From a virus, in the IMG/VR virus record IMGVR_UViG_3300025853_000041, positions 41,182 to 105,181 of that record: a stretch of DNA of 64,000 bases; one strand, written 5' to 3'. Of the stretch, positions 1 through 64,000 are shown piece by piece. The stretch's first letter is position 1, and each line of letters begins with the position of its first letter. The notes under the pieces are model-generated. The model had not been told where the DNA came from and did not search any database. It worked only from the letters and a program-made list of their open reading frames with translations. The translations under genes were made by a program, and so were the position numbers.

Positions 1-909
1 AAAGAAATTACACCTTACAAATATGAACCCAACCTTTTCACAAACAATAAAGCACACTTTGTATATGGTTCAGATAAGCATATAGGAGCTCTTACTAAAT
101 TAGACTCCATTTATCAGAACAAATATGATAGAAGTGTAATGAGAGAAAGAATAGTTTATGCTACTATTAAAAATATTGAGGAAAGTGTTGCTTTACATGG
201 AAAATTTGAAGCTTTATATATTATGGATTTTGGTGATGCTTTAGATGGGTATAATCAAAAGACCACAGGAGGACTAAGAGGAACATCCTCACACACACTA
301 CCTCAACAATTAAATAATAGAGAGCAACAAGATTTTTATGTAGAATTACATAGAGAGTTGTTTGATTTAATTGTAAAAGGAGAATATGCAGCAGAAATCT
401 ATTTTGTTGCCACAAGTAACTCAAATCATGGTGGAGACTTTGAATATGGAGCTATGAGACACCTTCAAACTTATTTGGAGTGTAAATACCCATTTATCAA
501 AACTTATGTCTCCTACCAGCCTTATAATCATTTTGTCTTTGGAGGTCATGCAATAGTTTTTGGTCATGGAAAAGATGATGAAGATATGAAGAATGGTTTA
601 CCTTTAGTTATTAATGATAAGGTCTCTACTGTTCTTTCTGATTATATTAGGGTAAATGAACTAGATAAATACAATGTTAGTGTCATAAGTGGAGATTTAC
701 ATCAATCAGCAGAAGGGTACGCTAAAAACTTTAGATATAAGAAAGTACTATCCCAATATGGTAGTAGTAAATGGATGCACACAAACTTTGGTTCAGGACA
801 ACCTGGGCTATCATCTGAGGTGTATGTTTACAATTCTAAAAAGATTTATAAAGAGGACGAATTCTTTGATATTGAAAATGAATCCAATACAGGGATAGAT
901 TTTAAATAA
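1..909 (+). CDS. Metallophosphoesterase-like protein, 5' end cut by window
   Basis: The frame is open from base 1, so the gene starts outside the window; the first in-frame ATG at 139 is internal, because the DxH motif lies before it. All calcineurin-like metal-binding motifs can be read in order: D-K-H at bases 73-81, GDALDG just after the internal ATG, a GNHE-like SNH, a single His in FGHG, and GDLH near the C-terminus. The family hydrolyses phosphodiesters or nucleic acids with a two-metal centre (SbcD/Mre11 and related enzymes). The gene sits just before a PD-(D/E)XK nuclease and the virion genes, so a role in DNA processing or packaging is possible but inferred. Substrate unknown. Confidence 0.75.
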   Translation, partial: KEITPYKYEPNLFTNNKAHFVYGSDKHIGALTKLDSIYQNKYDRSVMRERIVYATIKNIEESVALHGKFEALYIMDFGDALDGYNQKTTGGLRGTSSHTLPQQLNNREQQDFYVELHRELFDLIVKGEYAAEIYFVATSNSNHGGDFEYGAMRHLQTYLECKYPFIKTYVSYQPYNHFVFGGHAIVFGHGKDDEDMKNGLPLVINDKVSTVLSDYIRVNELDKYNVSVISGDLHQSAEGYAKNFRYKKVLSQYGSSKWMHTNFGSGQPGLSSEVYVYNSKKIYKEDEFFDIENESNTGIDFK

Positions 910-928
910 TTTTTATTATCTTTGTCAG

Positions 929-1639
929 ATGAATGAAAATAAAATCATTGGTTTCTTTAAAGATTTAGAATTTAATGAACCCAACCACATATATAGTGTA
1001 AATGGAAACAGGATTAAAAATTCTGTTTCCAAACTTATTAAAAGATTTGTCAAGAAAACAGATTTTGACGATATTGCTATAAGTATTGATAATAGAGATA
1101 GTCTTCCCAATGGGACTACCTCTATGATGTGGAAACTTAACTCTGAGGTGTCCTTATCTATTGGAACTGCAGCTCATTATTTTGGAGAGATGTATCCTTT
1201 CAATAAAATATTAAAACCTTCAAATGGTTATGAAGAGGCAATAGTTAAGTTTTGGAATGATTTACCTGACCATATAGTTCCTGTTGTAATGGAACTAAAG
1301 ATGTACCATAAAGACTATATGTTTGCAGGTACTGGGGATATTCTTCTATATAACACTAAGACAGGGCATTATATTATAGGAGATTACAAAACTAATAAAG
1401 ACCTCTTTAAGAATTTTAAAGAGCAAAGGATGTTAAAAATCTTTAAGGATTTATTAGACATGCCTATAAACCACTATCAATTACAACTTTCTTTCTACCA
1501 AATATTGTTTGAACAAACAGGATATACAGTAGAAGGAAGAAAAATTATTTGGTTAAAACCTAATGGAGAATATGAAATGTTTGACGCTCAGGATTATACA
1601 AATGAATTAAAAGAATATTTAAAATCAAATAAGGTATGA
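929..1639 (+). CDS. PD-(D/E)XK superfamily nuclease, RecB/Cas4-like
   Basis: A 236-residue protein with the motifs of RecB-family exonucleases: GTAAH (His83), Glu122, GTGD (Asp137), the catalytic D-Y-K at 152-154, and QLQLSFY at 184-190. These residues normally bind the metal and cut DNA. No iron-sulfur cysteine cluster is visible, so it is simpler than Cas4. It ends in TGA four bases into the next gene (ATGA overlap), so the two are probably translationally coupled. Such nucleases occur among crAss-like phage virion genes. The exact substrate (DNA ends, branched DNA) cannot be told from sequence. Confidence 0.8.
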   Translation: MNENKIIGFFKDLEFNEPNHIYSVNGNRIKNSVSKLIKRFVKKTDFDDIAISIDNRDSLPNGTTSMMWKLNSEVSLSIGTAAHYFGEMYPFNKILKPSNGYEEAIVKFWNDLPDHIVPVVMELKMYHKDYMFAGTGDILLYNTKTGHYIIGDYKTNKDLFKNFKEQRMLKIFKDLLDMPINHYQLQLSFYQILFEQTGYTVEGRKIIWLKPNGEYEMFDAQDYTNELKEYLKSNKV

Positions 1640-2163
1640 AATTAGAATATTATGTGGAGAAACTCCCACGTTTATTTTGGAGAGTCAAACAATTAGAAGT
1701 AGCCACAGGAGGAATAGAAGAGGGTAGTAAAAAGTTGATTCAATATACAGTAGATAACTACACAGCTTTATTAGCTGTGCCAACTCCTTCTGTAAATGAA
1801 TTTGCTTTTGTAAAGAATTCCCAGGGAACTAGTTGGCTTCCAGGGACACTAGGGGGAACATACTATGGTAAAGGGTTATATATATACAGTGGAGCTGATT
1901 GGGTAGAAGCTAATATAGAAATTAACACAGCTTTAGCAGACCTTTATAGAGAACACCAAGTAGAGTTTATTACTTCTGACATAGTATTAGAAGATTCAAC
2001 AACTTTTGATGGACAAATAGTTATTAAAAATGTTACAGAAGGTCCTTTAAATGTGAACACAGTAGCTTTAGATAAACTTGAAGGTTTAGACACTCAAATT
2101 ATATATGGGGGAGAATCTTTTACAATAAGAAAATATCAAATAAACGATTACAGAATAGTTTAA
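1636..2163 (+). CDS. Putative virion structural protein (fibre/head decoration-like)
   Basis: A 175-residue protein with no enzyme motif. The N-terminal 35 residues look helical. The middle (about 45-95) is Gly/Ser/Tyr-rich with a GLYIYSGADW segment like those in phage adhesin and head-fibre proteins, and the C-terminal third is predicted beta-rich with alternating hydrophobics. It overlaps the upstream nuclease by four bases and precedes connector genes, so a small virion protein is the most likely role. The family is not recognised with certainty. Confidence 0.5.
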   Translation: MKLEYYVEKLPRLFWRVKQLEVATGGIEEGSKKLIQYTVDNYTALLAVPTPSVNEFAFVKNSQGTSWLPGTLGGTYYGKGLYIYSGADWVEANIEINTALADLYREHQVEFITSDIVLEDSTTFDGQIVIKNVTEGPLNVNTVALDKLEGLDTQIIYGGESFTIRKYQINDYRIV

Positions 2164-2179
2164 AATAAAATAAGAAATT

Positions 2180-2974
2180 ATGACACTTATAAGAAATACA
2201 AACAATTGGATTGAACACGCTAAAGAGATTATCTTTGCAGAAGATGGTGTTCGTGTTAGTGTAGAGGCAAAGAATAAAGACCTACTTAAATTTGGTAGAA
2301 ATAGTCTAGTCAACACTTTAAAATCTACTATAATGACATTACCTGCTGGAATAGACAATGAAATCTTTGTGAATTCTAATTTAATAAATACAATGGTTTC
2401 AACCAATCCAGGAGATACCCAGACAGTAGAGCTTGAAGGGCATACAATAAGTGGTGGTTTATTTACATTTGTAGTTCAAAATGTTACTCTTACAGGTCAA
2501 ACACCAGTAGCTTTATCAACACCTCTTGCAAGAGTATCTAGAATTCGTAACAGACTTTCAGCTACTGATTTACTTGGGACTATTTATGTAACCGAGACTG
2601 ACACATTTTCAGCAGGTGGTGTTCCTAATACACCTTCAAAAGTACATATAATGGTGAATGCAGGGTTAAATAATTCAGAAAAAGCAGCCACCACCATATC
2701 TAATAACGATTATTGGTTAGTCACAAAATTTTATGGGGATTGTCTTGAAAAAACAGCTACCTATGGGACTGTACATTTTGAAGTCAGATTACCAGGGGGT
2801 GTTTTCTTTAATCTAGTAGATATAGCTGCATCAACAAATTTTTCTGGTGTACACTTTTTTGAACCCTATGTTATTATAAAACCAAATTCAGATGTGAGAT
2901 TAAGAGCATTATCGAGTGCTGTTGGAAAAGATTTTTCTGGGGGAATTCAAGGGGTTTTATTAACTGCACAATAA
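2180..2974 (+). CDS. Conserved virion structural protein
   Basis: A 264-residue, beta-rich, Asn/Thr/Ser-rich protein with no catalytic motif or signal peptide. The C-terminal half carries alternating hydrophobic strands and ends in GGIQGVLLTAQ, as in jelly-roll-like phage head or tail proteins. It lies between a small structural protein and the ring protein in the crAss-like virion cluster, which supports a structural role. Whether it belongs to the head exterior or the tail cannot be decided from sequence. Confidence 0.5.
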   Translation: MTLIRNTNNWIEHAKEIIFAEDGVRVSVEAKNKDLLKFGRNSLVNTLKSTIMTLPAGIDNEIFVNSNLINTMVSTNPGDTQTVELEGHTISGGLFTFVVQNVTLTGQTPVALSTPLARVSRIRNRLSATDLLGTIYVTETDTFSAGGVPNTPSKVHIMVNAGLNNSEKAATTISNNDYWLVTKFYGDCLEKTATYGTVHFEVRLPGGVFFNLVDIAASTNFSGVHFFEPYVIIKPNSDVRLRALSSAVGKDFSGGIQGVLLTAQ

Positions 2975-2998
2975 ATTATGAAAACAAAAAAATAAATT

Positions 2999-3769
2999 AT
3001 GATAATAAGAGAAATCATACAAAGGGTTCAGTCACTATACTCAAAAGGAGTACAGTCTGATGATAGTAGATTGTCTTCAAGACATGTTTACAATAAACTC
3101 TTATCCACAAGGGCTAAGATTTTAACACAAAAAATTAATAAGAGACAACCTATAAGTCAATGGGTATATCAAACTTTACCTTGTGTAGAGATGATTTCAG
3201 CTCTACCTTCTGAGTGCCCCTGTTTGCCTCCAGTTGGATGTAAGATTCTTAGAAGTAAATACCCATTACCAGCACCTTTAGTAGGGCATATGAATGGGCA
3301 TGTCTTACAATCAGTTACATCTATTGAAGGTAGTATAATATTTTCTGAGACCAATTGGGAGAAGAAAAAATATGCTGTTGGTAATAAATACACAGCAAAG
3401 AAACCTGATTTTTTTATAAGAAATAATTATCTGTATATTACAACTAAAACAGCTCCTAAAGTTATAGCAGTGACTGGTCTATTTAATGACCCACTTGAAG
3501 CAGCTAAGTATCCAAGTATTTGTGGTACAACAGATTGTAAAGATACAACTATTATTACAGAAAGTAAGTATGAAGAGCAAACAGGATATAAGCCTGAGGA
3601 TAATTGTCCTGAGTGTCTTAGTCCTTTAGATTTAGAGTTGCCTTTAGATAATGAAACAGTAGATACAGTAATAGAGATAGCAGTGATAGAACTTATTGAT
3701 AGATTTGTCCCTAATGTAGAGGACACTAGCAATAATAGTACTGACACACCAAAAGAACAAAGTAAATAA
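2999..3769 (+). CDS. Head-tail ring/connector protein (crAss-like)
   Basis: A 256-residue protein. The N-terminal 45 residues (IREIIQRVQSLYSKG, then SRHVYNKLLSTRA) form a helical segment that I recall as typical of crAss-like ring proteins below the portal. The middle is beta-rich; two Cys pairs (C-P-C near 72-75, C-P-E-C near 200) may be structural. The C-terminal segment SPLDLELPLDNETVD followed by a long helix is also characteristic. The tail end is acidic and Asn/Thr-rich. It overlaps the next start by one base (TAATG). The role as a connector is inferred from position and remembered family features. Confidence 0.55.
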   Translation: MIIREIIQRVQSLYSKGVQSDDSRLSSRHVYNKLLSTRAKILTQKINKRQPISQWVYQTLPCVEMISALPSECPCLPPVGCKILRSKYPLPAPLVGHMNGHVLQSVTSIEGSIIFSETNWEKKKYAVGNKYTAKKPDFFIRNNYLYITTKTAPKVIAVTGLFNDPLEAAKYPSICGTTDCKDTTIITESKYEEQTGYKPEDNCPECLSPLDLELPLDNETVDTVIEIAVIELIDRFVPNVEDTSNNSTDTPKEQSK

Positions 3770-4227
3770 TGAAAAATTTAAGAGAAAGTTATAAATTATA
3801 TAAAACCTTAGTAAACAATCCAATAGATATTAAAGACTATTTATTGTTAGCTGCCCAGTATAATTCTTTTTTGATAGAAAAAGTATTAGCTGGTAAAGAA
3901 GTTACCCTTCCTTCAAGAATGGGTACTTTATCAATTGTAGGCAGAAAACAAAAAATAAGATTTGATGAAGATGGAAAAGTAGTTGGTTTAGCCCCTGATT
4001 GGGTAAAAACTAAAGAATTGTGGTTAAATAATCCACAAGCTAAAAAAGAAAAGAAACTTCTCTACCATACCAATCCACATACAGATAATGTGAGGTATAA
4101 GTTTTTATGGTCAAAGAAAAATGTTGCAGTAGAGAATAAAACTCTATATTCATTAAGATTGACTAGAGATAACAAAAGAGCTGTACATAAAAAAATTATG
4201 GAGGGCACTTTATATAAAACAGTTTAA
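3769..4227 (+). CDS. IHF/HU-like protein of the virion module
   Basis: A 152-residue protein. Residues about 20-65 resemble the HU/IHF core: a helical pair, then KVLAGKEVTLPSRMGTLSIV, which matches the 'gG.v.l.gfGtf' turn of DNA-bending HU proteins. The C-terminal half is Lys-rich with a YKF-W segment and does not match HU. IHF-like proteins are a known conserved gene of crAss-like phages at this place. In this context it may be a structural ring component that re-uses the HU fold rather than a nucleoid protein. It starts on the stop of the preceding gene (TAATG). Confidence 0.6.
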   Translation: MKNLRESYKLYKTLVNNPIDIKDYLLLAAQYNSFLIEKVLAGKEVTLPSRMGTLSIVGRKQKIRFDEDGKVVGLAPDWVKTKELWLNNPQAKKEKKLLYHTNPHTDNVRYKFLWSKKNVAVENKTLYSLRLTRDNKRAVHKKIMEGTLYKTV

Positions 4228-4228
4228 A

Positions 4229-4489
4229 ATGGATGGACTAGAAAACAAAGAGGTAACAATTATTGGAAAAGACAATAGTACATTACCAGAAGGAGCAAAG
4301 GTAACAAAGAAAAGAGTTGATATTACAGTAGAACAGATTGAGAATGGATTTATTCTTAAGAAAAACTATGATATAAGCTATACTTTAGGTGGTAAACAAG
4401 ATTATTTATACTACTGTAAAAAAGTTTACAGTGAAGATAACCCTATTGAAATAAAAGAAGATAAAATGCTTGCAGATTATTTCGACTAA
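4229..4489 (+). CDS. Small conserved protein between connector genes
   Basis: An 86-residue acidic protein with predicted helix around residues 28-45 and the segment KKNYDISYTLGGKQDYLYYCKK. No known domain recognised. It starts two bases after the IHF-like gene and is followed by the P22-gp4-like gene, so it belongs to the virion transcription unit. A small connector or assembly factor is possible; function unknown. Confidence 0.55.
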   Translation: MDGLENKEVTIIGKDNSTLPEGAKVTKKRVDITVEQIENGFILKKNYDISYTLGGKQDYLYYCKKVYSEDNPIEIKEDKMLADYFD

Positions 4490-4501
4490 AAATATAAAAA
4501 G

Positions 4502-5413
4502 ATGAGTATGTTAAATTATGTAACTATTGACAGGATATTTTCCAAACTACACAGGGACTTAAGAGGTACTGAAACAAATGAAACTGATGTTATTGAATGG
4601 ATTGGGGAAGCTTTAGATTTCTTAAAAGTACCTCAAGTACTTGAAGAGAGGGTAGCTATTGTTACTGTATCTGATTATCACGCTGAGATACCTGATAATT
4701 TACATATGGTTACTCAGATAGCAAGAAATAATAGTTGGACAAAATCTTGTGCCTGTGAAGGAGCATGTGCTTGTACAACAGAAGAAACAGTGGTGGAAAC
4801 TGCTACTCCCTGTGACGAGGACCCATGTAATACTGTAAATCCAGAAATTACTTTAGATGATTGGTCCTATACAATCTGGACCAGTTCAGAGCTATACCAA
4901 AGAAATTATACTCCTGTCAGGCTTGCCACAGGAAGTTTTTTCAACAATTTAGTATGTAAAGAAAAAGATTTATCTCTATATTTGACCTGTGAGGATGAAT
5001 ATACCATTGTGGGTACTACTTGTAAGAGGCTTAGATTTAATTTTATTGAAGGTCAGGTAGCTATTTCTTATTTAAAGAATGTGGCAGATGAAGATACTGG
5101 ATATCCTTTAATACCTGAGAACATCTCTTATATAACAGCAATCACTTATTATATCAAGTGGAAGTTAGCTGAATTATTTGAATGGGCAGGCAGAGAAGGT
5201 TGGGCAGGTAAGGCAGAAAAAGCTGAACAAAGATGGCTTAAGTATGCAAGACAAGCAAAGAACCAACAAAAAATGCCAAAGACTTTAGATGAATATCAAA
5301 ATCTTTTAGAGCAAACACACTACTTAATTCCAAATCACAAGAGATATTATGGTTACTTTGGAAACTTAGGTAAAAGCCAAACAAGACAATTTAATAATTT
5401 TAATCGAGTATAA
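4502..5413 (+). CDS. P22 gp4-like tail accessory / tail tubular protein
   Basis: A 303-residue protein. The N-terminus (TIDRIFSKLHRDL, then VIEWIGEALDFLKVPQ) matches the helical start of P22 gp4 / T7 gp11-type proteins, which join the portal to the tail tube. A Cys-rich acidic loop lies at about 100-130 (CACEGACACTT, then CDEDPCN), with eight cysteines in some 30 residues; this is unusual and may bind metal or form disulfides. The C-terminal part has a Trp-rich helix (KWKLAELFEWAGREGW) and a Tyr/Asn-rich tail. Directly followed by the muzzle gene with a one-base overlap. Confidence 0.7.
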   Translation: MSMLNYVTIDRIFSKLHRDLRGTETNETDVIEWIGEALDFLKVPQVLEERVAIVTVSDYHAEIPDNLHMVTQIARNNSWTKSCACEGACACTTEETVVETATPCDEDPCNTVNPEITLDDWSYTIWTSSELYQRNYTPVRLATGSFFNNLVCKEKDLSLYLTCEDEYTIVGTTCKRLRFNFIEGQVAISYLKNVADEDTGYPLIPENISYITAITYYIKWKLAELFEWAGREGWAGKAEKAEQRWLKYARQAKNQQKMPKTLDEYQNLLEQTHYLIPNHKRYYGYFGNLGKSQTRQFNNFNRV

Positions 5414-8400
5414 TGGCAAAGAAAATAACAGAAACTGGTATAGGGCTACATTTAGATAGTGCTATCGTAGAAAGACCTAAAGGAACTTATAGATATGCCC
5501 TCAATGCAGTTATGGAAACTGACCTTGGGGACATTTCTCTTTTATCTAATGAAGAAAGTAATGAGCCCTGTGCCTATTTGCCACAAGGTTACACTCCTCT
5601 TGGAAAAGTTTATATTGGTGATAATAGAACTGCTATATTTTCAAAAAGTGCTGATGGTTTACTTGATGAGATAGGTATATTAGATAATGCTTGTACATAT
5701 ACTACACATGTAAATGGGGATTTAGGTTTTAGTATAAACCACCAGATAGATGCTACATACAGATTAAGAAGAGGATGTGAAACTACAATTTACTGGGTAG
5801 ATGGAAAGAACAATAAACCTATGTATTATGTATTTGAAAAACCTCAACAATTTAAAGATGGAGCTGGAGATTGGCTTAAAACAAAATTTGAACTTCAAAG
5901 AAGTTATAGAAAAGTACCAAAATTTGAAGATGTAATTTTACAGAATTCAGGTGGTGCTCTTCCTCCAGGGTCTTACAATATTGCAGTACAATATTTAGAT
6001 GAAAATCTCAATCCTACTGAGTGGATTGCCACATCAGAGGTAATTATTTGCTATGGGGATGATACCACAGAAGCATATTTAGAAATTGAAGGAGAGATTA
6101 ATATTGCAGAAGGAGCAGATGTAGAAGATTATAGAACTTTTGGAGATACAGATAAGTCTATAAAAGTAGTGATGGATAATTTAGATGAAACTTTTTTATA
6201 TTATCGATTAGCTTTTATAGGAGCAAACAATGGTAGTGGTCAAATTAATGAAATCCATTTTACTGAAAAACTGCCAACTCAAAACAATATTTTTATATAC
6301 ACTGGAACAAATTTTGAAACAGAGGGTACTCTTGAAGAGATAGCTGAATTCAACAGTATAATTGAATCAGCAGGAAGTATAGAACAAGCAGACAATATAT
6401 TAATTTTAGGTAACACTCAAGGAAAACAAATAAACTATTGTAATCTGCAAAGATATGCTTCTCGAATAAATACAGATTTGGTCACTAAAAAAGTGTTCAC
6501 AAATCAAATGGTTGATGAAGCTAATCCAAAATACCCAACAGCCAGATTTAATGGTGTAGGGTATCAGCCAGGGGAAATATACTCTTTAGGAGTTGTGTAT
6601 GTATTTGGAGATGGTACACAAACTCCTGTATATCATATTCCTGGAAAAAACCCTACTATTTTAGATTCAGGATTAAACAATGTCTCTCAAGATTTTGTTT
6701 TTGCTCCTGGAGAAAATGTATATCCTATGTCTCCTGATAATGAGAGTCTTAACAGTGTGTACAGTGATAATGATACTTGTTCAAATTCAGACTATTGGGG
6801 TACAGATTCCATAGGAGATGCACTAAAATTTTCAAAAGTAAGACACCACAGATTTCCAAAAAGAAGTGAGTTAGGTATTGATTTTGTAAATGTAGAAACT
6901 GTTATTGGTGGAGACACAACTTTTTACCAAGTCTCTTTAAATATAACTGGAAATTTAGTTACAAACTGGATTTGTGATGAGGCAGGGGTGACTGCTGGAA
7001 CATGTAGTGTAGTAGGAGAACAAGTACCTATGCCAACATTCCAAGCAAGAGTCACTTTTGATGTTGATGGTGTAACTGACTATTTAATTGTAAATATTAA
7101 TCCTTCAGATTATATTGAGTCAGGTTTGACTACTGCTATTAATATTACAGAATACTCAGACTATTATACCACACCTTTAATTACTATCACTAACATAGAA
7201 GAAAGTTTAGATGATGGCACAAGTGCAAGTATTGGAGTAAGTTCAGGAACAGGAGATGCAGAACATGGGCTTCTTAGTTATCAAGCTGCTTCAGGAACTG
7301 CTGTCTTTACAGCAGAAACAAAAATATATTCAACACAAATTTATGGGTTGAAATTTTCAAACATTGAATTACCACCTACTTCAGTAACAAATGGAGAGAA
7401 AATTATTGGTTATTATATTGTTAGAAATGAGAGAACCGAAGAAGAAAAAACTATTTTAGACACTGCTGTTTTAACTCCTTCTACTATCAACGAAAAATAT
7501 ATTGCTCATGGATTACTATATCCTGAGTTTGGGACACTTGATAGAAAAATCTCAGATAGGGTATTTGGATTAATCTCACCTGAATTTCTTTTTGAAGGTA
7601 AGAAATATCCTGAGTTCACTAGCTTAAAACAAGAAGGTAGATTCAGTGTTATTGACAGACTAAAAAGTAAATCGAGATATCTTGATATCACTGATGGGAG
7701 TAGTTATGATTCTTCAGTACATAAAAGTGGTGGAGGTAAAGATAAAGATGGTTGGTCAATAAAAGCCATCACAAGAGATAATATAACAGAATTTGAAAAA
7801 GTATATGATGATTTCAACTTAGTACAAGATGATGTAGAAGATATTTTTTATTTAGATGCTTTACAAAGTCGAGACATTGAAGATGATTCTTTTTCTGTAT
7901 TTAATATTGCAGGAGACAACAAAGTGGGTATTTTACAATTAAAAGAAGACACTAGTGCTGTAATTGATAACACTCTCCCTTATGTATATTTAGAAAGACC
8001 AATTGCAGATTCTTATTCTACATTTAGGTCACTTCCTTATTATAAGGTTAGTCAAAACCTTCATGAATTTTATTTAGCTGATGGTGAGACATATGACCCA
8101 GCTAGTGCTGAAGCCACTTTATTTAATGGTGATACTTATATTACAGCTTTGAGATATTTGAATACAGTATGGTGGGACAATAGAGTAGCTAAAAGAGCAG
8201 GAAGAACTTCTGTTTGGGATTACATTATTGGAGCTATTTTACTTGTAATAGGGACTATCTTACTAATATTTGGTGGGTCTGGAGCTCTTGTTATAGGAGC
8301 TGGTATCGCAATTATAGGAGGTTCATCCTTATTTGTTTCATCAGGTATCAGAAGAGATGCTTTGGTAAGAGCTTATTATGATGAGTATGATAAAGGACTT

Positions 8401-11253
8401 AGAGAAACTTTATTAGATGATTGGATAAACTATGAGTATATTGATTTACCTTGTGATAGAGGTGGGAGCAATAAGTGTCATACCCCTGAAGATGATGAGA
8501 TAGAGTGGGCTGCTGACTGTGTAACAGACATGTGGTTTGAATCTCAGGTTAACATATCTTTAAGATATGGAATGAGTTCAAGACCTTCTACATTCTTAGC
8601 TGCTCCAGGTAAAATAGAATCTGGAAATGATTTCTTAGAACGACACTATGAACATTTTGATATCTATAAACAAAGAGATGTATCTATTTATCCTTTTACA
8701 AAATTAGATTCTCATATAATGGAGAAACTTATAACATTCAATCCTGAAAGAGAAGACAGTAAAGAGTATATAGGACACCCATTAGGAGAGTGGTATAAGA
8801 TAAACCCTGATTATAAAAGAACTAACAAAGAGAAAGTGTTTTTTCACTTACCTCTTGAATATGACTGTTGTTCAGAGTGCCAAGAAGATTTTCCTCATAG
8901 GATTAATTACTCACAACAATCTTATCAAGAAGAACTTACTGATAATTTTAGAGTGTTTTTACCTAATAATTATAGAGACATAGAGGGAGAGACAGGGCAA
9001 ATTACAGATTTGTTCAGAATTAAAAATAATATATACATACACACTGAAGAAGGATTGTGGCACCAACCTCAAAACTTTCAAGAGAGAGTTACTGGAGATA
9101 TTGTATCCTTTCTTGGTACAGGAGAATATTTTAGTACTCCTCCAAGAAAAATATTAGATGATAATAAAGCATCAGGTGGTTCAAGGCATAAAGATGCAAC
9201 TATTAAAACTAAACATGGTGTATTCTTTCCTTCTGAAAATGAAGGGAAAGTATATGTTTTTGATGGTAATGAGTTGAAACCTATTAGTGACCTGGGACTC
9301 AACTCCTGGTTCTCTGAAAATGGTAAAATTCAATTGCTTTCAGATTATTATGAGACTACTGGAAGACCTTATCCTTATGATAGTAATCCTTCTAATGTAG
9401 CAGGAGTAGGGTATGTAGCAGTTTATGATAGTTTAAAGGAAAGATATATTCTTACAAAACAAGACAGAATTCTTGCTGATACAATCACAGGAGACACTGA
9501 GATATGTGTAGATAACAATGGTAATACAATTTTGATAGCAGACTATCAAGCAACTATTGATACTTATGAAGGTAATGGATGGACATTTTTAGGTCTTGAA
9601 AACTGTCAACTAAAATTTGAAAAAATTACTTATACAACTGAAACAATAACAGGAGAAGTAACAGCAGAAGAACCTTTACCTAATGATGTAGATATTCATG
9701 TATTCTATGATACTTCAGGTTCTTTTGATGCAGCAGGGTTAGCTCAGTTACATGCAACTGTTGATGCTTGGGTAGCTAATTATGGTGCTAGTAATCCTGA
9801 TTGGATTGGTAATGTATATGAATATGATGATGCTACTGAGCAATGGCTTAAGTATGCTGACATTATGGAGAGCACTACATACTTTGGTCAAGACCTTAGT
9901 ACTAAGAATGTGCTAGTTGTTTCATTTTGTAATGAAGCTCAGGGAACTCAGGGTGATGGACCTTACCATGGAGTAGGACCAGTTGACAATCCTCTACCTG
10001 CTGTGGAAGCAACTTTTACTGCTGACTATAATAATTTTACAGAAATTACATACCCTAAGTACTTATCCTTTATAGGTATTCATTATCCTGTTGTATTTGG
10101 ACCAGGTACTCCATCTAGTGATTTAACTAGTTCAAGAAACTTTGTATTACATTCATTAGCAGCATTAAAAGGAGTTCCTTATACTTTAGCTGAAGTAAAT
10201 GCTTTAAGTGAGAATTTAGGTTTTGATACTGGAGAATGGGCAACTTTAAAAGCTTCTTTACAAGGGGCTAATCCTTATCCTAACAATGGTTTAGAAAATT
10301 TTGGTTGGCTGGTACAGGAAGATAGATATGTCTCAGCAGCAGGCAGTATAATCACTCCTGCACAGTTTCAAGAGGACATCACAGCTCTATTAGAAGGAAG
10401 TAATACTACAACAGTTACAGAAACTGTGGTAGAGGTTCAAGTTCCTGTTCTTAATACAGAATTTGTATCTGGAGTTGTAGGAGACATAACTAAAGCTGAT
10501 AATTCGTGGACTATGAGTTTCAACTTAAAGAAAAGTTCTTGGACTTCTTGGCACTCCTATATACCAAACTTCTTTATGCATATTGCAGATAAATTTTGGA
10601 GTTGGAAAATTGGTAAGAAGGCAACAGAGAAAGTTGCAGAAGAACAAAATGTATTTTGGAAGCATAATAAGAAAGGACATTATCAAAATTTCTATGGAGA
10701 AAGACATCCTTTTACAGTAGAGTATGTGTCTATGGAAGATAAACTCAAAACAAAAATTACAGATGATATTCTTTTATATACTGAAGCAAGGAAATATAAT
10801 TCTGCTATGAAGCAATATTTTGACCAAAAAGATGTCACTTTTAATAAGGCTATTTTCTATAATTCAAGTCAATGTACTGGAGAGGTTACGTTAAAAGTTA
10901 AAGATGGACCTTCATTAGACGATAAAAATTATCTTCTTGACCAGGTAATTGATATCTCTGCAGGCACTATTATTATTGATAAAAATGAAAGAGACTGGTC
11001 TATAAACGACTTAAGAGATATAAGAGTAGATATTGACCAACCTATATGGGATGCTGATATAATGTCACGCCAATCTGAATATTATACAGATAAAATATTA
11101 AATGTTTCATCTTTGGATGAAAATAAAGATTGGACTGAATTAGAAAGTTTAAGGGATAAATATTTGGTAGTTAGATTAATATTTGATACTTTTGACGATG
11201 TCAAGTTGATATTGAACTATTCCATTGATTCTCAGACAGATTCCCAAAGGTAA
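5413..11253 (+). CDS. Giant tail muzzle/stabilization protein (P22 gp10-like) with VWA-like insert
   Basis: A 1946-residue protein starting MAKKITETGIGLHLD, the usual start of crAss-like stabilization proteins that plug and extend the short tail. The N-terminal ~900 residues look like a beta-propeller or beta-sandwich region. Residues 938-977 form a long Gly-rich hydrophobic stretch (two possible membrane passes). Residues about 1060-1400 resemble the propeller-like P22 gp10 region. Residues about 1425-1640 look like an inserted von Willebrand A-like domain: a hydrophobic strand followed by D1433-T-S-G-S1437, which fits a MIDAS DxSxS motif. The C-terminal 280 residues return to beta-rich tail sequence. 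It overlaps the gp4-like gene by one base. Role: virion tail; the VWA call is inference. Confidence 0.75.
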   Translation: MAKKITETGIGLHLDSAIVERPKGTYRYALNAVMETDLGDISLLSNEESNEPCAYLPQGYTPLGKVYIGDNRTAIFSKSADGLLDEIGILDNACTYTTHVNGDLGFSINHQIDATYRLRRGCETTIYWVDGKNNKPMYYVFEKPQQFKDGAGDWLKTKFELQRSYRKVPKFEDVILQNSGGALPPGSYNIAVQYLDENLNPTEWIATSEVIICYGDDTTEAYLEIEGEINIAEGADVEDYRTFGDTDKSIKVVMDNLDETFLYYRLAFIGANNGSGQINEIHFTEKLPTQNNIFIYTGTNFETEGTLEEIAEFNSIIESAGSIEQADNILILGNTQGKQINYCNLQRYASRINTDLVTKKVFTNQMVDEANPKYPTARFNGVGYQPGEIYSLGVVYVFGDGTQTPVYHIPGKNPTILDSGLNNVSQDFVFAPGENVYPMSPDNESLNSVYSDNDTCSNSDYWGTDSIGDALKFSKVRHHRFPKRSELGIDFVNVETVIGGDTTFYQVSLNITGNLVTNWICDEAGVTAGTCSVVGEQVPMPTFQARVTFDVDGVTDYLIVNINPSDYIESGLTTAINITEYSDYYTTPLITITNIEESLDDGTSASIGVSSGTGDAEHGLLSYQAASGTAVFTAETKIYSTQIYGLKFSNIELPPTSVTNGEKIIGYYIVRNERTEEEKTILDTAVLTPSTINEKYIAHGLLYPEFGTLDRKISDRVFGLISPEFLFEGKKYPEFTSLKQEGRFSVIDRLKSKSRYLDITDGSSYDSSVHKSGGGKDKDGWSIKAITRDNITEFEKVYDDFNLVQDDVEDIFYLDALQSRDIEDDSFSVFNIAGDNKVGILQLKEDTSAVIDNTLPYVYLERPIADSYSTFRSLPYYKVSQNLHEFYLADGETYDPASAEATLFNGDTYITALRYLNTVWWDNRVAKRAGRTSVWDYIIGAILLVIGTILLIFGGSGALVIGAGIAIIGGSSLFVSSGIRRDALVRAYYDEYDKGLRETLLDDWINYEYIDLPCDRGGSNKCHTPEDDEIEWAADCVTDMWFESQVNISLRYGMSSRPSTFLAAPGKIESGNDFLERHYEHFDIYKQRDVSIYPFTKLDSHIMEKLITFNPEREDSKEYIGHPLGEWYKINPDYKRTNKEKVFFHLPLEYDCCSECQEDFPHRINYSQQSYQEELTDNFRVFLPNNYRDIEGETGQITDLFRIKNNIYIHTEEGLWHQPQNFQERVTGDIVSFLGTGEYFSTPPRKILDDNKASGGSRHKDATIKTKHGVFFPSENEGKVYVFDGNELKPISDLGLNSWFSENGKIQLLSDYYETTGRPYPYDSNPSNVAGVGYVAVYDSLKERYILTKQDRILADTITGDTEICVDNNGNTILIADYQATIDTYEGNGWTFLGLENCQLKFEKITYTTETITGEVTAEEPLPNDVDIHVFYDTSGSFDAAGLAQLHATVDAWVANYGASNPDWIGNVYEYDDATEQWLKYADIMESTTYFGQDLSTKNVLVVSFCNEAQGTQGDGPYHGVGPVDNPLPAVEATFTADYNNFTEITYPKYLSFIGIHYPVVFGPGTPSSDLTSSRNFVLHSLAALKGVPYTLAEVNALSENLGFDTGEWATLKASLQGANPYPNNGLENFGWLVQEDRYVSAAGSIITPAQFQEDITALLEGSNTTTVTETVVEVQVPVLNTEFVSGVVGDITKADNSWTMSFNLKKSSWTSWHSYIPNFFMHIADKFWSWKIGKKATEKVAEEQNVFWKHNKKGHYQNFYGERHPFTVEYVSMEDKLKTKITDDILLYTEARKYNSAMKQYFDQKDVTFNKAIFYNSSQCTGEVTLKVKDGPSLDDKNYLLDQVIDISAGTIIIDKNERDWSINDLRDIRVDIDQPIWDADIMSRQSEYYTDKILNVSSLDENKDWTELESLRDKYLVVRLIFDTFDDVKLILNYSIDSQTDSQR

Positions 11254-11281
11254 AGTTTTAAATTAATTAATTAAGATAAAT

Positions 11282-12793
11282 ATGAAAAAGAAAAAAGTTA
11301 AGAAATATCAATTGGGAACAGGAAAAAATGGTGTTGTAAGACATTATATTGAAAGTCCTGCTGAAACTATGGTAGAAAATGATATCATGATGGCAAAAGC
11401 AAAAGCTGAAGCTGCTGACAATCAGTGGGCTAAAGGTTTAGACTTGTTTGGGAATATGGCAATCCAATATGGAATGTCTCAAGCAGGAGGCTTAGGTGGT
11501 GTTGGACAAGGAATAGGAGAAGGAATGGGAAATATATTTGGAGGAAACAACACAAAAGGTATGATGGAAATACCAGGAGCAGTGGTTAGTAGAGCAGCTT
11601 TTGGAGGAACAGCAGGAGAAGTGCCAGTGGAAGTTGAAGGAGATGAGGTAGCAGAGTTGCCTGATGGTGGACTAATTGATTTTGAAGGTCCTTCACATGA
11701 AGATGGTGGTATAAATACAAATTTACCAGAAGGAACAGATATTTTTTCTAAGAGGATTAAAGTGAGTGGAAAAACAATGGCTGAGAGAAGATTAGCCAGA
11801 ATGAAGAAGGAAAAAACTTTAACAGACCTATTAAAAGGGTCAAATTCTCATGATGTGGTTCTTAATCAAACTCTAAAAAGAACACAAGAAAACAACGCTA
11901 TGGAACAAGAAAAAGATAAAAGATTACAACATGTGGTAAAACTATTACATGGAATGACAACTGCTAAAGTCAACCCAGGAACCCCTCAAGAAGCTAGTTT
12001 TGGTACATTCTTTAAAGGACTTTTTGGTGATTCAGAAACAGGAGAAAAAGGAAGTCTGAATTTCACAGGAGGAGATTTAGTAGGTTTGGCTGGTACATTG
12101 TATTCAGCATTTGAACCTATGAAAAACACACAAGAACAAAGAGCAGGAGATACTCCTAATATAAATGCTTTTAAAGATTTTGGTGTGGACGCTTTAGATA
12201 CAATGGAGTCAGCAAAAAGTTATATAGGAAGTGTACAAGATAATGCTTTACAAGATATTGAATCTAGTAGAACTAAAGCTACTCTACAAAACAGACAATC
12301 AGCAAGAGGTGTAAATGTTATGAGAGCATTAGACACAGCTACTCAACTTAATGCTGACAAAGCAAAAGGGGATATCTATGATAAGTTTGCCACACAAATG
12401 ATGAACATGCTTACAAGACAAGCAGGTTTAGAGAATGAGCAAGATTTACAAGTAATGACAGGAGAGCAAACTAGAGATGATGCTGATAGACGAGACAGAG
12501 ATAATTACTACTCTCAATTAGCTAAAGATATTGCAAGTAAAGGACAAGGCATTCAACAAGCAGGAAAAATGCTTAATCAAAATAAAGCAAATACTGTTTC
12601 TGAAAATTTACTTAATCAAACTTCAAAAAATTATAGAGTTGATAGTAATGGTAATATCCTTCTTAAAAGTGGAGATAGAGAAATGAGTGTAGAAGAAAGT
12701 TTAGCTTATGCACAATCATTAGGTTTTAAGACAGTAGAAGCATACCTTGAAAGTCTTTTACCTGGTGCAACAACTGAAAAAACAACTGATTAA
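11282..12793 (+). CDS. crAss-like virion cargo/ejected protein
   Basis: A 503-residue protein. A basic N-terminus (MKKKKVKKYQ) is followed by a helix and a Gly-rich stretch (70-110). A conserved core then reads AAFGGTAGEVPVEVEGDEV, then GPSHEDGGI and LPEGTDIFS, ending in RIKVSGKTMAERRLARMKK. I recognise this core from capsid-stored proteins of crAss-like phages. The C-terminal half (230-480) is helical and Gln/Asn/Lys-rich, without membrane segments. It lies directly before a second helical cargo-type protein and the RNA polymerase, so it is probably packaged with the polymerase and ejected. No enzyme motif. Confidence 0.6.
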   Translation: MKKKKVKKYQLGTGKNGVVRHYIESPAETMVENDIMMAKAKAEAADNQWAKGLDLFGNMAIQYGMSQAGGLGGVGQGIGEGMGNIFGGNNTKGMMEIPGAVVSRAAFGGTAGEVPVEVEGDEVAELPDGGLIDFEGPSHEDGGINTNLPEGTDIFSKRIKVSGKTMAERRLARMKKEKTLTDLLKGSNSHDVVLNQTLKRTQENNAMEQEKDKRLQHVVKLLHGMTTAKVNPGTPQEASFGTFFKGLFGDSETGEKGSLNFTGGDLVGLAGTLYSAFEPMKNTQEQRAGDTPNINAFKDFGVDALDTMESAKSYIGSVQDNALQDIESSRTKATLQNRQSARGVNVMRALDTATQLNADKAKGDIYDKFATQMMNMLTRQAGLENEQDLQVMTGEQTRDDADRRDRDNYYSQLAKDIASKGQGIQQAGKMLNQNKANTVSENLLNQTSKNYRVDSNGNILLKSGDREMSVEESLAYAQSLGFKTVEAYLESLLPGATTEKTTD

Positions 12794-12795
12794 TT

Positions 12796-14652
12796 ATGGG
12801 AAGATACTATGAAACTGCTAAACCTACCTTTGTAGATGATATTATTTACAAAGCACCTTATGAACTAATTGCAAGAGCTTTACAAACTAAAGACCTACAA
12901 GTAGAACAAGATAATGCTACCATTGATGAATTTGATGTGTTAGGTGAAGATAAAAAATATACTGAGAAAGACAAAGAGAAAAGAAATGCTATTCTCAATG
13001 AATATAGAGCAGAGGCTGATAAAATAGCTCAGCAAATTCAAGCTAACCCTCAGCATAGAAGTGCTTATATGAGGCAAATTGATGCTGCTAAAAGAAAGTT
13101 TGAAAAAGAAATTAGCACTGGATTCTTAGAGGCTGCAGACAGAAATTATAGTTTACGAGAAGCTGAAAGAAAGAAAATAGAGGCTAGAACTGATATAGGT
13201 GCAGAACAAAAAGCTGTTGCCCTTGCTCAATTGGACCACCTATTTAAAGGGTCTGATGCTGAGGAAGACAATGTTTATCAAGAAGGTATGCATATATATG
13301 AGAAGTTAGATGAAGAGAAATTCATTAAAGATAAGAAAGCTGTAATCACAGCTAACTCTATAAAAACAAAAACTAATAGAACTGATGGTTGGTATTTTAC
13401 AACTGATACAGGAGACAGAAAATTTATTGAGGAGGATAAACTAGACGATATCTTTGAAAATTCTACTGGTGTAGGTAAATGGGAGAAAGCTTTGTTGCAA
13501 AGACTAGATTGGCAAGTTGACCAAGGAGTTATTACACCTGAAGAAAGAGATAGAACTTTCTATGAATCAAGAGAAACATTTAAACAAGATTTTATTAAGT
13601 CTTTAGAATTTGAACAAAAAGATACAGCAGAAAATATTTTATCCAAAGATGGTACTGCTGCTCAAAGACAAAGTCTTTCTATGGCTTGGGGTAGATATAA
13701 TAAAGAAATGGATGAAATAGAAGATACAGGACAAGTTACTATTGATAGAGATATGATTCCTGTGCCTGAAGAAAATAAAACTGAAACTGATATGGAAGCT
13801 ACTGCCTATAATGCTTCAGCTAAAAACTTTAAAAACTCTATTAGAGAAAGATTATTGGCTTCAGGTAATTTTACTACTGAAGTTCCTGTAAGTGGGGATG
13901 CACCTCAAACTGAAGCTGCAACTGCAGGTGTACAGACAGATGAAGAAGCTCTTAATGCAGCAGTAGAGGCTGAGTATAAAGAGACTCTTGACATTTTAGC
14001 ATTACCTTTAGAGCAAAGACGAGATGCTACTAAAAGTATGATTGAAAATGGATACTTACCTTCAGAAATTAATAATCTGATTAACTTTGCTGAGAACAAA
14101 AAAGAAGTATATGATGCTGCTGTTATGACCAGTAAAGAAAAGAAAACATTTAAAGAAGATACTTATAGTCTTATTCCTCCTACTTTAGTGGGACAGGTTA
14201 CTTTACCTGATGGAACAGTCAAGAATATGACTAAAGCTGAATTTGAAAAAACAGCAGAGACTTTAATACCTACTAAAAAGACAGTAGAAAAACCTTTATT
14301 TGTAGTATCAAATGGAGAGAAAATTGCTGCTTGGAAAAGCTCCTCAGGTAACTTAATTAAAATTAGAACAGTAGATGGAGAAGATGTTCCTTTATCTGAA
14401 TATGACCCTAATGGAGAGTATGAAGCAGGTAAAAAAGCAGGTACAGAAAAAGCCACAGAAGTTGTTGGAGTTCAAGAAGACTTTGATATTAATAAAATGA
14501 GTCTTTCAACAACCAAAAAATACAAATCAAATAGTCCACTACAAAGAAAAACTGAGAACCAAAAACTCAACATTCATGTAACAACCTCTGAAGGTCCTAT
14601 GGTATTTAGAATCAACAGAACTAAAGAGGGAGATTACACATCAATAAAATAA
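12796..14652 (+). CDS. Second putative virion cargo protein, helical
   Basis: A 618-residue, highly charged, mostly helical protein starting MGRYYETAKPTFVDD. Long Glu/Lys/Arg-rich stretches (about 50-190) suggest coiled coils; the C-terminal third has Lys-rich beta-like segments. No signal peptide, membrane segment or catalytic motif is visible. It starts two bases after the first cargo gene and ends eight bases before the RNA polymerase gene, so the three are co-expressed. Likely stored in the head or tail and ejected with the polymerase; this rests on position. Confidence 0.55.
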   Translation: MGRYYETAKPTFVDDIIYKAPYELIARALQTKDLQVEQDNATIDEFDVLGEDKKYTEKDKEKRNAILNEYRAEADKIAQQIQANPQHRSAYMRQIDAAKRKFEKEISTGFLEAADRNYSLREAERKKIEARTDIGAEQKAVALAQLDHLFKGSDAEEDNVYQEGMHIYEKLDEEKFIKDKKAVITANSIKTKTNRTDGWYFTTDTGDRKFIEEDKLDDIFENSTGVGKWEKALLQRLDWQVDQGVITPEERDRTFYESRETFKQDFIKSLEFEQKDTAENILSKDGTAAQRQSLSMAWGRYNKEMDEIEDTGQVTIDRDMIPVPEENKTETDMEATAYNASAKNFKNSIRERLLASGNFTTEVPVSGDAPQTEAATAGVQTDEEALNAAVEAEYKETLDILALPLEQRRDATKSMIENGYLPSEINNLINFAENKKEVYDAAVMTSKEKKTFKEDTYSLIPPTLVGQVTLPDGTVKNMTKAEFEKTAETLIPTKKTVEKPLFVVSNGEKIAAWKSSSGNLIKIRTVDGEDVPLSEYDPNGEYEAGKKAGTEKATEVVGVQEDFDINKMSLSTTKKYKSNSPLQRKTENQKLNIHVTTSEGPMVFRINRTKEGDYTSIK

Positions 14653-14659
14653 AAAATTT

Positions 14660-17600
14660 ATGAACGAAGAAGATATCTTACAACTCAAATTAGCTGGGTA
14701 CATAGTAGAGAATGGGAATATATTAAGTCCTGAAGGTCAGTTTTTATCTAACGTAGAAGTTAATGGTAAAGCTTACAATTCTCTTGATTCAGAAGAAGAT
14801 TATAATTATCTTAAAGAAGCTGAAGAAACTATTTTATCAGATAGAACTGCTGCTGAAGAAGCCAAAAATCAACAAAAAGAAAAGATTACTCAATATGAAG
14901 CAAATCCTTTAATTTTTGCTGACCTTGATGATGTGTCTGATGAGGTGTTTACTGAATATATGGACAAAAAGGCTGAAGATAATGAGCCTGGAGCCTATAT
15001 GCTTAAAGATGATTTGATTGCTGAAAAGAAATCAGAAGCTATTCAAGAGGACCTAGTTAATAATTTAGAGACAGGTGAGCCATTAAGTACAAACACAATC
15101 TTCACTGAAATTCAAAAAGATACTATGTTTCAAGACAAAGGTATTAATTTTGATATTTTAAAAGAAGTATTACCTACTGAGAATAGAATAAAAGAAATTG
15201 AAAACGTAGATGAAGATGTGGACACTATACTAAAAGGTGTCACATCTGAAAAAAAGGATAAAGATAGAAATATTTTTAGCAAGTTAGGAGATTGGATGTG
15301 GGATGGCATATATAGTGGTATTGCTGCATTGACTCCTGATGGTGTTGGAATGGATGATAAAGACCTTAAAAAAGAGTATGTTGGGTTAAATGAAAAAAGA
15401 AAAAATCTTTTAAAACCTGAGATTGCTAAAATAAGTAATGTCTTAAAAGAAGAATTAGATTTTTACAATAAAGACTATGAAGAAAATTATTCCAATGCTG
15501 GTGCTCTATTTGGTAGAGAAGACCAAGATATTAATAATTATGTTAGACGACAATTACAATCTAAAATAAATTATTTAGACTCTTTTGTTGATGATGCAAA
15601 TGTTTATAACTTAATCAGTGAAGAATTTTTAACTGATGTGGGAACACTTGGGTTAAGAGATGCTCATGATGCTGTTAAGTATCGTGCCCATTTAATAGGT
15701 AAACTAGAGAATGGAGAAGAACTAACACCTACTGAACAAAGAGCTGTTGAGAATCTAGGAAGAATAGATTTATTGGGTGGTTTAGATTTAGAACAAAGTA
15801 CATTATATAATTTAACTTATGGTGCAGGACATTCTGTATCTTATTTAGCTGGTGGTGTCTTTGGTAGAATGGCTGGTAAAGTTGTTGGTAAAGGCATTGC
15901 CAAAGGTGTTACAGGAGCTGTTGGGTCTAACTTTGCAAGTAAATTAGCCACTGCAGGTGGTAAGCAAGTTGTAAAAGAGTCTATTGGAAGAACAGTAGGT
16001 TTAGTAGGAGATATTGCAACTCAAGCTACACTACATACTTCTAATTTAGCAAATACTATTGACAATTATTATGGAACAGTTCATATGGGCTTTGATGAAG
16101 ATGGTAATAAAGTTCTAGAAACAGATAGAATGCAATATGAATCTGTTCAAAGAGATATAACTTTATATGAAGATGCATTAAATAGTGGACTTGTTCCTGA
16201 AGACCAACTAGAAGCAACAAAAAGTAATCTAAAATACCTAAAACAAATGTTTAGTGAGATGAAAGAGCCTCAAACAGTTGGAGGTGCTCTGGCTAAATCT
16301 TGGACAGGCAACTTTGTTGAATCTGCTTCAGAGGTGGCAACTCTTAATGTTCTTAAAGGTATTCCTAATAACCTTGTAACTAGAAAACTAACTGAAGGAC
16401 TTAGAAAAACACCTACTTGGAAAAATTTAGTTTCAAAGACAAAATCTTTCACAGCAGGACCTACTAATATTCTAAATAAAATAAATAAGCCTTTCCCTAA
16501 AACTATGGAAGCTTTGAACAGCTTCTCTGGGAATAGATTAGGAAATGTCACTATTGGTGGCAACTTAGAAGAGGCATTAGAAGAAGTTGCAGTACAGGTA
16601 GTCCCAGTTTGGGGAGAAACTGACAAAGAAGCTGCAGCAAGAAAAGATGAACTACTTCATGGAAGTTTCTATTTCAATGTTTTAGCTCAAGCTCCACTAC
16701 AAAAAATAATTATGAGCCCTGTTGGTACTGCCATCAGAGGTAAAAATTATATAAATAGGAAATTAGATGCAGATTACAGACAAACTAAAAAGAATTTCAA
16801 TGAGTTAATGAAAGACTTACAAAAAGGAGGTCTTGAAAAAGAAGAGTTTGATGAAATACTAATGGCTGCAGGAAGTGGAAACTTTAGCCAACTAGAATAT
16901 AAGAACAAGATTAAGGAGTTAGATGAAAGAGGTGAAACTGTACAAGCTAATAAGATTCGAGAAAATAGAATCTTTAATGCAGCTTTTATGGCAATGAAAC
17001 ATGGTAAAGGCAAAGAGTTCATTTCTGCTTTAGAAAAATCTTTAGCTAAGCAACAAGCACCAACTACAATTCCTACACAAAAAGAGGCAGCTACTATTGC
17101 TGCAACTATACAGGCTATTACTGAAGCAAAAGCTGTTCAAAAAAGTATGAAAAAAGTTGAAGGGCTACCTAATGCTGAATTTATTTTGAACTTAGAATAT
17201 AATAAAAGAAACTTAGAAAAGAATAAAGAAGGTATTAGAGCAGAATTGTCTGCTATTGATGCTTCTGAGTTACTAAGTGATGAGCAGAAAGAAGGGCAAA
17301 GACTTATGTGGGATGGTCTTATGGAAGATACAGAAAAAGGTCTTAGGGTTTTAAATAAAAAGATAGAAGGTGAAAAATCACCTACAAAAATAAAAAGATA
17401 TAAGGATGAGGCTTCTATGATGGTGTTTGCAAAACGTCATTTAGAACAACAGAAAAAAGAAGGAGTAGAACAAATGAGCTTAGAGACAGCAATAGAAGAA
17501 GCTTATGGTAAGTCTATTTCTAATTCGAGTAAGAAGAAAGTCCTTAAAACAATGGAAGCAGTAGAAATACTACAAATAGCTCAACAAGAAGCTAAAGAAA

Positions 17601-20600
17601 AAGCTGCTCCAATAGTAGAAGAACCCACAGAAGAGGTTAGCCCTGAGGACAGTCCAGAGACTGTTGAGGGGAATGAAATCACTGATACTGGCATCCCAGA
17701 GGCTGCACCTCCTGTGACTACAACTCCATTTGGCACTGTCTCAACAGATAGAAACCAAGAAGTTGAAATGTTAGCAGAGGAATTCAAAGAAGCAGTATCA
17801 GAAGATATGGAAACTATTGAAGGTATGATTGAAGATGCACCTGAAGCTCCACCTATGGACATTTTTATGGACATGGATGAAGATGAGATGATTGAATCTT
17901 TAGGAGGTAAAAATCAAGGTAATCCTTTAGTAAGTATAGGTAACAAGATGAAAGATTTTGTTGCAAAGGCTAAGAAAACCACAGGTAGAGATGTAACTTT
18001 TGAAGATTTCTTATTAGCTGTTGCTGGTAGAGGACCAATATCTGATTACAAAAGCTACTTAACCTTATTTGCAAATGCTTGGAGCAATGCAGGTTTAGGT
18101 CAAGTAAATGCTCAAGAAAAGTATATAGCTGCAGTTGAGATGGCAAACCTACTTAATGAAAAAATTGAGATGGCTACCAATGAAGTTCTAGAAATATCTC
18201 CAGAGCAAACTAAAAAATTAGAAACAGAAGAAAAAGCTTTAGGTTTAACAACCACTGAAACAGAGGTAGTTAATCGTGATGCTAATGGAATTCCTGTTGT
18301 TACTCAAAAAAGAGATAATGTCTTTGACGAGATTTACAAGATTAATAATGCTGCACTTGAGTTTACAGAAGAAGAAGTAACTGACCCTGAAACAGGAGAG
18401 GTATATATTCGTAGAACTACTGCTCCTATTGCAAAAAGAAATGAAGAAGCAGGCACAAATATTAATAATCTTGTACATCCTGACAAAAATAATAAAGGAG
18501 ATATTGTCACTGTTCCTAAACCTGTCCCAGAAGAGATAGGAAGTATTATGGTTTCAGTGAGAAATGATAAAGGAAGAACAGTTAAAAGAATATCTTTTGC
18601 AGAATGGGCTGAAGAGAATAGAGGAGACATGAGTATGGAAGAATTCTCTGAAACTGATGAATACATTGCAAAAGTTCCTATGTTTTATGTAGATAGTGAA
18701 GGACAAAAAATAGGCTGGGTAGCAGAGGCTGACTGGTTTAACCCTTCAACTGAAGGAGAAATGTCTGAAGCTGACAGAAACAACATTAAAGTAAGTAACC
18801 TTTCTGGAACTGAATTAGCTGAAATCGAAAGAAAAAAGCAAAGTGCTCTTTCATTAAGAAAAGAAATCTTAGCAGGGAATGTAGAACAATTTGAAATAGT
18901 TTCAGATGGTACTTCATTTGTTAGGTTATACTTCAAACAAGATGAAGAAGGTAACACTATACCTCCAAAACCTTTATCTGAGGTAGCTCCTGATAGTCAG
19001 ATAGCAATAATGGGAGTTAATGGTCTGCATTTTGTAGATGGTCAAACTCAAATTAGTACTGATGATATAATCAATTGGGGAGACAGTGATTCTGGTTTCT
19101 CAAGAAAAGTAGAAAAAGTTTCTGCTGATGGGAAATCTAAAAAGTTTGTTGTAGAGAATGCTAATAAAGCTGTATATCTTCAACATGTAGCTACTGTCAA
19201 TGGAGTTAAAAAATATGAGATTAGTCTCACTCAAAGACAAAATGATGAAAATGGTGCAGGTGTACCTAAATCAGTAATTGAGACTGTAAGAATTTTGGCT
19301 GCTGCTAATACTATTTTAATGAATGATACCTTTAGTGTTAAAAAACCTGGTAACATTCCTTTCATTGCTAAGGATAATCCTTATAGAATGACAAAAGAGC
19401 AAGCTCAACAGATTCATGATAAAGTTAAAAAAGAAACAGGACTTTCTTTATCTACATCTCTAAATGAGTTGATAGAAGGACTTGTTAACATTAAAGATGC
19501 TAAGGGAGGAAAAGTGAGTAGTGGTCTTACAATAGCTAGTCTATCTAACAGGTGGGACAAAGATAATGGTCATGCTGTTAAAGATTCACAGTTTGTTGAG
19601 AATACTAAATTTGGTAGAGACACACATTTAGGTAAAATTGTATCTATTGCTAAAACAGATAATGGACAATTTGAAGTAAATGTTATTGCAGAAAGTTATA
19701 TTGACTACTTAAAGGACACACATAAGACTAATATGATGGGTTACAATGTAGGCACAAGTGATAATCCTGTATATACTCCTGCTATTCAACAAGCAGTTAG
19801 AATCAAGCCAATCAGAAAAGTAAAACCAGTTAATGAAATTGTAGAAGAAAACACTACTGCTCCTACTGTTATACAAAAAACAGAGAAGATTGTAGAAGAA
19901 GTTAACAATATGGATGAAATTGCTGAGGTTTTGGATATTGAAGTGGAAACCAAAACTGAAGAGCAAAAAGTTGCAAGAGAGGCTGCTTTAAATAAAGCCA
20001 TTGCTACTATTGAAGCTCTTGGAGGTCAGGTAAACACTGTTGAAGAAAGTGATGAACTTATTGTTTCTGAAATGACTTCAGCACAAAATGTTACTGATTC
20101 AATATTAATTACTGAAGGATTAACAGTAGAACAAGAAGAAGACCTTATTGGTAGTCTTGCTGCTGAACTGGCAGATAAAAACGCTGATTATAAGCAGATA
20201 ATGATGAACCTAAATAGTGATTTAGCTCATGCAAATACTGCTATTACTAATTCTAAAAATGATTTAATTGATTTTAAAGGTAATCCTACTGTGGATGCTG
20301 TGTTAAATTCTTTAAATACTTTGAGCACACAAATTCAAAAAGTAAGAGAGAATAGAGATAGGCTGTTAGCTGAAGCTTCTGATAGAGGCAGAAGAGACAG
20401 TTTTGTTGTTGATGTTTATGAGGAGACAGAAGGAATGTCTGAAAAAGATTATGGTAAAAAAAGTAATGAAGCATTACCAGTAGATAAACTGGGGACTGCT
20501 TTGAAAAGAATATTTGCTAAAGTAGAAACAGGGCAAAAAGGATTCTTAGGTAGAAATAAAATTGCACCATTTAAAAGTATGTATGATACTGTTTTATTAA

Positions 20601-23600
20601 CACTATCTGAATCTATTGGAGCAACAACAGACTTTAAAGATATGATGAATATCTTAAGAGAATACTCTGATAGTAACTATTGGATGAAATCTTTAATTGA
20701 AAAATTAGAGGCTTCTGATGAACAAATACAAAATGCTTTTGTTTATAACATGCATGCTCAAAAAGTTACAGCTTATTTTTCAGGTTTTACTCAAAACAAT
20801 AATACTTTGAATGCTACATTTTATGAGAGTAATTCAAATTCTGCAGTGAGAGCCATTAAAAGAAACTGGCAAGATAACTTTAATAGAACTGCATTAAATG
20901 ATATGGGTCAATTGAACTTGGAAGAGGTTAATAGGCTATACAATGAATACTTAAGTTGGGGTAAAAGTCCTGAGAAACAAGATTCTGACACTTTAAGATA
21001 TTGGTTAGACAACTTTGGTATTCGTTTATCAGAGAAGACCATGGAACAGCTTATGTTAGGAGAACTAAGGATTGTAAAAGATGGTGTAGCAGTTAAGCAA
21101 CCATTTAAGGCTTTATTTGAGCATTCTGCAGGTGTATTCAATATTTTGAATGAATACCTTATAAAAAACAAAGATGCAAAAGGAGACTTAGGTTTCAGCA
21201 CAAACACAAAATTAAATCCTTTCAGTGATATGCACTCTTTATTAGAGCAATTAGCATATCTGGAAGCTAAAAATAATAATAAATATGCCAGTACTACAAG
21301 AAGGTCAGGTGGTAAAACTTTATCTGAAGTAGAGAATATGACATATTTTTACCAACAAATAAGAAAACTTAAAAACTCAGTATTGAGTAAAAACAGTTAT
21401 GTTGATAAATTAAGAAAAACAAGCTTTGCTCAAGATTCTTATATGTTGAGAATGCTTAAAGAAGACCCTGAATTTGTTGAAGCTTTTGACCATGGTTTGA
21501 TGGACCTTATGGCATTGAAAGATATCTATAAAGATTCTCCAATGTTTGCAAGTATAGAAGAATTAAGTGAAGAAGATTATCAATTAGCTTTAAGAATTGC
21601 ATTCCAAGCTAAAGGTAGAGATGCAAAAATGGACAAGAAAACTGGTTTTAAAATCAGATTATCAAACATGAATACTCTAACCAATTCTGATAAAGGTAGA
21701 ATGGTAATGTTGAAAACTTTTGTCTATGATTTTTTCAGAAGTGAACAAGCTTTTGATAAAGACGAAAAGGGGAACTTCGTATTTTCTGATAATTTGAATG
21801 AATTGATGTGGAATGATTATGTGATGCCTGAATTAAGAAGAATGCACACTTTCATTAATTCAAATCAAGTGACTGATATCAAAGGATATTCAGAGGGAGC
21901 TGTTAGATTTAATGTGTTCCCTGTCCTTAATACTATTACAAACAAAAAAGGGCAAACTATAAAAGAAGCTATTGAAGCTGGAGCCAGTTTAGAACAAATT
22001 AAAGAACAGTTTAAAACTGATGCCACTAAAGAAGTAGAGAAAAATACTTTTGCAGAAGCTGAAAAAGTTTCAACTAAAAGAAAAACTAATAATGATGCAG
22101 AATATTTGGCAGGAAGAAAAGTTGGAACTCCTGAAGAAAAAAACTTTTTAGCTGAAGTTGATTTTATTTTGAATTCTAAACTGAGTTCAATGAATTATAT
22201 GCAAATGGTTGCAGGAGACCCAGCATTATACTATAAATCAAAAGCTGACAGTACCTCCAAAAATTTAAAAGAGGCTACTAAAGCTTCTATGCAAAGTGCT
22301 ATTAACCTTGGTAAAAGGATGGCAGCAATGATTGCACCAGGAAAGAATTTAGCCAACTCAAAAGGAAACAAGTATATTCAATTATTTATGGATGACATAT
22401 ATGGGTCAGCTTCTAATTTAGAAGACATTATAGGTTGGCACTATCCTGTTGAAGAGATTGATGAGATGAATCCTGAAACAAAGATGTCTTACAGAGCAAT
22501 GATTAAAGTTTCTGTATCAGGAGACACTAAATATGACAAGATATTGAAAGCACAGTTTGATACTGTTTCAGATTTTATTGGAATTGAATCTACTGATGCT
22601 CAAGAATACTCAAGTGTTAAAGAACATCTTTATATCCTTGAAAAGCAAGGACGTTTACCTCAAGAGACAATTAATGAAATTCGTGAAAAGATTGATATGC
22701 AGCATAAATTTTACCACACTAAATCTAATGTGGGTAAACCTATTCCTGCTGAGTTGTCTTTGAGCACTATAATTAACAGCAAAAATAAAGCAATTGATGG
22801 TAAAACACAATTAGAGATTTTATTACAACCTATTAAGCCTGTTTATACAGGTAGTATGTTAGAAGGAGATGTGAATAGAATAGTCTATATAAAAACCTCA
22901 TCTTTCCCTTTAATACCTGAACTGACTGCTGGAACTAAGTTAGATAAACTTAGAGTACAAATGGAAAGAATAGAGCTTGAAACAGGAAAAACAGTGAGAG
23001 CTGTACACCATTCAGGAGCTAAAGTAGGTGGTTTTACTGCTGATAAAACTATAACTAACTTTGATGATGTAATTACAGCAGAAAATCATATGGTCTTAGA
23101 TAGAGAACATTTTAAAATTCAGCAGGATGTTCCAAGTAAAGCTGGAAAACCTCAAGATGATTATGTATCTATGGGTACTCAAATCTTTAAACTTTTATTT
23201 GGAGATGGTATTGATACTATGGAAGGGTTTGAATTTGATGGAGAACCTATTACAGGACAGGAACTTAAAGAGAAATTTTTCCAAACATTCTCAGGAATGG
23301 TAAATATGAAAAGAGGAGATTTATTAGAATCTTTAGGTTTGGACAAAAATATGGTTCCTAAAAATCTTGCAAAATCAAAAGAATTATTACAGAAACTACT
23401 TATTGCTGAAGCTAAGAGTAGAGGTTTTGCCAAGCAGGACCTTAAAGCTTTAGAGTTAGTAGGAAAAAATAAAAACTTTAGATTGCCACTATGGGCTTCA
23501 GGAAACAGTAATAAGTTTGAAGCAATGTTAAATGCATTAATCAATAATAAAATCTTCAGACAAAAGATTCCAGGTAACAAGTTTGTTACTGCTTCTGAAG

Positions 23601-26600
23601 GAAACATGGAGCTCCAAGAGGGGATTGAAGGATACCAACATATGAGTAAAGTAATTCGTATTGGAAACTATAAAGGAGGAGAGCTACAAAGTACAACCAC
23701 AAAAGATGGTAAACTACTTAAAGCTCAAGTACTTATGCCTTCAAGAATAAAATTAGGAGGAAGATTAGTTGATATCTTTGACGACTTTATAGAAGAAACT
23801 GGAGAGGGTACTTACATTAAGTTAGTAGATGGAGCATATCAATTGAAGACTGAAATGATGGATGAAAAACTATTAGAACAGTTTGTATTTAGAATCCCTA
23901 CTTCTTCTCATGGTTTAGGCTCAGCAGTTGAAATTGCAGGATTCCTTCCACCAGAGTCAGGAGATTTAGTTATAACTCCTAAAAGTTTTGTTGCTCAAAT
24001 GGGTCAAGATTTTGATATTGATGCTTTAACAGCATATCAATATAATCATGTAGTGAGAGAAGATGGAAGAATTGAAAAATTAACTCAAGAGAACAAAGAT
24101 GTATATTTAGAAGAAAAGAAAAGACAAATTGCTGATTTAGAACAATCTATCAGACAAAATGGTAAATATGGTCCTGAGACTGCAATATTATTTAATGATA
24201 TTTTAGCTTCATTATTAGGAGAAGAAGAAAGTTTAGCTTTCAATATGTATCCTGAAACTGAAGAGGAATTACAAGAAGCTATCAAAAAGCTTAAATCTGA
24301 GATTCCTAAAAACATGGATAAGAAACTATTAGAAAATGACTTTATTCAAATTCATATTTCTGTATTCTCTAATCCAGCAGCTCAACAAAAAATAAACAAA
24401 GCTTTATCTATGGCATTTGCTGAAGGACAGGCTGAAGATATTGAAGAACTTATTCAAAGTCTTGAGGAAGAGGGTACGACATTTGACATGTTGTCTCCTG
24501 AATATCAAAGAGTTAAAATGGATAATGGTTCAACAGGGCAGGTTGCTATTGGTATTTACGCCAAAGCAATTACCTTACACAGTAATATGCAACAAGCTTT
24601 AGTAAAAGGTGGTGTGCATCTTACACGAAAAGTATTTAAGAATGGTAAGCTAAAGAAAACAAGAGCTGGGATTGCAATTGGTAATCTCTACTCTTCTGGA
24701 AACTTTGGTACAGATATGACAATATCAAATTCTAAGAATAAAACTATTTTAGGTTTAAGAAGAGCTATCTCAACAGTGTTAGATGAAAGAGCAAATACTG
24801 CAACAGATAATGAAAAAGCACAAATTTTGGGTAAAACTGGTTTGAACCATAAGAGTGCAATTGCTGTTGATAGTATGTTGGCTATGTTAGGTTTTGATGC
24901 TGAGCACCAAATTATAGGGAAAGCATCAGGTTATACTGCGACAGAAAAACCTTCAGAATTTAATGAGGATAATCCATTTCATAGAAGCAAAAAGATTGCA
25001 GGTGGTAAAACAATTTACTATAAAGAATATTCTATACCTTATCTTCTACACTCTCAACCTATTGTGAAGGAATTCTTTGCTTTACTTGGAGAGAAAGAGT
25101 CGATTAGTGCTGAAGAATTCTCTATGAATCCAAAAGGAGAGGTTATACAAGAACTAATTCTTAAGTATGGTGGACCAGAATATACCATAGTAAATGGAGA
25201 GTATGGTATAATGATACCTGCACAAGATGGCACAGATAGAATGTACTTTGAATCTTCACAAAGAAATGAAGAGTTTACAGGACAGAGATTAGCTGACAAT
25301 ATAAAATTAGGAGATAAGGCAGACACTATACAACAATTAGAGATTCTTGCTTTATATACTCAATTAATGACAGATGCTGATGGGATTAAAGAAGCTAACA
25401 AACATGTTGACCTGGATAACTTAGGAAAATCAATGTGGGAGTCTTCTACAAAAGAAGAGGAATTTAGAGAATATTTTACAAACCTAGAGGCTAATTCTAA
25501 TCTTGAAGGTATTGAAAATCTTGTAGGAGAATTCTATGAGAGATTTGAAGTTGAACAGATGGAAGAGGCTGACCAAGAGGGATTATTATATTTAGGAGAT
25601 AATATCTTCTTAAAACCTACTACTAATCAGGGAGTTATGATTGGCTCAGCTTTATCTTTAAGTGCAAATATCTTTAATGGGTTATTCCCTGCCAAGAGTG
25701 TGTACTTAAATAAAGTGGTTAATAAAATTCTTGCAAATAGCAGAATAAACCCCAATAATTCTTTTGCTGTTATTAAGGCAAAAGAGAAGATTTTTCAAGA
25801 GGTTAAAAAATATTTGACAAGTGCTGAAATACTTGGATTATTCAATACAAATGCTAAAGAAGTCAGAGAAAATCTTTTCATTGACGTTCCTGGATACAAC
25901 ACATCCTTAAGCAGTTACACTGATTATGTCTTAGCAGCAGGCTTGAAGAAAAATGAGAGTTCAGAGTATAAAGCTGGTTTAGATAAAGTGAGAGGAAACT
26001 TATTCCTTAACCTATTAAATTTCCAATATGGAGAAAATGGTAAACCATCTTTAATAACTTTCAACAATCAAGAATCTTTTGAAGCTAACCAAGAGGCTAT
26101 CTATACAGCATTTAAAGAACTTATTGCTGAAGATATATCTCTTCCAAGAATTATGAGAAATGGTAAATCAGAGTATTACTCAACAAGACTCTTGGCTCAA
26201 GAGCTTATAGCCTATTCTTATTCTTCTGGAGGTGTTATTCAAGGAGCAGTAGAATTTCATAAATTCTTGCCAATTGAATATTTAGATGATATGGTCACTA
26301 AAACTGCTCAAGGAAAAGAAATGACACCTTCAACAGTTCTTAGAAGATTCCACACACTATTCAACAATGATGATAATAATGTGGTATTCTTAGAAGAGTT
26401 TGAGCAACAGTTTTACCAGAACAATCCAGGGATGGCAGCTCAACATAAGTTGAAAAGAAGTCCTATCAAAGAAGGTGGAGAGTTTTACACTCTTAAATTT
26501 TCTACTGAAGGACCATTACCAACATATATTTCTGAAAGAGCACCAAATGTAGGAGGCAAAAACAGAAGTAAGCTTAAACAACATCAGTGGAAACTGTATA

Positions 26601-27739
26601 AATTAGATAGTGCATCTAAAGTGTACTATCCAATTACCACTTTAGGAACTTTTGGTATGGCTGAATATGAATATCAAAATCAAAACTTAACTTCAAGTAT
26701 GCTTGAAAAAGAGTTTGTCAATAATAAAGCTTCAGGAATAGAGGTTCAAATGAGAGAAGATGATATTTTAGGGGAACTTCCTGGGGAGGGCACACCTTTA
26801 GTTGATGCAGTTGGTATGATTGCCAATGGCGAGTTTGGAGATAGTCAAAGACTAATCCAAATAGCTAAGTTTATTGGACCATTATTGAAAACTCAAGACA
26901 CTCTTAAGTATAATCAAGGGAATGTATTTGCTAAAGGTAGTACAGGAAAGAAAACTGGGCAGGTTTCACTTAACACTGATAAAATTAGTTCAAGAGAAGA
27001 TTATGCAATTACACTATTGCATGAGTCTCTTCATAATTTGACTTCTAGGTTTATGACAGAATTCCTTAATGAAGATGGCACTGTTAAGAAAAATGCTCCA
27101 AGTGAAATGTACACTTTTATGAATGTTTATAATCAGTATAAAACAGAGTTAAGAAAACTTGACCCTGATAAGTATGACCAATTCATGAAAGAATTTACTG
27201 CTTACAAGGAAAAAAGAAAGAATAATGAATCTGTGAGACCTGATGGGTTTACTTTAAAAGGTGATGAATTTGAAGCTTATTATGCTATGGTAAATCCAAA
27301 AGAATTCTTAGCAGTAACCTTATCAAATGAGAATGACCACTTTAAAAAGTTAGCAAATCAAATGGATTATTATTCAAAAGTAAAAGGATTTAGAAACAAA
27401 TTAGTAGATATTATTACAAGAATCGTTAATATAATCGCTAAAAGAGAGAATTTACGAGAAAATTCAGTAGCTTTGCAGGCGATACAAGAAAGCCTGATGG
27501 TAGTTAAAGCTGGTTCAAAGTTTAATTACCAAGCTCAGAAAAGTATAACTCCAGACTTTATGCCTCCTGATATTAGAGATGACATCGGAATGCCTGCTGG
27601 AAGATTAGCAGAAATAGAGGCAATGATGTTACAGGATTCTCAATTACAAGAATTACCTGAAGGTTTCATGCCTGAAGGTGCTTCAGCAGGAGCTTCTTTC
27701 TTAAGTGTTACAGAAGACATAAATAACAAATGTAAATAA
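14660..27739 (+). CDS. Giant virion RNA polymerase polyprotein with C-terminal HExxH domain
   Basis: A 4359-residue protein. Residues 3117-3121 read D-F-D-I-D within VAQMGQDFDIDAL, preceded by GFLPPESGDLVITP. This is the Mg-binding DxDxD motif of the crAss-like single-chain RNA polymerase (the family of phage phi14:2 gp66, related to YonO and cellular two-barrel polymerases). A Lys in SGAKVG (K2788) fits the conserved lysine of the first double-psi barrel (inference). The N-terminal ~1150 residues are helical with a Gly-rich hydrophobic part (about 387-430) and a Pro/Glu-rich linker (about 980-1060); they look like ejected cargo. Near the C-terminus H4121-E-S-L-H4125 with E4215 in NPKEF fits a gluzincin-type metalloprotease. 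Known family members are ejected and transcribe early genes. No frameshift was seen over 13 kb. Confidence 0.9.
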   Translation: MNEEDILQLKLAGYIVENGNILSPEGQFLSNVEVNGKAYNSLDSEEDYNYLKEAEETILSDRTAAEEAKNQQKEKITQYEANPLIFADLDDVSDEVFTEYMDKKAEDNEPGAYMLKDDLIAEKKSEAIQEDLVNNLETGEPLSTNTIFTEIQKDTMFQDKGINFDILKEVLPTENRIKEIENVDEDVDTILKGVTSEKKDKDRNIFSKLGDWMWDGIYSGIAALTPDGVGMDDKDLKKEYVGLNEKRKNLLKPEIAKISNVLKEELDFYNKDYEENYSNAGALFGREDQDINNYVRRQLQSKINYLDSFVDDANVYNLISEEFLTDVGTLGLRDAHDAVKYRAHLIGKLENGEELTPTEQRAVENLGRIDLLGGLDLEQSTLYNLTYGAGHSVSYLAGGVFGRMAGKVVGKGIAKGVTGAVGSNFASKLATAGGKQVVKESIGRTVGLVGDIATQATLHTSNLANTIDNYYGTVHMGFDEDGNKVLETDRMQYESVQRDITLYEDALNSGLVPEDQLEATKSNLKYLKQMFSEMKEPQTVGGALAKSWTGNFVESASEVATLNVLKGIPNNLVTRKLTEGLRKTPTWKNLVSKTKSFTAGPTNILNKINKPFPKTMEALNSFSGNRLGNVTIGGNLEEALEEVAVQVVPVWGETDKEAAARKDELLHGSFYFNVLAQAPLQKIIMSPVGTAIRGKNYINRKLDADYRQTKKNFNELMKDLQKGGLEKEEFDEILMAAGSGNFSQLEYKNKIKELDERGETVQANKIRENRIFNAAFMAMKHGKGKEFISALEKSLAKQQAPTTIPTQKEAATIAATIQAITEAKAVQKSMKKVEGLPNAEFILNLEYNKRNLEKNKEGIRAELSAIDASELLSDEQKEGQRLMWDGLMEDTEKGLRVLNKKIEGEKSPTKIKRYKDEASMMVFAKRHLEQQKKEGVEQMSLETAIEEAYGKSISNSSKKKVLKTMEAVEILQIAQQEAKEKAAPIVEEPTEEVSPEDSPETVEGNEITDTGIPEAAPPVTTTPFGTVSTDRNQEVEMLAEEFKEAVSEDMETIEGMIEDAPEAPPMDIFMDMDEDEMIESLGGKNQGNPLVSIGNKMKDFVAKAKKTTGRDVTFEDFLLAVAGRGPISDYKSYLTLFANAWSNAGLGQVNAQEKYIAAVEMANLLNEKIEMATNEVLEISPEQTKKLETEEKALGLTTTETEVVNRDANGIPVVTQKRDNVFDEIYKINNAALEFTEEEVTDPETGEVYIRRTTAPIAKRNEEAGTNINNLVHPDKNNKGDIVTVPKPVPEEIGSIMVSVRNDKGRTVKRISFAEWAEENRGDMSMEEFSETDEYIAKVPMFYVDSEGQKIGWVAEADWFNPSTEGEMSEADRNNIKVSNLSGTELAEIERKKQSALSLRKEILAGNVEQFEIVSDGTSFVRLYFKQDEEGNTIPPKPLSEVAPDSQIAIMGVNGLHFVDGQTQISTDDIINWGDSDSGFSRKVEKVSADGKSKKFVVENANKAVYLQHVATVNGVKKYEISLTQRQNDENGAGVPKSVIETVRILAAANTILMNDTFSVKKPGNIPFIAKDNPYRMTKEQAQQIHDKVKKETGLSLSTSLNELIEGLVNIKDAKGGKVSSGLTIASLSNRWDKDNGHAVKDSQFVENTKFGRDTHLGKIVSIAKTDNGQFEVNVIAESYIDYLKDTHKTNMMGYNVGTSDNPVYTPAIQQAVRIKPIRKVKPVNEIVEENTTAPTVIQKTEKIVEEVNNMDEIAEVLDIEVETKTEEQKVAREAALNKAIATIEALGGQVNTVEESDELIVSEMTSAQNVTDSILITEGLTVEQEEDLIGSLAAELADKNADYKQIMMNLNSDLAHANTAITNSKNDLIDFKGNPTVDAVLNSLNTLSTQIQKVRENRDRLLAEASDRGRRDSFVVDVYEETEGMSEKDYGKKSNEALPVDKLGTALKRIFAKVETGQKGFLGRNKIAPFKSMYDTVLLTLSESIGATTDFKDMMNILREYSDSNYWMKSLIEKLEASDEQIQNAFVYNMHAQKVTAYFSGFTQNNNTLNATFYESNSNSAVRAIKRNWQDNFNRTALNDMGQLNLEEVNRLYNEYLSWGKSPEKQDSDTLRYWLDNFGIRLSEKTMEQLMLGELRIVKDGVAVKQPFKALFEHSAGVFNILNEYLIKNKDAKGDLGFSTNTKLNPFSDMHSLLEQLAYLEAKNNNKYASTTRRSGGKTLSEVENMTYFYQQIRKLKNSVLSKNSYVDKLRKTSFAQDSYMLRMLKEDPEFVEAFDHGLMDLMALKDIYKDSPMFASIEELSEEDYQLALRIAFQAKGRDAKMDKKTGFKIRLSNMNTLTNSDKGRMVMLKTFVYDFFRSEQAFDKDEKGNFVFSDNLNELMWNDYVMPELRRMHTFINSNQVTDIKGYSEGAVRFNVFPVLNTITNKKGQTIKEAIEAGASLEQIKEQFKTDATKEVEKNTFAEAEKVSTKRKTNNDAEYLAGRKVGTPEEKNFLAEVDFILNSKLSSMNYMQMVAGDPALYYKSKADSTSKNLKEATKASMQSAINLGKRMAAMIAPGKNLANSKGNKYIQLFMDDIYGSASNLEDIIGWHYPVEEIDEMNPETKMSYRAMIKVSVSGDTKYDKILKAQFDTVSDFIGIESTDAQEYSSVKEHLYILEKQGRLPQETINEIREKIDMQHKFYHTKSNVGKPIPAELSLSTIINSKNKAIDGKTQLEILLQPIKPVYTGSMLEGDVNRIVYIKTSSFPLIPELTAGTKLDKLRVQMERIELETGKTVRAVHHSGAKVGGFTADKTITNFDDVITAENHMVLDREHFKIQQDVPSKAGKPQDDYVSMGTQIFKLLFGDGIDTMEGFEFDGEPITGQELKEKFFQTFSGMVNMKRGDLLESLGLDKNMVPKNLAKSKELLQKLLIAEAKSRGFAKQDLKALELVGKNKNFRLPLWASGNSNKFEAMLNALINNKIFRQKIPGNKFVTASEGNMELQEGIEGYQHMSKVIRIGNYKGGELQSTTTKDGKLLKAQVLMPSRIKLGGRLVDIFDDFIEETGEGTYIKLVDGAYQLKTEMMDEKLLEQFVFRIPTSSHGLGSAVEIAGFLPPESGDLVITPKSFVAQMGQDFDIDALTAYQYNHVVREDGRIEKLTQENKDVYLEEKKRQIADLEQSIRQNGKYGPETAILFNDILASLLGEEESLAFNMYPETEEELQEAIKKLKSEIPKNMDKKLLENDFIQIHISVFSNPAAQQKINKALSMAFAEGQAEDIEELIQSLEEEGTTFDMLSPEYQRVKMDNGSTGQVAIGIYAKAITLHSNMQQALVKGGVHLTRKVFKNGKLKKTRAGIAIGNLYSSGNFGTDMTISNSKNKTILGLRRAISTVLDERANTATDNEKAQILGKTGLNHKSAIAVDSMLAMLGFDAEHQIIGKASGYTATEKPSEFNEDNPFHRSKKIAGGKTIYYKEYSIPYLLHSQPIVKEFFALLGEKESISAEEFSMNPKGEVIQELILKYGGPEYTIVNGEYGIMIPAQDGTDRMYFESSQRNEEFTGQRLADNIKLGDKADTIQQLEILALYTQLMTDADGIKEANKHVDLDNLGKSMWESSTKEEEFREYFTNLEANSNLEGIENLVGEFYERFEVEQMEEADQEGLLYLGDNIFLKPTTNQGVMIGSALSLSANIFNGLFPAKSVYLNKVVNKILANSRINPNNSFAVIKAKEKIFQEVKKYLTSAEILGLFNTNAKEVRENLFIDVPGYNTSLSSYTDYVLAAGLKKNESSEYKAGLDKVRGNLFLNLLNFQYGENGKPSLITFNNQESFEANQEAIYTAFKELIAEDISLPRIMRNGKSEYYSTRLLAQELIAYSYSSGGVIQGAVEFHKFLPIEYLDDMVTKTAQGKEMTPSTVLRRFHTLFNNDDNNVVFLEEFEQQFYQNNPGMAAQHKLKRSPIKEGGEFYTLKFSTEGPLPTYISERAPNVGGKNRSKLKQHQWKLYKLDSASKVYYPITTLGTFGMAEYEYQNQNLTSSMLEKEFVNNKASGIEVQMREDDILGELPGEGTPLVDAVGMIANGEFGDSQRLIQIAKFIGPLLKTQDTLKYNQGNVFAKGSTGKKTGQVSLNTDKISSREDYAITLLHESLHNLTSRFMTEFLNEDGTVKKNAPSEMYTFMNVYNQYKTELRKLDPDKYDQFMKEFTAYKEKRKNNESVRPDGFTLKGDEFEAYYAMVNPKEFLAVTLSNENDHFKKLANQMDYYSKVKGFRNKLVDIITRIVNIIAKRENLRENSVALQAIQESLMVVKAGSKFNYQAQKSITPDFMPPDIRDDIGMPAGRLAEIEAMMLQDSQLQELPEGFMPEGASAGASFLSVTEDINNKCK

Positions 27740-27744
27740 TAATT

Positions 27745-30700
27745 ATGGCAGGAATATGTAAAACTACCTTAAATGAGGTAAAGCAAAACTATGAAGAGAG
27801 AGTTGGTAAATATATCAATACTCTATATGGAAAAAGTTTTGAAGAAATAACTGACCCAATGAATCCATTACATAAAGTGAATGGAATCAAGTTTTTAAAT
27901 GTTAAAAAAGACAACATAAGTCCAACAACCTTCTCTATTGAAATTAATAGAGAGGGTTTAAACAAACTTATAATTAAAGAGACCTTCAGAATTGTTAATG
28001 AGGATGTTGATGAAACTTTTGACCCAACTCTTCCACCTGATGATTTTGAACTTCCTGAAGGAATGATGCCTGAAGGTGTCCCTAATATGCCTGGAGTTTT
28101 GCCTCCTGGTATGGTTCCTACTGCTAAGCCTGATTATCCTTACAGATTTGAAGAGACTTTAGCTCATAGAAGACAGTTAAAAGACAGTATTGACAGAAAG
28201 ATTCAATTGCTTCAAAATGAAGAGCTTGCAGAAGAGACTTCTAAACAACAATTGGAACAGATAGCTTATCTAAAAGATATTTCTGTAAAATTATTTAAAG
28301 AAATTCAATTCTTAGAAAAAAATGAAGGAGATGTAGATGCTTTTGTAGATAATATAGCCACAGATATTAAAAATACTATGGGGCTATTGAAAAACCCTAC
28401 AATTGAAAACTTAGAGTTTGCAAGAAAATATCTTCAAATGTTAGACTATTTTGTTAGAGATGATGAGACTGGATTCTTAAAGTCTTCTTATTCGACACTT
28501 AAAGATACTAATCCTGATATACACAATAAAATAGTACAGGCAAGACAAGGGATAACTGAGGCTAAAGATGATTTAGCAGCTAAAGTAAACCTTCAAGTAG
28601 AAGAAAAAATTAAATACCATATAAGACAAAAGGAAGAATATCAAAATGCTGATGAAGCTTTCTTAGAGAGTGAAGCTAAAAGATTATTCAAAGAGCAATT
28701 TGCTGAGCAACAAGAAATTTGGTATGGATTAAAGTTTTACACTAAAATGGAAGATATGGAAGAAGAAGGTAATGTTCTTGTTTCTGTAATTAAGAAAGCT
28801 TATGATGATGCTGTTAGAAACAATGGTAAAAAAGGTGTAGAAGACAAGTTGCTGGCAAAAGAAAAAAGTATAGTAAACAGACTGATTGAGACAGGAAATT
28901 ATGTAGGTAGCTTCTTCAAGAAGAAAGCCCTATGGGATGTCTTTAAAACAGATAATGAAGGGGAAAACAGATTGATTAATCCTTTTACTGTTTCTTGGCA
29001 AAAATTTAAAAAAGCTAATGAAGTTAAACAAAGAGTTATTTCTAAAATATTTTATAACTTTTCAGCAGAATCTTCTGATACTCAATTAGCTGCAATAGAT
29101 AAGCACTATGAAACTTTAAAGAAAGAGGCTGACTTTATAGATATAAGAAAACTGCCTGAGATAATTGCTAACAAAGATTTTGATGAATTTAAAGGCTCTT
29201 TTTCAACTGATGCAGAAGCTCTTGCTTACAGAGATGAAATAATTGCAAGGATTGGAAGAAGAGAATACAATAAACTTATAAAAGAAGCAGAAGACAATAT
29301 TAATTCTTTTATGATTGAAAAAGAAGTTAAATTTAATCAATTAAAAGATGAATATGGTGTTACAAATGGACAGGAATTACAGAATGCAATGTATAGAGCA
29401 GGAGCTGAAAGTGTCTGGAATTTCTATTTACAGAATTATTACACTAAATCTCCTTTTATCTTTGCAGAAAACCACTTTGACCAAGCAACTGGCAACAAGA
29501 TTGCTAAAGTCTATTTTGTTGAAAACAAACAATACCTTAATTATGATGCAAGAGCTAACTTAGAGTATAGTACTTTTATACCTAAGACTAAATATCATGA
29601 TAGCAAATTTGAAGAAAAGATTAAAGGAGACAAAGTTCTGCTAGAAGCTTGGGAGTTAATGGACGAACTTGTAGAATACAGTAATAAAAATGGGGCTGAT
29701 TATAATGCTGATACTGACTTAGATACAGATTTAGGACATGAAAGAAAAAGAACCCACTTATTAACTGATGTTCTTGGTCTCCTTTCTCCAACAGCTTTAA
29801 CGAACCTTAAAAAAATAATGAGGAGACTTACATCAACTATATCTGGTGAAGGTTGGGTTGATGAGACTGCTGAAGACAAAAGAATAGCAGGACAAAGGGT
29901 CACTACTGAGAAGAAAATTATGCAACAATTTAATAAATTGATTGCTATTGATGGTCTCAAGCAAGTAAACATGACTGAAGCTCAAATTGAAGAGTATAGA
30001 GAAAGAGCTTTAAATTTAGTTAATAAGCATGCTGATACTGAAAACCTATTACACAATATTATCACTTCCTCTCAAATGACAGGTTCTTTTAAAGCTAAAA
30101 AAGAAGTAGAAACATATCTACAATTTATAGCAAATCAATTAAGAGGAGCAAAAGGCAGAAAAGCTTTTACAGAAATAGTTGACTTTTTTATTAATAGAAA
30201 TTTATATGCAATTAATAATAGGGGTAAAACTGCTAAAGGCAAGTTTAGAAATGAGTTTGGAAGAAGGGTAAAACATTATCCACATGAACACGAAGAAATC
30301 AGAAAAGAAATCAAAGAGGGTTTGAAAGTTCTAAAAAAGAGAGCTAAAAAAGAACCTAATAATAAAGAACTTGCATTACAGATTGCTGATTTAGAAAAGA
30401 TGTATGAAGATGGAGTTGTATATGTAAATGGTAGAGATGTCACTGAAGCAATGTTATTTAAGGTAAAAGCTTTTACTGCTTTTGCTATAAATGGTTCAGC
30501 TCAGGTTACAAACATGGCTATTGCAAGTGCTAATGCTTATGAAGTAGATGGCAGACCAGGATTTTGGAAAGCTGGCATATACACTAGAAGTATGTCTTTT
30601 GCAAGAAAATATAAGAATATAAAATTAATTACCTCTAAGAAAATGCGAGAACAAAGAAAGATTATGGACCTCTTTCTAAAAAGTGCAGACTTAGTGCAGA

Positions 30701-32409
30701 ATAGTGCAAATGAAATATACAGGGAGCAATCATCCAGATTTGGTTCTGCTGTTAAAGAAGTTATTAAAAATCCAACTAATTTTGTTGGAGAGGTAGAGAA
30801 AACAATTCAAAAACCTCAACTATTAGCTTTACTTACAGAGGTTTTTGTTGAAGACAAAAATGGACAAAAAGTACCAGTTTTTGATGTAAAAAAAGGAGAG
30901 TTTCCTGCATTTACATTAAAAGATGGTGTGCTTGTTTTAAAGAAAGATTTTGATACAAAGAAAAATAGAGATACTTTTATAAGTTTTAACTCTCAAGAGG
31001 CAGCAAATATTTTTGGGGAGTCTGGAAAAATACCTAAAGCTATTGCTTATATAAATGGTGATTATCGTAATTCTACTACTTATTTAGCTGAAAAATATAT
31101 AGTGACTGCAATGACCTTAATGTTTAAAAGATGGGCAATTGCAACAATCTACAAGAAGGCTGATATTTACAAAAGATTAGCTAAAAATGACCAACATATT
31201 GCAGGGAATGGGTTTCAACTATTAAAAGCTGGTATCTTTGCCACAGCAGTAGGCTCAGCAGGACTTTTAGGTGGTGTATTCACTATGCCTGTTGTTATGG
31301 GAATAGGAATTGGTTGGTATGCTATATCACAAAGAAAAGCTTTTCTTAAGCAAATTCAAGAAGACCAAACTAAGTTAGAACAAATCTATAAAAATACTAA
31401 AGAAGTGCAACTAGCAGTTTCTATGGAAAAATATGTTAAGGGTAGTTTAACTATTGCAACTTTAGCTTTATCTACTGCAGCTCAAGCATTACTTAATATA
31501 CCTAGTAGGTGGATAGGAAGAGATGTCATAGATAGTGACAAACTTAAAAGTATGGTTTACATTGATAAGAAAAATCTACAACAAAAAGCAGTAGATGAGA
31601 TACAAGCAGATTTATACTTTTTGCAGACATCAACAGCTTTAGTCTTAAGAAATATGATTTATGGTGTGATGTTACATTCACTTTATTCTTTACTTGACCC
31701 AGGATTTGATGACGATGAAGAAAAAGAAGCATATAAAAAAGCAGTTGAAGCTGAAAAAGGTATTTATTTTGCAGGAGAAGATGAAAGAACTAAAATTCAG
31801 ACAGTTATGGAATATCCTGGACTTTCAACCTATTATGCTTTAAACAACATGTTGGCTTCTTTTGCTGAAGATATGTCCCTTACTGAAAATTGGACAGGGC
31901 TTCAAAGAATGGGTCAAGCAGGTAGTATTGAAGATGCTTGGAATGTTGGAGAAGAGCTTGTAAAGGATGAAGAATACGAAAGAGGTAAAAATGCAGGACG
32001 TAAAAAAGGAGTTGTACTTGCTGAAAGATATGTTACTCCTTCTGCTGTAAACTTATTTGGATTTGGTAACAAAATGGAAAAAGACTACAATACAGAGGGT
32101 ATAGTGGACAGGTCAAACAAAACTAATCTTGAGATAATGACTGATATCCATAAAGAAGCTAAGAAGGTAGCTAAGAAAAACCACGAAGAAGTGGTTAAAA
32201 CTTGGGCAGAATATGAAAGTTTACCAGAAGGAGAAAGAGCAGATTGGGTGAAAAAAGAACTCACCAAATTTTCAAGAAATGAATATCCATCATTAAAACC
32301 AGAAGATTTTAATAAGGATGGTTCATTAACTGCTGAAGGTATGGATAAAGTAAGAAATTATAGAGCTGGTATCCCTGAAGATTTATTGAAAGAGCTTAAA
32401 CTTGAGTAG
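27745..32409 (+). CDS. Large virion cargo protein with membrane segments
   Basis: A 1554-residue protein starting five bases after the RNA polymerase gene. Residues 95-125 form a Pro/Met/Gly-rich linker with ELPEGMMPEG (102-111), almost identical to a C-terminal segment of the upstream giant protein. Residues 150-1150 are mostly charged helices. Three hydrophobic segments (about 1156-1200, 1234-1254, 1296-1320) could cross a membrane. The C-terminus is again charged. It stops at TAG and is the last plus-strand gene. The architecture fits an ejection protein that forms a channel or anchors the polymerase at the host membrane during DNA entry; this is inference, as no family motif is recognised. 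Confidence 0.6.
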   Translation: MAGICKTTLNEVKQNYEERVGKYINTLYGKSFEEITDPMNPLHKVNGIKFLNVKKDNISPTTFSIEINREGLNKLIIKETFRIVNEDVDETFDPTLPPDDFELPEGMMPEGVPNMPGVLPPGMVPTAKPDYPYRFEETLAHRRQLKDSIDRKIQLLQNEELAEETSKQQLEQIAYLKDISVKLFKEIQFLEKNEGDVDAFVDNIATDIKNTMGLLKNPTIENLEFARKYLQMLDYFVRDDETGFLKSSYSTLKDTNPDIHNKIVQARQGITEAKDDLAAKVNLQVEEKIKYHIRQKEEYQNADEAFLESEAKRLFKEQFAEQQEIWYGLKFYTKMEDMEEEGNVLVSVIKKAYDDAVRNNGKKGVEDKLLAKEKSIVNRLIETGNYVGSFFKKKALWDVFKTDNEGENRLINPFTVSWQKFKKANEVKQRVISKIFYNFSAESSDTQLAAIDKHYETLKKEADFIDIRKLPEIIANKDFDEFKGSFSTDAEALAYRDEIIARIGRREYNKLIKEAEDNINSFMIEKEVKFNQLKDEYGVTNGQELQNAMYRAGAESVWNFYLQNYYTKSPFIFAENHFDQATGNKIAKVYFVENKQYLNYDARANLEYSTFIPKTKYHDSKFEEKIKGDKVLLEAWELMDELVEYSNKNGADYNADTDLDTDLGHERKRTHLLTDVLGLLSPTALTNLKKIMRRLTSTISGEGWVDETAEDKRIAGQRVTTEKKIMQQFNKLIAIDGLKQVNMTEAQIEEYRERALNLVNKHADTENLLHNIITSSQMTGSFKAKKEVETYLQFIANQLRGAKGRKAFTEIVDFFINRNLYAINNRGKTAKGKFRNEFGRRVKHYPHEHEEIRKEIKEGLKVLKKRAKKEPNNKELALQIADLEKMYEDGVVYVNGRDVTEAMLFKVKAFTAFAINGSAQVTNMAIASANAYEVDGRPGFWKAGIYTRSMSFARKYKNIKLITSKKMREQRKIMDLFLKSADLVQNSANEIYREQSSRFGSAVKEVIKNPTNFVGEVEKTIQKPQLLALLTEVFVEDKNGQKVPVFDVKKGEFPAFTLKDGVLVLKKDFDTKKNRDTFISFNSQEAANIFGESGKIPKAIAYINGDYRNSTTYLAEKYIVTAMTLMFKRWAIATIYKKADIYKRLAKNDQHIAGNGFQLLKAGIFATAVGSAGLLGGVFTMPVVMGIGIGWYAISQRKAFLKQIQEDQTKLEQIYKNTKEVQLAVSMEKYVKGSLTIATLALSTAAQALLNIPSRWIGRDVIDSDKLKSMVYIDKKNLQQKAVDEIQADLYFLQTSTALVLRNMIYGVMLHSLYSLLDPGFDDDEEKEAYKKAVEAEKGIYFAGEDERTKIQTVMEYPGLSTYYALNNMLASFAEDMSLTENWTGLQRMGQAGSIEDAWNVGEELVKDEEYERGKNAGRKKGVVLAERYVTPSAVNLFGFGNKMEKDYNTEGIVDRSNKTNLEIMTDIHKEAKKVAKKNHEEVVKTWAEYESLPEGERADWVKKELTKFSRNEYPSLKPEDFNKDGSLTAEGMDKVRNYRAGIPEDLLKELKLE

Positions 32410-32430
32410 ATTCAGTATGCAGACAAAAAG

Positions 32431-32460
32431 AAAGAGAGTTAAATTTTAACTCTCTTTTTT
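32431..32460. terminator. Bidirectional terminator between convergent modules
   Basis: AAAGAGAGTTAA pairs with its exact complement TTAACTCTCTTT over a very short loop. A T-run follows on the plus strand, and A-rich sequence before it gives a U-run for minus-strand transcripts. It lies between the stop of the last plus-strand virion gene (32409) and the stop of the last minus-strand gene (32460), where both modules must end. Confidence 0.85.
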
Positions 32461-32897
32461 TATATATTATCCATAATTAATCCCCTTATCTTTGGAACAT
32501 TTTTATGGTCATTGTGTTCCACTTTAGTCCATATAGTAGCTTTAAGAACGTCTATATTTGCTTTTCTGGCTTTTATTACTCTGTGGTATCCATCAATTAA
32601 ATGATACTCTTGTCCAATTTGAACCATACTAATATAATGTAAATCTCTTAAATTTTCATATAAAAGCATTTCTGATTGAGCTTCTTTTAATTTTGATTTA
32701 GACATCTTAATGTTATTGATATCTATAAGCCCAGGTCTTAAATCAAATTTATCTAATTGAAACAACATACCAAACCATTCATTGAAATTGTCCTTATATG
32801 CCAATTCTATTTCTTTCTCCATCTCTGGCTTCATCTCAATTAATAGGTCTTTAATTCTATCTTTTGTCTTTATAAGTATTTGTTTTATTTTTCCCAT
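32460..32897 (-). CDS. ParB/sulfiredoxin-like domain protein
   Basis: A 145-residue protein. The N-terminal half is charged helix. The C-terminal half carries YHLIDGYHRVIKARK (about 98-112), which matches the DGxHRxxA box of the ParB N-terminal / sulfiredoxin fold, known to bind nucleotides (CTP in ParB). There is no helix-turn-helix domain as in plasmid ParB, so this is a stand-alone ParB/Srx domain, a type common in phages with varied roles. It starts immediately after the stop of the upstream gene and is the last gene of the minus-strand operon. Confidence 0.6.
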   Translation of the reverse strand: MGKIKQILIKTKDRIKDLLIEMKPEMEKEIELAYKDNFNEWFGMLFQLDKFDLRPGLIDINNIKMSKSKLKEAQSEMLLYENLRDLHYISMVQIGQEYHLIDGYHRVIKARKANIDVLKATIWTKVEHNDHKNVPKIRGLIMDNI

Positions 32898-33623
32898 TTA
32901 AAATTCTATTAATTTATATGTTACACCAATTCCTACTTGAAATCCAGTGTTTATTGTGTTTCCTACTTTTGTCAACCCATACCCAACATAAGGACCTACA
33001 ATGAAATTTTTCTGTTTTTGAGTTACATTGTATATTCTCATGTCTGTAATATTTGAATAAGGATTTGCATCTTTAGCTGTTGCAAAAGTTTTCTTTTTCT
33101 TAAAAAATCCCTGACTTTCTGAGCCAACAACTATACTAAGATTATGATATGTTTTTAAAGATATAGTTGTAGAATCTTTTGTAGCTCTACTATTTATCTT
33201 ATACCATTTGTCTTCAATAGTTGCACTGTATATTGGGTCGTTATCTACATCCTCAGTTACTTCTGTAACACCTCCTGCATTTATATCTGTCTCTGATGTG
33301 ATTACTCCAGCAGTCCCATTTGAGTCCTTAAAAAGCTTCCTATTCTCTTTTACTAATCTTTGTAATTGTTGAATAGCTTCGTTTTGAGATTCTAAAGCTA
33401 AAAAGGTCTTAGCATTGCTTGTTTCTAAGACTTGAATCTTAGCTACATTTTCTCCATCTTTATTCTTCCAAACTTGTAATTCAGCTAAACTTCCTTCAAT
33501 TAGTGTTTCCTGTTCTGCTCTTAAATTTTTCTCATTAAAATATAGGGTGGCTACTAAAATTAAAGCAGCAACTAAAACTACATCTTTAAGAACTCTGAAT
33601 GTTTTATTTTTATTTATACTCAT
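32898..33623 (-). CDS. Membrane-anchored protein, coiled coil plus beta C-terminus (DUF6808/spanin-like)
   Basis: A 241-residue protein. Residues about 12-28 (VLKDVVLVAALILVATLYF) form one N-terminal membrane segment with a basic start, so most of the protein should lie in the periplasm. Residues 30-100 are predicted coiled coil. The C-terminal part (about 205-241) has GPYVGYGL and GFQVGIGVTY, the alternating pattern of a beta-barrel hairpin. Many Bacteroides phages carry such proteins, often labelled DUF6808 or Rz-like spanins. A lysis role is possible, but no endolysin or holin is seen nearby in this window. Confidence 0.55.
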   Translation of the reverse strand: MSINKNKTFRVLKDVVLVAALILVATLYFNEKNLRAEQETLIEGSLAELQVWKNKDGENVAKIQVLETSNAKTFLALESQNEAIQQLQRLVKENRKLFKDSNGTAGVITSETDINAGGVTEVTEDVDNDPIYSATIEDKWYKINSRATKDSTTISLKTYHNLSIVVGSESQGFFKKKKTFATAKDANPYSNITDMRIYNVTQKQKNFIVGPYVGYGLTKVGNTINTGFQVGIGVTYKLIEF

Positions 33624-33640
33624 TTTTATTTTTATTAAGA

Positions 33641-33674
33641 AAAGTTCTTTGCCTAATCATAGACAAAGAACTTT
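33641..33674 (-). terminator. Hairpin between 78-residue gene and DUF6808-like gene
   Basis: An 11-bp perfect stem (AAAGTTCTTTG with its complement) around a 12-base loop, just after the stop of the upstream minus-strand gene and about 18 bases before the next start. The U-run after it is weak (TTCTT), so it may be a partial terminator or an mRNA-processing or stability hairpin. Confidence 0.55.
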
Positions 33675-33688
33675 CTGTTTATTACATT

Positions 33689-33925
33689 TTAATCATTTAA
33701 AAATGTATCTATTTGATTATTAGTGTAGGCAGAAGAAAACTCTACTGTCCTACCATTAGCACCTATAAAAACCACTAAGTTATTTCGATAGTTAAGTTTA
33801 ATTTGTTTTCCTGTTAAATGGTCAGTGAAATATTTCACATCTTCATCCTCTCTATCATGGAAAGTTAAACCTAATTCTACTAAATACTCGAATAAGTCGA
33901 TATTAGCTACATAAAATTTGCTCAT
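33689..33925 (-). CDS. Hypothetical protein, 78 residues
   Basis: A small acidic protein starting MSKFYVANIDLFEYLVELG with a charged middle (HDREDEDVKYF) and beta-like strands toward the C-terminus. No known domain recognised, no membrane segment. It is followed by a hairpin at 33641-33674 and preceded by dUTPase in the same orientation, so it is part of the late end of the minus-strand operon. Confidence 0.55.
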   Translation of the reverse strand: MSKFYVANIDLFEYLVELGLTFHDREDEDVKYFTDHLTGKQIKLNYRNNLVVFIGANGRTVEFSSAYTNNQIDTFLND

Positions 33926-33965
33926 TTTATATAATTTATATTTATATTAAAAAATGTTTTTGTCT

Positions 33966-34514
33966 TTAAGAGTCTGTACTACCAAAGCCATCTTCTCCTC
34001 TAACATCCTTATAAGGGTCATGTCCTAGGATATAACTCTGTTGGTCAATTGGACTATTTTCCCAAATAAATTCTATATCAGGTCTAGTAACTATTGCAGG
34101 AACTAGTTGTGCAATCCTTTCACCTTTTTCTACTTTATTTAAGAAAGGTGTAGAATTGTATAATATAATTCCAATTTCTCCCTGATAGTCTTCATCTACT
34201 GTTCCTGGTCCATTAAGTACAGAAAGTCCTCGTTTTAAAGACATTCCACTTCTGGCTCTAACTTGTAGTTCAGTGTTTTCAGGTAAAATTGCTTTTATTC
34301 CTGTTCCAAAAAGAATTCTTTCTAATGACCTGAGTTTTATGTATCCTCTTTCATTAAATCCTTCTTGTACTTTTTTTAAATTTTCAGGCTCAATTTCTCT
34401 ATCTCCTCTAAAGACCTTCAAGATTTTAAATGCTGTAACATCCATTCCTGAGGCTTTTTCTGAATAATATTTAGGTTGGTCTGCTCCTTCTTCTATTAAG
34501 AATTTTATCATCAT
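33966..34514 (-). CDS. dut: dUTP diphosphatase (dUTPase)
   Basis: A 182-residue enzyme that hydrolyses dUTP to dUMP and pyrophosphate, keeping uracil out of DNA. All five trimeric-dUTPase motifs are present: ASGMDV (21-26), RARSGM (86-91), GTVDEDYQGEI (104-113), GERIAQL (131-137) and the C-terminal RGEDGFGSTDS. It is about 30 residues longer than usual because of an insert between motifs 1 and 2 (about 32-66), charged and probably a surface loop. The neighbours ribonucleotide reductase and dNMP kinase support a nucleotide-metabolism block. Start chosen at MMIKFLIEEG; the second Met is equally possible. Confidence 0.95.
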   Translation of the reverse strand: MMIKFLIEEGADQPKYYSEKASGMDVTAFKILKVFRGDREIEPENLKKVQEGFNERGYIKLRSLERILFGTGIKAILPENTELQVRARSGMSLKRGLSVLNGPGTVDEDYQGEIGIILYNSTPFLNKVEKGERIAQLVPAIVTRPDIEFIWENSPIDQQSYILGHDPYKDVRGEDGFGSTDS

Positions 34515-34591
34515 TTATTATTTATTTCTGTTATGTAAAGAGAATAAAGCCAATCTTCCATTCCCATATACGAAAAAACTACATTAATCAT
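34511..34591 (-). CDS. Possible 26-residue ORF linking two genes
   Basis: The reading frame MINVVFSYMGMEDWLYSLYI plus six residues starts inside the stop region of the upstream 85-residue gene and ends in a TGA that overlaps the dUTPase start. The end-to-end overlaps are those of a translationally coupled gene, but it is very short and no homologue is recognised. It may instead only carry ribosomes through to dut. Confidence 0.3.
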   Translation of the reverse strand: MINVVFSYMGMEDWLYSLYITEINNK

Positions 34592-34841
34592 ACTGAGTAT
34601 CATTAATCTTTTTGACTATACGATATACACCATCATCTGTCATGAATTGGTGTCCTCTCATAGCAAAAATTTCAATATCCTTATCCTCTAGTTCTTGTTG
34701 GAATATAGGGATATGAAGTTCGTGTTCTTTACTGACTTCTAAATCATCAAATTCAAATGACCTATTATTAGTATCAGTAATTTCTTCTGATGGTTCAGTG
34801 ACCTTTTTTACAAGTCTCCATTCTATTCCATTTACTTCCAT
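34584..34841 (-). CDS. Hypothetical acidic protein, 85 residues
   Basis: Starts two bases after the ribonucleotide reductase stop. The protein is rich in Glu/Asp with a beta-like N-terminus (EVNGIEWRLVKKV) and the segment MRGHQFMTDDGVYRIVKKI near the C-terminus. No domain recognised. Position suggests co-expression with nucleotide-metabolism genes. Confidence 0.5.
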   Translation of the reverse strand: MEVNGIEWRLVKKVTEPSEEITDTNNRSFEFDDLEVSKEHELHIPIFQQELEDKDIEIFAMRGHQFMTDDGVYRIVKKINDTQYD

Positions 34842-34843
34842 AG

Positions 34844-36811
34844 TTATATGATTTCACATGAGCCACCAGCACAAGCAACAGTCTCGTTAACTACTGTGTT
34901 GTCTTCCTCCTCAACAATTAGGGTCAAATCAATCTTGTTTTCTTTAATGTATTTTAATTTTCTATTGAAAACTTCATCATCAACTGTTTCAAAAGGTTCA
35001 TTTTTATATGTTCCTCCATCAAAAGGTAAGACTGATAAACCATTAAAACTGTTTTTATTTTTCCACATCCATTCACCAACAACTTCCCATTCATCCTCTT
35101 TTACAGAGACAGTAGCAGAAACATTATTTGTATTTGGTCCTCTTCTGTGTCCACTATGTACCCAATTGAGGTTCATATCTTTGATTCTTTCAAGAAATGT
35201 AAGAGCAGTTTCATTGTCTCTCAATATAGCCTCTTCAGGTGCTATTTGAGGTATTCCAATAACTGCACTATCAAGTTGGTACTCCATATTCTGTATTAAT
35301 TCAGGATGGTGTATAGACATAAAAGTATGAAGGTCATCTCCAATTTTACATTGAATATTCCTAATATATTTAGGTCCATGCCATGCATGAATTCCAGAGG
35401 CTGTACCTACAACACAAGAAGTTGTTCCTGAGGGCTTAATAGTTGTATTTCTTGCTGCACTTCTGATACCAATTTCTTGAGCAACTCTGTGGTTCTCTTC
35501 CATTCCTATCTCAGCAGCTTTTTCCATATCCAACCCTTCAAGATTTCCATCTGCAACTCCTGTAATTCCAATACCAATCAAAGCATCTTTCTCTGTATTT
35601 GTCTTCCAAATATTTCTAAGATAGTGAAAATCAGTGATACCAGCTTGCAAAGTTCCGAAGAATCCTGCAACTCTAGCTCTATCTTCTAAATCAGCTTGAG
35701 CTAACACATTTGAAAAAGGACCTCCATTTTCATAATAGTTATCCATGTATCCTGTTCTAACTAATAGGTCTATATCTTCATCATCAGCACAACTCATATC
35801 TCCAAGAGTCCCAGCATTTATTTCTGTTAAATTACAGAAAGTAAAAGGTCTCAAAGATATCTCACAACAAGGATTAGTCCCATATTCAGGGTCATTGGTG
35901 AAATAGATACCTGGTTCTCCAGAGTTGGAATCAACAACCATTTGCCATAAAGCATCAAATTCTGCTTTTTTAACCCTATTTCTTAGGATAACTGCAGAGT
36001 TATTAGCTCTTCCTAATTCTGGATGAAGTTCCCACCAACTACCATGTTTAGCAGTTGCCATTACTTTGTCATCCATTGAGAATAGAGCAATTAATGCAGC
36101 TCTACGAATTCCTCCAGCAAGAACAGCATCAGCAATCAAGCAACAGATTCTATGTACCTCAAAAGTTGATAGTTGACTACCATTCTCTTTGTCAGCTAAA
36201 ATTGACTCAATTTTCACTAATGCAATTTTTAAAGGTTCAGGACCAGGAGCCCTACCACCAGCAGTAACAAGTCTTGCTCCTTTCTCTCTAATATCTGAAT
36301 AATCAAATCTTGGAGCTACTTTTGTTTTTCCAAAATAAGCTTTCATTAATTGTTTTATGGCATCAGACCATCCTTCAATAGAATCTCCTATTAAGAACTT
36401 AGCTTTTTTAGTAGGCTTTGTAATCTCAGGCAGTCTTTCAACATGGTGTTTTTGAACAGAGTATCCTACTCCAGTTCCACCAAGTAGTAAAAACATTAAT
36501 TCACTAAAAGCTCTATAATCATCAATAGGTAAATATGAACAATTATATCCTCTAGCTTCATTCTTTTCCATTGCTGGTCCTGCAAATTGCAAAGCCCTCA
36601 TAGAAGGTAATACTTTTTTACTGTGAAGATATGCTCCATTTAAAATAATTTCATCTTTTAAATCAGGATATCTTTTTATCATCATTGTTAAGTATCTATC
36701 TACGACTTCTGTCCAGGTTTCTCTTCTATTCACCTCAGGCAGATATTTTGCATATTTAGTATAAACTACTACATCTGATAATATTTTTTGCGTATTTATT
36801 TCATTTTTCAT
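34844..36811 (-). CDS. nrdJ: Adenosylcobalamin-dependent (class II) ribonucleoside-triphosphate reductase
   Basis: A 655-residue enzyme that reduces ribonucleoside triphosphates to deoxy forms. The active-site layout matches the monomeric class II type of Lactobacillus leichmannii: Cys91 in GYNCSY, thiyl Cys315 and Glu317 in NPCCE, Cys326 in FCNLTEI (11 residues after Cys315, as C408/C419), and the C-terminal redox pair Cys647/Cys652 in CAGGSC. GGTGVGYS (111-118) is the usual Gly-rich loop. No separate small (radical) subunit gene is seen, as expected for class II. It would need host or environmental vitamin B12. Slightly shorter than the ~740-residue family norm. Confidence 0.85.
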   Translation of the reverse strand: MKNEINTQKILSDVVVYTKYAKYLPEVNRRETWTEVVDRYLTMMIKRYPDLKDEIILNGAYLHSKKVLPSMRALQFAGPAMEKNEARGYNCSYLPIDDYRAFSELMFLLLGGTGVGYSVQKHHVERLPEITKPTKKAKFLIGDSIEGWSDAIKQLMKAYFGKTKVAPRFDYSDIREKGARLVTAGGRAPGPEPLKIALVKIESILADKENGSQLSTFEVHRICCLIADAVLAGGIRRAALIALFSMDDKVMATAKHGSWWELHPELGRANNSAVILRNRVKKAEFDALWQMVVDSNSGEPGIYFTNDPEYGTNPCCEISLRPFTFCNLTEINAGTLGDMSCADDEDIDLLVRTGYMDNYYENGGPFSNVLAQADLEDRARVAGFFGTLQAGITDFHYLRNIWKTNTEKDALIGIGITGVADGNLEGLDMEKAAEIGMEENHRVAQEIGIRSAARNTTIKPSGTTSCVVGTASGIHAWHGPKYIRNIQCKIGDDLHTFMSIHHPELIQNMEYQLDSAVIGIPQIAPEEAILRDNETALTFLERIKDMNLNWVHSGHRRGPNTNNVSATVSVKEDEWEVVGEWMWKNKNSFNGLSVLPFDGGTYKNEPFETVDDEVFNRKLKYIKENKIDLTLIVEEEDNTVVNETVACAGGSCEII

Positions 36812-36820
36812 TAATTTAAG

Positions 36821-37336
36821 TTAATTTATATGTTTTTTTAGGTTTGAAAACCTCATTAAAAACTCTGCTTCTGCTTTCTCAGATGTCCAACAATCAATTT
36901 CTCCATCATTCAGTCTAATAAATTCCCACTCATAATGTAGAGCTTGTAAATCTATAAACTTTGTGGCAGAAGAATAAGGATAATTGTAACCATATTTTTG
37001 GGCTAACACCTTACTTAATTTGTTTTCAAGGTCTTTATACCCAGGTAATAACTTTTTTAAAGGTGATGGGCAATCTCCAAGATAAGCTTCAGTTGCATCA
37101 TGCATGAGTCTTTCTAGTCTCTCATCTTCAGCAATTTCGATATAATAATCATGACACCAACAACAATGTTGTGCCACTGAATATAGATTAGCAGTATGTC
37201 CTAACCATCTTGGGATTAGGCTTAAAGCATGAGCTATATCATTAATATCAATTGTATCAGGGTCCATTTTGAGATAATCAAAATAGACACCTGAATACGT
37301 TTTAATACTGTTTGGCATAAATAAATTTTCTTTCAT
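36821..37336 (-). CDS. HD-domain phosphohydrolase (YfbR-like)
   Basis: A 171-residue protein with the HD metal-binding motifs: H in YSVAQHCCWCHDYY (about 52-65), H-D in LMHDATEAYLGDCPSPLKK (about 76-94), and a distal Asp (FIDLQALHYEW). This arrangement resembles 5'-deoxynucleotidase YfbR and related phage hydrolases. Role inferred as removal or recycling of nucleotides. It follows groEL directly and precedes ribonucleotide reductase in the operon. Confidence 0.7.
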   Translation of the reverse strand: MKENLFMPNSIKTYSGVYFDYLKMDPDTIDINDIAHALSLIPRWLGHTANLYSVAQHCCWCHDYYIEIAEDERLERLMHDATEAYLGDCPSPLKKLLPGYKDLENKLSKVLAQKYGYNYPYSSATKFIDLQALHYEWEFIRLNDGEIDCWTSEKAEAEFLMRFSNLKKHIN

Positions 37337-38953
37337 CTAATTTGTATAATTTGCTACTGTCACATCATCTTTGTTGATAATAGCATAGTTACTTGAAAGT
37401 AATGTACAAACAATAGAAACTGAACTTTCTAAAGCAATTCTCACTACTTTATAAGGGTCTATAATTCCTGCTTCCATCATTGAGTCAACAAACTCTCTAT
37501 TTTTAACATCATATCCTGTTCCTTCAGGTCTTGACTCTATACCTAATTCAATTACTTCAGGTATTAATCCTGCATTTACAATAATTTGTCTAAAAGGTGC
37601 TTTAACTACATTTAAGAGAGTGTTGTATCCAGCTATTAAGTCTTCACTTATTGCTGGCTTAAACTTTTTACCTCTTAAATGATTACTAGCTGCAAGCAAT
37701 TCAGTACCACCTCCATTGATAATTCCTTCTTGAAGAGCTGCTTTAACTGCATATTTACAATCTTCAGCTCTATCAAATAATTCCTTACCTTCTTCTTTAG
37801 ACATAGCTCCAATTTTAAGAACAGCTACACCACTAGTGAGTTTTCCTAATCTTTCATTCAAGATATCAACCTCATACTTATTACCTTTAAAGTGCTCAAG
37901 CTGAGATTTAATAAATGCTTCTCTTTCAGCAATAGCTTCTTCTGTTCCAAAACCACCAATAAATGCAGTATCTTTTGCAGTAATTTCAGCTCTTTCCATT
38001 TCTCCTAACCAACTTGGGTCAAAATCTTCAGGTTGAGTATCTTTACTTACCACTTTAGCTCCAAATAGAGCAGCCATGTCATGAAGTCTTTCAACTCTCT
38101 TATTACCATAGCCAGGAGACTGAACAATTGCAGAAACTACATTACCTTGAATGTGGTTTACTACTAAACCTCTCAGTGCACTGTCTTTTACGTCTTCAGC
38201 AACAATAATCAATGGTCTGTTTTTCTGCCCAGCAGCTTCAACAGCAGCAAATACTTGTTTAAATTGAGATACCACTCCATCAAAAAGTAAAATAAGAGGA
38301 GTGTCAAACTCTGTTTTCATCCTGGTTTTGTCTGTAACTGAATAAGGAGAAATATATCCCCTATCAAATTGCATACCTTGAATAATATTTTGAGTTGTCT
38401 GCATTCCACTACCTTCAGTAATAGATATTACTCCATTAACACCCAATTCATTATAAATATTTGTAATTGTTTCAGCTAAAACTTCATCTCCATTAGAAGA
38501 AATTAATGCAACAGATTTTAGTTCTTCAGTATTTAATTCCACGTCTTTAGACCTTTCATTAACATACTTTAAAACATCTACCATTGCAATTTTTATCCCT
38601 CTAATAAATTCTGCAGGAGCTACTCCTAGAGCTAATTGTCTTTTCCCTGCATTATACAGAGCTTGAGCAAATACAGTTGCAGTAGTAGTCCCATCACCAG
38701 CTAAATTATTAGCTTTTAAGGCTACATTTTTAACTAATTCTGCACCAATACTTTCAATAGTATTAGGGTCAAAAACAATCTCTTCTGCAACACTTACTCC
38801 ATCTTTGGTTACAATTATTTCACCAAATACATTCTTTATTGCAACAGTGTTACCCATAGGACCTAATGTATCTTTAACTGCATTAGCTAAGTCATTTATC
38901 CCTCTACTGATTCCTTCTCTGAAATCATCTTCTTTTACTATTTTTTCTGTCAT
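37337..38953 (-). CDS. groEL: Phage-encoded chaperonin GroEL
   Basis: A 538-residue group I chaperonin. Key ATPase residues align with E. coli GroEL and even keep the numbers: TLGPMG (29-34), Asp51 in TKDGVSVA, Asp87 in AGDGTTTA, Asp398 in RAEDCKYA, and the nucleotide loop GIINGGGTELL. The apical domain is recognisable (EGMQFDRGY-like QGMQFDRGYISPY, then IIVAEDV and VQSPGYG). The C-terminus lacks the Gly-Gly-Met repeat tail and ends in DDVTVANYTN. groES lies directly upstream with an ATGA overlap, so the pair is translationally coupled. It probably folds large phage proteins, such as the multi-thousand-residue virion proteins; that link is inference. Confidence 0.95.
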   Translation of the reverse strand: MTEKIVKEDDFREGISRGINDLANAVKDTLGPMGNTVAIKNVFGEIIVTKDGVSVAEEIVFDPNTIESIGAELVKNVALKANNLAGDGTTTATVFAQALYNAGKRQLALGVAPAEFIRGIKIAMVDVLKYVNERSKDVELNTEELKSVALISSNGDEVLAETITNIYNELGVNGVISITEGSGMQTTQNIIQGMQFDRGYISPYSVTDKTRMKTEFDTPLILLFDGVVSQFKQVFAAVEAAGQKNRPLIIVAEDVKDSALRGLVVNHIQGNVVSAIVQSPGYGNKRVERLHDMAALFGAKVVSKDTQPEDFDPSWLGEMERAEITAKDTAFIGGFGTEEAIAEREAFIKSQLEHFKGNKYEVDILNERLGKLTSGVAVLKIGAMSKEEGKELFDRAEDCKYAVKAALQEGIINGGGTELLAASNHLRGKKFKPAISEDLIAGYNTLLNVVKAPFRQIIVNAGLIPEVIELGIESRPEGTGYDVKNREFVDSMMEAGIIDPYKVVRIALESSVSIVCTLLSSNYAIINKDDVTVANYTN

Positions 38954-39213
38954 AATATTAATAATATACTTTCATAGTTCATCACTATGTATTTTTTACC
39001 TTTAATACTCATCTCTTCACCATCAAAAAACTTCTTATATTTAATGGTGGGCTTATTTTCTAGTAGAACTCTTGCTTTTTCAGGTACAGCTTCTCCACAT
39101 TGGATAACTGTACCCTCTAAAGTGTTTTCTTTATCTTCCTCAGGAACATATACTCCTGATTTTGAGGTTTCATCAGATAATTCTACTAATACATTTTTAT
39201 GTATTACATTCAT
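38950..39213 (-). CDS. groES: Phage-encoded co-chaperonin GroES
   Basis: An 87-residue protein with the GroES layout: HKNVLVELSDE start, a mobile-loop region (TSKSGVYVPEED) in which V-Y-V would take the place of the hydrophobic tripeptide that binds GroEL, LEGTVIQCGEAVP, and the C-terminal strand YIVMNYESILLIL. It is about ten residues shorter than E. coli GroES. The stop codon overlaps the groEL start by four bases. It caps the GroEL cavity; here it likely works with the phage's own GroEL. Confidence 0.85.
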   Translation of the reverse strand: MNVIHKNVLVELSDETSKSGVYVPEEDKENTLEGTVIQCGEAVPEKARVLLENKPTIKYKKFFDGEEMSIKGKKYIVMNYESILLIL

Positions 39214-39388
39214 CTTTTACTATTTTAATTTCTTCTAAAAAAACTTGATTTCTTGAATAGGCTAACTTTAATCCATCTCTTACTCCTTCAGCATATTCTT
39301 TTGTTTTTCCCAATATTCTATGGGTGAAAACAGGCACATGGTCAAAATACCCTTGAGCCTCTACTGTAATTAGAAAATCTTTATTCAT
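39197..39388 (-). CDS. Hypothetical protein, 63 residues
   Basis: The open frame extends upstream, but the start at 39388 (MNKDFLITVEAQGYFDHVP) is preferred because the upstream part runs out of frame through a well-supported secreted-protein gene. The protein has beta-like N-terminus and a helix (KEYAEGVRDGLKLAYSRN) like small proteins that bind or modify surfaces. No family recognised. It overlaps the groES start by 17 bases and the upstream stop by eight. Confidence 0.5.
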   Translation of the reverse strand: MNKDFLITVEAQGYFDHVPVFTHRILGKTKEYAEGVRDGLKLAYSRNQVFLEEIKIVKDECNT

Positions 39389-39620
39389 CTGATTTTTCTC
39401 TACCTTTTTCAAATCCCATATTATACCCATCTGAATAGGTATTCTCTCCTGCTCTTGAATTTGGACAGACAGGTACATTTGGTGTTTCACAGTTATAATC
39501 TTTATAACAGTAACCATTAATGTACCCATCTTTCCAACCATCACAAAAGGTCTTACCTTCTATGATATACGCCATGAGCAGCATACTTAAAAGTGTTATA
39601 ATCATAATTCCTATTTTCAT
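39381..39620 (-). CDS. Small secreted or membrane-anchored Cys/Gly/Tyr-rich protein
   Basis: A 79-residue protein with a clear hydrophobic signal or anchor (MKIGIMIITLLSMLLMAYII). The mature part has FCDGWKDGYINGYCYKDYNC, five Cys in all, and a repeated aromatic-Gly pattern that recurs as SDGYNMGFEKG. It should act in the periplasm or at the membrane. Such short secreted proteins appear in other Bacteroides phages; superinfection exclusion is a possible but untested role. Confidence 0.6.
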   Translation of the reverse strand: MKIGIMIITLLSMLLMAYIIEGKTFCDGWKDGYINGYCYKDYNCETPNVPVCPNSRAGENTYSDGYNMGFEKGREKSDE

Positions 39621-39811
39621 AGTTCAATATTTTGGCTTGCTTTCATAGTGACTTCAAAAGTTGTTACATCATTGAAGTTTACAGTCTTTGCTTGTGACCC
39701 AACCTCAAGAGATATGCTCAAATTATGTTTATTCACTAATTCATCAATGTTATGAGAAAGCTTTAATAAAAGCTCTCTAGTTTCTTGTAAAAATTCTTTT
39801 GTGTTTTCCAT
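39617..39811 (-). CDS. Hypothetical protein, 64 residues
   Basis: A helical N-terminal half (MENTKEFLQETRELLLKLSHNIDEL) followed by a beta-like half. It overlaps the next gene's start by four bases (ATGA) and starts two bases after the helicase stop, so it is in the same coupled string. No domain recognised. Confidence 0.5.
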   Translation of the reverse strand: MENTKEFLQETRELLLKLSHNIDELVNKHNLSISLEVGSQAKTVNFNDVTTFEVTMKASQNIEL

Positions 39812-39813
39812 AT

Positions 39814-41292
39814 TTATAGGTTTAAATAATATAATTCTTTTTTTGCTCTACTGCGAGCTACATACTTAAGATTCTGCTCTTGTACCATTTGTTCAGGTGA
39901 AGTTGCAAATTTAGATGGAATTAAATTTTCATTTAAAATATAAACAATATCAGCCTCCAATCCTTTAGCCTTATGAATAGTACAAAGCATTACTGCCTTG
40001 TCTTTCACTTTAAAAAGATTTTTCACTTTGTCTAATAAAACCTTAATGATTTCATAATCTGTACTCATATGAGATACCAATGCTTTGAAATTGGTGTAGT
40101 TCTCCTTAAAGATATACATTTTCATTCTACCATTATCAGATTTATCTTTTTGAAGGTCTTCTAAAACATATTGTAATTCCCTTTTAGTTCCTGAAACAGT
40201 ATAATTTAAGTAGGGTTTTAAGAATCTTGTAATTGAAGTTAGAATATCATCACCTTTTATATAAACAGGCATACCAGAGCCAAGAAGCTCAAAGTAGAGC
40301 TTAATTATAGGGCTTGTATTTCTGCATATTATCATAGATTCTGGCTTTATTTCATTTACATTTTCTACTTTACTTACTATTCCTTTTTCTTCTGTCCCAT
40401 ACTCCATTACATCATATACCTCATTTGTTTCATCGATTATGTTTTGAGCACATCTGTAACAAATATCAAGAGGTAATTCTTCTACATCACCCATACTCTT
40501 AAACTTATCAAAAGACGACGAATAAGCTCCACTGAACCCATAAATTGATTGGTTTCTGTCTCCCACAGCTATCCATTTAATGATAGTGCCTTGGGCAATC
40601 AAATTCTCAACGAGTTTATGTTGTGCTAAATTCAAGTCCTGAGCTTCATCTACCATTAAATAATATGGTTCAATTGGTATATGAAGATTGTCTCTTGCTG
40701 CTAAGTAAATCATGTCATTGAAGTCAATAACAACAGTTTTCCCTGTATAACTTTCTTCCCTTAATTTTACGAAGTCAGCCCACAAAGATACAATTTTTTC
40801 GTGATTGACAAAATTTTTATCCATACTTTCCATATGTTTTTTAATTTCGTCAATATCATCGTTTAAAAATAGCCTGGATATGTCGTTCATATCCATAAGA
40901 GTATAACTTAATTTAAGCTTATCTTCCCATCTCATTTTTCTGAAGATACTCTTATGTTTATTCTGTAAAAGTTTCAGAAGTTCAAAATTTTTTCCATTTT
41001 TTATTACTACTTTACTCTTCTTTTTGTAATGATTTCTAATTGCTGAAAGACCTAAAGAATGCATTGTAAGCGATTTTCCTTGATTTAGTTTGTTTTCATC
41101 AATCTTGCTTTGAATTTCTTCCTGCACAGATTTATTAAAAGCTAAAAATAAGGTTCTATACTTACAATACTTTAGCAGCTCAAGTAAGGTTGTGGTCTTA
41201 CCTGAGCCTGCTACTGCATTAATTAAAATGTTCTTATCAGTGTTATTCCAAACATCAAAAATCTTCTGCTGTTTACCACTTGGTTTAAACAT
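39814..41292 (-). CDS. UvrD/Rep-like superfamily 1 helicase
   Basis: A 492-residue SF1A-type helicase. Motifs in order: Walker A AGSGKTTT (about 28-35), Walker B VDEAQD, motif III VGDRNQSIYGFSGA, motif IV LDICYR, motif V CTIHKAKGLEADI, and motif VI YVARSRAKKEL. These proteins unwind DNA 3' to 5' using ATP. It is shorter than bacterial UvrD (~720), lacking part of the 1B/2B subdomains. It is one of three helicases in the module and probably serves recombination or repair. Confidence 0.85.
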   Translation of the reverse strand: MFKPSGKQQKIFDVWNNTDKNILINAVAGSGKTTTLLELLKYCKYRTLFLAFNKSVQEEIQSKIDENKLNQGKSLTMHSLGLSAIRNHYKKKSKVVIKNGKNFELLKLLQNKHKSIFRKMRWEDKLKLSYTLMDMNDISRLFLNDDIDEIKKHMESMDKNFVNHEKIVSLWADFVKLREESYTGKTVVIDFNDMIYLAARDNLHIPIEPYYLMVDEAQDLNLAQHKLVENLIAQGTIIKWIAVGDRNQSIYGFSGAYSSSFDKFKSMGDVEELPLDICYRCAQNIIDETNEVYDVMEYGTEEKGIVSKVENVNEIKPESMIICRNTSPIIKLYFELLGSGMPVYIKGDDILTSITRFLKPYLNYTVSGTKRELQYVLEDLQKDKSDNGRMKMYIFKENYTNFKALVSHMSTDYEIIKVLLDKVKNLFKVKDKAVMLCTIHKAKGLEADIVYILNENLIPSKFATSPEQMVQEQNLKYVARSRAKKELYYLNL

Positions 41293-41416
41293 TGTTTTTT
41301 GTTTTTATTTGTTTTCTTTTATATCTATTAGTTTTCTCATTTTTTTGAGGATAGTATTTTAGGTTGTTTAAATCTTCATCTAAATCTAATATACTTTGTG
41401 CACAACAAGTTATCAT
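41285..41416 (-). CDS. Small ORF upstream of the UvrD-like helicase
   Basis: A 43-residue frame, MITCCAQSILDLDEDLNNLK followed by a Lys/Arg/Asn-rich tail. It starts after an AT-rich leader and its stop overlaps the helicase start by eight bases, as other coupled genes here do. It fills an otherwise empty 140-base gap. No homologue recognised. Confidence 0.4.
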   Translation of the reverse strand: MITCCAQSILDLDEDLNNLKYYPQKNEKTNRYKRKQIKTKNNV

Positions 41417-41433
41417 ATATTTTTTCTTTTATA

Positions 41434-41964
41434 TTAATAAGACATAGCACCAAAGATTTCCCAAGCACCATTTCGTTCATTATTTGCTTTCTTATAATCT
41501 ATCTTAGCCACCATTGTTTTCTGACCTTCAAGGACTTTAGCTATATGAACAGTCAAGTAATCATCAGGAAATTTCTCTACCCATGCTCTTGCTTTCTTAA
41601 TAGCAGCTCCCTGTGTTGGTTCATCTACAACCATCTCTGCATAGTTATTTCTATAACTAGTTGCTCTATATCTGGTGACCCATTTTCTGGTGCCTGTGGC
41701 AGGATAGTTTGTTACAACAGTCTTTATTTTATTAGTATTTGTTGTGGGCTTTCTGATGCATTTTGCTATTGCAGGTTCGTGCTTGTTCATATCATCACAC
41801 CTATCAAACTCTTTTGCTGATACTTCTCTTACTTCTGAGCAATTATTCCATTGCCCATTATATATGTCTTCACCATACTCTTCTCTACATTCATCTTGTA
41901 GTTTTTTAAAAGCTTCCTGTAATGTTCTTCCAGTGATTGTTGCTCTTTTTGTTATTGTTCCCAT
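41434..41964 (-). CDS. Hypothetical protein, 176 residues
   Basis: Starts MGTITKRATITGRTLQEAFKK and has a helix-rich N-terminus (AFKKLQDECREEYGEDIYNG), a Lys/Thr-rich linker at about 80-100, and a second alpha/beta half (AAIKKARAWVEKFPDDYLTV). The N-terminal and C-terminal halves could each be a small alpha/beta domain. No catalytic motif is apparent. It lies between nucleotide-kinase and helicase genes. Confidence 0.5.
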   Translation of the reverse strand: MGTITKRATITGRTLQEAFKKLQDECREEYGEDIYNGQWNNCSEVREVSAKEFDRCDDMNKHEPAIAKCIRKPTTNTNKIKTVVTNYPATGTRKWVTRYRATSYRNNYAEMVVDEPTQGAAIKKARAWVEKFPDDYLTVHIAKVLEGQKTMVAKIDYKKANNERNGAWEIFGAMSY

Positions 41965-41982
41965 TTCAAAATTTTTTAAATA

Positions 41983-42159
41983 TTAATCTTCTTCTTCTTT
42001 TTCGAGCCACAACTCTACTTTAACAGGAGTACCATTCTCATCTACTGGTATCCATGTGTTCCATAAGCCACCTCTTTCATTATGGAAAGAGGTAGCCATA
42101 TCTTCTAAATCTTCTTCTGAGAAATAGATTTTTACTGTTTTTATGTTATCTTTTGGCAT
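41983..42159 (-). CDS. Small hypothetical protein, 58 residues
   Basis: The frame starts MPKDNIKTVKIYFSEEDLED, continues through a Trp-containing centre (GGLWNTWIPVDENG) and ends in an acidic tail (WLEKEEEED). It starts two bases after the dNMP kinase stop and ends 18 bases before the next gene, a tight fit in the operon, with codon use like its neighbours. Function unknown. Confidence 0.6.
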   Translation of the reverse strand: MPKDNIKTVKIYFSEEDLEDMATSFHNERGGLWNTWIPVDENGTPVKVELWLEKEEED

Positions 42160-42161
42160 AT

Positions 42162-42968
42162 TTAAACTATTAATGGCAGGATATTTATAACTTCATCCAA
42201 AAGTTTATCAAGCCCAAATTCACAATTGATTACTACATCAAACTCAGCATCATCTAAAGCTGTTTCAGATGGGTGGTCTCCAGTGTCTTCCTTTCCAATT
42301 AGGTTTACTCTAATTGTCAAACCACCTTTTTCCTTTACAGCAGCTAACTCATTTGGAAATCTCATATCTGTAATAAGCCAATTAGGATATTCTTTTCGTT
42401 GTTGTATATCAGGAGCAAAGCCAACAGGGTATTTAGCTTTATTTTCTTCTGATATAGGTTCTATAATTATCTCAGGATGATAATCAGCAAATAAAGCATA
42501 AACCCAAACATTAGGGTGAATTATCTGTCTTCCACATTCAGTACCAAGTAATTGTAATAATAATCTTGGAGTCAATCTTCTTTCCTGCAATCCAATACCT
42601 CTTAATCTATTATCCTCTTCATAATCAAGAGCATCATTTTCTGTAAGAAATATTTTATTATGAGTATGCCAAACATCTTCATATTCAGTTTCATAGAGAA
42701 GGTCATATACTGTCCATTCTGGTCCTAACTCTTTATTCTTGAAGTCTCTATCTTCAAAATCTTCTTCTTCACATCCAAGTAATATTGCAGCAATTTGCTT
42801 TAATTTACCACCAAATTTTTTGATTCGAAAACTTCCAGTATCTATATAGTTAGAAAATCTATCAACACTAGGTACTCTTTTTTCCCACAGTAAATATTGA
42901 ATCATTAAAGCTACTGTATCTTTTCCTGAGCCCATTTTACCTGATAGTCCTATTAAATTGTGTTTCAT
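42162..42968 (-). CDS. Deoxynucleoside monophosphate kinase
   Basis: A 268-residue P-loop kinase that should phosphorylate dNMPs to dNDPs. Walker A is GKMGSGKD (10-17). The segment RLTPRLLLQLLGTECGRQ, followed by HPNVWV, is typical of T4 gene 1-like phage dNMP kinases, as are the Walker B-like WLITDMRFPNELAAVK and HPSETALDD. It overlaps the upstream nuclease stop by four bases. With nrdJ and dut it forms the nucleotide-supply set. Confidence 0.8.
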   Translation of the reverse strand: MKHNLIGLSGKMGSGKDTVALMIQYLLWEKRVPSVDRFSNYIDTGSFRIKKFGGKLKQIAAILLGCEEEDFEDRDFKNKELGPEWTVYDLLYETEYEDVWHTHNKIFLTENDALDYEEDNRLRGIGLQERRLTPRLLLQLLGTECGRQIIHPNVWVYALFADYHPEIIIEPISEENKAKYPVGFAPDIQQRKEYPNWLITDMRFPNELAAVKEKGGLTIRVNLIGKEDTGDHPSETALDDAEFDVVINCEFGLDKLLDEVINILPLIV

Positions 42969-44092
42969 AATATCCCTTTTAAATAATCTATTCGTATTGG
43001 TTCTACTGAATCTTCTATTTGAATATCAGTATGAAAACCTTGTTTTTGATAATGTACATATTCCGTTATGAGTTGTTTCCACCCTTTTTGTGCAGGATAG
43101 AATAGAGTCCTATCAGAATCAGAAGCTTTGAAGGTCCCAGCAGGACTGCCATTAGCTCCATGATAAAGAGAACTGTGTGTTAATTCAAACACTAATGGAG
43201 TTCCAATATTTGTAGTTGATTCTACAATAAATTGAAATGGTTGTAATATCTCATCTCTATTAGTAACTGGTATGTCAAAATACTCACATAGAGCATAAGA
43301 ATACCAAGAAGCTTGGATGTCATATCTATGCATTCTAATTTTACTAATGAATTGAAGAGTATTTCCATTCATAGTTTTAAGGTCAATAGGTTGTATTTTA
43401 ACAATGTTTCCACTACTGTCTTTAAATACAATTACTAAATCCATTAAAGCCTTACACTCTATACCTCTATAAGTAAAGTACATAGGAAGTTGGTAATAGA
43501 AATCGATATTTTCAATTTCTGCTTGTTCTTCTCTATTAAAATATTTTGCTGTTCTGAAATTTGTTTTAAGAGATGTTACAATATTTTGAATATTGTCATA
43601 CATATCTGCAGAAATAATCTCTTTTCCAAAAGCTCTTTTCTTATCCTCAAAATAAGCTACTCCTGCTTCAATAAGTTTTGCTACTCTGGTTTCAGCTTTC
43701 CACCTCATTTGCCATTCCATTGCATTTGCTGCTTCAAGAATCCATTCTTCACAATCTTCAAAATTAAGATTCAAACTGCCTTCAGCTTCTGCTAAAACAA
43801 AGACATAATCTACTATTTTCATTTCAACCTCAGTAGGTTTTTTATCTAATTGAGAAACATAGTATTTATCTTCAAATACTCCTTCTTCTCCTGTTAGAAT
43901 ACAGTCAACTGCTCCACCTATTAAAAAATAATCAGGTGTTGGACCATTCTCTTCTTCTTGTTTATTTCTTTTTGCTATCGATATCATCAAACTGTCCAAA
44001 CCACCTTGTAGTTCTTTCAGTGTTGATTGATTAATAGCAGGAGATGCAAAATATTTGTCAATCTCTACTTGTGGTGTTATTATTAATCCCAT
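42965..44092 (-). CDS. RecE/RecB-like PD-(D/E)XK exonuclease
   Basis: A 375-residue protein with PD-(D/E)XK features: FLIGGAVD (about 56-63, where RecB-type enzymes have GxxxH), CKALMDLVIV with the metal Asp, IQPIDLKTM (D-x-K), and YDIQASWYSYAL (QxxxY). This set resembles phage exonucleases paired with an annealing protein. An SSB-like protein and Sak4-like ATPase lie in the same operon. It probably resects DNA ends for recombination-dependent replication. It overlaps the dNMP kinase start by four bases. Confidence 0.7.
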   Translation of the reverse strand: MGLIITPQVEIDKYFASPAINQSTLKELQGGLDSLMISIAKRNKQEEENGPTPDYFLIGGAVDCILTGEEGVFEDKYYVSQLDKKPTEVEMKIVDYVFVLAEAEGSLNLNFEDCEEWILEAANAMEWQMRWKAETRVAKLIEAGVAYFEDKKRAFGKEIISADMYDNIQNIVTSLKTNFRTAKYFNREEQAEIENIDFYYQLPMYFTYRGIECKALMDLVIVFKDSSGNIVKIQPIDLKTMNGNTLQFISKIRMHRYDIQASWYSYALCEYFDIPVTNRDEILQPFQFIVESTTNIGTPLVFELTHSSLYHGANGSPAGTFKASDSDRTLFYPAQKGWKQLITEYVHYQKQGFHTDIQIEDSVEPIRIDYLKGIL

Positions 44093-44207
44093 CTTTCTTT
44101 TTGTTTTTTGTTAATTTTTCATCTCTAATATAGACTTCACACTCATCATTTGAGCAATATTTCTGTATTGTGGGCTCTCCACAAAGATGACATCTTCTTA
44201 CTCCCAT
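44058..44207 (-). CDS. Small zinc-ribbon protein, 49 residues
   Basis: The frame reads MGVRRCHLCGEPTIQKYCSN, then DEC and a Lys-rich tail. Cys6/Cys9 (CHLC) and Cys18/Cys23 form two cysteine pairs as in a zinc ribbon. It starts ten bases inside the end of the resolvase-like gene and its last 35 bases overlap the start of the exonuclease gene. Intact pairs of cysteines argue that it is real. It may be an RNA- or DNA-binding accessory protein. Confidence 0.55.
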   Translation of the reverse strand: MGVRRCHLCGEPTIQKYCSNDECEVYIRDEKLTKNKKKDGINNNTTSRD

Positions 44208-44761
44208 GTTCTTGCTTTTACTAATTCTTTAAATTTTTCAAAACTCATTGCTATGAGAGAAGCTCCCTCATTACTTCGGAACATCATCATATTTTCAGGA
44301 CTCTCTTCTAAAATTTCTTTAAATGACCATCCTCTTTTTTGTCCTTCTTTAGTGGGTAAACCTATTACATCCTTCATTCCACCAGGGAATAGTTTTCTAA
44401 AATCTTTAGTCCACATAAAAACTAGCTCATCATACTCATCTTTTTTCCTCCCTCTTCCAGTGTCTTTTTTATGTATGAGTATATCTGGCTGTTTGTGGAT
44501 AGCATCATAAGGAGGAAATAACTCTGGTAACCTCTCTCTAATAATTGCTAAAGTTTTAAACTCATTTAAACCTTTTGCGTAACCTGCTTTGATTTGTACA
44601 TTAAAAGGTAAAAAGTTGAGGTCAATCCCAGCATCATCTAACATCCTATTTGATTGTCTGGAGGTCTTACAGAAGGTAAAACCAAGGTCTTCTCTGAAAA
44701 CCTTGGCATAATACCTCTCTGCATTTGAACCTTTTCTCTTATTGGCTGCTCCCTTGCCCAT
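44198..44761 (-). CDS. Holliday-junction-resolvase-like PD-(D/E)XK endonuclease
   Basis: A 187-residue protein starting MGKGAANKRKGSNAERYYAK. Glu15, Asp47 in DAGIDL and Q-I-K (56-58) follow the spacing E-x(n)-D-x(n)-[EQ]xK of archaeal Hjc-type resolvases and related phage endonucleases. The basic N-terminus fits DNA binding. Resolving branched replication intermediates before packaging is the likely role. It overlaps the rIIB-like gene by 23 bases. Confidence 0.65.
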   Translation of the reverse strand: MGKGAANKRKGSNAERYYAKVFREDLGFTFCKTSRQSNRMLDDAGIDLNFLPFNVQIKAGYAKGLNEFKTLAIIRERLPELFPPYDAIHKQPDILIHKKDTGRGRKKDEYDELVFMWTKDFRKLFPGGMKDVIGLPTKEGQKRGWSFKEILEESPENMMMFRSNEGASLIAMSFEKFKELVKARTWE

Positions 44762-45926
44762 ATTGTTTCTTTAAGGCTAAGCAGGCTTTAATATCATCCA
44801 TTCTGTCTAAAATTCTACTACGACTTAGTTCAGGAATGGCTGGTAAATTAAGTTTGTAAGCAGCAGATTCTTCTGATGCTACTTCGCCAACATAAGAAAT
44901 CATGTCAATGAAGTTATCTTCAAATCCACTATCTATGTCCTCATCAATGATTTTTCCACCTTCATCAAAAGCTACAACAGAGACAGGATAATAAGCACAA
45001 ACTCTCATTTTTCCATAACTATCTCTTGGTGGAACAGCTACAACATCACTTGGATTCACAAGAACTCTAAGTCCAGTGTCTCCAAAATAGTTACTTTGTA
45101 ACCAACCTTTACCTGCAACATGTAATCCACGACTACAAGTTACATCAGAGTCAGAATTACATCTTTCTCTTGGCATTGTAACAGGTTCTCCAATTCTGAT
45201 TCTGAATTTACCAGTGTAACCATCAGTATAAACAGGTGCTGTTCCTACTTCAGATAACCTATTATACAAATTGTATAAAATACCTTTTGTTTCTATCAAA
45301 TTCTTTTCTGAAGTAGAACAAGCCATCTCACCATTATTGTCAATACCTATATAAAAGTTTTTAGGGCTCTTTTTTAGTTTATGGCGTACTCTTGTGAATT
45401 GTTCACTGATAAATCTTACCCAAGAAGAGTCTAAATCTGTCCCTTCTTGATGAAGAACAACATTTCTGTATGCTACAAATAAGCCTGAGCTTGAAATTGA
45501 CATACCATACCTGTTTAAAAACCAGAATAAATTCTGTCGTGCTTCTCTATTTGTGTTTAATGAACACAAAGTCCAGAAGTTCAAATAAGAAGATAATAGT
45601 TCAATTTCATCATTCTGTTCAGCATTCCAAATAGCCTTAGCTAAATCTTGAGGTACACTTAATTCAGAAATAGATGAGATATAAAAACTCTCATTTCTTA
45701 CGCTAATATATTCAGATTTGTTGAAACTGTTCAACATTTCTTGTAATTCTTCTCCTTCTTTTATTAAGATTGAGTACTGAGGTGCAAGAATATTTCTTAC
45801 AGATTCAGGGTGATACTGATTTGAGACTACTAAGTCATAAAGCTCATCAGTACATTCATTGTTTGATAAAATTGTTCCATCTTCAAGAACAACTGTCAAA
45901 TTCGATTTAATTCGTGTTATTTTCAT
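44739..45926 (-). CDS. rIIB-like protein
   Basis: A 395-residue protein starting MKITRIKSNLTVVLEDGTIL, the characteristic start of T4 rIIB-type proteins. The C-terminal half holds the other family signature: CSRGLHVAGKGWL, then GLRVLVNPSDVVAVP and MRVCAYYPV. T4 rIIA/rIIB are membrane-associated proteins that counter exclusion by the RexAB system of lambda lysogens; their biochemical role is not settled. It lies directly after the rIIA-like gene with a 20-base overlap, so the pair is coupled as in T4. Confidence 0.8.
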   Translation of the reverse strand: MKITRIKSNLTVVLEDGTILSNNECTDELYDLVVSNQYHPESVRNILAPQYSILIKEGEELQEMLNSFNKSEYISVRNESFYISSISELSVPQDLAKAIWNAEQNDEIELLSSYLNFWTLCSLNTNREARQNLFWFLNRYGMSISSSGLFVAYRNVVLHQEGTDLDSSWVRFISEQFTRVRHKLKKSPKNFYIGIDNNGEMACSTSEKNLIETKGILYNLYNRLSEVGTAPVYTDGYTGKFRIRIGEPVTMPRERCNSDSDVTCSRGLHVAGKGWLQSNYFGDTGLRVLVNPSDVVAVPPRDSYGKMRVCAYYPVSVVAFDEGGKIIDEDIDSGFEDNFIDMISYVGEVASEESAAYKLNLPAIPELSRSRILDRMDDIKACLALKKQYGQGSSQ

Positions 45927-48285
45927 CTTTCTCTATTATATTATTAATTGTTTCTTTTTTTAATTTTACTACTGCTTTGACACTTGGTCTAATCAGTTTT
46001 CTGCACAGGACATAATCTACAATAGTATTAATCCTTTTTTCTGGAATATTGCAAGAATAATTACCACCTTCTACGAAGTTTAAGATAAATAAAGCATTCT
46101 CCATTTCTCTTCTATGCTCTTCAAACAAGCCTTTCATATCTTCGTTAAAATAGTTTTTATCTTCACAAAGTTGTCTTATTTCTTGTGCATATTCCAAATT
46201 CTCTTCAGATACATGTTGATTATAATAAGTACTGCTTTTAGGTCCATATTGATAAACAAAATCATTTAAAACATTCAAAGCATCTCTTAATTTAGGTGAT
46301 ATAGCATCTAAGTTATGTATTTTTGCCATTTTATCTAAATCTGGGTACTGCTCGAATATGTATTGTGCTGTTCCAATATTCCTAATTAAAGGATACTCTG
46401 GTTTCATAAGCTTATCAAAATTTATAAAATTATCTATATGTTTTAAAAGTTTTTTCTTTGTAGGAGCAATCTCAAGAAGAGTTACAGGTACTCGTCTATT
46501 CAAATATTTATATAACTTTCTTAATCCTACACTCTTTGCCTCATCGTAAATAACTAAAGATTTAAACTCTTGAGACAATTTAGACATAAAATAAGTTTTA
46601 GAATCAGAGGTCACTTTATTCCCTTGTCCATATCTTAAAGTATGAAGGTTTACATTTTGAGACCAATCAAAACCAGCTCTTTTTACAGTCTTACGCTTTA
46701 GTTTATCTGCAGCTTTAGTATCTGTAATCCATTTTTTAGGCACAATAGCATCTGAAAAAGTAGGTACAGTTTTAAAATTACCTATAATATATGCAATTAT
46801 TAGTTTAAGTGCTCTTTTATCATAATCCCAACTTTTTTTATCATACCCAAGGCGATGTCTTTCTTTTGCTCTTTCAGAATCTCTTTTAACTTCCTTAATC
46901 ACCTTTTTATAATACTTCTTGAGGTCTTTCTCTTTTTTAATAAACATCGCTCCATGCTCAAAAGTTTCCCTAATATATCTTTTTGATATATTGTTTAAAT
47001 TTCCAACATCAGAATAGAATAATTTATTAAAACTCGATTTAAGCCCATTTACTGAAGTATAAAAATTTGCATAGGTTAGTTTACCATTTTTAAGTTTATA
47101 GGACACATGGACAAGTAAAGTGCTCATTACGGTCTCTAAACTGTTCAAAAAGGAATCAGGATTATAAAATTCTCCATTATAGGTGATTTTTCTATTACCA
47201 TCTGTTAGTTTGATTTTAACATCTTCATCAGGATTATTATCACCTACAATAAAATATAAATAATCTGTATTCTTTAAAGCCTCAATATAGCTTCCCATAT
47301 TGTCGTAATCTTTGGTTTTTTCTGCTAAGGCTAGAGCCTTAATTTCCTCCAAAGCTTTCTCTAATTTAGCTTCAATAGTTGCTTTATTTTTAGTAGAATA
47401 CAATATTTCCTCTCTGTTAGGTGTCACATCTAAATCTCCAATATCAAACAATAAACTAATAGGATATTCTTTAACCTTTTGAGAATATTGGGTATCTAAA
47501 CTATCCACTCTTACTGGATATCTAACTTTACCTAATAAAAGATTTAACTCTTTTTTACTATCTAAAGTGTTTACCCAAAAATTGTCAAACTTTTTGATTT
47601 TAAAGTTATTGTATCTATATTCAATATCGACCCTATTATAATAGTAATCATCTCCATTATTTATAACATCCTCAGGAGCAATAATATACAAATTTTCAAA
47701 ATATACTAATTGAGTTTTAATTGCTTCTGCAAAACTTTTTAAATCTCCACTTTGAATATTCAATTTAACTTCTAACCCATTTCTCTCATCAGTAGCTACC
47801 TCATGTAAAAGGTCTATTGAAATAGTATTTCCATCTTTATACATCATATAGATATACTTAGTTCCCTCATAGTTTGAAGTAATATATACTATATCAGAAT
47901 ATGCTAAAGCTGAAAATCTTCCTATTCCAAATCCACCAATTTGACTATTATCTGACCTTTTTGTTGAGCTCCCAATATTTTTGTAAATAGTATTAAACCT
48001 TTCTGGGCTTAACCCTACACCGAAATCTTGAATTCTACAAAAGAGCACTCCTTCTGAACTTTTTCCTAATTCTAAGATAACAGGCTCTTCTACTCCTGCC
48101 TCTACATGAGAATCCCAAGCATTACTTACTGTCTCTCTGATAAAAGATTCAATAGGCTTTGAATATAGATTGGTTGATAAGATTGTAACTATAAAATCAA
48201 TATTACTTGTATCAATTGATACATTATTGTTCTTTATATCTCCTACTTGTACTACGTCTTTTTTCTTGTCTGTTTCAAATATCAT
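45907..48285 (-). CDS. rIIA-like protein with GHKL ATPase domain
   Basis: A 792-residue protein with an N-terminal GHKL (Hsp90/gyrase B/histidine kinase) ATP-binding domain: N-box ETVSNAWDSH (51-60), G1 DFGVG (87-91) and G2 GGFGIG (117-122). A second beta-alpha domain and a long Lys-rich C-terminal half follow. This is the arrangement of T4 rIIA. Partner: the downstream rIIB-like protein. Likely function is protection against host or prophage exclusion, inferred from T4. Confidence 0.8.
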   Translation of the reverse strand: MIFETDKKKDVVQVGDIKNNNVSIDTSNIDFIVTILSTNLYSKPIESFIRETVSNAWDSHVEAGVEEPVILELGKSSEGVLFCRIQDFGVGLSPERFNTIYKNIGSSTKRSDNSQIGGFGIGRFSALAYSDIVYITSNYEGTKYIYMMYKDGNTISIDLLHEVATDERNGLEVKLNIQSGDLKSFAEAIKTQLVYFENLYIIAPEDVINNGDDYYYNRVDIEYRYNNFKIKKFDNFWVNTLDSKKELNLLLGKVRYPVRVDSLDTQYSQKVKEYPISLLFDIGDLDVTPNREEILYSTKNKATIEAKLEKALEEIKALALAEKTKDYDNMGSYIEALKNTDYLYFIVGDNNPDEDVKIKLTDGNRKITYNGEFYNPDSFLNSLETVMSTLLVHVSYKLKNGKLTYANFYTSVNGLKSSFNKLFYSDVGNLNNISKRYIRETFEHGAMFIKKEKDLKKYYKKVIKEVKRDSERAKERHRLGYDKKSWDYDKRALKLIIAYIIGNFKTVPTFSDAIVPKKWITDTKAADKLKRKTVKRAGFDWSQNVNLHTLRYGQGNKVTSDSKTYFMSKLSQEFKSLVIYDEAKSVGLRKLYKYLNRRVPVTLLEIAPTKKKLLKHIDNFINFDKLMKPEYPLIRNIGTAQYIFEQYPDLDKMAKIHNLDAISPKLRDALNVLNDFVYQYGPKSSTYYNQHVSEENLEYAQEIRQLCEDKNYFNEDMKGLFEEHRREMENALFILNFVEGGNYSCNIPEKRINTIVDYVLCRKLIRPSVKAVVKLKKETINNIIEKDENNTN

Positions 48286-48289
48286 TTTA

Positions 48290-49009
48290 TTACCAATTTA
48301 TTGTACCTAAGCTCTTGAGTCTTAGGATTGTGTTAGTTAAATAAAAACCATCATTTGAAAAACTATCATCAGCATTTTCAAAAAATGTAGAAGCTGGGTG
48401 ACTACCTGGAATAACATAATTTAATTTGTCATCCACAATAATCTCTTCTATGGTTTCTTTATCATACTTTGATGTTATCAAAGGGTTTTCTATTTTTGTG
48501 ATGAAACTTATAGGGTCTGCTCCCCACAACATCCATACACAAGGATTAGCGTGACTAATATAAGAAACAACAGTTTCTATAAAGTTTCGCCAATTTAACC
48601 TATGACTGTAAGCTTTTCCTATCTCAACAGTCAAAGCAGTATTTAGCAAAAATACTCCTTGCTTCTCCCATTTTTCTAAAGTGTTCCATTCACTTGATTG
48701 TTCTAAAGACCAATAAACTGTTCTAACAACTTCTTGTCTTATTTTTTCAAGGATATTTGGGGATTTTGCATCTCTTTTGACTCCATAAGCCAATCCATTA
48801 GCAGTCCTTGGTAAAGGATATGGTTCTTGTCCTAATATTACCACTTTAATGTCTTTTACAGGCATCTCAAAAACTCTAAAAATTAGAGATAATTCAGGCT
48901 GTATAGACATAGTATTAAGACTTTCGAGAAATTCAACCATAGGCTCTTTATAAGCCAAGCTATGTAATAATGGTATCCAAGATTCATGCACATTTTTAAA
49001 TAGATTCAT
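48290..49009 (-). CDS. ung: Uracil-DNA glycosylase, family 1, with altered catalytic motif
   Basis: A 239-residue enzyme of the UNG family, which removes uracil from DNA. Motifs: VVILGQEPYP (57-65) in place of the usual GQDPYH, LLNTALTVE, and GSHPASTFF with the catalytic-loop His kept. The water-activating Asp is Glu62 and the following His is Pro65, so activity may be reduced or altered. The fold is otherwise complete. It overlaps the primase stop by four bases. dUTPase in the same module would lower uracil incorporation. Confidence 0.85.
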   Translation of the reverse strand: MNLFKNVHESWIPLLHSLAYKEPMVEFLESLNTMSIQPELSLIFRVFEMPVKDIKVVILGQEPYPLPRTANGLAYGVKRDAKSPNILEKIRQEVVRTVYWSLEQSSEWNTLEKWEKQGVFLLNTALTVEIGKAYSHRLNWRNFIETVVSYISHANPCVWMLWGADPISFITKIENPLITSKYDKETIEEIIVDDKLNYVIPGSHPASTFFENADDSFSNDGFYLTNTILRLKSLGTINW

Positions 49010-50082
49010 AATAATATTCTTTTAGCTTTTAAAAAATTAATTAATTCTTGTCGTCCCTTTTTGTGTATTAAATCTGAAGGGTCAGATATCTTTTTTGCCA
49101 AACACCATTCTGGCAAATATACGCTTCTAGCTTTATTATCAGAAGGGTAGTTTATTAAATTGACAAGGTCCTGAGCAGCTTTTATACCTGCTGCATCATT
49201 GTCAAAAAGTACTACTACCTCATCAAAACTATCCACCAAGTTCCAAAAAGCATTACTTTTTGGGAACATTCCTTCATTTTGTAACCATCTCACATTAAGC
49301 CCCAGGTTTCTTAATACTCTGAAATCTTTATATGACTTGGTTATGACTAATAGTCTGCCTGATTTGATAGGAGAAAGCATTCCTCCTACATCATCTGCAG
49401 TACAATTTGTTATGAATCTTTTACTTCCTTTTTGCTTAGGTCTGTAAATTTTCTTATTTCCACTCTCAAATTCAGTGTAAGCATATGCAATATCCTTTAC
49501 TCTGAACATATGGTCTCCTGTCTTAGTATTGAAAAGCTTAAACTTTCTAATAGGAAAAACTTTATCTTCTATTAGGTTGTCTTTAGAGATTAAATATCTG
49601 TGTTCCCAAAAATTTCTATCAACTATTAAGAAATCTCTGGTATTCATTAGTATTTTTACTCTCTTCTTTTCTTTTTTTAAGGAAGGTCTAGTGTAAACTT
49701 TGTGTATTATGTCATGTTTAACATCTTTACCATCAATTAGCTTAGCTTTTATGAATTCTAAAGTCTTATAGAAATTAGGTAATCCAAAATAAACCATAAC
49801 TGCATCAAAGCAATCGATATTTGACATCTTTACACCATTTATAACTCTTGTATCAGCAAAATCAGTAAACCTTAATTTATTTGTATTAAGGTCTATTTCA
49901 AACCAGCATCCAGGTGAGTTGTCTTCTCTAAATGGAGAAGTAATATACTCAAACTCAACAGGCTTAAAACCAAAGACTAATTGGAATATGTCTTCTTGTG
50001 AGACATATTCCAATATTTTGTCTTTGCTAATAAAACCACTTTCTATTATGTCAGTATCAGTAGTTCTATTAAATTCTGCCAT
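49006..50082 (-). CDS. DnaG-like primase with TOPRIM domain
   Basis: A 358-residue protein. The N-terminal 100 residues follow the primase zinc-finger fold pattern (SPFREDNSPGCWFEI, then LRFTDFAD) but have lost the zinc cysteines. The TOPRIM domain has VVVLFDNDAAGIKAA (D-x-D), but motif I reads LLVITKSYKDF, where DnaG has a Glu. The T-K-S-x-K-D form is, from memory, common in Bacteroides-phage primases. It should lay RNA primers for the phage polymerase, near the DnaB-like helicase. It overlaps the glycosylase by four bases. Confidence 0.8.
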   Translation of the reverse strand: MAEFNRTTDTDIIESGFISKDKILEYVSQEDIFQLVFGFKPVEFEYITSPFREDNSPGCWFEIDLNTNKLRFTDFADTRVINGVKMSNIDCFDAVMVYFGLPNFYKTLEFIKAKLIDGKDVKHDIIHKVYTRPSLKKEKKRVKILMNTRDFLIVDRNFWEHRYLISKDNLIEDKVFPIRKFKLFNTKTGDHMFRVKDIAYAYTEFESGNKKIYRPKQKGSKRFITNCTADDVGGMLSPIKSGRLLVITKSYKDFRVLRNLGLNVRWLQNEGMFPKSNAFWNLVDSFDEVVVLFDNDAAGIKAAQDLVNLINYPSDNKARSVYLPEWCLAKKISDPSDLIHKKGRQELINFLKAKRILL

Positions 50083-50093
50083 CTACAATAATT

Positions 50094-50849
50094 TTACCAT
50101 TGAGATTTTACAGCAGTTACACCAGCACTAGCTGCAGCAGCAGTAGCAGGCTCTTCACCTTCTATTTGCTGAATAGCTTTATTACTTTTCATGAAGTTTT
50201 CACTTCTTGTGAATGGGTGCTCATTACCAGCTCCATCAACATAACGAAGCCCAGCTTCATCAGCAGGATTGAAAGCTCCACCAACAGGTGCAATATGAGG
50301 AGCCAAGAAACGACCACCTTTCATATTTTTAGGTAATTGAAGGAAAGTTCTTTCATTACCTTCACCAATATTCCACTGATATTCTAAGAATACATCTACT
50401 GGAATTGTAGCAAAATTTCCTGGTTTGATACCACACATAGCAGTAGCCCAAGTTGCAAAATTGGTAACATTACCATTTTGCAAAGCACTTTTAATTTGGT
50501 CTTCTGTTGCACCTAATGCTTTTACAGCATGCACAATTACAGCTTCTCGCTGAGCTTTCTCTGCATTGTAAAGTTCATTATACCCTGGTTCACCTTCAGA
50601 GATTTTATTATCTCCTTTGAATAGGTCTCCTGTGATATCATAGATACGACTTCTGAATTCCTTTTCACCAATTTTGACAGTTATGTCAATAGCATCAGCT
50701 AATGATTCATCTGCTCCTGCATTTGGGTTATACTCTAATTTGGTAATATTAACTGCTTGGTTAAGACCAAATCTACCACCTTGTTTACTTTTTAGTGAGT
50801 CATCATTATCATTCTGATATCCCCAACTTGTTTTTGTGTTTTCACTCAT
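50094..50849 (-). CDS. SSB-like single-strand DNA-binding protein
   Basis: A 251-residue protein starting MSENTKTSWGYQ. Middle strands (about 30-70, KEFRSRIYDITGDLFKG) and the WATAMCGIKPG region fit the single-strand binding proteins described for crAss-like phages. The C-terminus is Ala-rich (EPATAAAASAG) and ends in aromatic Trp. It lies between primase and an acidic-tailed protein in the replication block. The call rests on family memory and position; no canonical OB-fold motif is proven. Confidence 0.55.
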   Translation of the reverse strand: MSENTKTSWGYQNDNDDSLKSKQGGRFGLNQAVNITKLEYNPNAGADESLADAIDITVKIGEKEFRSRIYDITGDLFKGDNKISEGEPGYNELYNAEKAQREAVIVHAVKALGATEDQIKSALQNGNVTNFATWATAMCGIKPGNFATIPVDVFLEYQWNIGEGNERTFLQLPKNMKGGRFLAPHIAPVGGAFNPADEAGLRYVDGAGNEHPFTRSENFMKSNKAIQQIEGEEPATAAAASAGVTAVKSQW

Positions 50850-50886
50850 TTTTTACTAATTTTTTAATATATTAAAATTAAAACTC

Positions 50887-51282
50887 TTAATGCCAAGTTG
50901 CCTTGGGTATTTCTTGTGTTTCTTCTACTTCTTCTTCTACTTCGTCTTCTACTTCTTCTTCTGTTTCTTCCATTGTAGTATTGGAAACTTCATCTTCATC
51001 TGCAACAATTTCCATAGTAGGCTCAGAACCTTTAACTTCTTCAGCAACAACATCAATATTATTTACTGTTTCGCATTCAGTCTCATCTTCAACAATAACA
51101 AATGCTGCAGCTTTTGGTTTTTTTGTTTTCTTACCCTTTAATTCTGGGTGTTTAAACAGTTGTCCTAACTCAGTTTTGTTAAGTCCATAATGAAGTCTGA
51201 TTTCTTCTCTGGTTTGACCATTGCTTAGCATGTCTAAGACTTGTTTGATGCCTATTACTGGCGTTTCTTTTTTTGTGCTCAT
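50887..51282 (-). CDS. HTH protein with long acidic tail
   Basis: A 131-residue protein. Residues about 10-45 (IKQVLDMLSNGQTREEIRLHYG, with GLNKTELGQLFKH) form a helix-turn-helix. A short basic linker (KGKKTKKPKAAA) follows. From about 67 the chain is strongly acidic, with a Glu/Val repeat (EEEVEDEVEEEVEE), reflected in the low-complexity CTT-type repeat at about 50919-50972. An acidic tail next to a basic HTH recalls SSB tails or DNA mimics that recruit partners. It sits between the SSB-like and Sak4-like genes. Confidence 0.6.
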   Translation of the reverse strand: MSTKKETPVIGIKQVLDMLSNGQTREEIRLHYGLNKTELGQLFKHPELKGKKTKKPKAAAFVIVEDETECETVNNIDVVAEEVKGSEPTMEIVADEDEVSNTTMEETEEEVEDEVEEEVEETQEIPKATWH

Positions 51283-51284
51283 AA

Positions 51285-51956
51285 TTAATATGTTTTTAAT
51301 GCATCGATTACTACATTGTAATCATTTTCAATTTTGCCATCAAATAATCCCATTGGGCTTCTGGCTGTGTTATACCCATTGTTCTGTGTTTCAAGAATAA
51401 AGTTTAAATCATCTCCTTCTTTCTCAACATTTGCATAAAATACTGCTTCAAGTTTACCTTCAATTTGCATTTTATTAGCTAAGTTTCCAAGAGTCTTTAA
51501 TCTTATTCTTGTTTCTGCTCCTTCTTTATAAGTCTCAGTGTGACCTGTAAGAATAGCATATCTTTCCTCTTCAAACATCTCTTTTTCAAGACCTACTTTA
51601 ATATGCTCTATAATCTCTGCATAAGATTTAGGAATTATATGGAATGGAGCAATAGGAGCTATTTTCTTCCCATACTCTAATTTTCCACCTTTCCATACTG
51701 GATTCTTATTATCAGCATTATACCATATATTTGTTTTTGAAGGTAAGTTTCTCATCCCTGTGCTTTTACCCACCCCAGGTGGTCCAAGTATCAAAGCAAT
51801 CTCAAAACCTAATTCTTGTAAATCAATTATGAAACGATAAATCTCAGTTCCATAATCTTTCCATTTATCATGTCCAGGTTTCTTTTTGTCTAACATATAT
51901 TGATTTTCCTGAATTTGAGTCAGTGTATCAACACATATTGTGCTTATTTTTGTCAT
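51285..51956 (-). CDS. Sak4-like AAA ATPase with permuted motif order
   Basis: A 223-residue protein of the Sak4/AAA_24 type, RecA-like ATPases that help single-strand annealing. The expected pieces are all present but in a different order. A Walker B-like strand and its follow-on come first (ICVDTLTQIQ at 7-16, KWKDYGTEIYRFI at 31-43). The P-loop LGPPGVGKS (57-65) and NIWYNADNK come second. TGHTETY (137-143) and the EGKLEAVFYANVE segment come last. In usual members the P-loop is first and the VDTLT segment lies just before TGH. The gene is complete and fits tightly between neighbours. Confidence 0.75.
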   Translation of the reverse strand: MTKISTICVDTLTQIQENQYMLDKKKPGHDKWKDYGTEIYRFIIDLQELGFEIALILGPPGVGKSTGMRNLPSKTNIWYNADNKNPVWKGGKLEYGKKIAPIAPFHIIPKSYAEIIEHIKVGLEKEMFEEERYAILTGHTETYKEGAETRIRLKTLGNLANKMQIEGKLEAVFYANVEKEGDDLNFILETQNNGYNTARSPMGLFDGKIENDYNVVIDALKTY

Positions 51957-51965
51957 AGTTATCTT

Positions 51966-53084
51966 TTAATTTAATAATTTAAAACTCTTCAGACCACCAA
52001 ACATATCAGTTCTGAAATGCTGTGGAAATTCGCAATGCCTACTTTCTACTAAATGAATAGTTCTTAGATTAGGAAATATTGGATTGTCTCTACTATCTCT
52101 AATTATAGTTCCAAAATGCTTTTTAAGATTATATCTTTGGTCATTTGGGTTAAAAATTGTAAACACATAATCTGCATCCTCTGCTAAGTTTCCTGTGTCC
52201 TTAATGTCATCACTACCTGGGAACAACATATCACCAAACTCTTTCATTCTTCCTATCTCTGATAAGCCTCTGTTTAAGTGAATGATATGTGCAAATGTGT
52301 AGTTACACCAATTTCTTAACTCAACACTGTATTCAATGAATTTATCTACTGTCTGTTTCATTTGAAAACCTCTTTCAGGAAGTAATTTCCTAAGGTGGTC
52401 AGTAATGATTATAGTGTATCTATCAGGTGTATTAGGTTTGTATCCTGTAATCCTTACAGATTTACCATATTTTTGTGTGATAAATTTTCCATCTTTTTCA
52501 GCATGTCTTTTAAGATACTTGTAAATTCCTGTGGGATTGTCCTTTTCTTCTATAAATGTTATGAATCCTTTTTCTATTTGCTCACCATTGGAGCTGTATT
52601 CCCCAAATAAGGGTATGATTCTATCTTTATATATTTTTTGGACAAGTTCAAAAATCTCTGGTTTAACCTTAATAACTTTTGCATCATCATCTTGCAACCT
52701 TCCTCTAAGATAATCAGGAGATAAGCCAATTACATTTTCACCATCTTTAGTGACACCCTCTGGGAGAGTAATTGTTTCTACACCATAATCATGATAGAGG
52801 AAATAGGTAGCAAAATCAAATTCTTTGGATACTCTGTCAAGTTCAAAAGAAAAATAAATCCATTCAATAGGAATATTAAAAGCCATTGCTTGTAAGAAAG
52901 GTTGAATCACAAATGCATAATCTACAAATGTACTTTTTCCTGCCTTTGGAGCTGCAGCAATACCATATATTCTGCCTCTTTGGACTCCATTAATAGCTTT
53001 AGAAATATTCATTAATCCTTCTCCCATTGGTAGTCCTTTATTACCACCTGTTTGACCCTTTTTATATTCTTCTATGAAATTCAT
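51966..53084 (-). CDS. DnaB/KaiC-like replicative helicase ATPase
   Basis: A 372-residue RecA-fold protein. Walker A is APKAGKST (45-52), then YFSFELDR (motif 1a), YTIIITDH (Walker B) and HIIHLNRG (motif H3). This is the core of DnaB-family hexameric helicases; no N-terminal DnaB domain precedes it, so a loader or primase interaction would differ from bacterial DnaB. The primase gene lies in the same operon. Likely the replication-fork helicase. Confidence 0.75.
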   Translation of the reverse strand: MNFIEEYKKGQTGGNKGLPMGEGLMNISKAINGVQRGRIYGIAAAPKAGKSTFVDYAFVIQPFLQAMAFNIPIEWIYFSFELDRVSKEFDFATYFLYHDYGVETITLPEGVTKDGENVIGLSPDYLRGRLQDDDAKVIKVKPEIFELVQKIYKDRIIPLFGEYSSNGEQIEKGFITFIEEKDNPTGIYKYLKRHAEKDGKFITQKYGKSVRITGYKPNTPDRYTIIITDHLRKLLPERGFQMKQTVDKFIEYSVELRNWCNYTFAHIIHLNRGLSEIGRMKEFGDMLFPGSDDIKDTGNLAEDADYVFTIFNPNDQRYNLKKHFGTIIRDSRDNPIFPNLRTIHLVESRHCEFPQHFRTDMFGGLKSFKLLN

Positions 53085-53675
53085 TTATTTACTTCTTCTT
53101 GTTCTTTTTTTAGGTGCTTCTGGAATATCTTCAACAACAACAGTAGCAGGCTCTATTGCCTGAGGTTTTGGTGGTGGTGAAGCTTTATATGTCACAGCAA
53201 CAACATTAAATTCAGATAATACGTCTTTAAGGACAGGTAATACATCCTTCCAAGAGCCTCCACCTATACCACAACCAATCTGAGGAACATAGACAGTAAA
53301 TGTATGTCTTTGTTCAGGTGGTATTGTAAAAGTTAAAGCTTTGATGGAAGTTTTTAGAGCATCTATATCAAAATTTGCTCCTGGATTATATTGAGTATAT
53401 AAGTTTGCACCTATTTTCAATTGGTCCTGTGTATCAGCCAATACTACTGCACTAAAGCTTCCAAACCTTTGTGTAGCTAATCTTGAATCATATTGGTCCA
53501 GATAAAAAAGGGGAGGAATATTGTGCCTTATTTGAGCTGCAATCCCTGCTCCCATTTGTTTTTGACAATTTGCTCCATGCATTATGATAGCACTTGTCTC
53601 GCTTTTGAAGAATAGCTCAATAGCATCCCCTTCAACCTCTACAAATGTAGGGCTTTTTTTCTTATTTTCACTCAT
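53085..53675 (-). CDS. Macro-domain protein
   Basis: A 196-residue protein with a macro domain: IIMHGANCQKQMGAGIA (30-46) and VPQIGCGIGGGSW (about 129-141), the two loops that bind ADP-ribose or related ligands. The C-terminal tail is Pro-rich and ends in a basic cluster (KKRTRRSK). Macro domains bind or hydrolyse ADP-ribose conjugates. Two roles are possible: reversing host ADP-ribosylation or NAD-derived signals used in anti-phage defence, or handling tRNA-processing phosphates. Neither can be chosen from sequence. Confidence 0.8.
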   Translation of the reverse strand: MSENKKKSPTFVEVEGDAIELFFKSETSAIIMHGANCQKQMGAGIAAQIRHNIPPLFYLDQYDSRLATQRFGSFSAVVLADTQDQLKIGANLYTQYNPGANFDIDALKTSIKALTFTIPPEQRHTFTVYVPQIGCGIGGGSWKDVLPVLKDVLSEFNVVAVTYKASPPPKPQAIEPATVVVEDIPEAPKKRTRRSK

Positions 53676-53714
53676 AAATTTTAATTATTTTATTAATATT
53701 TTAATAATAATACT

Positions 53715-54788
53715 CTACTTTTCATCTCGCCATGAGTCGAAAAATGCATGCCTTGGGAAGTCTTTGATAGGGGGCATTCCTGTATATTTGAAACTTTTCC
53801 CAATGTAGTTTTCTTTGTTATCTAAAAGTTCTCTTCTGGCATCATGGTCAAAACCATTTAGTCCAACACAGAAAGTTCCTTTTCCTTCAAATTCTACTAC
53901 AAAACCTTTAGCCATTCCACTAGGAATTCTATCAGCTTTTAATTGAGAAGTCTTACTTCTACCTAATTCATTAACTGTTTTCTCAACACCCTCTTTTACC
54001 ATTGTGGCTTCTTCCACATCTAGTATCACACCATCATACTCATTTTTATCATCCTTCATTTTCAGAAGAGTACCTTGATTTAAGGTTGACCTTCCAAATT
54101 TATATGGATGAGTGCTATGAGTAAGTACAAGACCTTCATATCCTTGTTCAAGATTATATTCATATAGAGAATATAGGTCTTCAATAGACTCTGGTTTCAT
54201 TCTATCTGGCATTCTAAGATACATCTCTTCAAAACTATATAAACATAATCTTTTGAAAGCTTCTTGCCATCTCTCTTTGAATCCTATCAAATCTGGTCTG
54301 TCAGTGATAATAAAATCAAATGCAAAACACTCCAAATCTTCATGAAATGTAGTTAAGAATTTAATATCTTTACCTCTGTACTTTTCTTGAAATGCTTCAG
54401 GTTTTTTCTCTTTCATCTTTGTAAGCTCATCGATATAATCCTGTGTAGTTACATCAGATTTAGAGAAAAACCTAAATATTTCATTGAATGGCATTCCATG
54501 CATATAGAATTCACCTTCAAGAATAATATTATTATCCAAGCAAACTTGATTCAGTTTAGCAAATCTTGCCTTAACAAGGTCACTTCCTGGTTCTTTCAGG
54601 CTTCTGGTTAAAACTTTTGGTCCTAAACCAAATTCCATTCTACATCCATCTTTCTTTGGAAAGATTATGTATTCTTCAATCCCACCATTCTTGGCAATTG
54701 TTGCTTCAAATGCTGTCTTATCAAATGACCCATCTTTAGGGGCATTTGGTATTAAATTCGGTTTAAACTTTATTGGTATATTTCCCAT
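53715..54788 (-). CDS. ATP-dependent DNA ligase
   Basis: A 357-residue ligase that seals nicks using ATP. Motif I K-K-D-G-C-R (Lys45 is the adenylated residue), motif III LEGEFY, motif IV YEGLVL, and motif V LLKMKDD are all present, followed by an OB-fold region (KGFVVEFEGKGTFCVG). It is small, like T7 ligase. It lies between replication genes. Confidence 0.9.
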   Translation of the reverse strand: MGNIPIKFKPNLIPNAPKDGSFDKTAFEATIAKNGGIEEYIIFPKKDGCRMEFGLGPKVLTRSLKEPGSDLVKARFAKLNQVCLDNNIILEGEFYMHGMPFNEIFRFFSKSDVTTQDYIDELTKMKEKKPEAFQEKYRGKDIKFLTTFHEDLECFAFDFIITDRPDLIGFKERWQEAFKRLCLYSFEEMYLRMPDRMKPESIEDLYSLYEYNLEQGYEGLVLTHSTHPYKFGRSTLNQGTLLKMKDDKNEYDGVILDVEEATMVKEGVEKTVNELGRSKTSQLKADRIPSGMAKGFVVEFEGKGTFCVGLNGFDHDARRELLDNKENYIGKSFKYTGMPPIKDFPRHAFFDSWRDEK

Positions 54789-54805
54789 ATTTTGTGTATT
54801 TTATG

Positions 54806-55063
54806 TTAATGTCCTCCATATACTTGTTTTCCATCTCTGTATACATCGTACCTATTTGTATCTAAATCTCCTGCTTCTTCAGGAGTTATAGTCTCATAAG
54901 GAACATCATCATCAATCTCCCATTGTTCATTAATTTCAAATCCATTTGGAGAAATAAAATCTCCTACATCCTCATCATCTATGTCTTCAGGGACATCTAC
55001 CTCAAATGTCTGAGTTCTGTAATAAACTTCTGTAGCTGTTACTGTCACTTTTCTTGTTTCCAT
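54806..55063 (-). CDS. Hypothetical acidic protein, 85 residues
   Basis: Starts METRKVTVTATEVYYRTQTF and is beta-like with a strongly acidic middle (DVPEDIDDEDVGDF). The pattern resembles small Bacteroides-phage proteins of unknown role. It overlaps the upstream stop by one base. No motif recognised. Confidence 0.5.
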   Translation of the reverse strand: METRKVTVTATEVYYRTQTFEVDVPEDIDDEDVGDFISPNGFEINEQWEIDDDVPYETITPEEAGDLDTNRYDVYRDGKQVYGGH

Positions 55064-55512
55064 TACTTCATTGTATTAGTTACACTTGTTCTTCCTTTTC
55101 CTGCTTTCTTAGCTTCAAGGTACTTATCATACCAGTCATCAAATTCATACATGGCTGAGGTACCCTGTCCTTTCTTTAAGAAATAATGTGGATACCTAAT
55201 AAACCGTGAATCTGTTTGAGATAAGTAAAGCTTAACTGTGGCAATCACATCTTCTTTTCTTATCTCTGGTCTAGCTCTGAACATTGCTTTCAATCTCATG
55301 ACTGATTCTTTAACCTTTCCTCCTCTATCAGGATTCTTTGCTTTAAAGAGTGCACAATATTCTGTCTTCACCCATGCCCAAGGGTCATCATCTGCTATAT
55401 CTATTATTATTGAATCATAAATCTTATCAATAACAGATGCAGCAACAAGTTCTTCTCTAGGTGTTACGCAAATTTCTTTTGCAAAGGCTAAAATTTCTTC
55501 TCTTGTTATCAT
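55063..55512 (-). CDS. Hypothetical helical protein, 149 residues
   Basis: A helical protein (MITREEILAFAKEICVTPRE, then KESVMRLKAMFRARPEIRKEDVIATV) with a short C-terminal segment rich in aromatic residues and Lys. The helical parts with DVIATVKLYLSQ resemble loader or primosome-type proteins, but the match is weak. It overlaps its neighbours by one and four bases in the replication operon. Confidence 0.5.
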   Translation of the reverse strand: MITREEILAFAKEICVTPREELVAASVIDKIYDSIIIDIADDDPWAWVKTEYCALFKAKNPDRGGKVKESVMRLKAMFRARPEIRKEDVIATVKLYLSQTDSRFIRYPHYFLKKGQGTSAMYEFDDWYDKYLEAKKAGKGRTSVTNTMK

Positions 55513-56627
55513 AATACTAAATCTTTAAAATTAAGGTATGATACTTTCTTTGCATCAAAGCTCTTCAATGTTGAAGTTATCCATAATATATCCTGTGTGT
55601 CCTCAAGGCATAATATCCAAATAGTTGCTTCATAGTCTCCCTGTTCTAAGAGAGTCCTAGCAATTTTCTGAGATGTTAGTCCATTGTTATCAGAATCAAC
55701 CTGAGTTAGGATGAGGTTATCAATTGCAGAATAGGTATACCCTGTTCCACCCTTGTTCACCATTGCAATCCTATTAACTTCGCCATTTATGAACTTTTGA
55801 AGGTCCTTACTATTTGTGGTACCGTGGTACACATAGTCTGACAGCTCTTCAGCCTGTTTCCTGTCCATTGCAAAGATTAATTTCGTACCTTCAAGAGAAT
55901 TAATGATATACTTAGCTGCAGCCACTTTGGATGGTGACTTACCTATAAGTCTTCTCCTGTGTAGCAATGCAAACTTAGTTTTACCATTTCTCTCCATCCT
56001 CCTGGTCAAATATTCATACTGCTTAAGTTCAGATGTAGTAAAACTCTTCTCTTGTTTGGTCACCTTATCAGTGTACTTCACTTCAATGTTCATTTTGTCA
56101 TCCATAGGGATACCAACAACCATGATTTTGTAGTTTGATAAGAGACCAATATCAACAGCTGAGTTAATAGAAATTTTATATAACTTCTTGAGTCCCAGCT
56201 GCTCATAGATATCTGTCTTCGATTGTGTCTTACTCTCTGTCCCTGTCATCGATAGCAACACATCCCATGTTAAGCTTCCTTCTAATAGTCCTACTGCATT
56301 AACTGGTGTAATAAACTGCTCTTCATCTAACACAATAAGTGCATAATGTCCTTTCAATTTATTTAAACCTTTCCAAGTACTAGTAGTTAGTTGCTTAAGA
56401 TATGTTTTTGCTTTCCATTTTTCAAACTCAAGAGGTATATCCTCATCAGCTAGCTTAGATGTTGGTGTAACCCATAGGATTTTACCTTTTACCTTATGCT
56501 TTTTGATGTAATCTATAACAATCTTGGTCTTTCCTGACCTAGGAGCTAAGATAAGCCTACCAGATTCTCCAGCAGGGATAGAATTCACAACATCTTTCTG
56601 TAATTCATTCTTTTCTTTACTTGTCAT
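55509..56627 (-). CDS. SF2/SNF2-like DNA helicase
   Basis: The frame can begin at 56657, but the ATG at 56627 (MTSKEKNELQKDVV) leaves only an 11-base overlap with the upstream gene and is preferred (372 residues). Motifs: Walker A LAPRSGKTKI, Walker B IVLDEEQ, motif III SMTGTES, motif V NKGGTGYTYSA and motif VI QKIARTLLEQG. This is the helicase seen in many crAss-like phages next to PolA. It probably remodels forks or recombination intermediates. Confidence 0.8.
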   Translation of the reverse strand: MTSKEKNELQKDVVNSIPAGESGRLILAPRSGKTKIVIDYIKKHKVKGKILWVTPTSKLADEDIPLEFEKWKAKTYLKQLTTSTWKGLNKLKGHYALIVLDEEQFITPVNAVGLLEGSLTWDVLLSMTGTESKTQSKTDIYEQLGLKKLYKISINSAVDIGLLSNYKIMVVGIPMDDKMNIEVKYTDKVTKQEKSFTTSELKQYEYLTRRMERNGKTKFALLHRRRLIGKSPSKVAAAKYIINSLEGTKLIFAMDRKQAEELSDYVYHGTTNSKDLQKFINGEVNRIAMVNKGGTGYTYSAIDNLILTQVDSDNNGLTSQKIARTLLEQGDYEATIWILCLEDTQDILWITSTLKSFDAKKVSYLNFKDLVL

Positions 56628-57006
56628 TTTTGTAAAAATTCTTAAATTTAACCTCACTTTGCATATACCAATCAGACCTTAAGTATTTAGGAAGATTTTG
56701 GATACCTTCTAATCTTGCTATCTCCTCTTGCATTGCATCCTTTTTTTCTTTAAACCTTACTAATTTGTCACAGTCATAGTTTAGTATAGTTTCATACATT
56801 CTTCTAACAATAGTATCAACATTATGCATCAGCTTGCTATCATAATTAACAAAATTATATCTCATAGTCCTGGCAGTGTCTTCTATAAGATATCCGATTT
56901 CATTTTGAATAGTACATATCTCATATTCTATATTAGCATTGTTTGCTTTAAATGTAGAGTCCCAAAATTTTCCTTTGTTATCTATATATCCACATGTCTT
57001 TTTCAT
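56617..57006 (-). CDS. Hypothetical protein, 129 residues
   Basis: A Lys/Asn/Tyr-rich helical protein starting MKKTCGYIDNKGKFWDSTF, with a long helix in the C-terminal half (FKEKKDAMQEEIARLEGI). No domain recognised. It overlaps the next gene start and the preceding stop by a few bases. Confidence 0.5.
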   Translation of the reverse strand: MKKTCGYIDNKGKFWDSTFKANNANIEYEICTIQNEIGYLIEDTARTMRYNFVNYDSKLMHNVDTIVRRMYETILNYDCDKLVRFKEKKDAMQEEIARLEGIQNLPKYLRSDWYMQSEVKFKNFYKNDK

Positions 57007-57179
57007 AATTCTTCTAATTTTTTTAAAATGAGTAATTTACGTGCACTATCAAATACAGACTTTGGCTCAAGCTTTTTTATATTCTTTATAAATTTTACTT
57101 TAAGTTCACCTGTTATCTTTCCTCTGTCATTACTTAACAAATACTCCATATTTGTTAGTTGTAGTTCTAATTCGTTCAT
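57003..57179 (-). CDS. Small helical protein, 58 residues
   Basis: The start MNELELQLTNMEYLLSNDRG at 57179 is chosen because an upstream start would reach 37 bases into the DNA polymerase gene, which ends at 57190. The protein is a single long helix, Lys/Leu-rich, possibly a coiled coil. It overlaps the next gene by four bases. Function unknown. Confidence 0.5.
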   Translation of the reverse strand: MNELELQLTNMEYLLSNDRGKITGELKVKFIKNIKKLEPKSVFDSARKLLILKKLEEL

Positions 57180-57189
57180 AATACTGTTT

Positions 57190-59100
57190 TTAGTGGCATT
57201 CAGCGTAATTGTTTCCCCAATCAACACTGCAGCCTATTGTTACATTTAATCCTGTTTCTGCATTCATCTCATCCATTGCTCTCTTAAGTATCACAGCAAC
57301 TTGGAATTTATGTTGTTGCTTACACTTTAGTAGTATCTCATCATGATACTGCAAACTTATCTTGATACCTAACTCATTCAAACCCTGTCTTACTTTCCTG
57401 ACCCAAGAGTCAAAAACATAAACACCAGTAGATTGATTCAAGGTAGAAAACCTGTCCTTATCTGCTTTCAAAAACATCCAAAATCCTGAAACAGGGTTAT
57501 ATAACCACTTCTGCTTATCAACAATTTTGACTCTGCAGTCTTTTGCTGTCTGCTTCACTGCTGCATTCCTCTTCCAATAAGTTGTATGTAGTTTCTTTGC
57601 AAATTTAAGTGTACATTTAAGTGATTCTGCAATTTTAGGTGGTCCTGCTCCATAAGTAGCTGAGAAATTAATCAGTTTTGCCTTCTTTCTTTCAGTATTG
57701 ATGACATTATACCTGTTAGCATCTGCCTCACTCCCATATACGAAATTATCACCCAAACTATCTTTCTCTGCAGAAATTTTTTTATAGAATTCTTCATCTT
57801 CCTTTGTTATTAATTCAGCCAATACAGCTATGTCAATGTGTGGGTCAAATCCTGGAACTCTCATCTCTGTCACATAATCAGGGTCATAAAAGTATATGTA
57901 GTGCTGTTTGGTGTTATCCTCTAGTCCACTAATATCACTTCCACACATGATGTATGTTGTGTCAGGCACCATGAGGCACCCTCTGATTTCTTTCCCATAA
58001 TACTTATCAACTCCAGGCAAGTTAGCTATTGGCTTAGCATGCTGCAATCTTAAAGTATTTGTAAAACCTTGAGCCCTAGAGTAGATGTAACCATTATCAT
58101 CTACACTCTCTAAGAAAGATTTGAACAATCCATATCTATGTCTCGCTCTATAAAGACCTCCAAGCTCTTCCAAAAATGGATACTTCTCAAACATTTCTCT
58201 AATACTGAAACATAGTCCACCACCAAATGGCAATGAAACCTGTGGTATTTTCTTATTTTTCTTATTTACTTTAAAGGTCTTTGGTTCCCAACCTAATTGA
58301 AACAACCAATCTTTTAGCTGTTGAGGTGATGTGGGACTTCCTGGCACTGTGATTTCCTGAGTATTCTCAGGTAAACCTTTCTTCTTCAGTAAGTCAAACC
58401 AACTCTGACCATGGACTGACAAATCACCATCTTTCTTATAGATAATTGCAGGTGGTGTCTTGTCCACAATACGAGGCATGAACTTAGCTAAATTGGAAAT
58501 CTTCTCATCTATAATGAATTCGAGGTCCAAGCTAGATTGCTCAGCAAGCCTGATGTCAAGTTTAATCTTTTCATCTTCTTGCTCCCTTAGGCAATCCATT
58601 TTGTATCCTAAATATCCAATTAGTCTCATTATCTCATTAAAATCACCATAGATTTGCATCAGGTAATCCATCATTGAATGAAAAGTTCTTGCATTAATCT
58701 CCACATCACTCTCACATCTGTCTACATATACTTCTACTGGCAGGTCATCCCAGTCATCTATGACGGGCTTAGGAAAACCCATTCTCTCACCCCAAGCAGC
58801 TAAACCATGTACAAATCCTTTAATAGGGTACAGGTAAAAAGAGATTGCTAGCGTGTCTATTAACGTAGCATCTATCTTGATGTTTAAAATCTTTTCTAGC
58901 ATAGGCACATCATACTCTATTATCTTGTGTCCTACAATAGTCTCTTGTTGGAGAATAAAGTTAGACATATCTGTATAATCAGTAAATGAACCTTTTGCTA
59001 GCAAAGTTTTGTTCTCATAGATAGCATAAGAAAGACAATGAATCAGTGTACCTTTATCAAGAAGCCCATTAGCTTCAATATCAAATATTGTGTACTTCAT
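57190..59100 (-). CDS. Family A DNA polymerase with 3'-5' exonuclease
   Basis: A 636-residue T7-like polymerase. Exonuclease motif I is FDIEANG (Asp7, Glu9), with a further Asp in GHKIIEYDVPML. Polymerase motif A is GSDISGLEDN (in place of DYSQIELR), motif B is the KKAKLINFSATYGAG region, and motif C is YHDEIL. The usual T7 thioredoxin-binding loop is not obvious. It replicates the phage genome together with the nearby primase and helicases. Family A polymerase is found in some crAss-like groups, while others use family B. Confidence 0.9.
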   Translation of the reverse strand: MKYTIFDIEANGLLDKGTLIHCLSYAIYENKTLLAKGSFTDYTDMSNFILQQETIVGHKIIEYDVPMLEKILNIKIDATLIDTLAISFYLYPIKGFVHGLAAWGERMGFPKPVIDDWDDLPVEVYVDRCESDVEINARTFHSMMDYLMQIYGDFNEIMRLIGYLGYKMDCLREQEDEKIKLDIRLAEQSSLDLEFIIDEKISNLAKFMPRIVDKTPPAIIYKKDGDLSVHGQSWFDLLKKKGLPENTQEITVPGSPTSPQQLKDWLFQLGWEPKTFKVNKKNKKIPQVSLPFGGGLCFSIREMFEKYPFLEELGGLYRARHRYGLFKSFLESVDDNGYIYSRAQGFTNTLRLQHAKPIANLPGVDKYYGKEIRGCLMVPDTTYIMCGSDISGLEDNTKQHYIYFYDPDYVTEMRVPGFDPHIDIAVLAELITKEDEEFYKKISAEKDSLGDNFVYGSEADANRYNVINTERKKAKLINFSATYGAGPPKIAESLKCTLKFAKKLHTTYWKRNAAVKQTAKDCRVKIVDKQKWLYNPVSGFWMFLKADKDRFSTLNQSTGVYVFDSWVRKVRQGLNELGIKISLQYHDEILLKCKQQHKFQVAVILKRAMDEMNAETGLNVTIGCSVDWGNNYAECH

Positions 59101-59117
59101 CTTGTCTCGTGTTTAAA

Positions 59118-59417
59118 TTAAATTTTCTTTATAGAATAGATGTAGATATTGTTGTATCTCTTACTATTCTTCTCAGAGCCTTGGAATAAGAAATCAATCT
59201 CAACAGTTGAACCCTGTTTAATATCTCTCTCTTCAAGCATTTTCAGCTTGCCATTCCTTAACTCTGGAAATAATATTTGCCCATCAGGTGTCTCAATAGT
59301 TAATACACGCTTATAAAGGTCAGGTATTCCATCTCTTTTAATGTGTACTAACTCTCCAACAACATGGACAGTTCCTTTTAAGTTAAAATAACTTTTTTCA
59401 ATATGATTTCTATACAT
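59118..59417 (-). CDS. OB-fold protein of DUF3127 type
   Basis: A 99-residue protein with beta-strand sequence: GTVHVVGELVHI, KRVLTIETPDGQILFPELRN, then TVEIDFLFQGSEKN and YNNIYIYSI. This matches the small DUF3127 family of Bacteroidota and their phages, which is predicted to be an OB-fold that binds single-stranded DNA. It lies between the DNA polymerase and Dda-like helicase genes, as expected for a replication accessory. Confidence 0.65.
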   Translation of the reverse strand: MYRNHIEKSYFNLKGTVHVVGELVHIKRDGIPDLYKRVLTIETPDGQILFPELRNGKLKMLEERDIKQGSTVEIDFLFQGSEKNSKRYNNIYIYSIKKI

Positions 59418-59421
59418 TTTG

Positions 59422-60735
59422 TTATGCTTTATATAAAATTAGTAGTCGTGCAGCTCTAGTCACAGCTGTATAAAGAAGCCTCTGCTTCTCTGACTTGTTT
59501 CGATTTAGATTCAGATTCTTGATGTTCACTATTGCCTGTTCATAGGTAGAGCCTTGACTCTTATGTACAGTGATAGCATGATTATACGTCATATTAGCAA
59601 ACTGTTCTATGAACTTAAAGTAATCACCCCAATCAATGACCCTGGTCTTAGCCAGCATCTTGAGTTTCTTTAATAGTTTTTCATATTCCTTCTCTGAATC
59701 TTCATGAATTATTATTATCTCATCTACATACTCTTGTGCTTCAATTGAAAATGAGGCATTAATAGAGTAGTATTTGAACTTGATTGAACTAAAGGTAGTT
59801 TCCTTGAGAAAACCTCCACCTTTCCCTGAGGGATAATGAAATGGCTTCTCTTTCACATCTGCCTGCTCCACTTTAATTTCTTGATTGGTATAAAACCCAT
59901 CACCATAAGGACTATTAAATATTAAGGTTTCTCCAACTTCTATCTTTGCAGGTGTACCATATATTCTTTGCCTTACTAAAGTGTTGACTAAATCAACTTC
60001 CTTATTAGTCCATGCTAGATATTTTAGCTCATCAGTTCCATTGACAACTGCTAAGGTCTCTACTACCTGTGCTAAGTCATTACTAAATAGATATCCCATA
60101 TCTTGTGAGTCCATACTAGATTTAACTCTCTTTGATTCTTTAGTTTTGATATCATCTAGATTTCGACTTAGATGTATTATGGGATTCCCTTCTCCCTGTC
60201 TTATAATTTCAGTTAATTCTACCTCTGGGTAACTTGAGGCAAAGATGGGTGACACTAGTTCACCAATAGGATTCAGCTGTTTAGCATCTCCAATAAAAAC
60301 AACTATTGCATTATTTGCATCAGCGTGTTCTTCTACATACGTCAAAAGGTCCTTGTTTAGCATTGAAGCCTCATCTATAATAAGCAGCCCAACATTTTTT
60401 AATGGTGGATACCTTTCACTATAATATGGCTTGAAACTAATAGCACCTGTCTTGTAATTTATTTCCTTTTTAATCTTCAGTGATGAATGCACTGTGGCAA
60501 ATTCAAGGTTAGGGTATTCATCTACCTTACCTTTTACTACTGCAACAGCTTTATTTGTTGGAGCTGATACAATAATCTTCTTAAATGGTATTTTTGTCCT
60601 TAGTCTACTGACCAATTCATTCACCAAGTAAGTTTTACCAACACCTGCACTCCCTGAGATTAAAAGTCTCTTCCCGTTCTCAAGTATAGCTAGACTCTCG
60701 TCTAACTTCTCTTGTTGATGTGCTGTTAAACTCAT
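59422..60735 (-). CDS. Dda-like SF1B helicase
   Basis: A 437-residue helicase: Walker A GSAGVGKT (28-35), APTNKAVAV, Walker B IIDEAS, motif III IGDAKQLNPIG, and the C-terminal HKSQGSTYEQA and YTAVTRAARLLILY. The layout is that of T4 Dda, which unwinds 5' to 3' and clears proteins from DNA. It is the first gene of the replication run, just after the hairpin at 60794-60827. Confidence 0.85.
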   Translation of the reverse strand: MSLTAHQQEKLDESLAILENGKRLLISGSAGVGKTYLVNELVSRLRTKIPFKKIIVSAPTNKAVAVVKGKVDEYPNLEFATVHSSLKIKKEINYKTGAISFKPYYSERYPPLKNVGLLIIDEASMLNKDLLTYVEEHADANNAIVVFIGDAKQLNPIGELVSPIFASSYPEVELTEIIRQGEGNPIIHLSRNLDDIKTKESKRVKSSMDSQDMGYLFSNDLAQVVETLAVVNGTDELKYLAWTNKEVDLVNTLVRQRIYGTPAKIEVGETLIFNSPYGDGFYTNQEIKVEQADVKEKPFHYPSGKGGGFLKETTFSSIKFKYYSINASFSIEAQEYVDEIIIIHEDSEKEYEKLLKKLKMLAKTRVIDWGDYFKFIEQFANMTYNHAITVHKSQGSTYEQAIVNIKNLNLNRNKSEKQRLLYTAVTRAARLLILYKA

Positions 60736-60793
60736 ACTTTATTTCATTTTTATTTCATTTTTGATTTGTGACTCAAAACTCGTGTAGTAAAGA

Positions 60794-60827
60794 AAGAATA
60801 AAGCAAGGTTTCCCTTACTTTATTCTT
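60794..60827 (-). terminator. Terminator-like hairpin before the Dda gene
   Basis: A perfect 10-bp stem (AAGAATAAAG with CTTTATTCTT), then one mismatch and an inner 4-bp stem AAGG/CCTT with loop TTTC. On the minus strand TTTCTTTAC follows. It lies in a 116-base gap after the small-gene block, so it likely ends that transcript and separates it from the replication operon. No promoter was recognised in the gap. Confidence 0.7.
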
Positions 60828-60851
60828 CTTACTAAAATTCACACAAACATC

Positions 60852-61052
60852 TTAATACTCAGAAGCTCTGACTTCCATTGCTGCCATTTGCTCCTTAGTG
60901 TAACCTGGTCCAGTACTGATAAATCTGTCCTGAAATGGATTACACAAAATAAATTTGCCTTTCCGTGTACGTTTAAAGAAGTCCATCCTTTTAAAGGTGG
61001 CATTCCATATTGCTTTTAAATTACCTCTTTTAATGTTTCTTGTATAACTCAT
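60852..61052 (-). CDS. Small basic protein, 66 residues
   Basis: Starts MSYTRNIKRGNLKAIWNATF and is Lys/Arg-rich, with FKRTRKGKFILCNPFQDRF and a short C-terminal acidic end. It could bind nucleic acid. The start overlaps the upstream stop by one base (TAATG). No homologue recognised. Confidence 0.5.
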   Translation of the reverse strand: MSYTRNIKRGNLKAIWNATFKRMDFFKRTRKGKFILCNPFQDRFISTGPGYTKEQMAAMEVRASEY

Positions 61053-61297
61053 TATTCACTTGGGTATTTAGTATCATCAAAACTATTTGATAATACGGTT
61101 ATTAATTTCTTTACTTGTTCTTGTGTCAATTGAATATAAGGTTGAGTGCTTAGCATTGTAAGCTGAAGCATTCTTCCATTTTCTGCTCCACCATAAAACC
61201 TAGTAATCATCATACCTGTTGGCTCCTTAACGTGCTTTGCAAGAGTAGATTTTTTACTTTCTACTATACCTGCTATTGTTTCAATATGTGTGCTCAT
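61052..61297 (-). CDS. Hypothetical protein, 81 residues
   Basis: Starts MSTHIETIAGIVESKKSTLA; the middle (MMITRFYGGAENGRMLQLTM) and the C-terminal helix (LTQEQVKKLITVLSNSF) suggest a small alpha/beta protein. It overlaps the next gene by one base. It belongs to the small-gene block next to the tmRNA. Confidence 0.5.
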   Translation of the reverse strand: MSTHIETIAGIVESKKSTLAKHVKEPTGMMITRFYGGAENGRMLQLTMLSTQPYIQLTQEQVKKLITVLSNSFDDTKYPSE

Positions 61298-61311
61298 TTT
61301 TATCGCATAAT

Positions 61312-61980
61312 TTATAAATTTTCTTTAATCCAATTATCATCAAGAGGTTTTGTATGTAAGACAGGAAACGCAAGATAGCCTTCATTTATACCTCTTCTAA
61401 AGGTTTTATTGCCATATGCTATCATTTCTTCTCTACTATACATCTTCTCTTCAACTACAGAAGTGATTGTAACTTCATTGTCTTGGTTTAGTTTGAGTTT
61501 ATCATTACCATAAAACCTTCGTACTCTGTCTTCTGTAAAGCCATCAACATAGCTTTCTTCGTACTCGACCTCCCACTCTCCATCAGGATTAACAACAAAC
61601 TCTTTTAAGAATGATTGTTGTACTTGTGGTACTTGACAAGAATGACTTTTACTTATAGGCATTCTAAGCTTAGGGTCAGTAGTTGCTATGATTTTTCTAC
61701 AAAACTTAAACCTATAATCTTTTTTATGATTAATTAAATGTCTAGTTTCAGTATGTGTTTGAACGCTTTTTTGAGATTCAGTAACAAACATATCAATATA
61801 CCAGTCTCCTTCTTTAATAGGTTCTACCTCTTGAGATACTGTGATGTATAGGTGACACTGAGTTCCATTAGGTTTTCCAACCCTATATTTACCTTCTATT
61901 AAGTACCCTTTGTCATGAGTATATAATGGATAATCCTTATCTTCTGTTGGTAGCGTTACTACCTGTATTTTATGTTTCAT
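61312..61980 (-). CDS. Small-block paralogue B, 222 residues
   Basis: A tandem paralogue of the next gene upstream (61990-62715). Shared landmarks in order: QVVTLPTED, HLYITVSQEVEPIKEGDW, CRKIIATTDPKL, QQSFLKEFVVNPDGEWEVEYEE and LNQDNEVTITSV with EEKMYSREE. No enzyme motif is recognised; beta-strand content is high. The family occurs, from memory, in other Bacteroides phages. It may be an early host-interaction protein. Confidence 0.65.
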   Translation of the reverse strand: MKHKIQVVTLPTEDKDYPLYTHDKGYLIEGKYRVGKPNGTQCHLYITVSQEVEPIKEGDWYIDMFVTESQKSVQTHTETRHLINHKKDYRFKFCRKIIATTDPKLRMPISKSHSCQVPQVQQSFLKEFVVNPDGEWEVEYEESYVDGFTEDRVRRFYGNDKLKLNQDNEVTITSVVEEKMYSREEMIAYGNKTFRRGINEGYLAFPVLHTKPLDDNWIKENL

Positions 61981-61989
61981 TGTGCCATT

Positions 61990-62715
61990 TTATAAGTTTT
62001 CTTTAATCCAATCTTCTATTGTACTATATTTAGGAGATAAATCTTTAGGTAAATCAGCTATAATATGTATATCCACTACACCATCTTGAGAATTAAATTC
62101 TCTTGCACTATTAAAAGCATCTGTAAGTTCATCTTTACTATACATCTTCTCTTCAACAGAAGTAATATTAACAGTATTGTCTTGGTTTAGCTTGAGTTTT
62201 GGGTAATCTTCTTTTACTTCCATATCAGTTCCCCACCATTCATCATACTCAACTTCCCACTCTCCATTAGAATTAGCAATAAATTCTTCTAAGAATGATT
62301 GTTGTAGTTGTGGTATCTTCTGATAATTTTTACCCTCTATTCTTGTTATCTGACAATTATAAATCTTACAATTATAATTTTCACCCACATACTTTAAAAG
62401 TTTAGGGTCAGTAGTTGCTATGATTTTTCTACAAGCTTCATTAGTATAACATAAATGATTATCAGATTCTAAATCATTGGTACTATTAAAGCCTACACAT
62501 TTATGTATAGTAGTAGAATCTCCTACAATAAACAAATCACCTACTTTAATAGGCTCTACATCCTGTGATACTGTGATGTATATGTGTTGAGTGATACTGA
62601 AACTTGTTCTTTTATACATGTCATCTAAATAGGAAGGTGTTTTAGAATCCCCTATTATAGCAATAGGACTGTTATCTTCTGTTGGTAGCATTACTACCTG
62701 TGCTTTATTTTTCAT
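61990..62715 (-). CDS. Small-block paralogue A, 241 residues
   Basis: The first member of the tandem pair, sharing with the next gene QVVMLPTED, HIYITVSQDVEPIKVGDLF, CRKIIATTDPKLL, QQSFLEEFIANSNGEWEVEYDE and LNQDNTVNITSVEEKMYS. It has an extra Cys-containing insert (NCKIYNCQITRI) and a different C-terminus. It starts 17 bases after the tmRNA 3' end. Function unknown. Confidence 0.65.
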   Translation of the reverse strand: MKNKAQVVMLPTEDNSPIAIIGDSKTPSYLDDMYKRTSFSITQHIYITVSQDVEPIKVGDLFIVGDSTTIHKCVGFNSTNDLESDNHLCYTNEACRKIIATTDPKLLKYVGENYNCKIYNCQITRIEGKNYQKIPQLQQSFLEEFIANSNGEWEVEYDEWWGTDMEVKEDYPKLKLNQDNTVNITSVEEKMYSKDELTDAFNSAREFNSQDGVVDIHIIADLPKDLSPKYSTIEDWIKENL

Positions 62716-62732
62716 TATTCATTTATTTTTAG

Positions 62733-63130
62733 TGGAGACGCTGGGACTCGAACCCAGGTCTTTCACATATCAATAATAATATTTTATACAGCTTCACGTT
62801 TCTTTAAATTCTTTACGCTAGATTAGGACCAACTGTTAAGTTGATGCTCCACCAGATTGTTTTTTTTATCACAGACAGTAACAATCAAATCTATCTGTTG
62901 CATAATCTTAGCTTATGCTGCTATTAAAACTTGACCTCCCATGGTATCTTGCGATACACCTTGGAAATCATTAAGAATGTTGTGAACAACACTCATGTTA
63001 GCTTCAATCTGTGCAGTTTCCTGCGTACTAGTTGTGTTTCCATTTAAGTAAACTCACCTTAGTTTTAGACAGTTATCTCTCTGTGCTGAATATTATTAAA
63101 TCGCTATGAAATCAATTCCATGTCGTCCCC
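62733..63130 (-). ncRNA. ssrA: Phage-encoded transfer-messenger RNA (tmRNA)
   Basis: Read on the minus strand from 63130. The 5' end GGGGACG pairs over seven positions with CGTCTCC (62734-62740), giving the acceptor stem, with discriminator A at 62733. The D-region ACATGGAATTGAT resembles tmRNA consensus TGGATTCGAC. The T arm is CTGGG-TTCGAGT-CCCAG. The P2 helix forms from TAATAATATT (63089-63098) with AATATTATTA (62774-62783) and CAGC/GCTG. After the tag stop lies an H-type pseudoknot: stem 62891-62898 with 62871-62878, and loop 62880-62886 with 62855-62861 (7 bp). No CCA is encoded. tmRNA with SmpB rescues stalled ribosomes and tags the product for proteolysis. Length 398 nt, normal for the class. 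Confidence 0.9.
62913..63041 (-). other. Predicted tmRNA tag reading frame, about 42 codons
   Basis: Within the tmRNA, the only frame ending in a hydrophobic-Ala-Ala tail is ...GGQVLIAA then TAA (62913-62915). It is open back to a TGA 12 bases before GGA at 63041. TTAAAT-GGA resembles the Porphyromonas resume site (TTAATT-GGC), so the tag may begin GNTTSTQETA. A later Ala codon would give 33 residues. Known bacterial tags are usually 8-35 residues. The resume codon is inferred. Confidence 0.55.
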
Positions 63131-63135
63131 AAATT

Positions 63136-63228
63136 TTACTTCTTTTTAAATAATTTCATTAAATATTTTCGATTACTACATATTACTACCACAGCAATAA
63201 ATAATAGACCTGATATTAGTGTACTCAT
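63136..63228 (-). CDS. Small membrane peptide, 30 residues
   Basis: The frame MSTLISGLLFIAVVVICSNR plus a basic tail (KYLMKLFKKK) encodes one transmembrane helix with positive C-terminus. It starts with ATGA overlapping the stop of the upstream 127-residue gene and ends five bases before the tmRNA 5' end. The coupled start and clean hydrophobic pattern support it. Possible membrane effector; function unknown. Confidence 0.5.
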   Translation of the reverse strand: MSTLISGLLFIAVVVICSNRKYLMKLFKKK

Positions 63229-63608
63229 ATCTTTATTAATTTTAATGCTTCTTGTAATCCTTGTTCTAAAGCTTCTTCGTAGCTATTAAACATACCAGAG
63301 TCTATATTTCCAAAATAATAATCATAACTATAAATTGTTGTGCCATTGGTTTTGTTTAAATTAAATGCCCATCCACTTGCATTACACCAAATATCTACAT
63401 CAATATTATGAGTGTCCCTCAACCATTTTTGAAGTAATGATTGGGTTGGTGAGGCAAAGGAACCTACATAACTATTTGGTTTATTATGCATACCTAATTT
63501 AGTACCTGTTAACACACCATCTTCATTATACCTCATTTGAGATAACCCATTAAATCCCTTTTCTTTAGCCAATTTAGCTGTATCAAATGTTATTAGTTGC
63601 TCTTTCAT
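63225..63608 (-). CDS. Hypothetical protein common in Bacteroides phages, 127 residues
   Basis: A protein starting MKEQLITFDTAKLAKEKGFN, with SPTQSLLQKWLRDTHNIDVD in the middle and SYEEALEQGLQEALKLI at the C-terminus. This layout (LITFxTAKLAKEKGF, PTQSLLQKWLR, YEEALExGL) is, from memory, a frequent small protein of Bacteroides phages and mobile elements with unknown function. It is followed by the coupled membrane peptide. Confidence 0.65.
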   Translation of the reverse strand: MKEQLITFDTAKLAKEKGFNGLSQMRYNEDGVLTGTKLGMHNKPNSYVGSFASPTQSLLQKWLRDTHNIDVDIWCNASGWAFNLNKTNGTTIYSYDYYFGNIDSGMFNSYEEALEQGLQEALKLIKI

Positions 63609-63629
63609 TCTATTTAGTTTTAGTTGTAG

Positions 63630-63800
63630 TTATAGCCAATTAAAGTAAAGAGCTATTTGAATGAATGTTATTGTGCCACCAATCATACTTATAAACCAAT
63701 ACCAAAGTGCATACAATTTGTTCTTTATCTGTTTATCAGAAGCCCAAAATATACCAATAAAAGGTAAATAACTGGCTATTTTTATCCATAGTCTTTTCAT
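63630..63800 (-). CDS. Small membrane protein, 56 residues
   Basis: The frame starts MKRLWIKIASYLPFIGIFWA, has a basic loop (SDKQIKNKLY) and a second hydrophobic segment (WYWFISMIGGTITFIQIALY). Two transmembrane helices with a charged loop are predicted. It lies between a terminator-like hairpin (63823-63869) and the 127-residue gene. It could be an early membrane protein, or a holin-like one; no lysis partner is seen. Confidence 0.55.
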   Translation of the reverse strand: MKRLWIKIASYLPFIGIFWASDKQIKNKLYALWYWFISMIGGTITFIQIALYFNWL

Positions 63801-63822
63801 AATTTCAATATATTATCGTTTT

Positions 63823-63869
63823 AAAAAAGAAGAGCTGAGAATAAGGATGTGCATCTACACTTAATTCTC
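63823..63869 (-). terminator. Terminator-like hairpin with T-run
   Basis: On the minus strand GAGAATTAAG pairs with CTTATTCTC (one bulged base), and inner GTG/CAC can extend it. TTCTTTTTT follows on that strand. It is 23 bases before the start of the 56-residue membrane protein, so it should end a transcript coming from beyond the window. Confidence 0.7.
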
Positions 63870-63925
63870 ATTTAATTGATATTGTAGGTATAGCTTTTAC
63901 CTCTCCAGAATCAAACTCTTTTAAT

Positions 63926-64000
63926 TTAATCTACCCACTCTATTAGTGGACACCAATTTCTATATAATGACACAAGCATACTCCACATAAACCTAAATGG
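63926..64000 (-). CDS. Possible 3' end of a gene or small ORF at the window edge
   Basis: A frame open at the window end, containing MWSMLVSLYRNWCPLIEWVD before a TAA at 63926. It could be the end of a gene outside the window or a short ORF. Codons are unremarkable and the segment is Trp-rich. The stretch 63870-63925 has only a weak hairpin and no gene. Confidence 0.25.
   Translation of the reverse strand, partial: PFRFMWSMLVSLYRNWCPLIEWVD

Follow-up and report, generated by a model that had tools for sequence, protein, structure and literature searches.

Walker B ahead of the P-loop: a conserved non-circular permutation in Sak4-like phage ATPases

Can the chain of a RecA-type ATPase pass through its core motifs in another order and still give a conserved protein? 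The question is raised by a 223-residue open reading frame (ORF) in a stretch of viral DNA of 64,000 nucleotides, taken from IMG/VR virus record IMGVR_UViG_3300025853_000041 (positions 41,182 to 105,181) and referred to here as the window. A sequence-only reading had proposed that this ORF encodes a Sak4-like ATPase whose blocks run B-A-C instead of A-B-C, where A carries the P-loop, B the Walker B strand, and C the TGHTE strand. The ORF translation has the motifs at the positions claimed, with VDTLT at residues 9-13, KWKDYG at 31-36, LGPPGVGKS at 57-65, and TGHTE at 137-141. Outside the circularly permuted GTPases, P-loop ATPases are generally considered to have a fixed order, with the P-loop ahead of Walker B, and annotation and profile searches presuppose it. 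Profiles, relatives that include cultured phages, a tree of the C block, and a confident structure prediction bear out the B-A-C order in a Sak4-family ATPase, and we conclude that the swap is real and conserved, with function apparently retained. The reading that we consider very probable is that of a Sak4-type RecA-fold recombinase or annealing ATPase after one ancient non-circular permutation, probably coating or annealing single-stranded DNA in phage replication and recombination.

Profile evidence for the block order

The coordinates of the gene, its blocks and its neighbors are collected in Table 1. The phrog_2872 profile matches the ORF with an E value of 1.4e-40 and, across the whole genome, finds nothing but this ORF, in three minus-strand stretches (profile positions 69-119, 3-48, and 118-215) that correspond to B, A, and C. 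Pfam AAA_24, which scores the ORF at 28.7 bits against a cut-off of 27, aligns residues 3-56 to profile positions 64-127, its Walker B part, and phrog_124 likewise aligns residues 3-54 to the Walker B part of its own profile (108-166). The ORF thus has a significant match to the Sak4, phrog_2872, and AAA_24 family, with Walker A, Walker B, and GH all present, but it lacks the canonical succession of P-loop, Walker B, and GH. Given the B-A-C order, we file it as a permuted variant descended from the Sak4 family and not as an ordinary member; nor does it fall among the circularly permuted P-loop NTPases, as B-A-C is no rotation of A-B-C. A search with phrog_2872 gave no second, canonical Sak4 in the record, which may be incomplete, and AAA_24 gave just three sub-threshold P-loop matches elsewhere in it.

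Table 1. Positions in the window of the permuted Sak4-like gene, its blocks and motifs, and neighboring genes.
Feature	Coordinates	Strand	Basis
Permuted Sak4-like ATPase, 223 aa, block order B-A-C	51285..51956	(-)	Intact ORF, ATG start
B block, residues 1-49: Walker B strand (E4-10), loop, helix (H35-48), now N-terminal	51810..51956	(-)	Canonical B-block HMM, AAA_24, predicted strands and helices
Walker B motif ISTICVDTLT, residues 4-13	51918..51947	(-)	D10 and T11 invariant, alignment of 27 relatives
Residues 22-36, LDKKKPGHDKWKDYG, putatively at the position of RecA DNA loop L1	51849..51893	(-)	D30, W32, D34 invariant in alignment
A block, residues 50-127: first strand, P-loop, NADNKNP region, following helix	51576..51809	(-)	Canonical A-block HMM
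Walker A / P-loop GPPGVGKS, residues 58-65	51762..51785	(-)	G58, G61, G63, K64 invariant
C block, residues 128-223: TGHTE strand, L2-like segment, RLKxLG, EG, NTARSPxGLF, and ND motifs	51288..51575	(-)	Canonical C-block HMM
GHTE motif, residues 138-141, counterpart of canonical AHTE/SHTE	51534..51545	(-)	G138, H139, E141 invariant in alignments
Upstream neighbor: DnaB-like RecA-fold protein, 372 aa	51966..53084	(-)	DnaB_C E 1.3e-6
Conserved 251-aa neighbor, function unassigned (phrog_15339)	50094..50849	(-)	Beside permuted sak4 in most relatives
DNA primase (toprim)	49006..50082	(-)	phrog_12622 E 2e-81

Separate HMMs for the A, B, and C blocks were built from 16 canonical-order Sak4-like proteins out of annotated phage records, and the blocks of the ORF were scored in place against a null of 2000 shuffles of the same protein. 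The A-block HMM reached 23.1 bits over residues 53-97 (best shuffle, 4.6), the B-block HMM 22.3 bits over residues 5-43 (best shuffle, 6.6), and the C-block HMM 53.3 bits over residues 137-223 (best shuffle, 7.7). When a single profile of the 16 canonical Sak4s was used, it matched in three stretches in each of 15 permuted proteins, and the stretches displayed were ordered Walker B, P-loop, C. The P-loop lysine and the GH histidine are 75 residues apart in the window protein, compared with 106-124 in the canonical proteins in which this could be measured, and no Walker B-like hhhhD strand lies between the two. The shorter spacing and the absence of such a strand indicate that the B block was moved, not duplicated. 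There is also no space in front of the gene for a lost P-loop block, as only nine bases lie between the upstream gene and the start.

A different view of the same protein is that of a Sak4 without Walker B that has gained an unrelated, look-alike strand and helix at its N-terminus. B-block scores rank among the lowest and drop to 5-6 bits, no better than shuffles of the window protein, in four permuted sequences (L139, L143, L147, and L151); in addition, the three-dimensional place of the N-terminal strand is one that we infer. However, these four sequences still align with the rest of the family, the B block of the window protein itself scores far above its shuffles, and both AAA_24 and phrog_124 put the segment on their Walker B parts. 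D10-T11, D30, W32, and D34 are invariant, and the length missing between the P-loop and GH fits a moved block. Moreover, L195, a distant permuted relative, has a B block that in a sequence search against the entire PDB matched residues 117-200 of 8RC5, the Sak4 of phage 52A (E 1.9e-5), and this part of 8RC5 is located behind its P-loop. An N-terminus of unrelated origin is, in our estimation, very unlikely. What appears to have shifted from between A and C to the N-terminus is a beta-alpha unit of Walker B strand, loop, and helix. The sequence-only reading had taken both VDTLT and KWKDYG as the Walker B-like segment ahead of the P-loop, which is right for VDTLT, but KWKDYG belongs to the loop and helix that follow the Walker B strand and travel with it. 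Across 27 aligned sequences, the catalytic motifs vary little or not at all, with Walker A, D10, GH, RLK, and other residues unchanged throughout. Values of dN are low in each block (0.04-0.24 in the B block), alongside dS values that are often saturated.

Relatives and a possible origin

The permuted order occurs in every full-length relative found in IMG/VR, about 30 distinct sequences with identities of 29-100%. It also occurs in cultured Flavobacterium psychrophilum phages, including Fpv3 and FpV4, at 68% identity to the window protein, and the deepest branch found (L195, L198, and L199), at about 30%. In RefSeq, the Flavobacterium phage proteins are annotated as Sak4-like, with no remark on the order. 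The nearest relatives are permuted without exception and the wider Sak4 family has the canonical order, so the usual order is not shared by all relatives. An assembly or chimera artefact confined to this contig, against which a check had been advised, has next to no probability: the order is the same in independent IMG/VR contigs and in the cultured phages Fpv3, FpV4, and others, and misassembly is excluded on these grounds. Two scans of genome contigs confirmed no permuted relative in bacterial genomes, so no prophage carriers were seen.

Block order was also counted in a census of 1799 distinct ORFs from all fetched loci. Among the ORFs with a C block, 147 were A-B-C and 28 were B-A-C, and eight others were without one block, either through a split gene or through a low B score. 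A tree was then built on the C block alone, that is, without the rearranged parts. Its 30 permuted rows form one clade (98/97) on a long stem, for which a single origin is the simplest reading; the tree gives no clear sister group, as some canonical rows have very long branches.

A non-circular permutation takes more than one step. One conceivable path would start with a partial tandem duplication that gives A-B-A-B-C, after which the first A might be lost via a new start codon and the second B via a deletion. The block joints adjoin two strand-glycine motifs that resemble each other, ALILG ahead of the P-loop and AILTG ahead of HTE, and this resemblance could have aided unequal exchange. None of the 1799 distinct ORFs carried duplicated blocks (A-B-A-C and the like), so the duplication path is a conjecture.

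In several relatives, the permuted gene is interrupted. Inserts at L148:3613-3989 and L149:1840-3050 lie within the P-loop codons, after residue 61, and have group I intron P, Q, and R-like motifs (S as well in L148); by eye, the L149 insert also has a GIY-YIG-like ORF. Group I-like inserts at L028:6099-6926 (phage Fpv1) and L024:3885-4992 split the gene after about residue 31-34, and the ORFs within them look GIY-YIG-like in Fpv1 and LAGLIDADG-like in L024. The Fpv1 gene in RefSeq, gp63, is annotated without its first exon, and the database protein consequently misses Walker B. Rfam at gathering thresholds gave no intron in the split relatives; elsewhere in Fpv1 (L028:13095-13340), a group I intron match to RF00028 (43.4 bits, E 5.7e-8) was obtained at a relaxed threshold, below gathering. 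The DnaB-like neighbor in L024 is split too, near its P-loop (L024:1694-3772; query 1-53 and 49-371), a hint of a further intron.

Predicted structure, gene context and probable role

The AlphaFold2 model built from 27 sequences has a pLDDT of 91.2 and a pTM of 0.89. It replaced an earlier model from 13 sequences (pLDDT 72) with poor fold matches, dihydrofolate reductases on top. The chain begins with a strand at residues 4-10 and helices at 12-24 and 35-48, followed by a strand at 51-58 and the P-loop. The best PDB match of the model is 8RC5 (Z 9.6 over 145 residues, rmsd 3.4, model residues 49 to 223), which is also ranked first by Foldseek (E 3.7e-4). RecA and Rad51 structures come next, with Z up to 7.8 and nearly all aligned from residue 50. 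The predicted structure therefore has the RecA/Rad51 core fold, with these matches covering residues 49/50 onward only, and a relocated N-terminal unit that a sequential aligner has no means to place would lead to just such a start. Residues 4-10 are predicted as a beta strand, as Walker B requires, and this strand would take the place of the Walker B strand in the sheet. In RecA-type sheets, the Walker B strand adjoins the strand ending in the GH-equivalent motif, so the swap could keep all strands in place and change only the crossovers.

In this arrangement, ATP would be held by the P-loop and D10, and GHTE may sense nucleotide or DNA like the matching position of RecA. In RecA, DNA loop L1 is reached through the loop that follows Walker B, and L2 comes after the next strand. 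By analogy, the KKKPGHDKW segment would be L1-like and the segment after TGHTE L2-like, which would set the P-loop block between the two putative DNA-loop segments, the former ahead of the P-loop and the latter behind it. Sak4 of phage 52A makes filaments (PMC11846896), and in Staphylococcus, phage replication depends on Sak4 (PMC5499656). Recombination activity of the PA73 Sak4 is reported to survive mutation of its Walker A (PMC5499656); intact motifs are therefore no proof of a need for ATPase activity, which should not be assumed to be essential.

The gene is flanked by the DnaB-like gene on one side, and downstream by conserved genes that include the primase and a uracil-DNA glycosylase. 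The DnaB-like gene adjoins it in most relatives, and the order helicase-Sak4-primase is held in most of them, in part even in the deepest, L195. Next to the DnaB-like gene, at 53085-53675 (-), lies a gene for a 196-aa protein that matches phrog_335 (phosphatase; E 1.4e-40) and looks macro domain-like by eye. The context of DnaB-like helicase, primase, uracil-DNA glycosylase, and ligase fits replication and recombination, and it is alongside these encoded proteins that the permuted Sak4 would coat or anneal single-stranded DNA. Profiles for single-stranded DNA-binding proteins (SSBs) gave no match among the neighbors, and the 251-aa phrog_15339 protein is a candidate single-strand binding partner.

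The same neighborhood could be read as a sign that the permutation is real and the recombinase role was lost in favor of another ATP-dependent one, for example as partner or loader of the DnaB-like helicase. The near-constant adjacency of the DnaB-like gene, the lack of an identified SSB next to the permuted gene, and a filament interface that the permutation could have altered all speak for such a change. However, the C block, with the most conserved motifs of the family, is the block that scores best against canonical Sak4, and adjacency to a replicative helicase is not peculiar to the permuted form: canonical Sak4 also lies beside it in crAss-like phages, directly after the helicase gene in crAss001 and cr128. 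We regard a non-recombinase role as improbable, and the permuted protein most likely acts as a Sak4-type ATPase for single-stranded DNA annealing and recombination in phage replication.

Comparison with canonical and permuted proteins

The closest structural counterpart, Sak4 of Staphylococcus phage 52A (ORF016, PDB 8RC5), is a filament-forming, Rad51-like recombinase whose chain runs from the P-loop to Walker B, whereas the window protein has Walker B first and aligns to it only from residue 49 (PMC11846896). HK620 hkaL and related Sak4-like annealing proteins (phrog_2872, PF13479 AAA_24) are homologous to the window protein in all three blocks and share a series of motifs with it (AHTE/GHTE, KTIGK/KTLGN, SPMGMF/SPMGLF, and NDL/NDY). 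The difference from canonical Sak4-like ORFs, of which all 147 fetched are A-B-C, is one of order. Permuted P-loop NTPases do exist, namely RsgA/YjeQ and other circularly permuted GTPases, and the sequence-only reading pointed to them. The comparison is imperfect, however, as RsgA-type GTPases are circular permutations and the window protein has a non-circular, internal swap of two adjacent segments in a RecA-type fold.

The same reading knew of no permuted member of this annealing-ATPase family, and our literature search, with most subscription papers outside its coverage, likewise gave no description of a permuted Sak4 or RecA-type recombinase; nor did biochemical work on any member of the permuted family come to light. 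We lean, with moderate confidence, toward the view that this RecA-fold recombinase has a non-circular permutation that is natural, conserved, and functional and may be the first known in the RecA superfamily, with the ATP-binding block set between the two DNA-binding loop segments. If this is true, the ancient RecA ATPase core tolerates altered strand connectivity. As this permuted RecA-type recombinase has persisted across deep divergence and cultured phages carry it, the role of chain order in folding, filament assembly, and ATP coupling is directly testable. Natural non-circular permutations have been described as less common than circular ones (PMC10085705); bacterial DNA methyltransferases and the capsid protein of BPP-1 are cases given by name (PMC5701804, PMC3863775). 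The BPP-1 major capsid protein is a close parallel, another phage protein whose fold is naturally permuted in a non-circular way (PMC3863775, PMC5701804), but its fold is that of the HK97 capsid, whereas that of the window protein is a P-loop ATPase.

Follow-up and report, generated by a model that had tools for sequence, protein, structure and literature searches.

A tmRNA is charged with alanine, delivered to ribosomes together with SmpB, and adds an alanine followed by a tag peptide. Its tags are usually thought of as short degrons, and the E. coli ssrA tag consists of two parts, AANDENY, which binds SspB, and LAA, which binds ClpX. Reviews give a range of 8–35 aa for ssrA tags (PMC8012679, PMC6133939), the tag of Chlamydia trachomatis being 22 aa long (PMC12493166). 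Phage tmRNAs are already known (PMC4131195; PMC9004378), including the two-piece tmRNAs of marine phages such as Melnitz (PMC9004378), and the question of why phages carry them dates from the first ones found. The tmRNA of Cellulophaga phage Calle has been published as no more than a single gene in a table, with its tag undescribed (PMC8776804). RefSeq viruses were screened for the 2025 tmRNA database, so some of the sequences described here may be contained in it, and the passages searched of the accompanying paper do not discuss long phage tags (PMC11915505). In the open-access literature, which defined our scope, we found no description of a class of phage tmRNAs with long tags.

Our window is a stretch of 64,000 nt from a virus record of 105,181 bases (IMG/VR IMGVR_UViG_3300025853_000041). 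It contains a one-piece, complete, phage-encoded tmRNA (ssrA) gene of 401 nt on the minus strand (62730..63130). An earlier note on this DNA had called a tmRNA from the letters alone, and a full-length match to Rfam RF00023 confirms the call (57.4 bits with a gathering score of 47, E = 9.7e-21, model positions 1–374). ARAGORN, run on the window, did not call the gene. The 5′ strand of the acceptor stem, GGGGACG (63124..63130, minus strand), holds G3 of the G3-U70 alanine identity pair, and the 3′ strand, CGTCTCC, is followed by the discriminator A73 and then by CTA (62730..62740, minus strand); a CCA end is not encoded. The RNA thus has an alanine tRNA-like acceptor. In 67 distinct relatives for which we could locate both gene ends, these ends are kept and the acceptor stem covaries: all seven pairs form, with compensated changes at pairs 4–6, and G3-U70 and A73 are invariant (67/67).

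At the position of pseudoknot 1, upstream of the tag, we find a short hairpin, ACAG-AGAGATAA-CTGT (63069..63084, minus strand). Its loop GAGATAA is almost invariant and its stem covaries, the variants in relatives being CCAG/CTGG, GCAG/CTGC, TCAG/CTGA, GAG/CTC and CGTG/CACG. Inspection by eye revealed no second pseudoknot 1 stem in the phage tmRNAs, and, leaving the tag aside, these RNAs are shorter than those of hosts (median 255 nt versus ∼365 nt). This seeming reduction of pseudoknot 1 to a hairpin and the shorter non-tag RNA could affect efficiency. Together with the missing ARAGORN call, the reduced pseudoknot 1 might also speak for a degenerate, non-functional tmRNA, either a chance passenger or the remnant of an integration site, but we regard this as hardly conceivable given the covarying acceptor stem, the invariant G3-U70 and A73 and a conserved open tag in more than 80 distinct phages. 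The RNA in the window is a true tmRNA and is selected as such.

The tag frame (62913..63041, minus strand) comprises 42 codons (63041–62916) followed by TAA (62915–62913) and encodes GNTTSTQETAQIEANMSVVHNILNDFQGVSQDTMGGQVLIAA; the coordinates and length given earlier are correct, and the frame is conserved in relatives. Base shuffles of the window tag remain open ∼5% of the time, so that an open frame alone is weak evidence. Decisive for the frame is the comparison of phages: among the matches listed, it is open in 84/84 distinct nucleotide tags, none of which is open in either of the other frames; all 81 distinct tag peptides have N or K as their second residue; and the resume codon lies where hosts have theirs. 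The first codon is GGC, GGA or GAC across at least 123 phage loci. In 11 Bacteroidota genomes, ARAGORN predicts 9-aa tags, mostly GE[DNE]NYA[LM]AA, and their resume codon sits where that of the phages does; these genomes were reached with an approximate SmpB bait sequence, the matches of which are not counted as evidence. In the window, GGA at 63041 is preceded by TTAAAT, and the site AAAT/GGA (63039..63045, minus strand) corresponds in position and form to the host AAAC/GGC. The likeness to Porphyromonas tmRNA proposed in the earlier note is borne out to the extent that the site is of Bacteroidota type. Comparison with flavobacterial hosts indicates that the phage tmRNA resumes at GGA, where these hosts resume (AAAC/GGC). 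A later resume codon yielding a 33-residue tag, which the same note had considered, is unsupported, and we rejected it in view of the conserved [GD][NK] start and the conserved resume position.

Relatives were collected by patterns in the RNA and not by a tag profile, and their prevalence is a lower bound. Scanning 2.9 million viral contigs with AGAGATAACTGN{0,12}AAACTAAGG, a pattern upstream of the tag, returned at least 119 loci. Added to the isolates and to the genome from which the window comes, these loci, with many uncultured phages among them, give at least 123 loci with readable tags (84 distinct nucleotide tags, 81 distinct peptides). The isolates, located as partial BLAST matches, are Cellulophaga phages phi14:2 (Crassvirales, Steigviridae) and phi38:1, phi40:1 and Calle (Pervagoviridae), and Flavobacterium phages (Fipvunavirus). 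Read from the shared resume place, their tags measure 38 aa in phi14:2, 30 aa in phi38:1, phi40:1 and Calle, and 35 aa in the Flavobacterium phages, and share the middle of the window tag. In phi14:2 and Calle, ARAGORN sets the beginning of the tag too late; long phage tags are missed or cut short by standard tools. The 81 distinct tags among the matches listed are 24–49 aa long (median 35) and lie in the same frame, at odds with the short tags in another frame that had been named as a possible counter-finding. At 42 aa, the window tag is indeed far longer than is typical, exceeding both the 9 aa of hosts and the published range of 8–35 aa (PMC8012679), and it does not resemble the host type GExNYALAA.

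Comparison of the tags divides the window tag into three segments on the minus strand: a variable leader, GNTTSTQETA (63012..63041), which in relatives has 1–14 residues and always starts with [GD][NK]; a conserved core, QIEANMSVVHNIL (62973..63011), with the motif QxxANMxxVxx[LI][LI]; and a variable tail, NDFQGVSQDTMGGQVLIAA (62916..62972), with a degron-like LIAA end. The ANM of the core is present in 80/81 distinct tags among the matches listed, an agreement that is not built in, since the scan pattern contains no tag portion. A second RNA pattern, with the upstream side relaxed and the resume site included, returned at least 10 further tmRNAs, 8 with ANM, 1 with SNM and 1 with neither. Two phage tmRNA tags of 49 and 29 aa (L036 and L284) lack the ANM core but retain both the usual start and the terminal AA.

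The tag is selected at the peptide level. Measured over 14 codons of the core in 68 distinct nucleotide sequences, dN/dS is ∼0.20 in the tag frame (pN/pS is 0.41 uncorrected), compared with 0.85 and 1.66 one base off; as pairwise averages that ignore the tree, these figures are descriptive, and the contrast between frames is the point. Third codon positions are the most variable in the core (permutation p = 0.0085). The core lies inside a structured RNA with strongly conserved neighboring segments, and could in principle be conserved as RNA, through a structure or a ribosome contact, rather than as peptide. We consider this very improbable: synonymous sites are almost saturated (pS is 0.67) with the amino acids fixed (Q, A, N and M are invariant, V and the two [LI] nearly so), leucine and isoleucine codons differ widely, the frame controls are negative, and the distance of the core to the resume and stop codons varies. 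Codon analysis with frame controls largely refutes conservation at the RNA level. AlphaFold, run on the tag alignment, predicts a helix for residues 3–28 (pLDDT is ∼91 over residues 11–20) and has low confidence in the tail. Neither the helical-wheel periodicity of conservation in the core (p = 0.13) nor its hydrophobic moment (p = 0.14) is significant.

The window tag ends in hydrophobic residues and a C-terminal AA, and the degron-like end claimed for it has its counterpart in relatives, as 76/81 distinct tags among the matches listed end in AA. LIAA itself is not the conserved feature, being found exactly in 7/81 distinct tags; conserved instead are the AA and the internal ANM core. The AA end is kept through very different tails, which points to degradation by ClpXP-type proteases. 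Leaders and tails vary freely. The tags look mosaic, with tails such as KTEMLIAA or GDDTQEEASYEVELA[MV][AV]A behind differing leaders, and leaders before differing tails. Long tags with a conserved core are common to over a hundred related viral sequences, a lower bound on prevalence.

These features would in part be expected if the RNA served plain ribosome rescue and the long tag were tolerated, with only the AA degron at work and the rest a spacer that replaces lost pseudoknots and maintains the length of the mRNA-like loop. The AA ends, the freely varying leaders and tails and the lengthening of tags while the remaining RNA shrinks are all consistent with this, but the invariant Q, A, N and M, the nearly invariant V and [LI] positions and the dN/dS of the core, across several phage groups, make it an unlikely account. 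An unused spacer would not keep the core, which must thus have a further role; the earlier suggestion of an extra function for the long tag is strengthened by a conserved core under protein-level selection. In our analysis the core most likely serves to dock the tag on a partner, either from the host or from the phage. Alternatively, the tag could be a functional phage peptide, an inhibitor or effector made as a C-terminal fusion, with proteolysis of the carrier secondary or merely releasing the peptide. A selected core of small-domain size with a predicted helix would suit such a peptide, as would the tags that do not end in AA (Calle and phi38:1 end VAVGV, phi14:2 ends VA). The degron-like end of most tags, however, speaks for degradation, and neither the core nor the tag has a match among solved structures in the PDB, nor does the tag motif recur in the six frames of the phage loci compared. 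We judge this reading rather improbable.

Within the collections searched, the long-tag tmRNA is restricted to phages. A search of 84,980 bacterial and archaeal species, each represented by one genome, yielded no exact match to the phage RNA pattern; diverged prophages would escape such a search. In 395 host-class genomes, the tag profile returned nothing beyond two ExbB-like proteins, both matched by chance. With these and the phage-locus and PDB comparisons, we rejected the idea that the motif copies a phage or host protein. SmpB was found in 0/17 long-tag phage records, and the window's phage likewise has none, so host SmpB must serve. As ClpP gave a single sub-cutoff match in the same 17 records, we also discarded SmpB or a common phage protease as the tag's partner. 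A phage chaperonin was set aside in the same way, Cpn60 being present in only 7/17 of these records.

The phage of the window probably infects a flavobacterium, because its 1,946-aa protein (5413-11253) shares 42% identity with a virion structural protein from Flavobacterium phages FpV4 and Fpv3. It carries a second tmRNA gene outside the window (L126; minus strand, record positions 7947-8326; Rfam, 57.3 bits), with a 40-aa tag, GNTITTQETAQIEANMSVVHNILASKHLNDVVTGELQMAA. Identity between the two copies is 97% upstream of the tag, 92% over codons 1–24 and 99% across the final 107 bases, but only 44–51% from codon 25 to ∼75 bases past the stop. The difference spans the tag tail and the following stem, and because identity drops only there, we conclude that a tail cassette has been exchanged between near-identical tmRNA copies. 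In each of 25 other long-tag phage records, only one tmRNA scores above the cut-off. Another contig (L107) contains a copy identical to the second tmRNA. Directly downstream of the tmRNA in the window is a 241-aa ORF without a Pfam family (61990..62715, minus strand), followed by its 222-aa paralogue, also without a Pfam match (61312-61980, minus strand). An ORF resembling the former adjoins the second tmRNA, as though tmRNA and ORF had been copied jointly. We note these ORFs as genomic context and do not count them as parts of the tmRNA system. Elsewhere on the minus strand of the window we note a Cpn60/GroEL-like chaperonin (37337-38953, Pfam PF00118, 1.4e-54) and a small protein whose match to the Macro domain is weak and barely above cut-off (53085-53675, PF01661).

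Taken together, we favor as the probable reading a functional phage tmRNA that is charged with alanine, uses host SmpB and encodes a two-part tag, with a docking helical core and an AA degron tail; activity, proteolysis, docking and the partner are inferred. The phage tmRNA would be charged via its G3-U70 acceptor, enter stalled ribosomes with host SmpB, and resume at GGA, appending an alanine and the 42-residue tag. The hydrophobic-AA degron of the tail would direct the product to host ClpXP-type proteases, and the helical core would dock the tagged protein on a putative partner, be it an adaptor, a protease or a phage protein, so that the phage would control the fate of proteins made from its broken mRNAs. 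Whether these RNAs form a phage-specific tmRNA class, with the ANM module docking to a dedicated partner and reprogramming the fate of proteins from rescued ribosomes, in place of mere host quality control, we see as evenly balanced. If they do, such proteins may be channelled to another protease or phage factor, or the tag itself may be an inhibitor. More than 80 distinct flavobacterial-type phage tags contain a motif of 13 residues that is clearly selected as protein, and their carriers include growable isolates (Cellulophaga phi14:2, phi38:1 and Calle, and Flavobacterium psychrophilum Fpv phages). Finding the motif's binder would be a direct route to explaining why phages bring along a ribosome-rescue RNA of their own.

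The tmRNAs of Calle (annotated) and of phi38:1, phi14:2 and the Flavobacterium Fpv/FPSV phages (unannotated) belong to the same group as that of the window. Earlier phage tmRNAs are likewise phage-carried, without a reported need of their own SmpB (PMC4131195, PMC9004378); long tags with an internal motif are not part of their descriptions, and it is by these descriptions only that we set them apart. Long bacterial ssrA tags also exceed the usual 10 aa, but the phage tags reach 49 aa (42 in the window) and have an internal motif common across phage groups. With the tmRNA of Flavobacteriia hosts, the phage RNA shares the tRNA-like domain, the place and type of the AAAC/GGC resume site, G as first tag residue, a hydrophobic-AA tag end and a total length of ∼400 nt. 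The host RNA differs in its 9-aa tag, GE[DN]NYALAA, which lacks the ANM core, in a full pseudoknot 1 with two evident stems, and in a longer structured region after the tag. The E. coli ssrA tag has no sequence likeness to the phage tag, but it provides the precedent for an adaptor docking site combined with a C-terminal degron, the arrangement that we propose for the phage tag.
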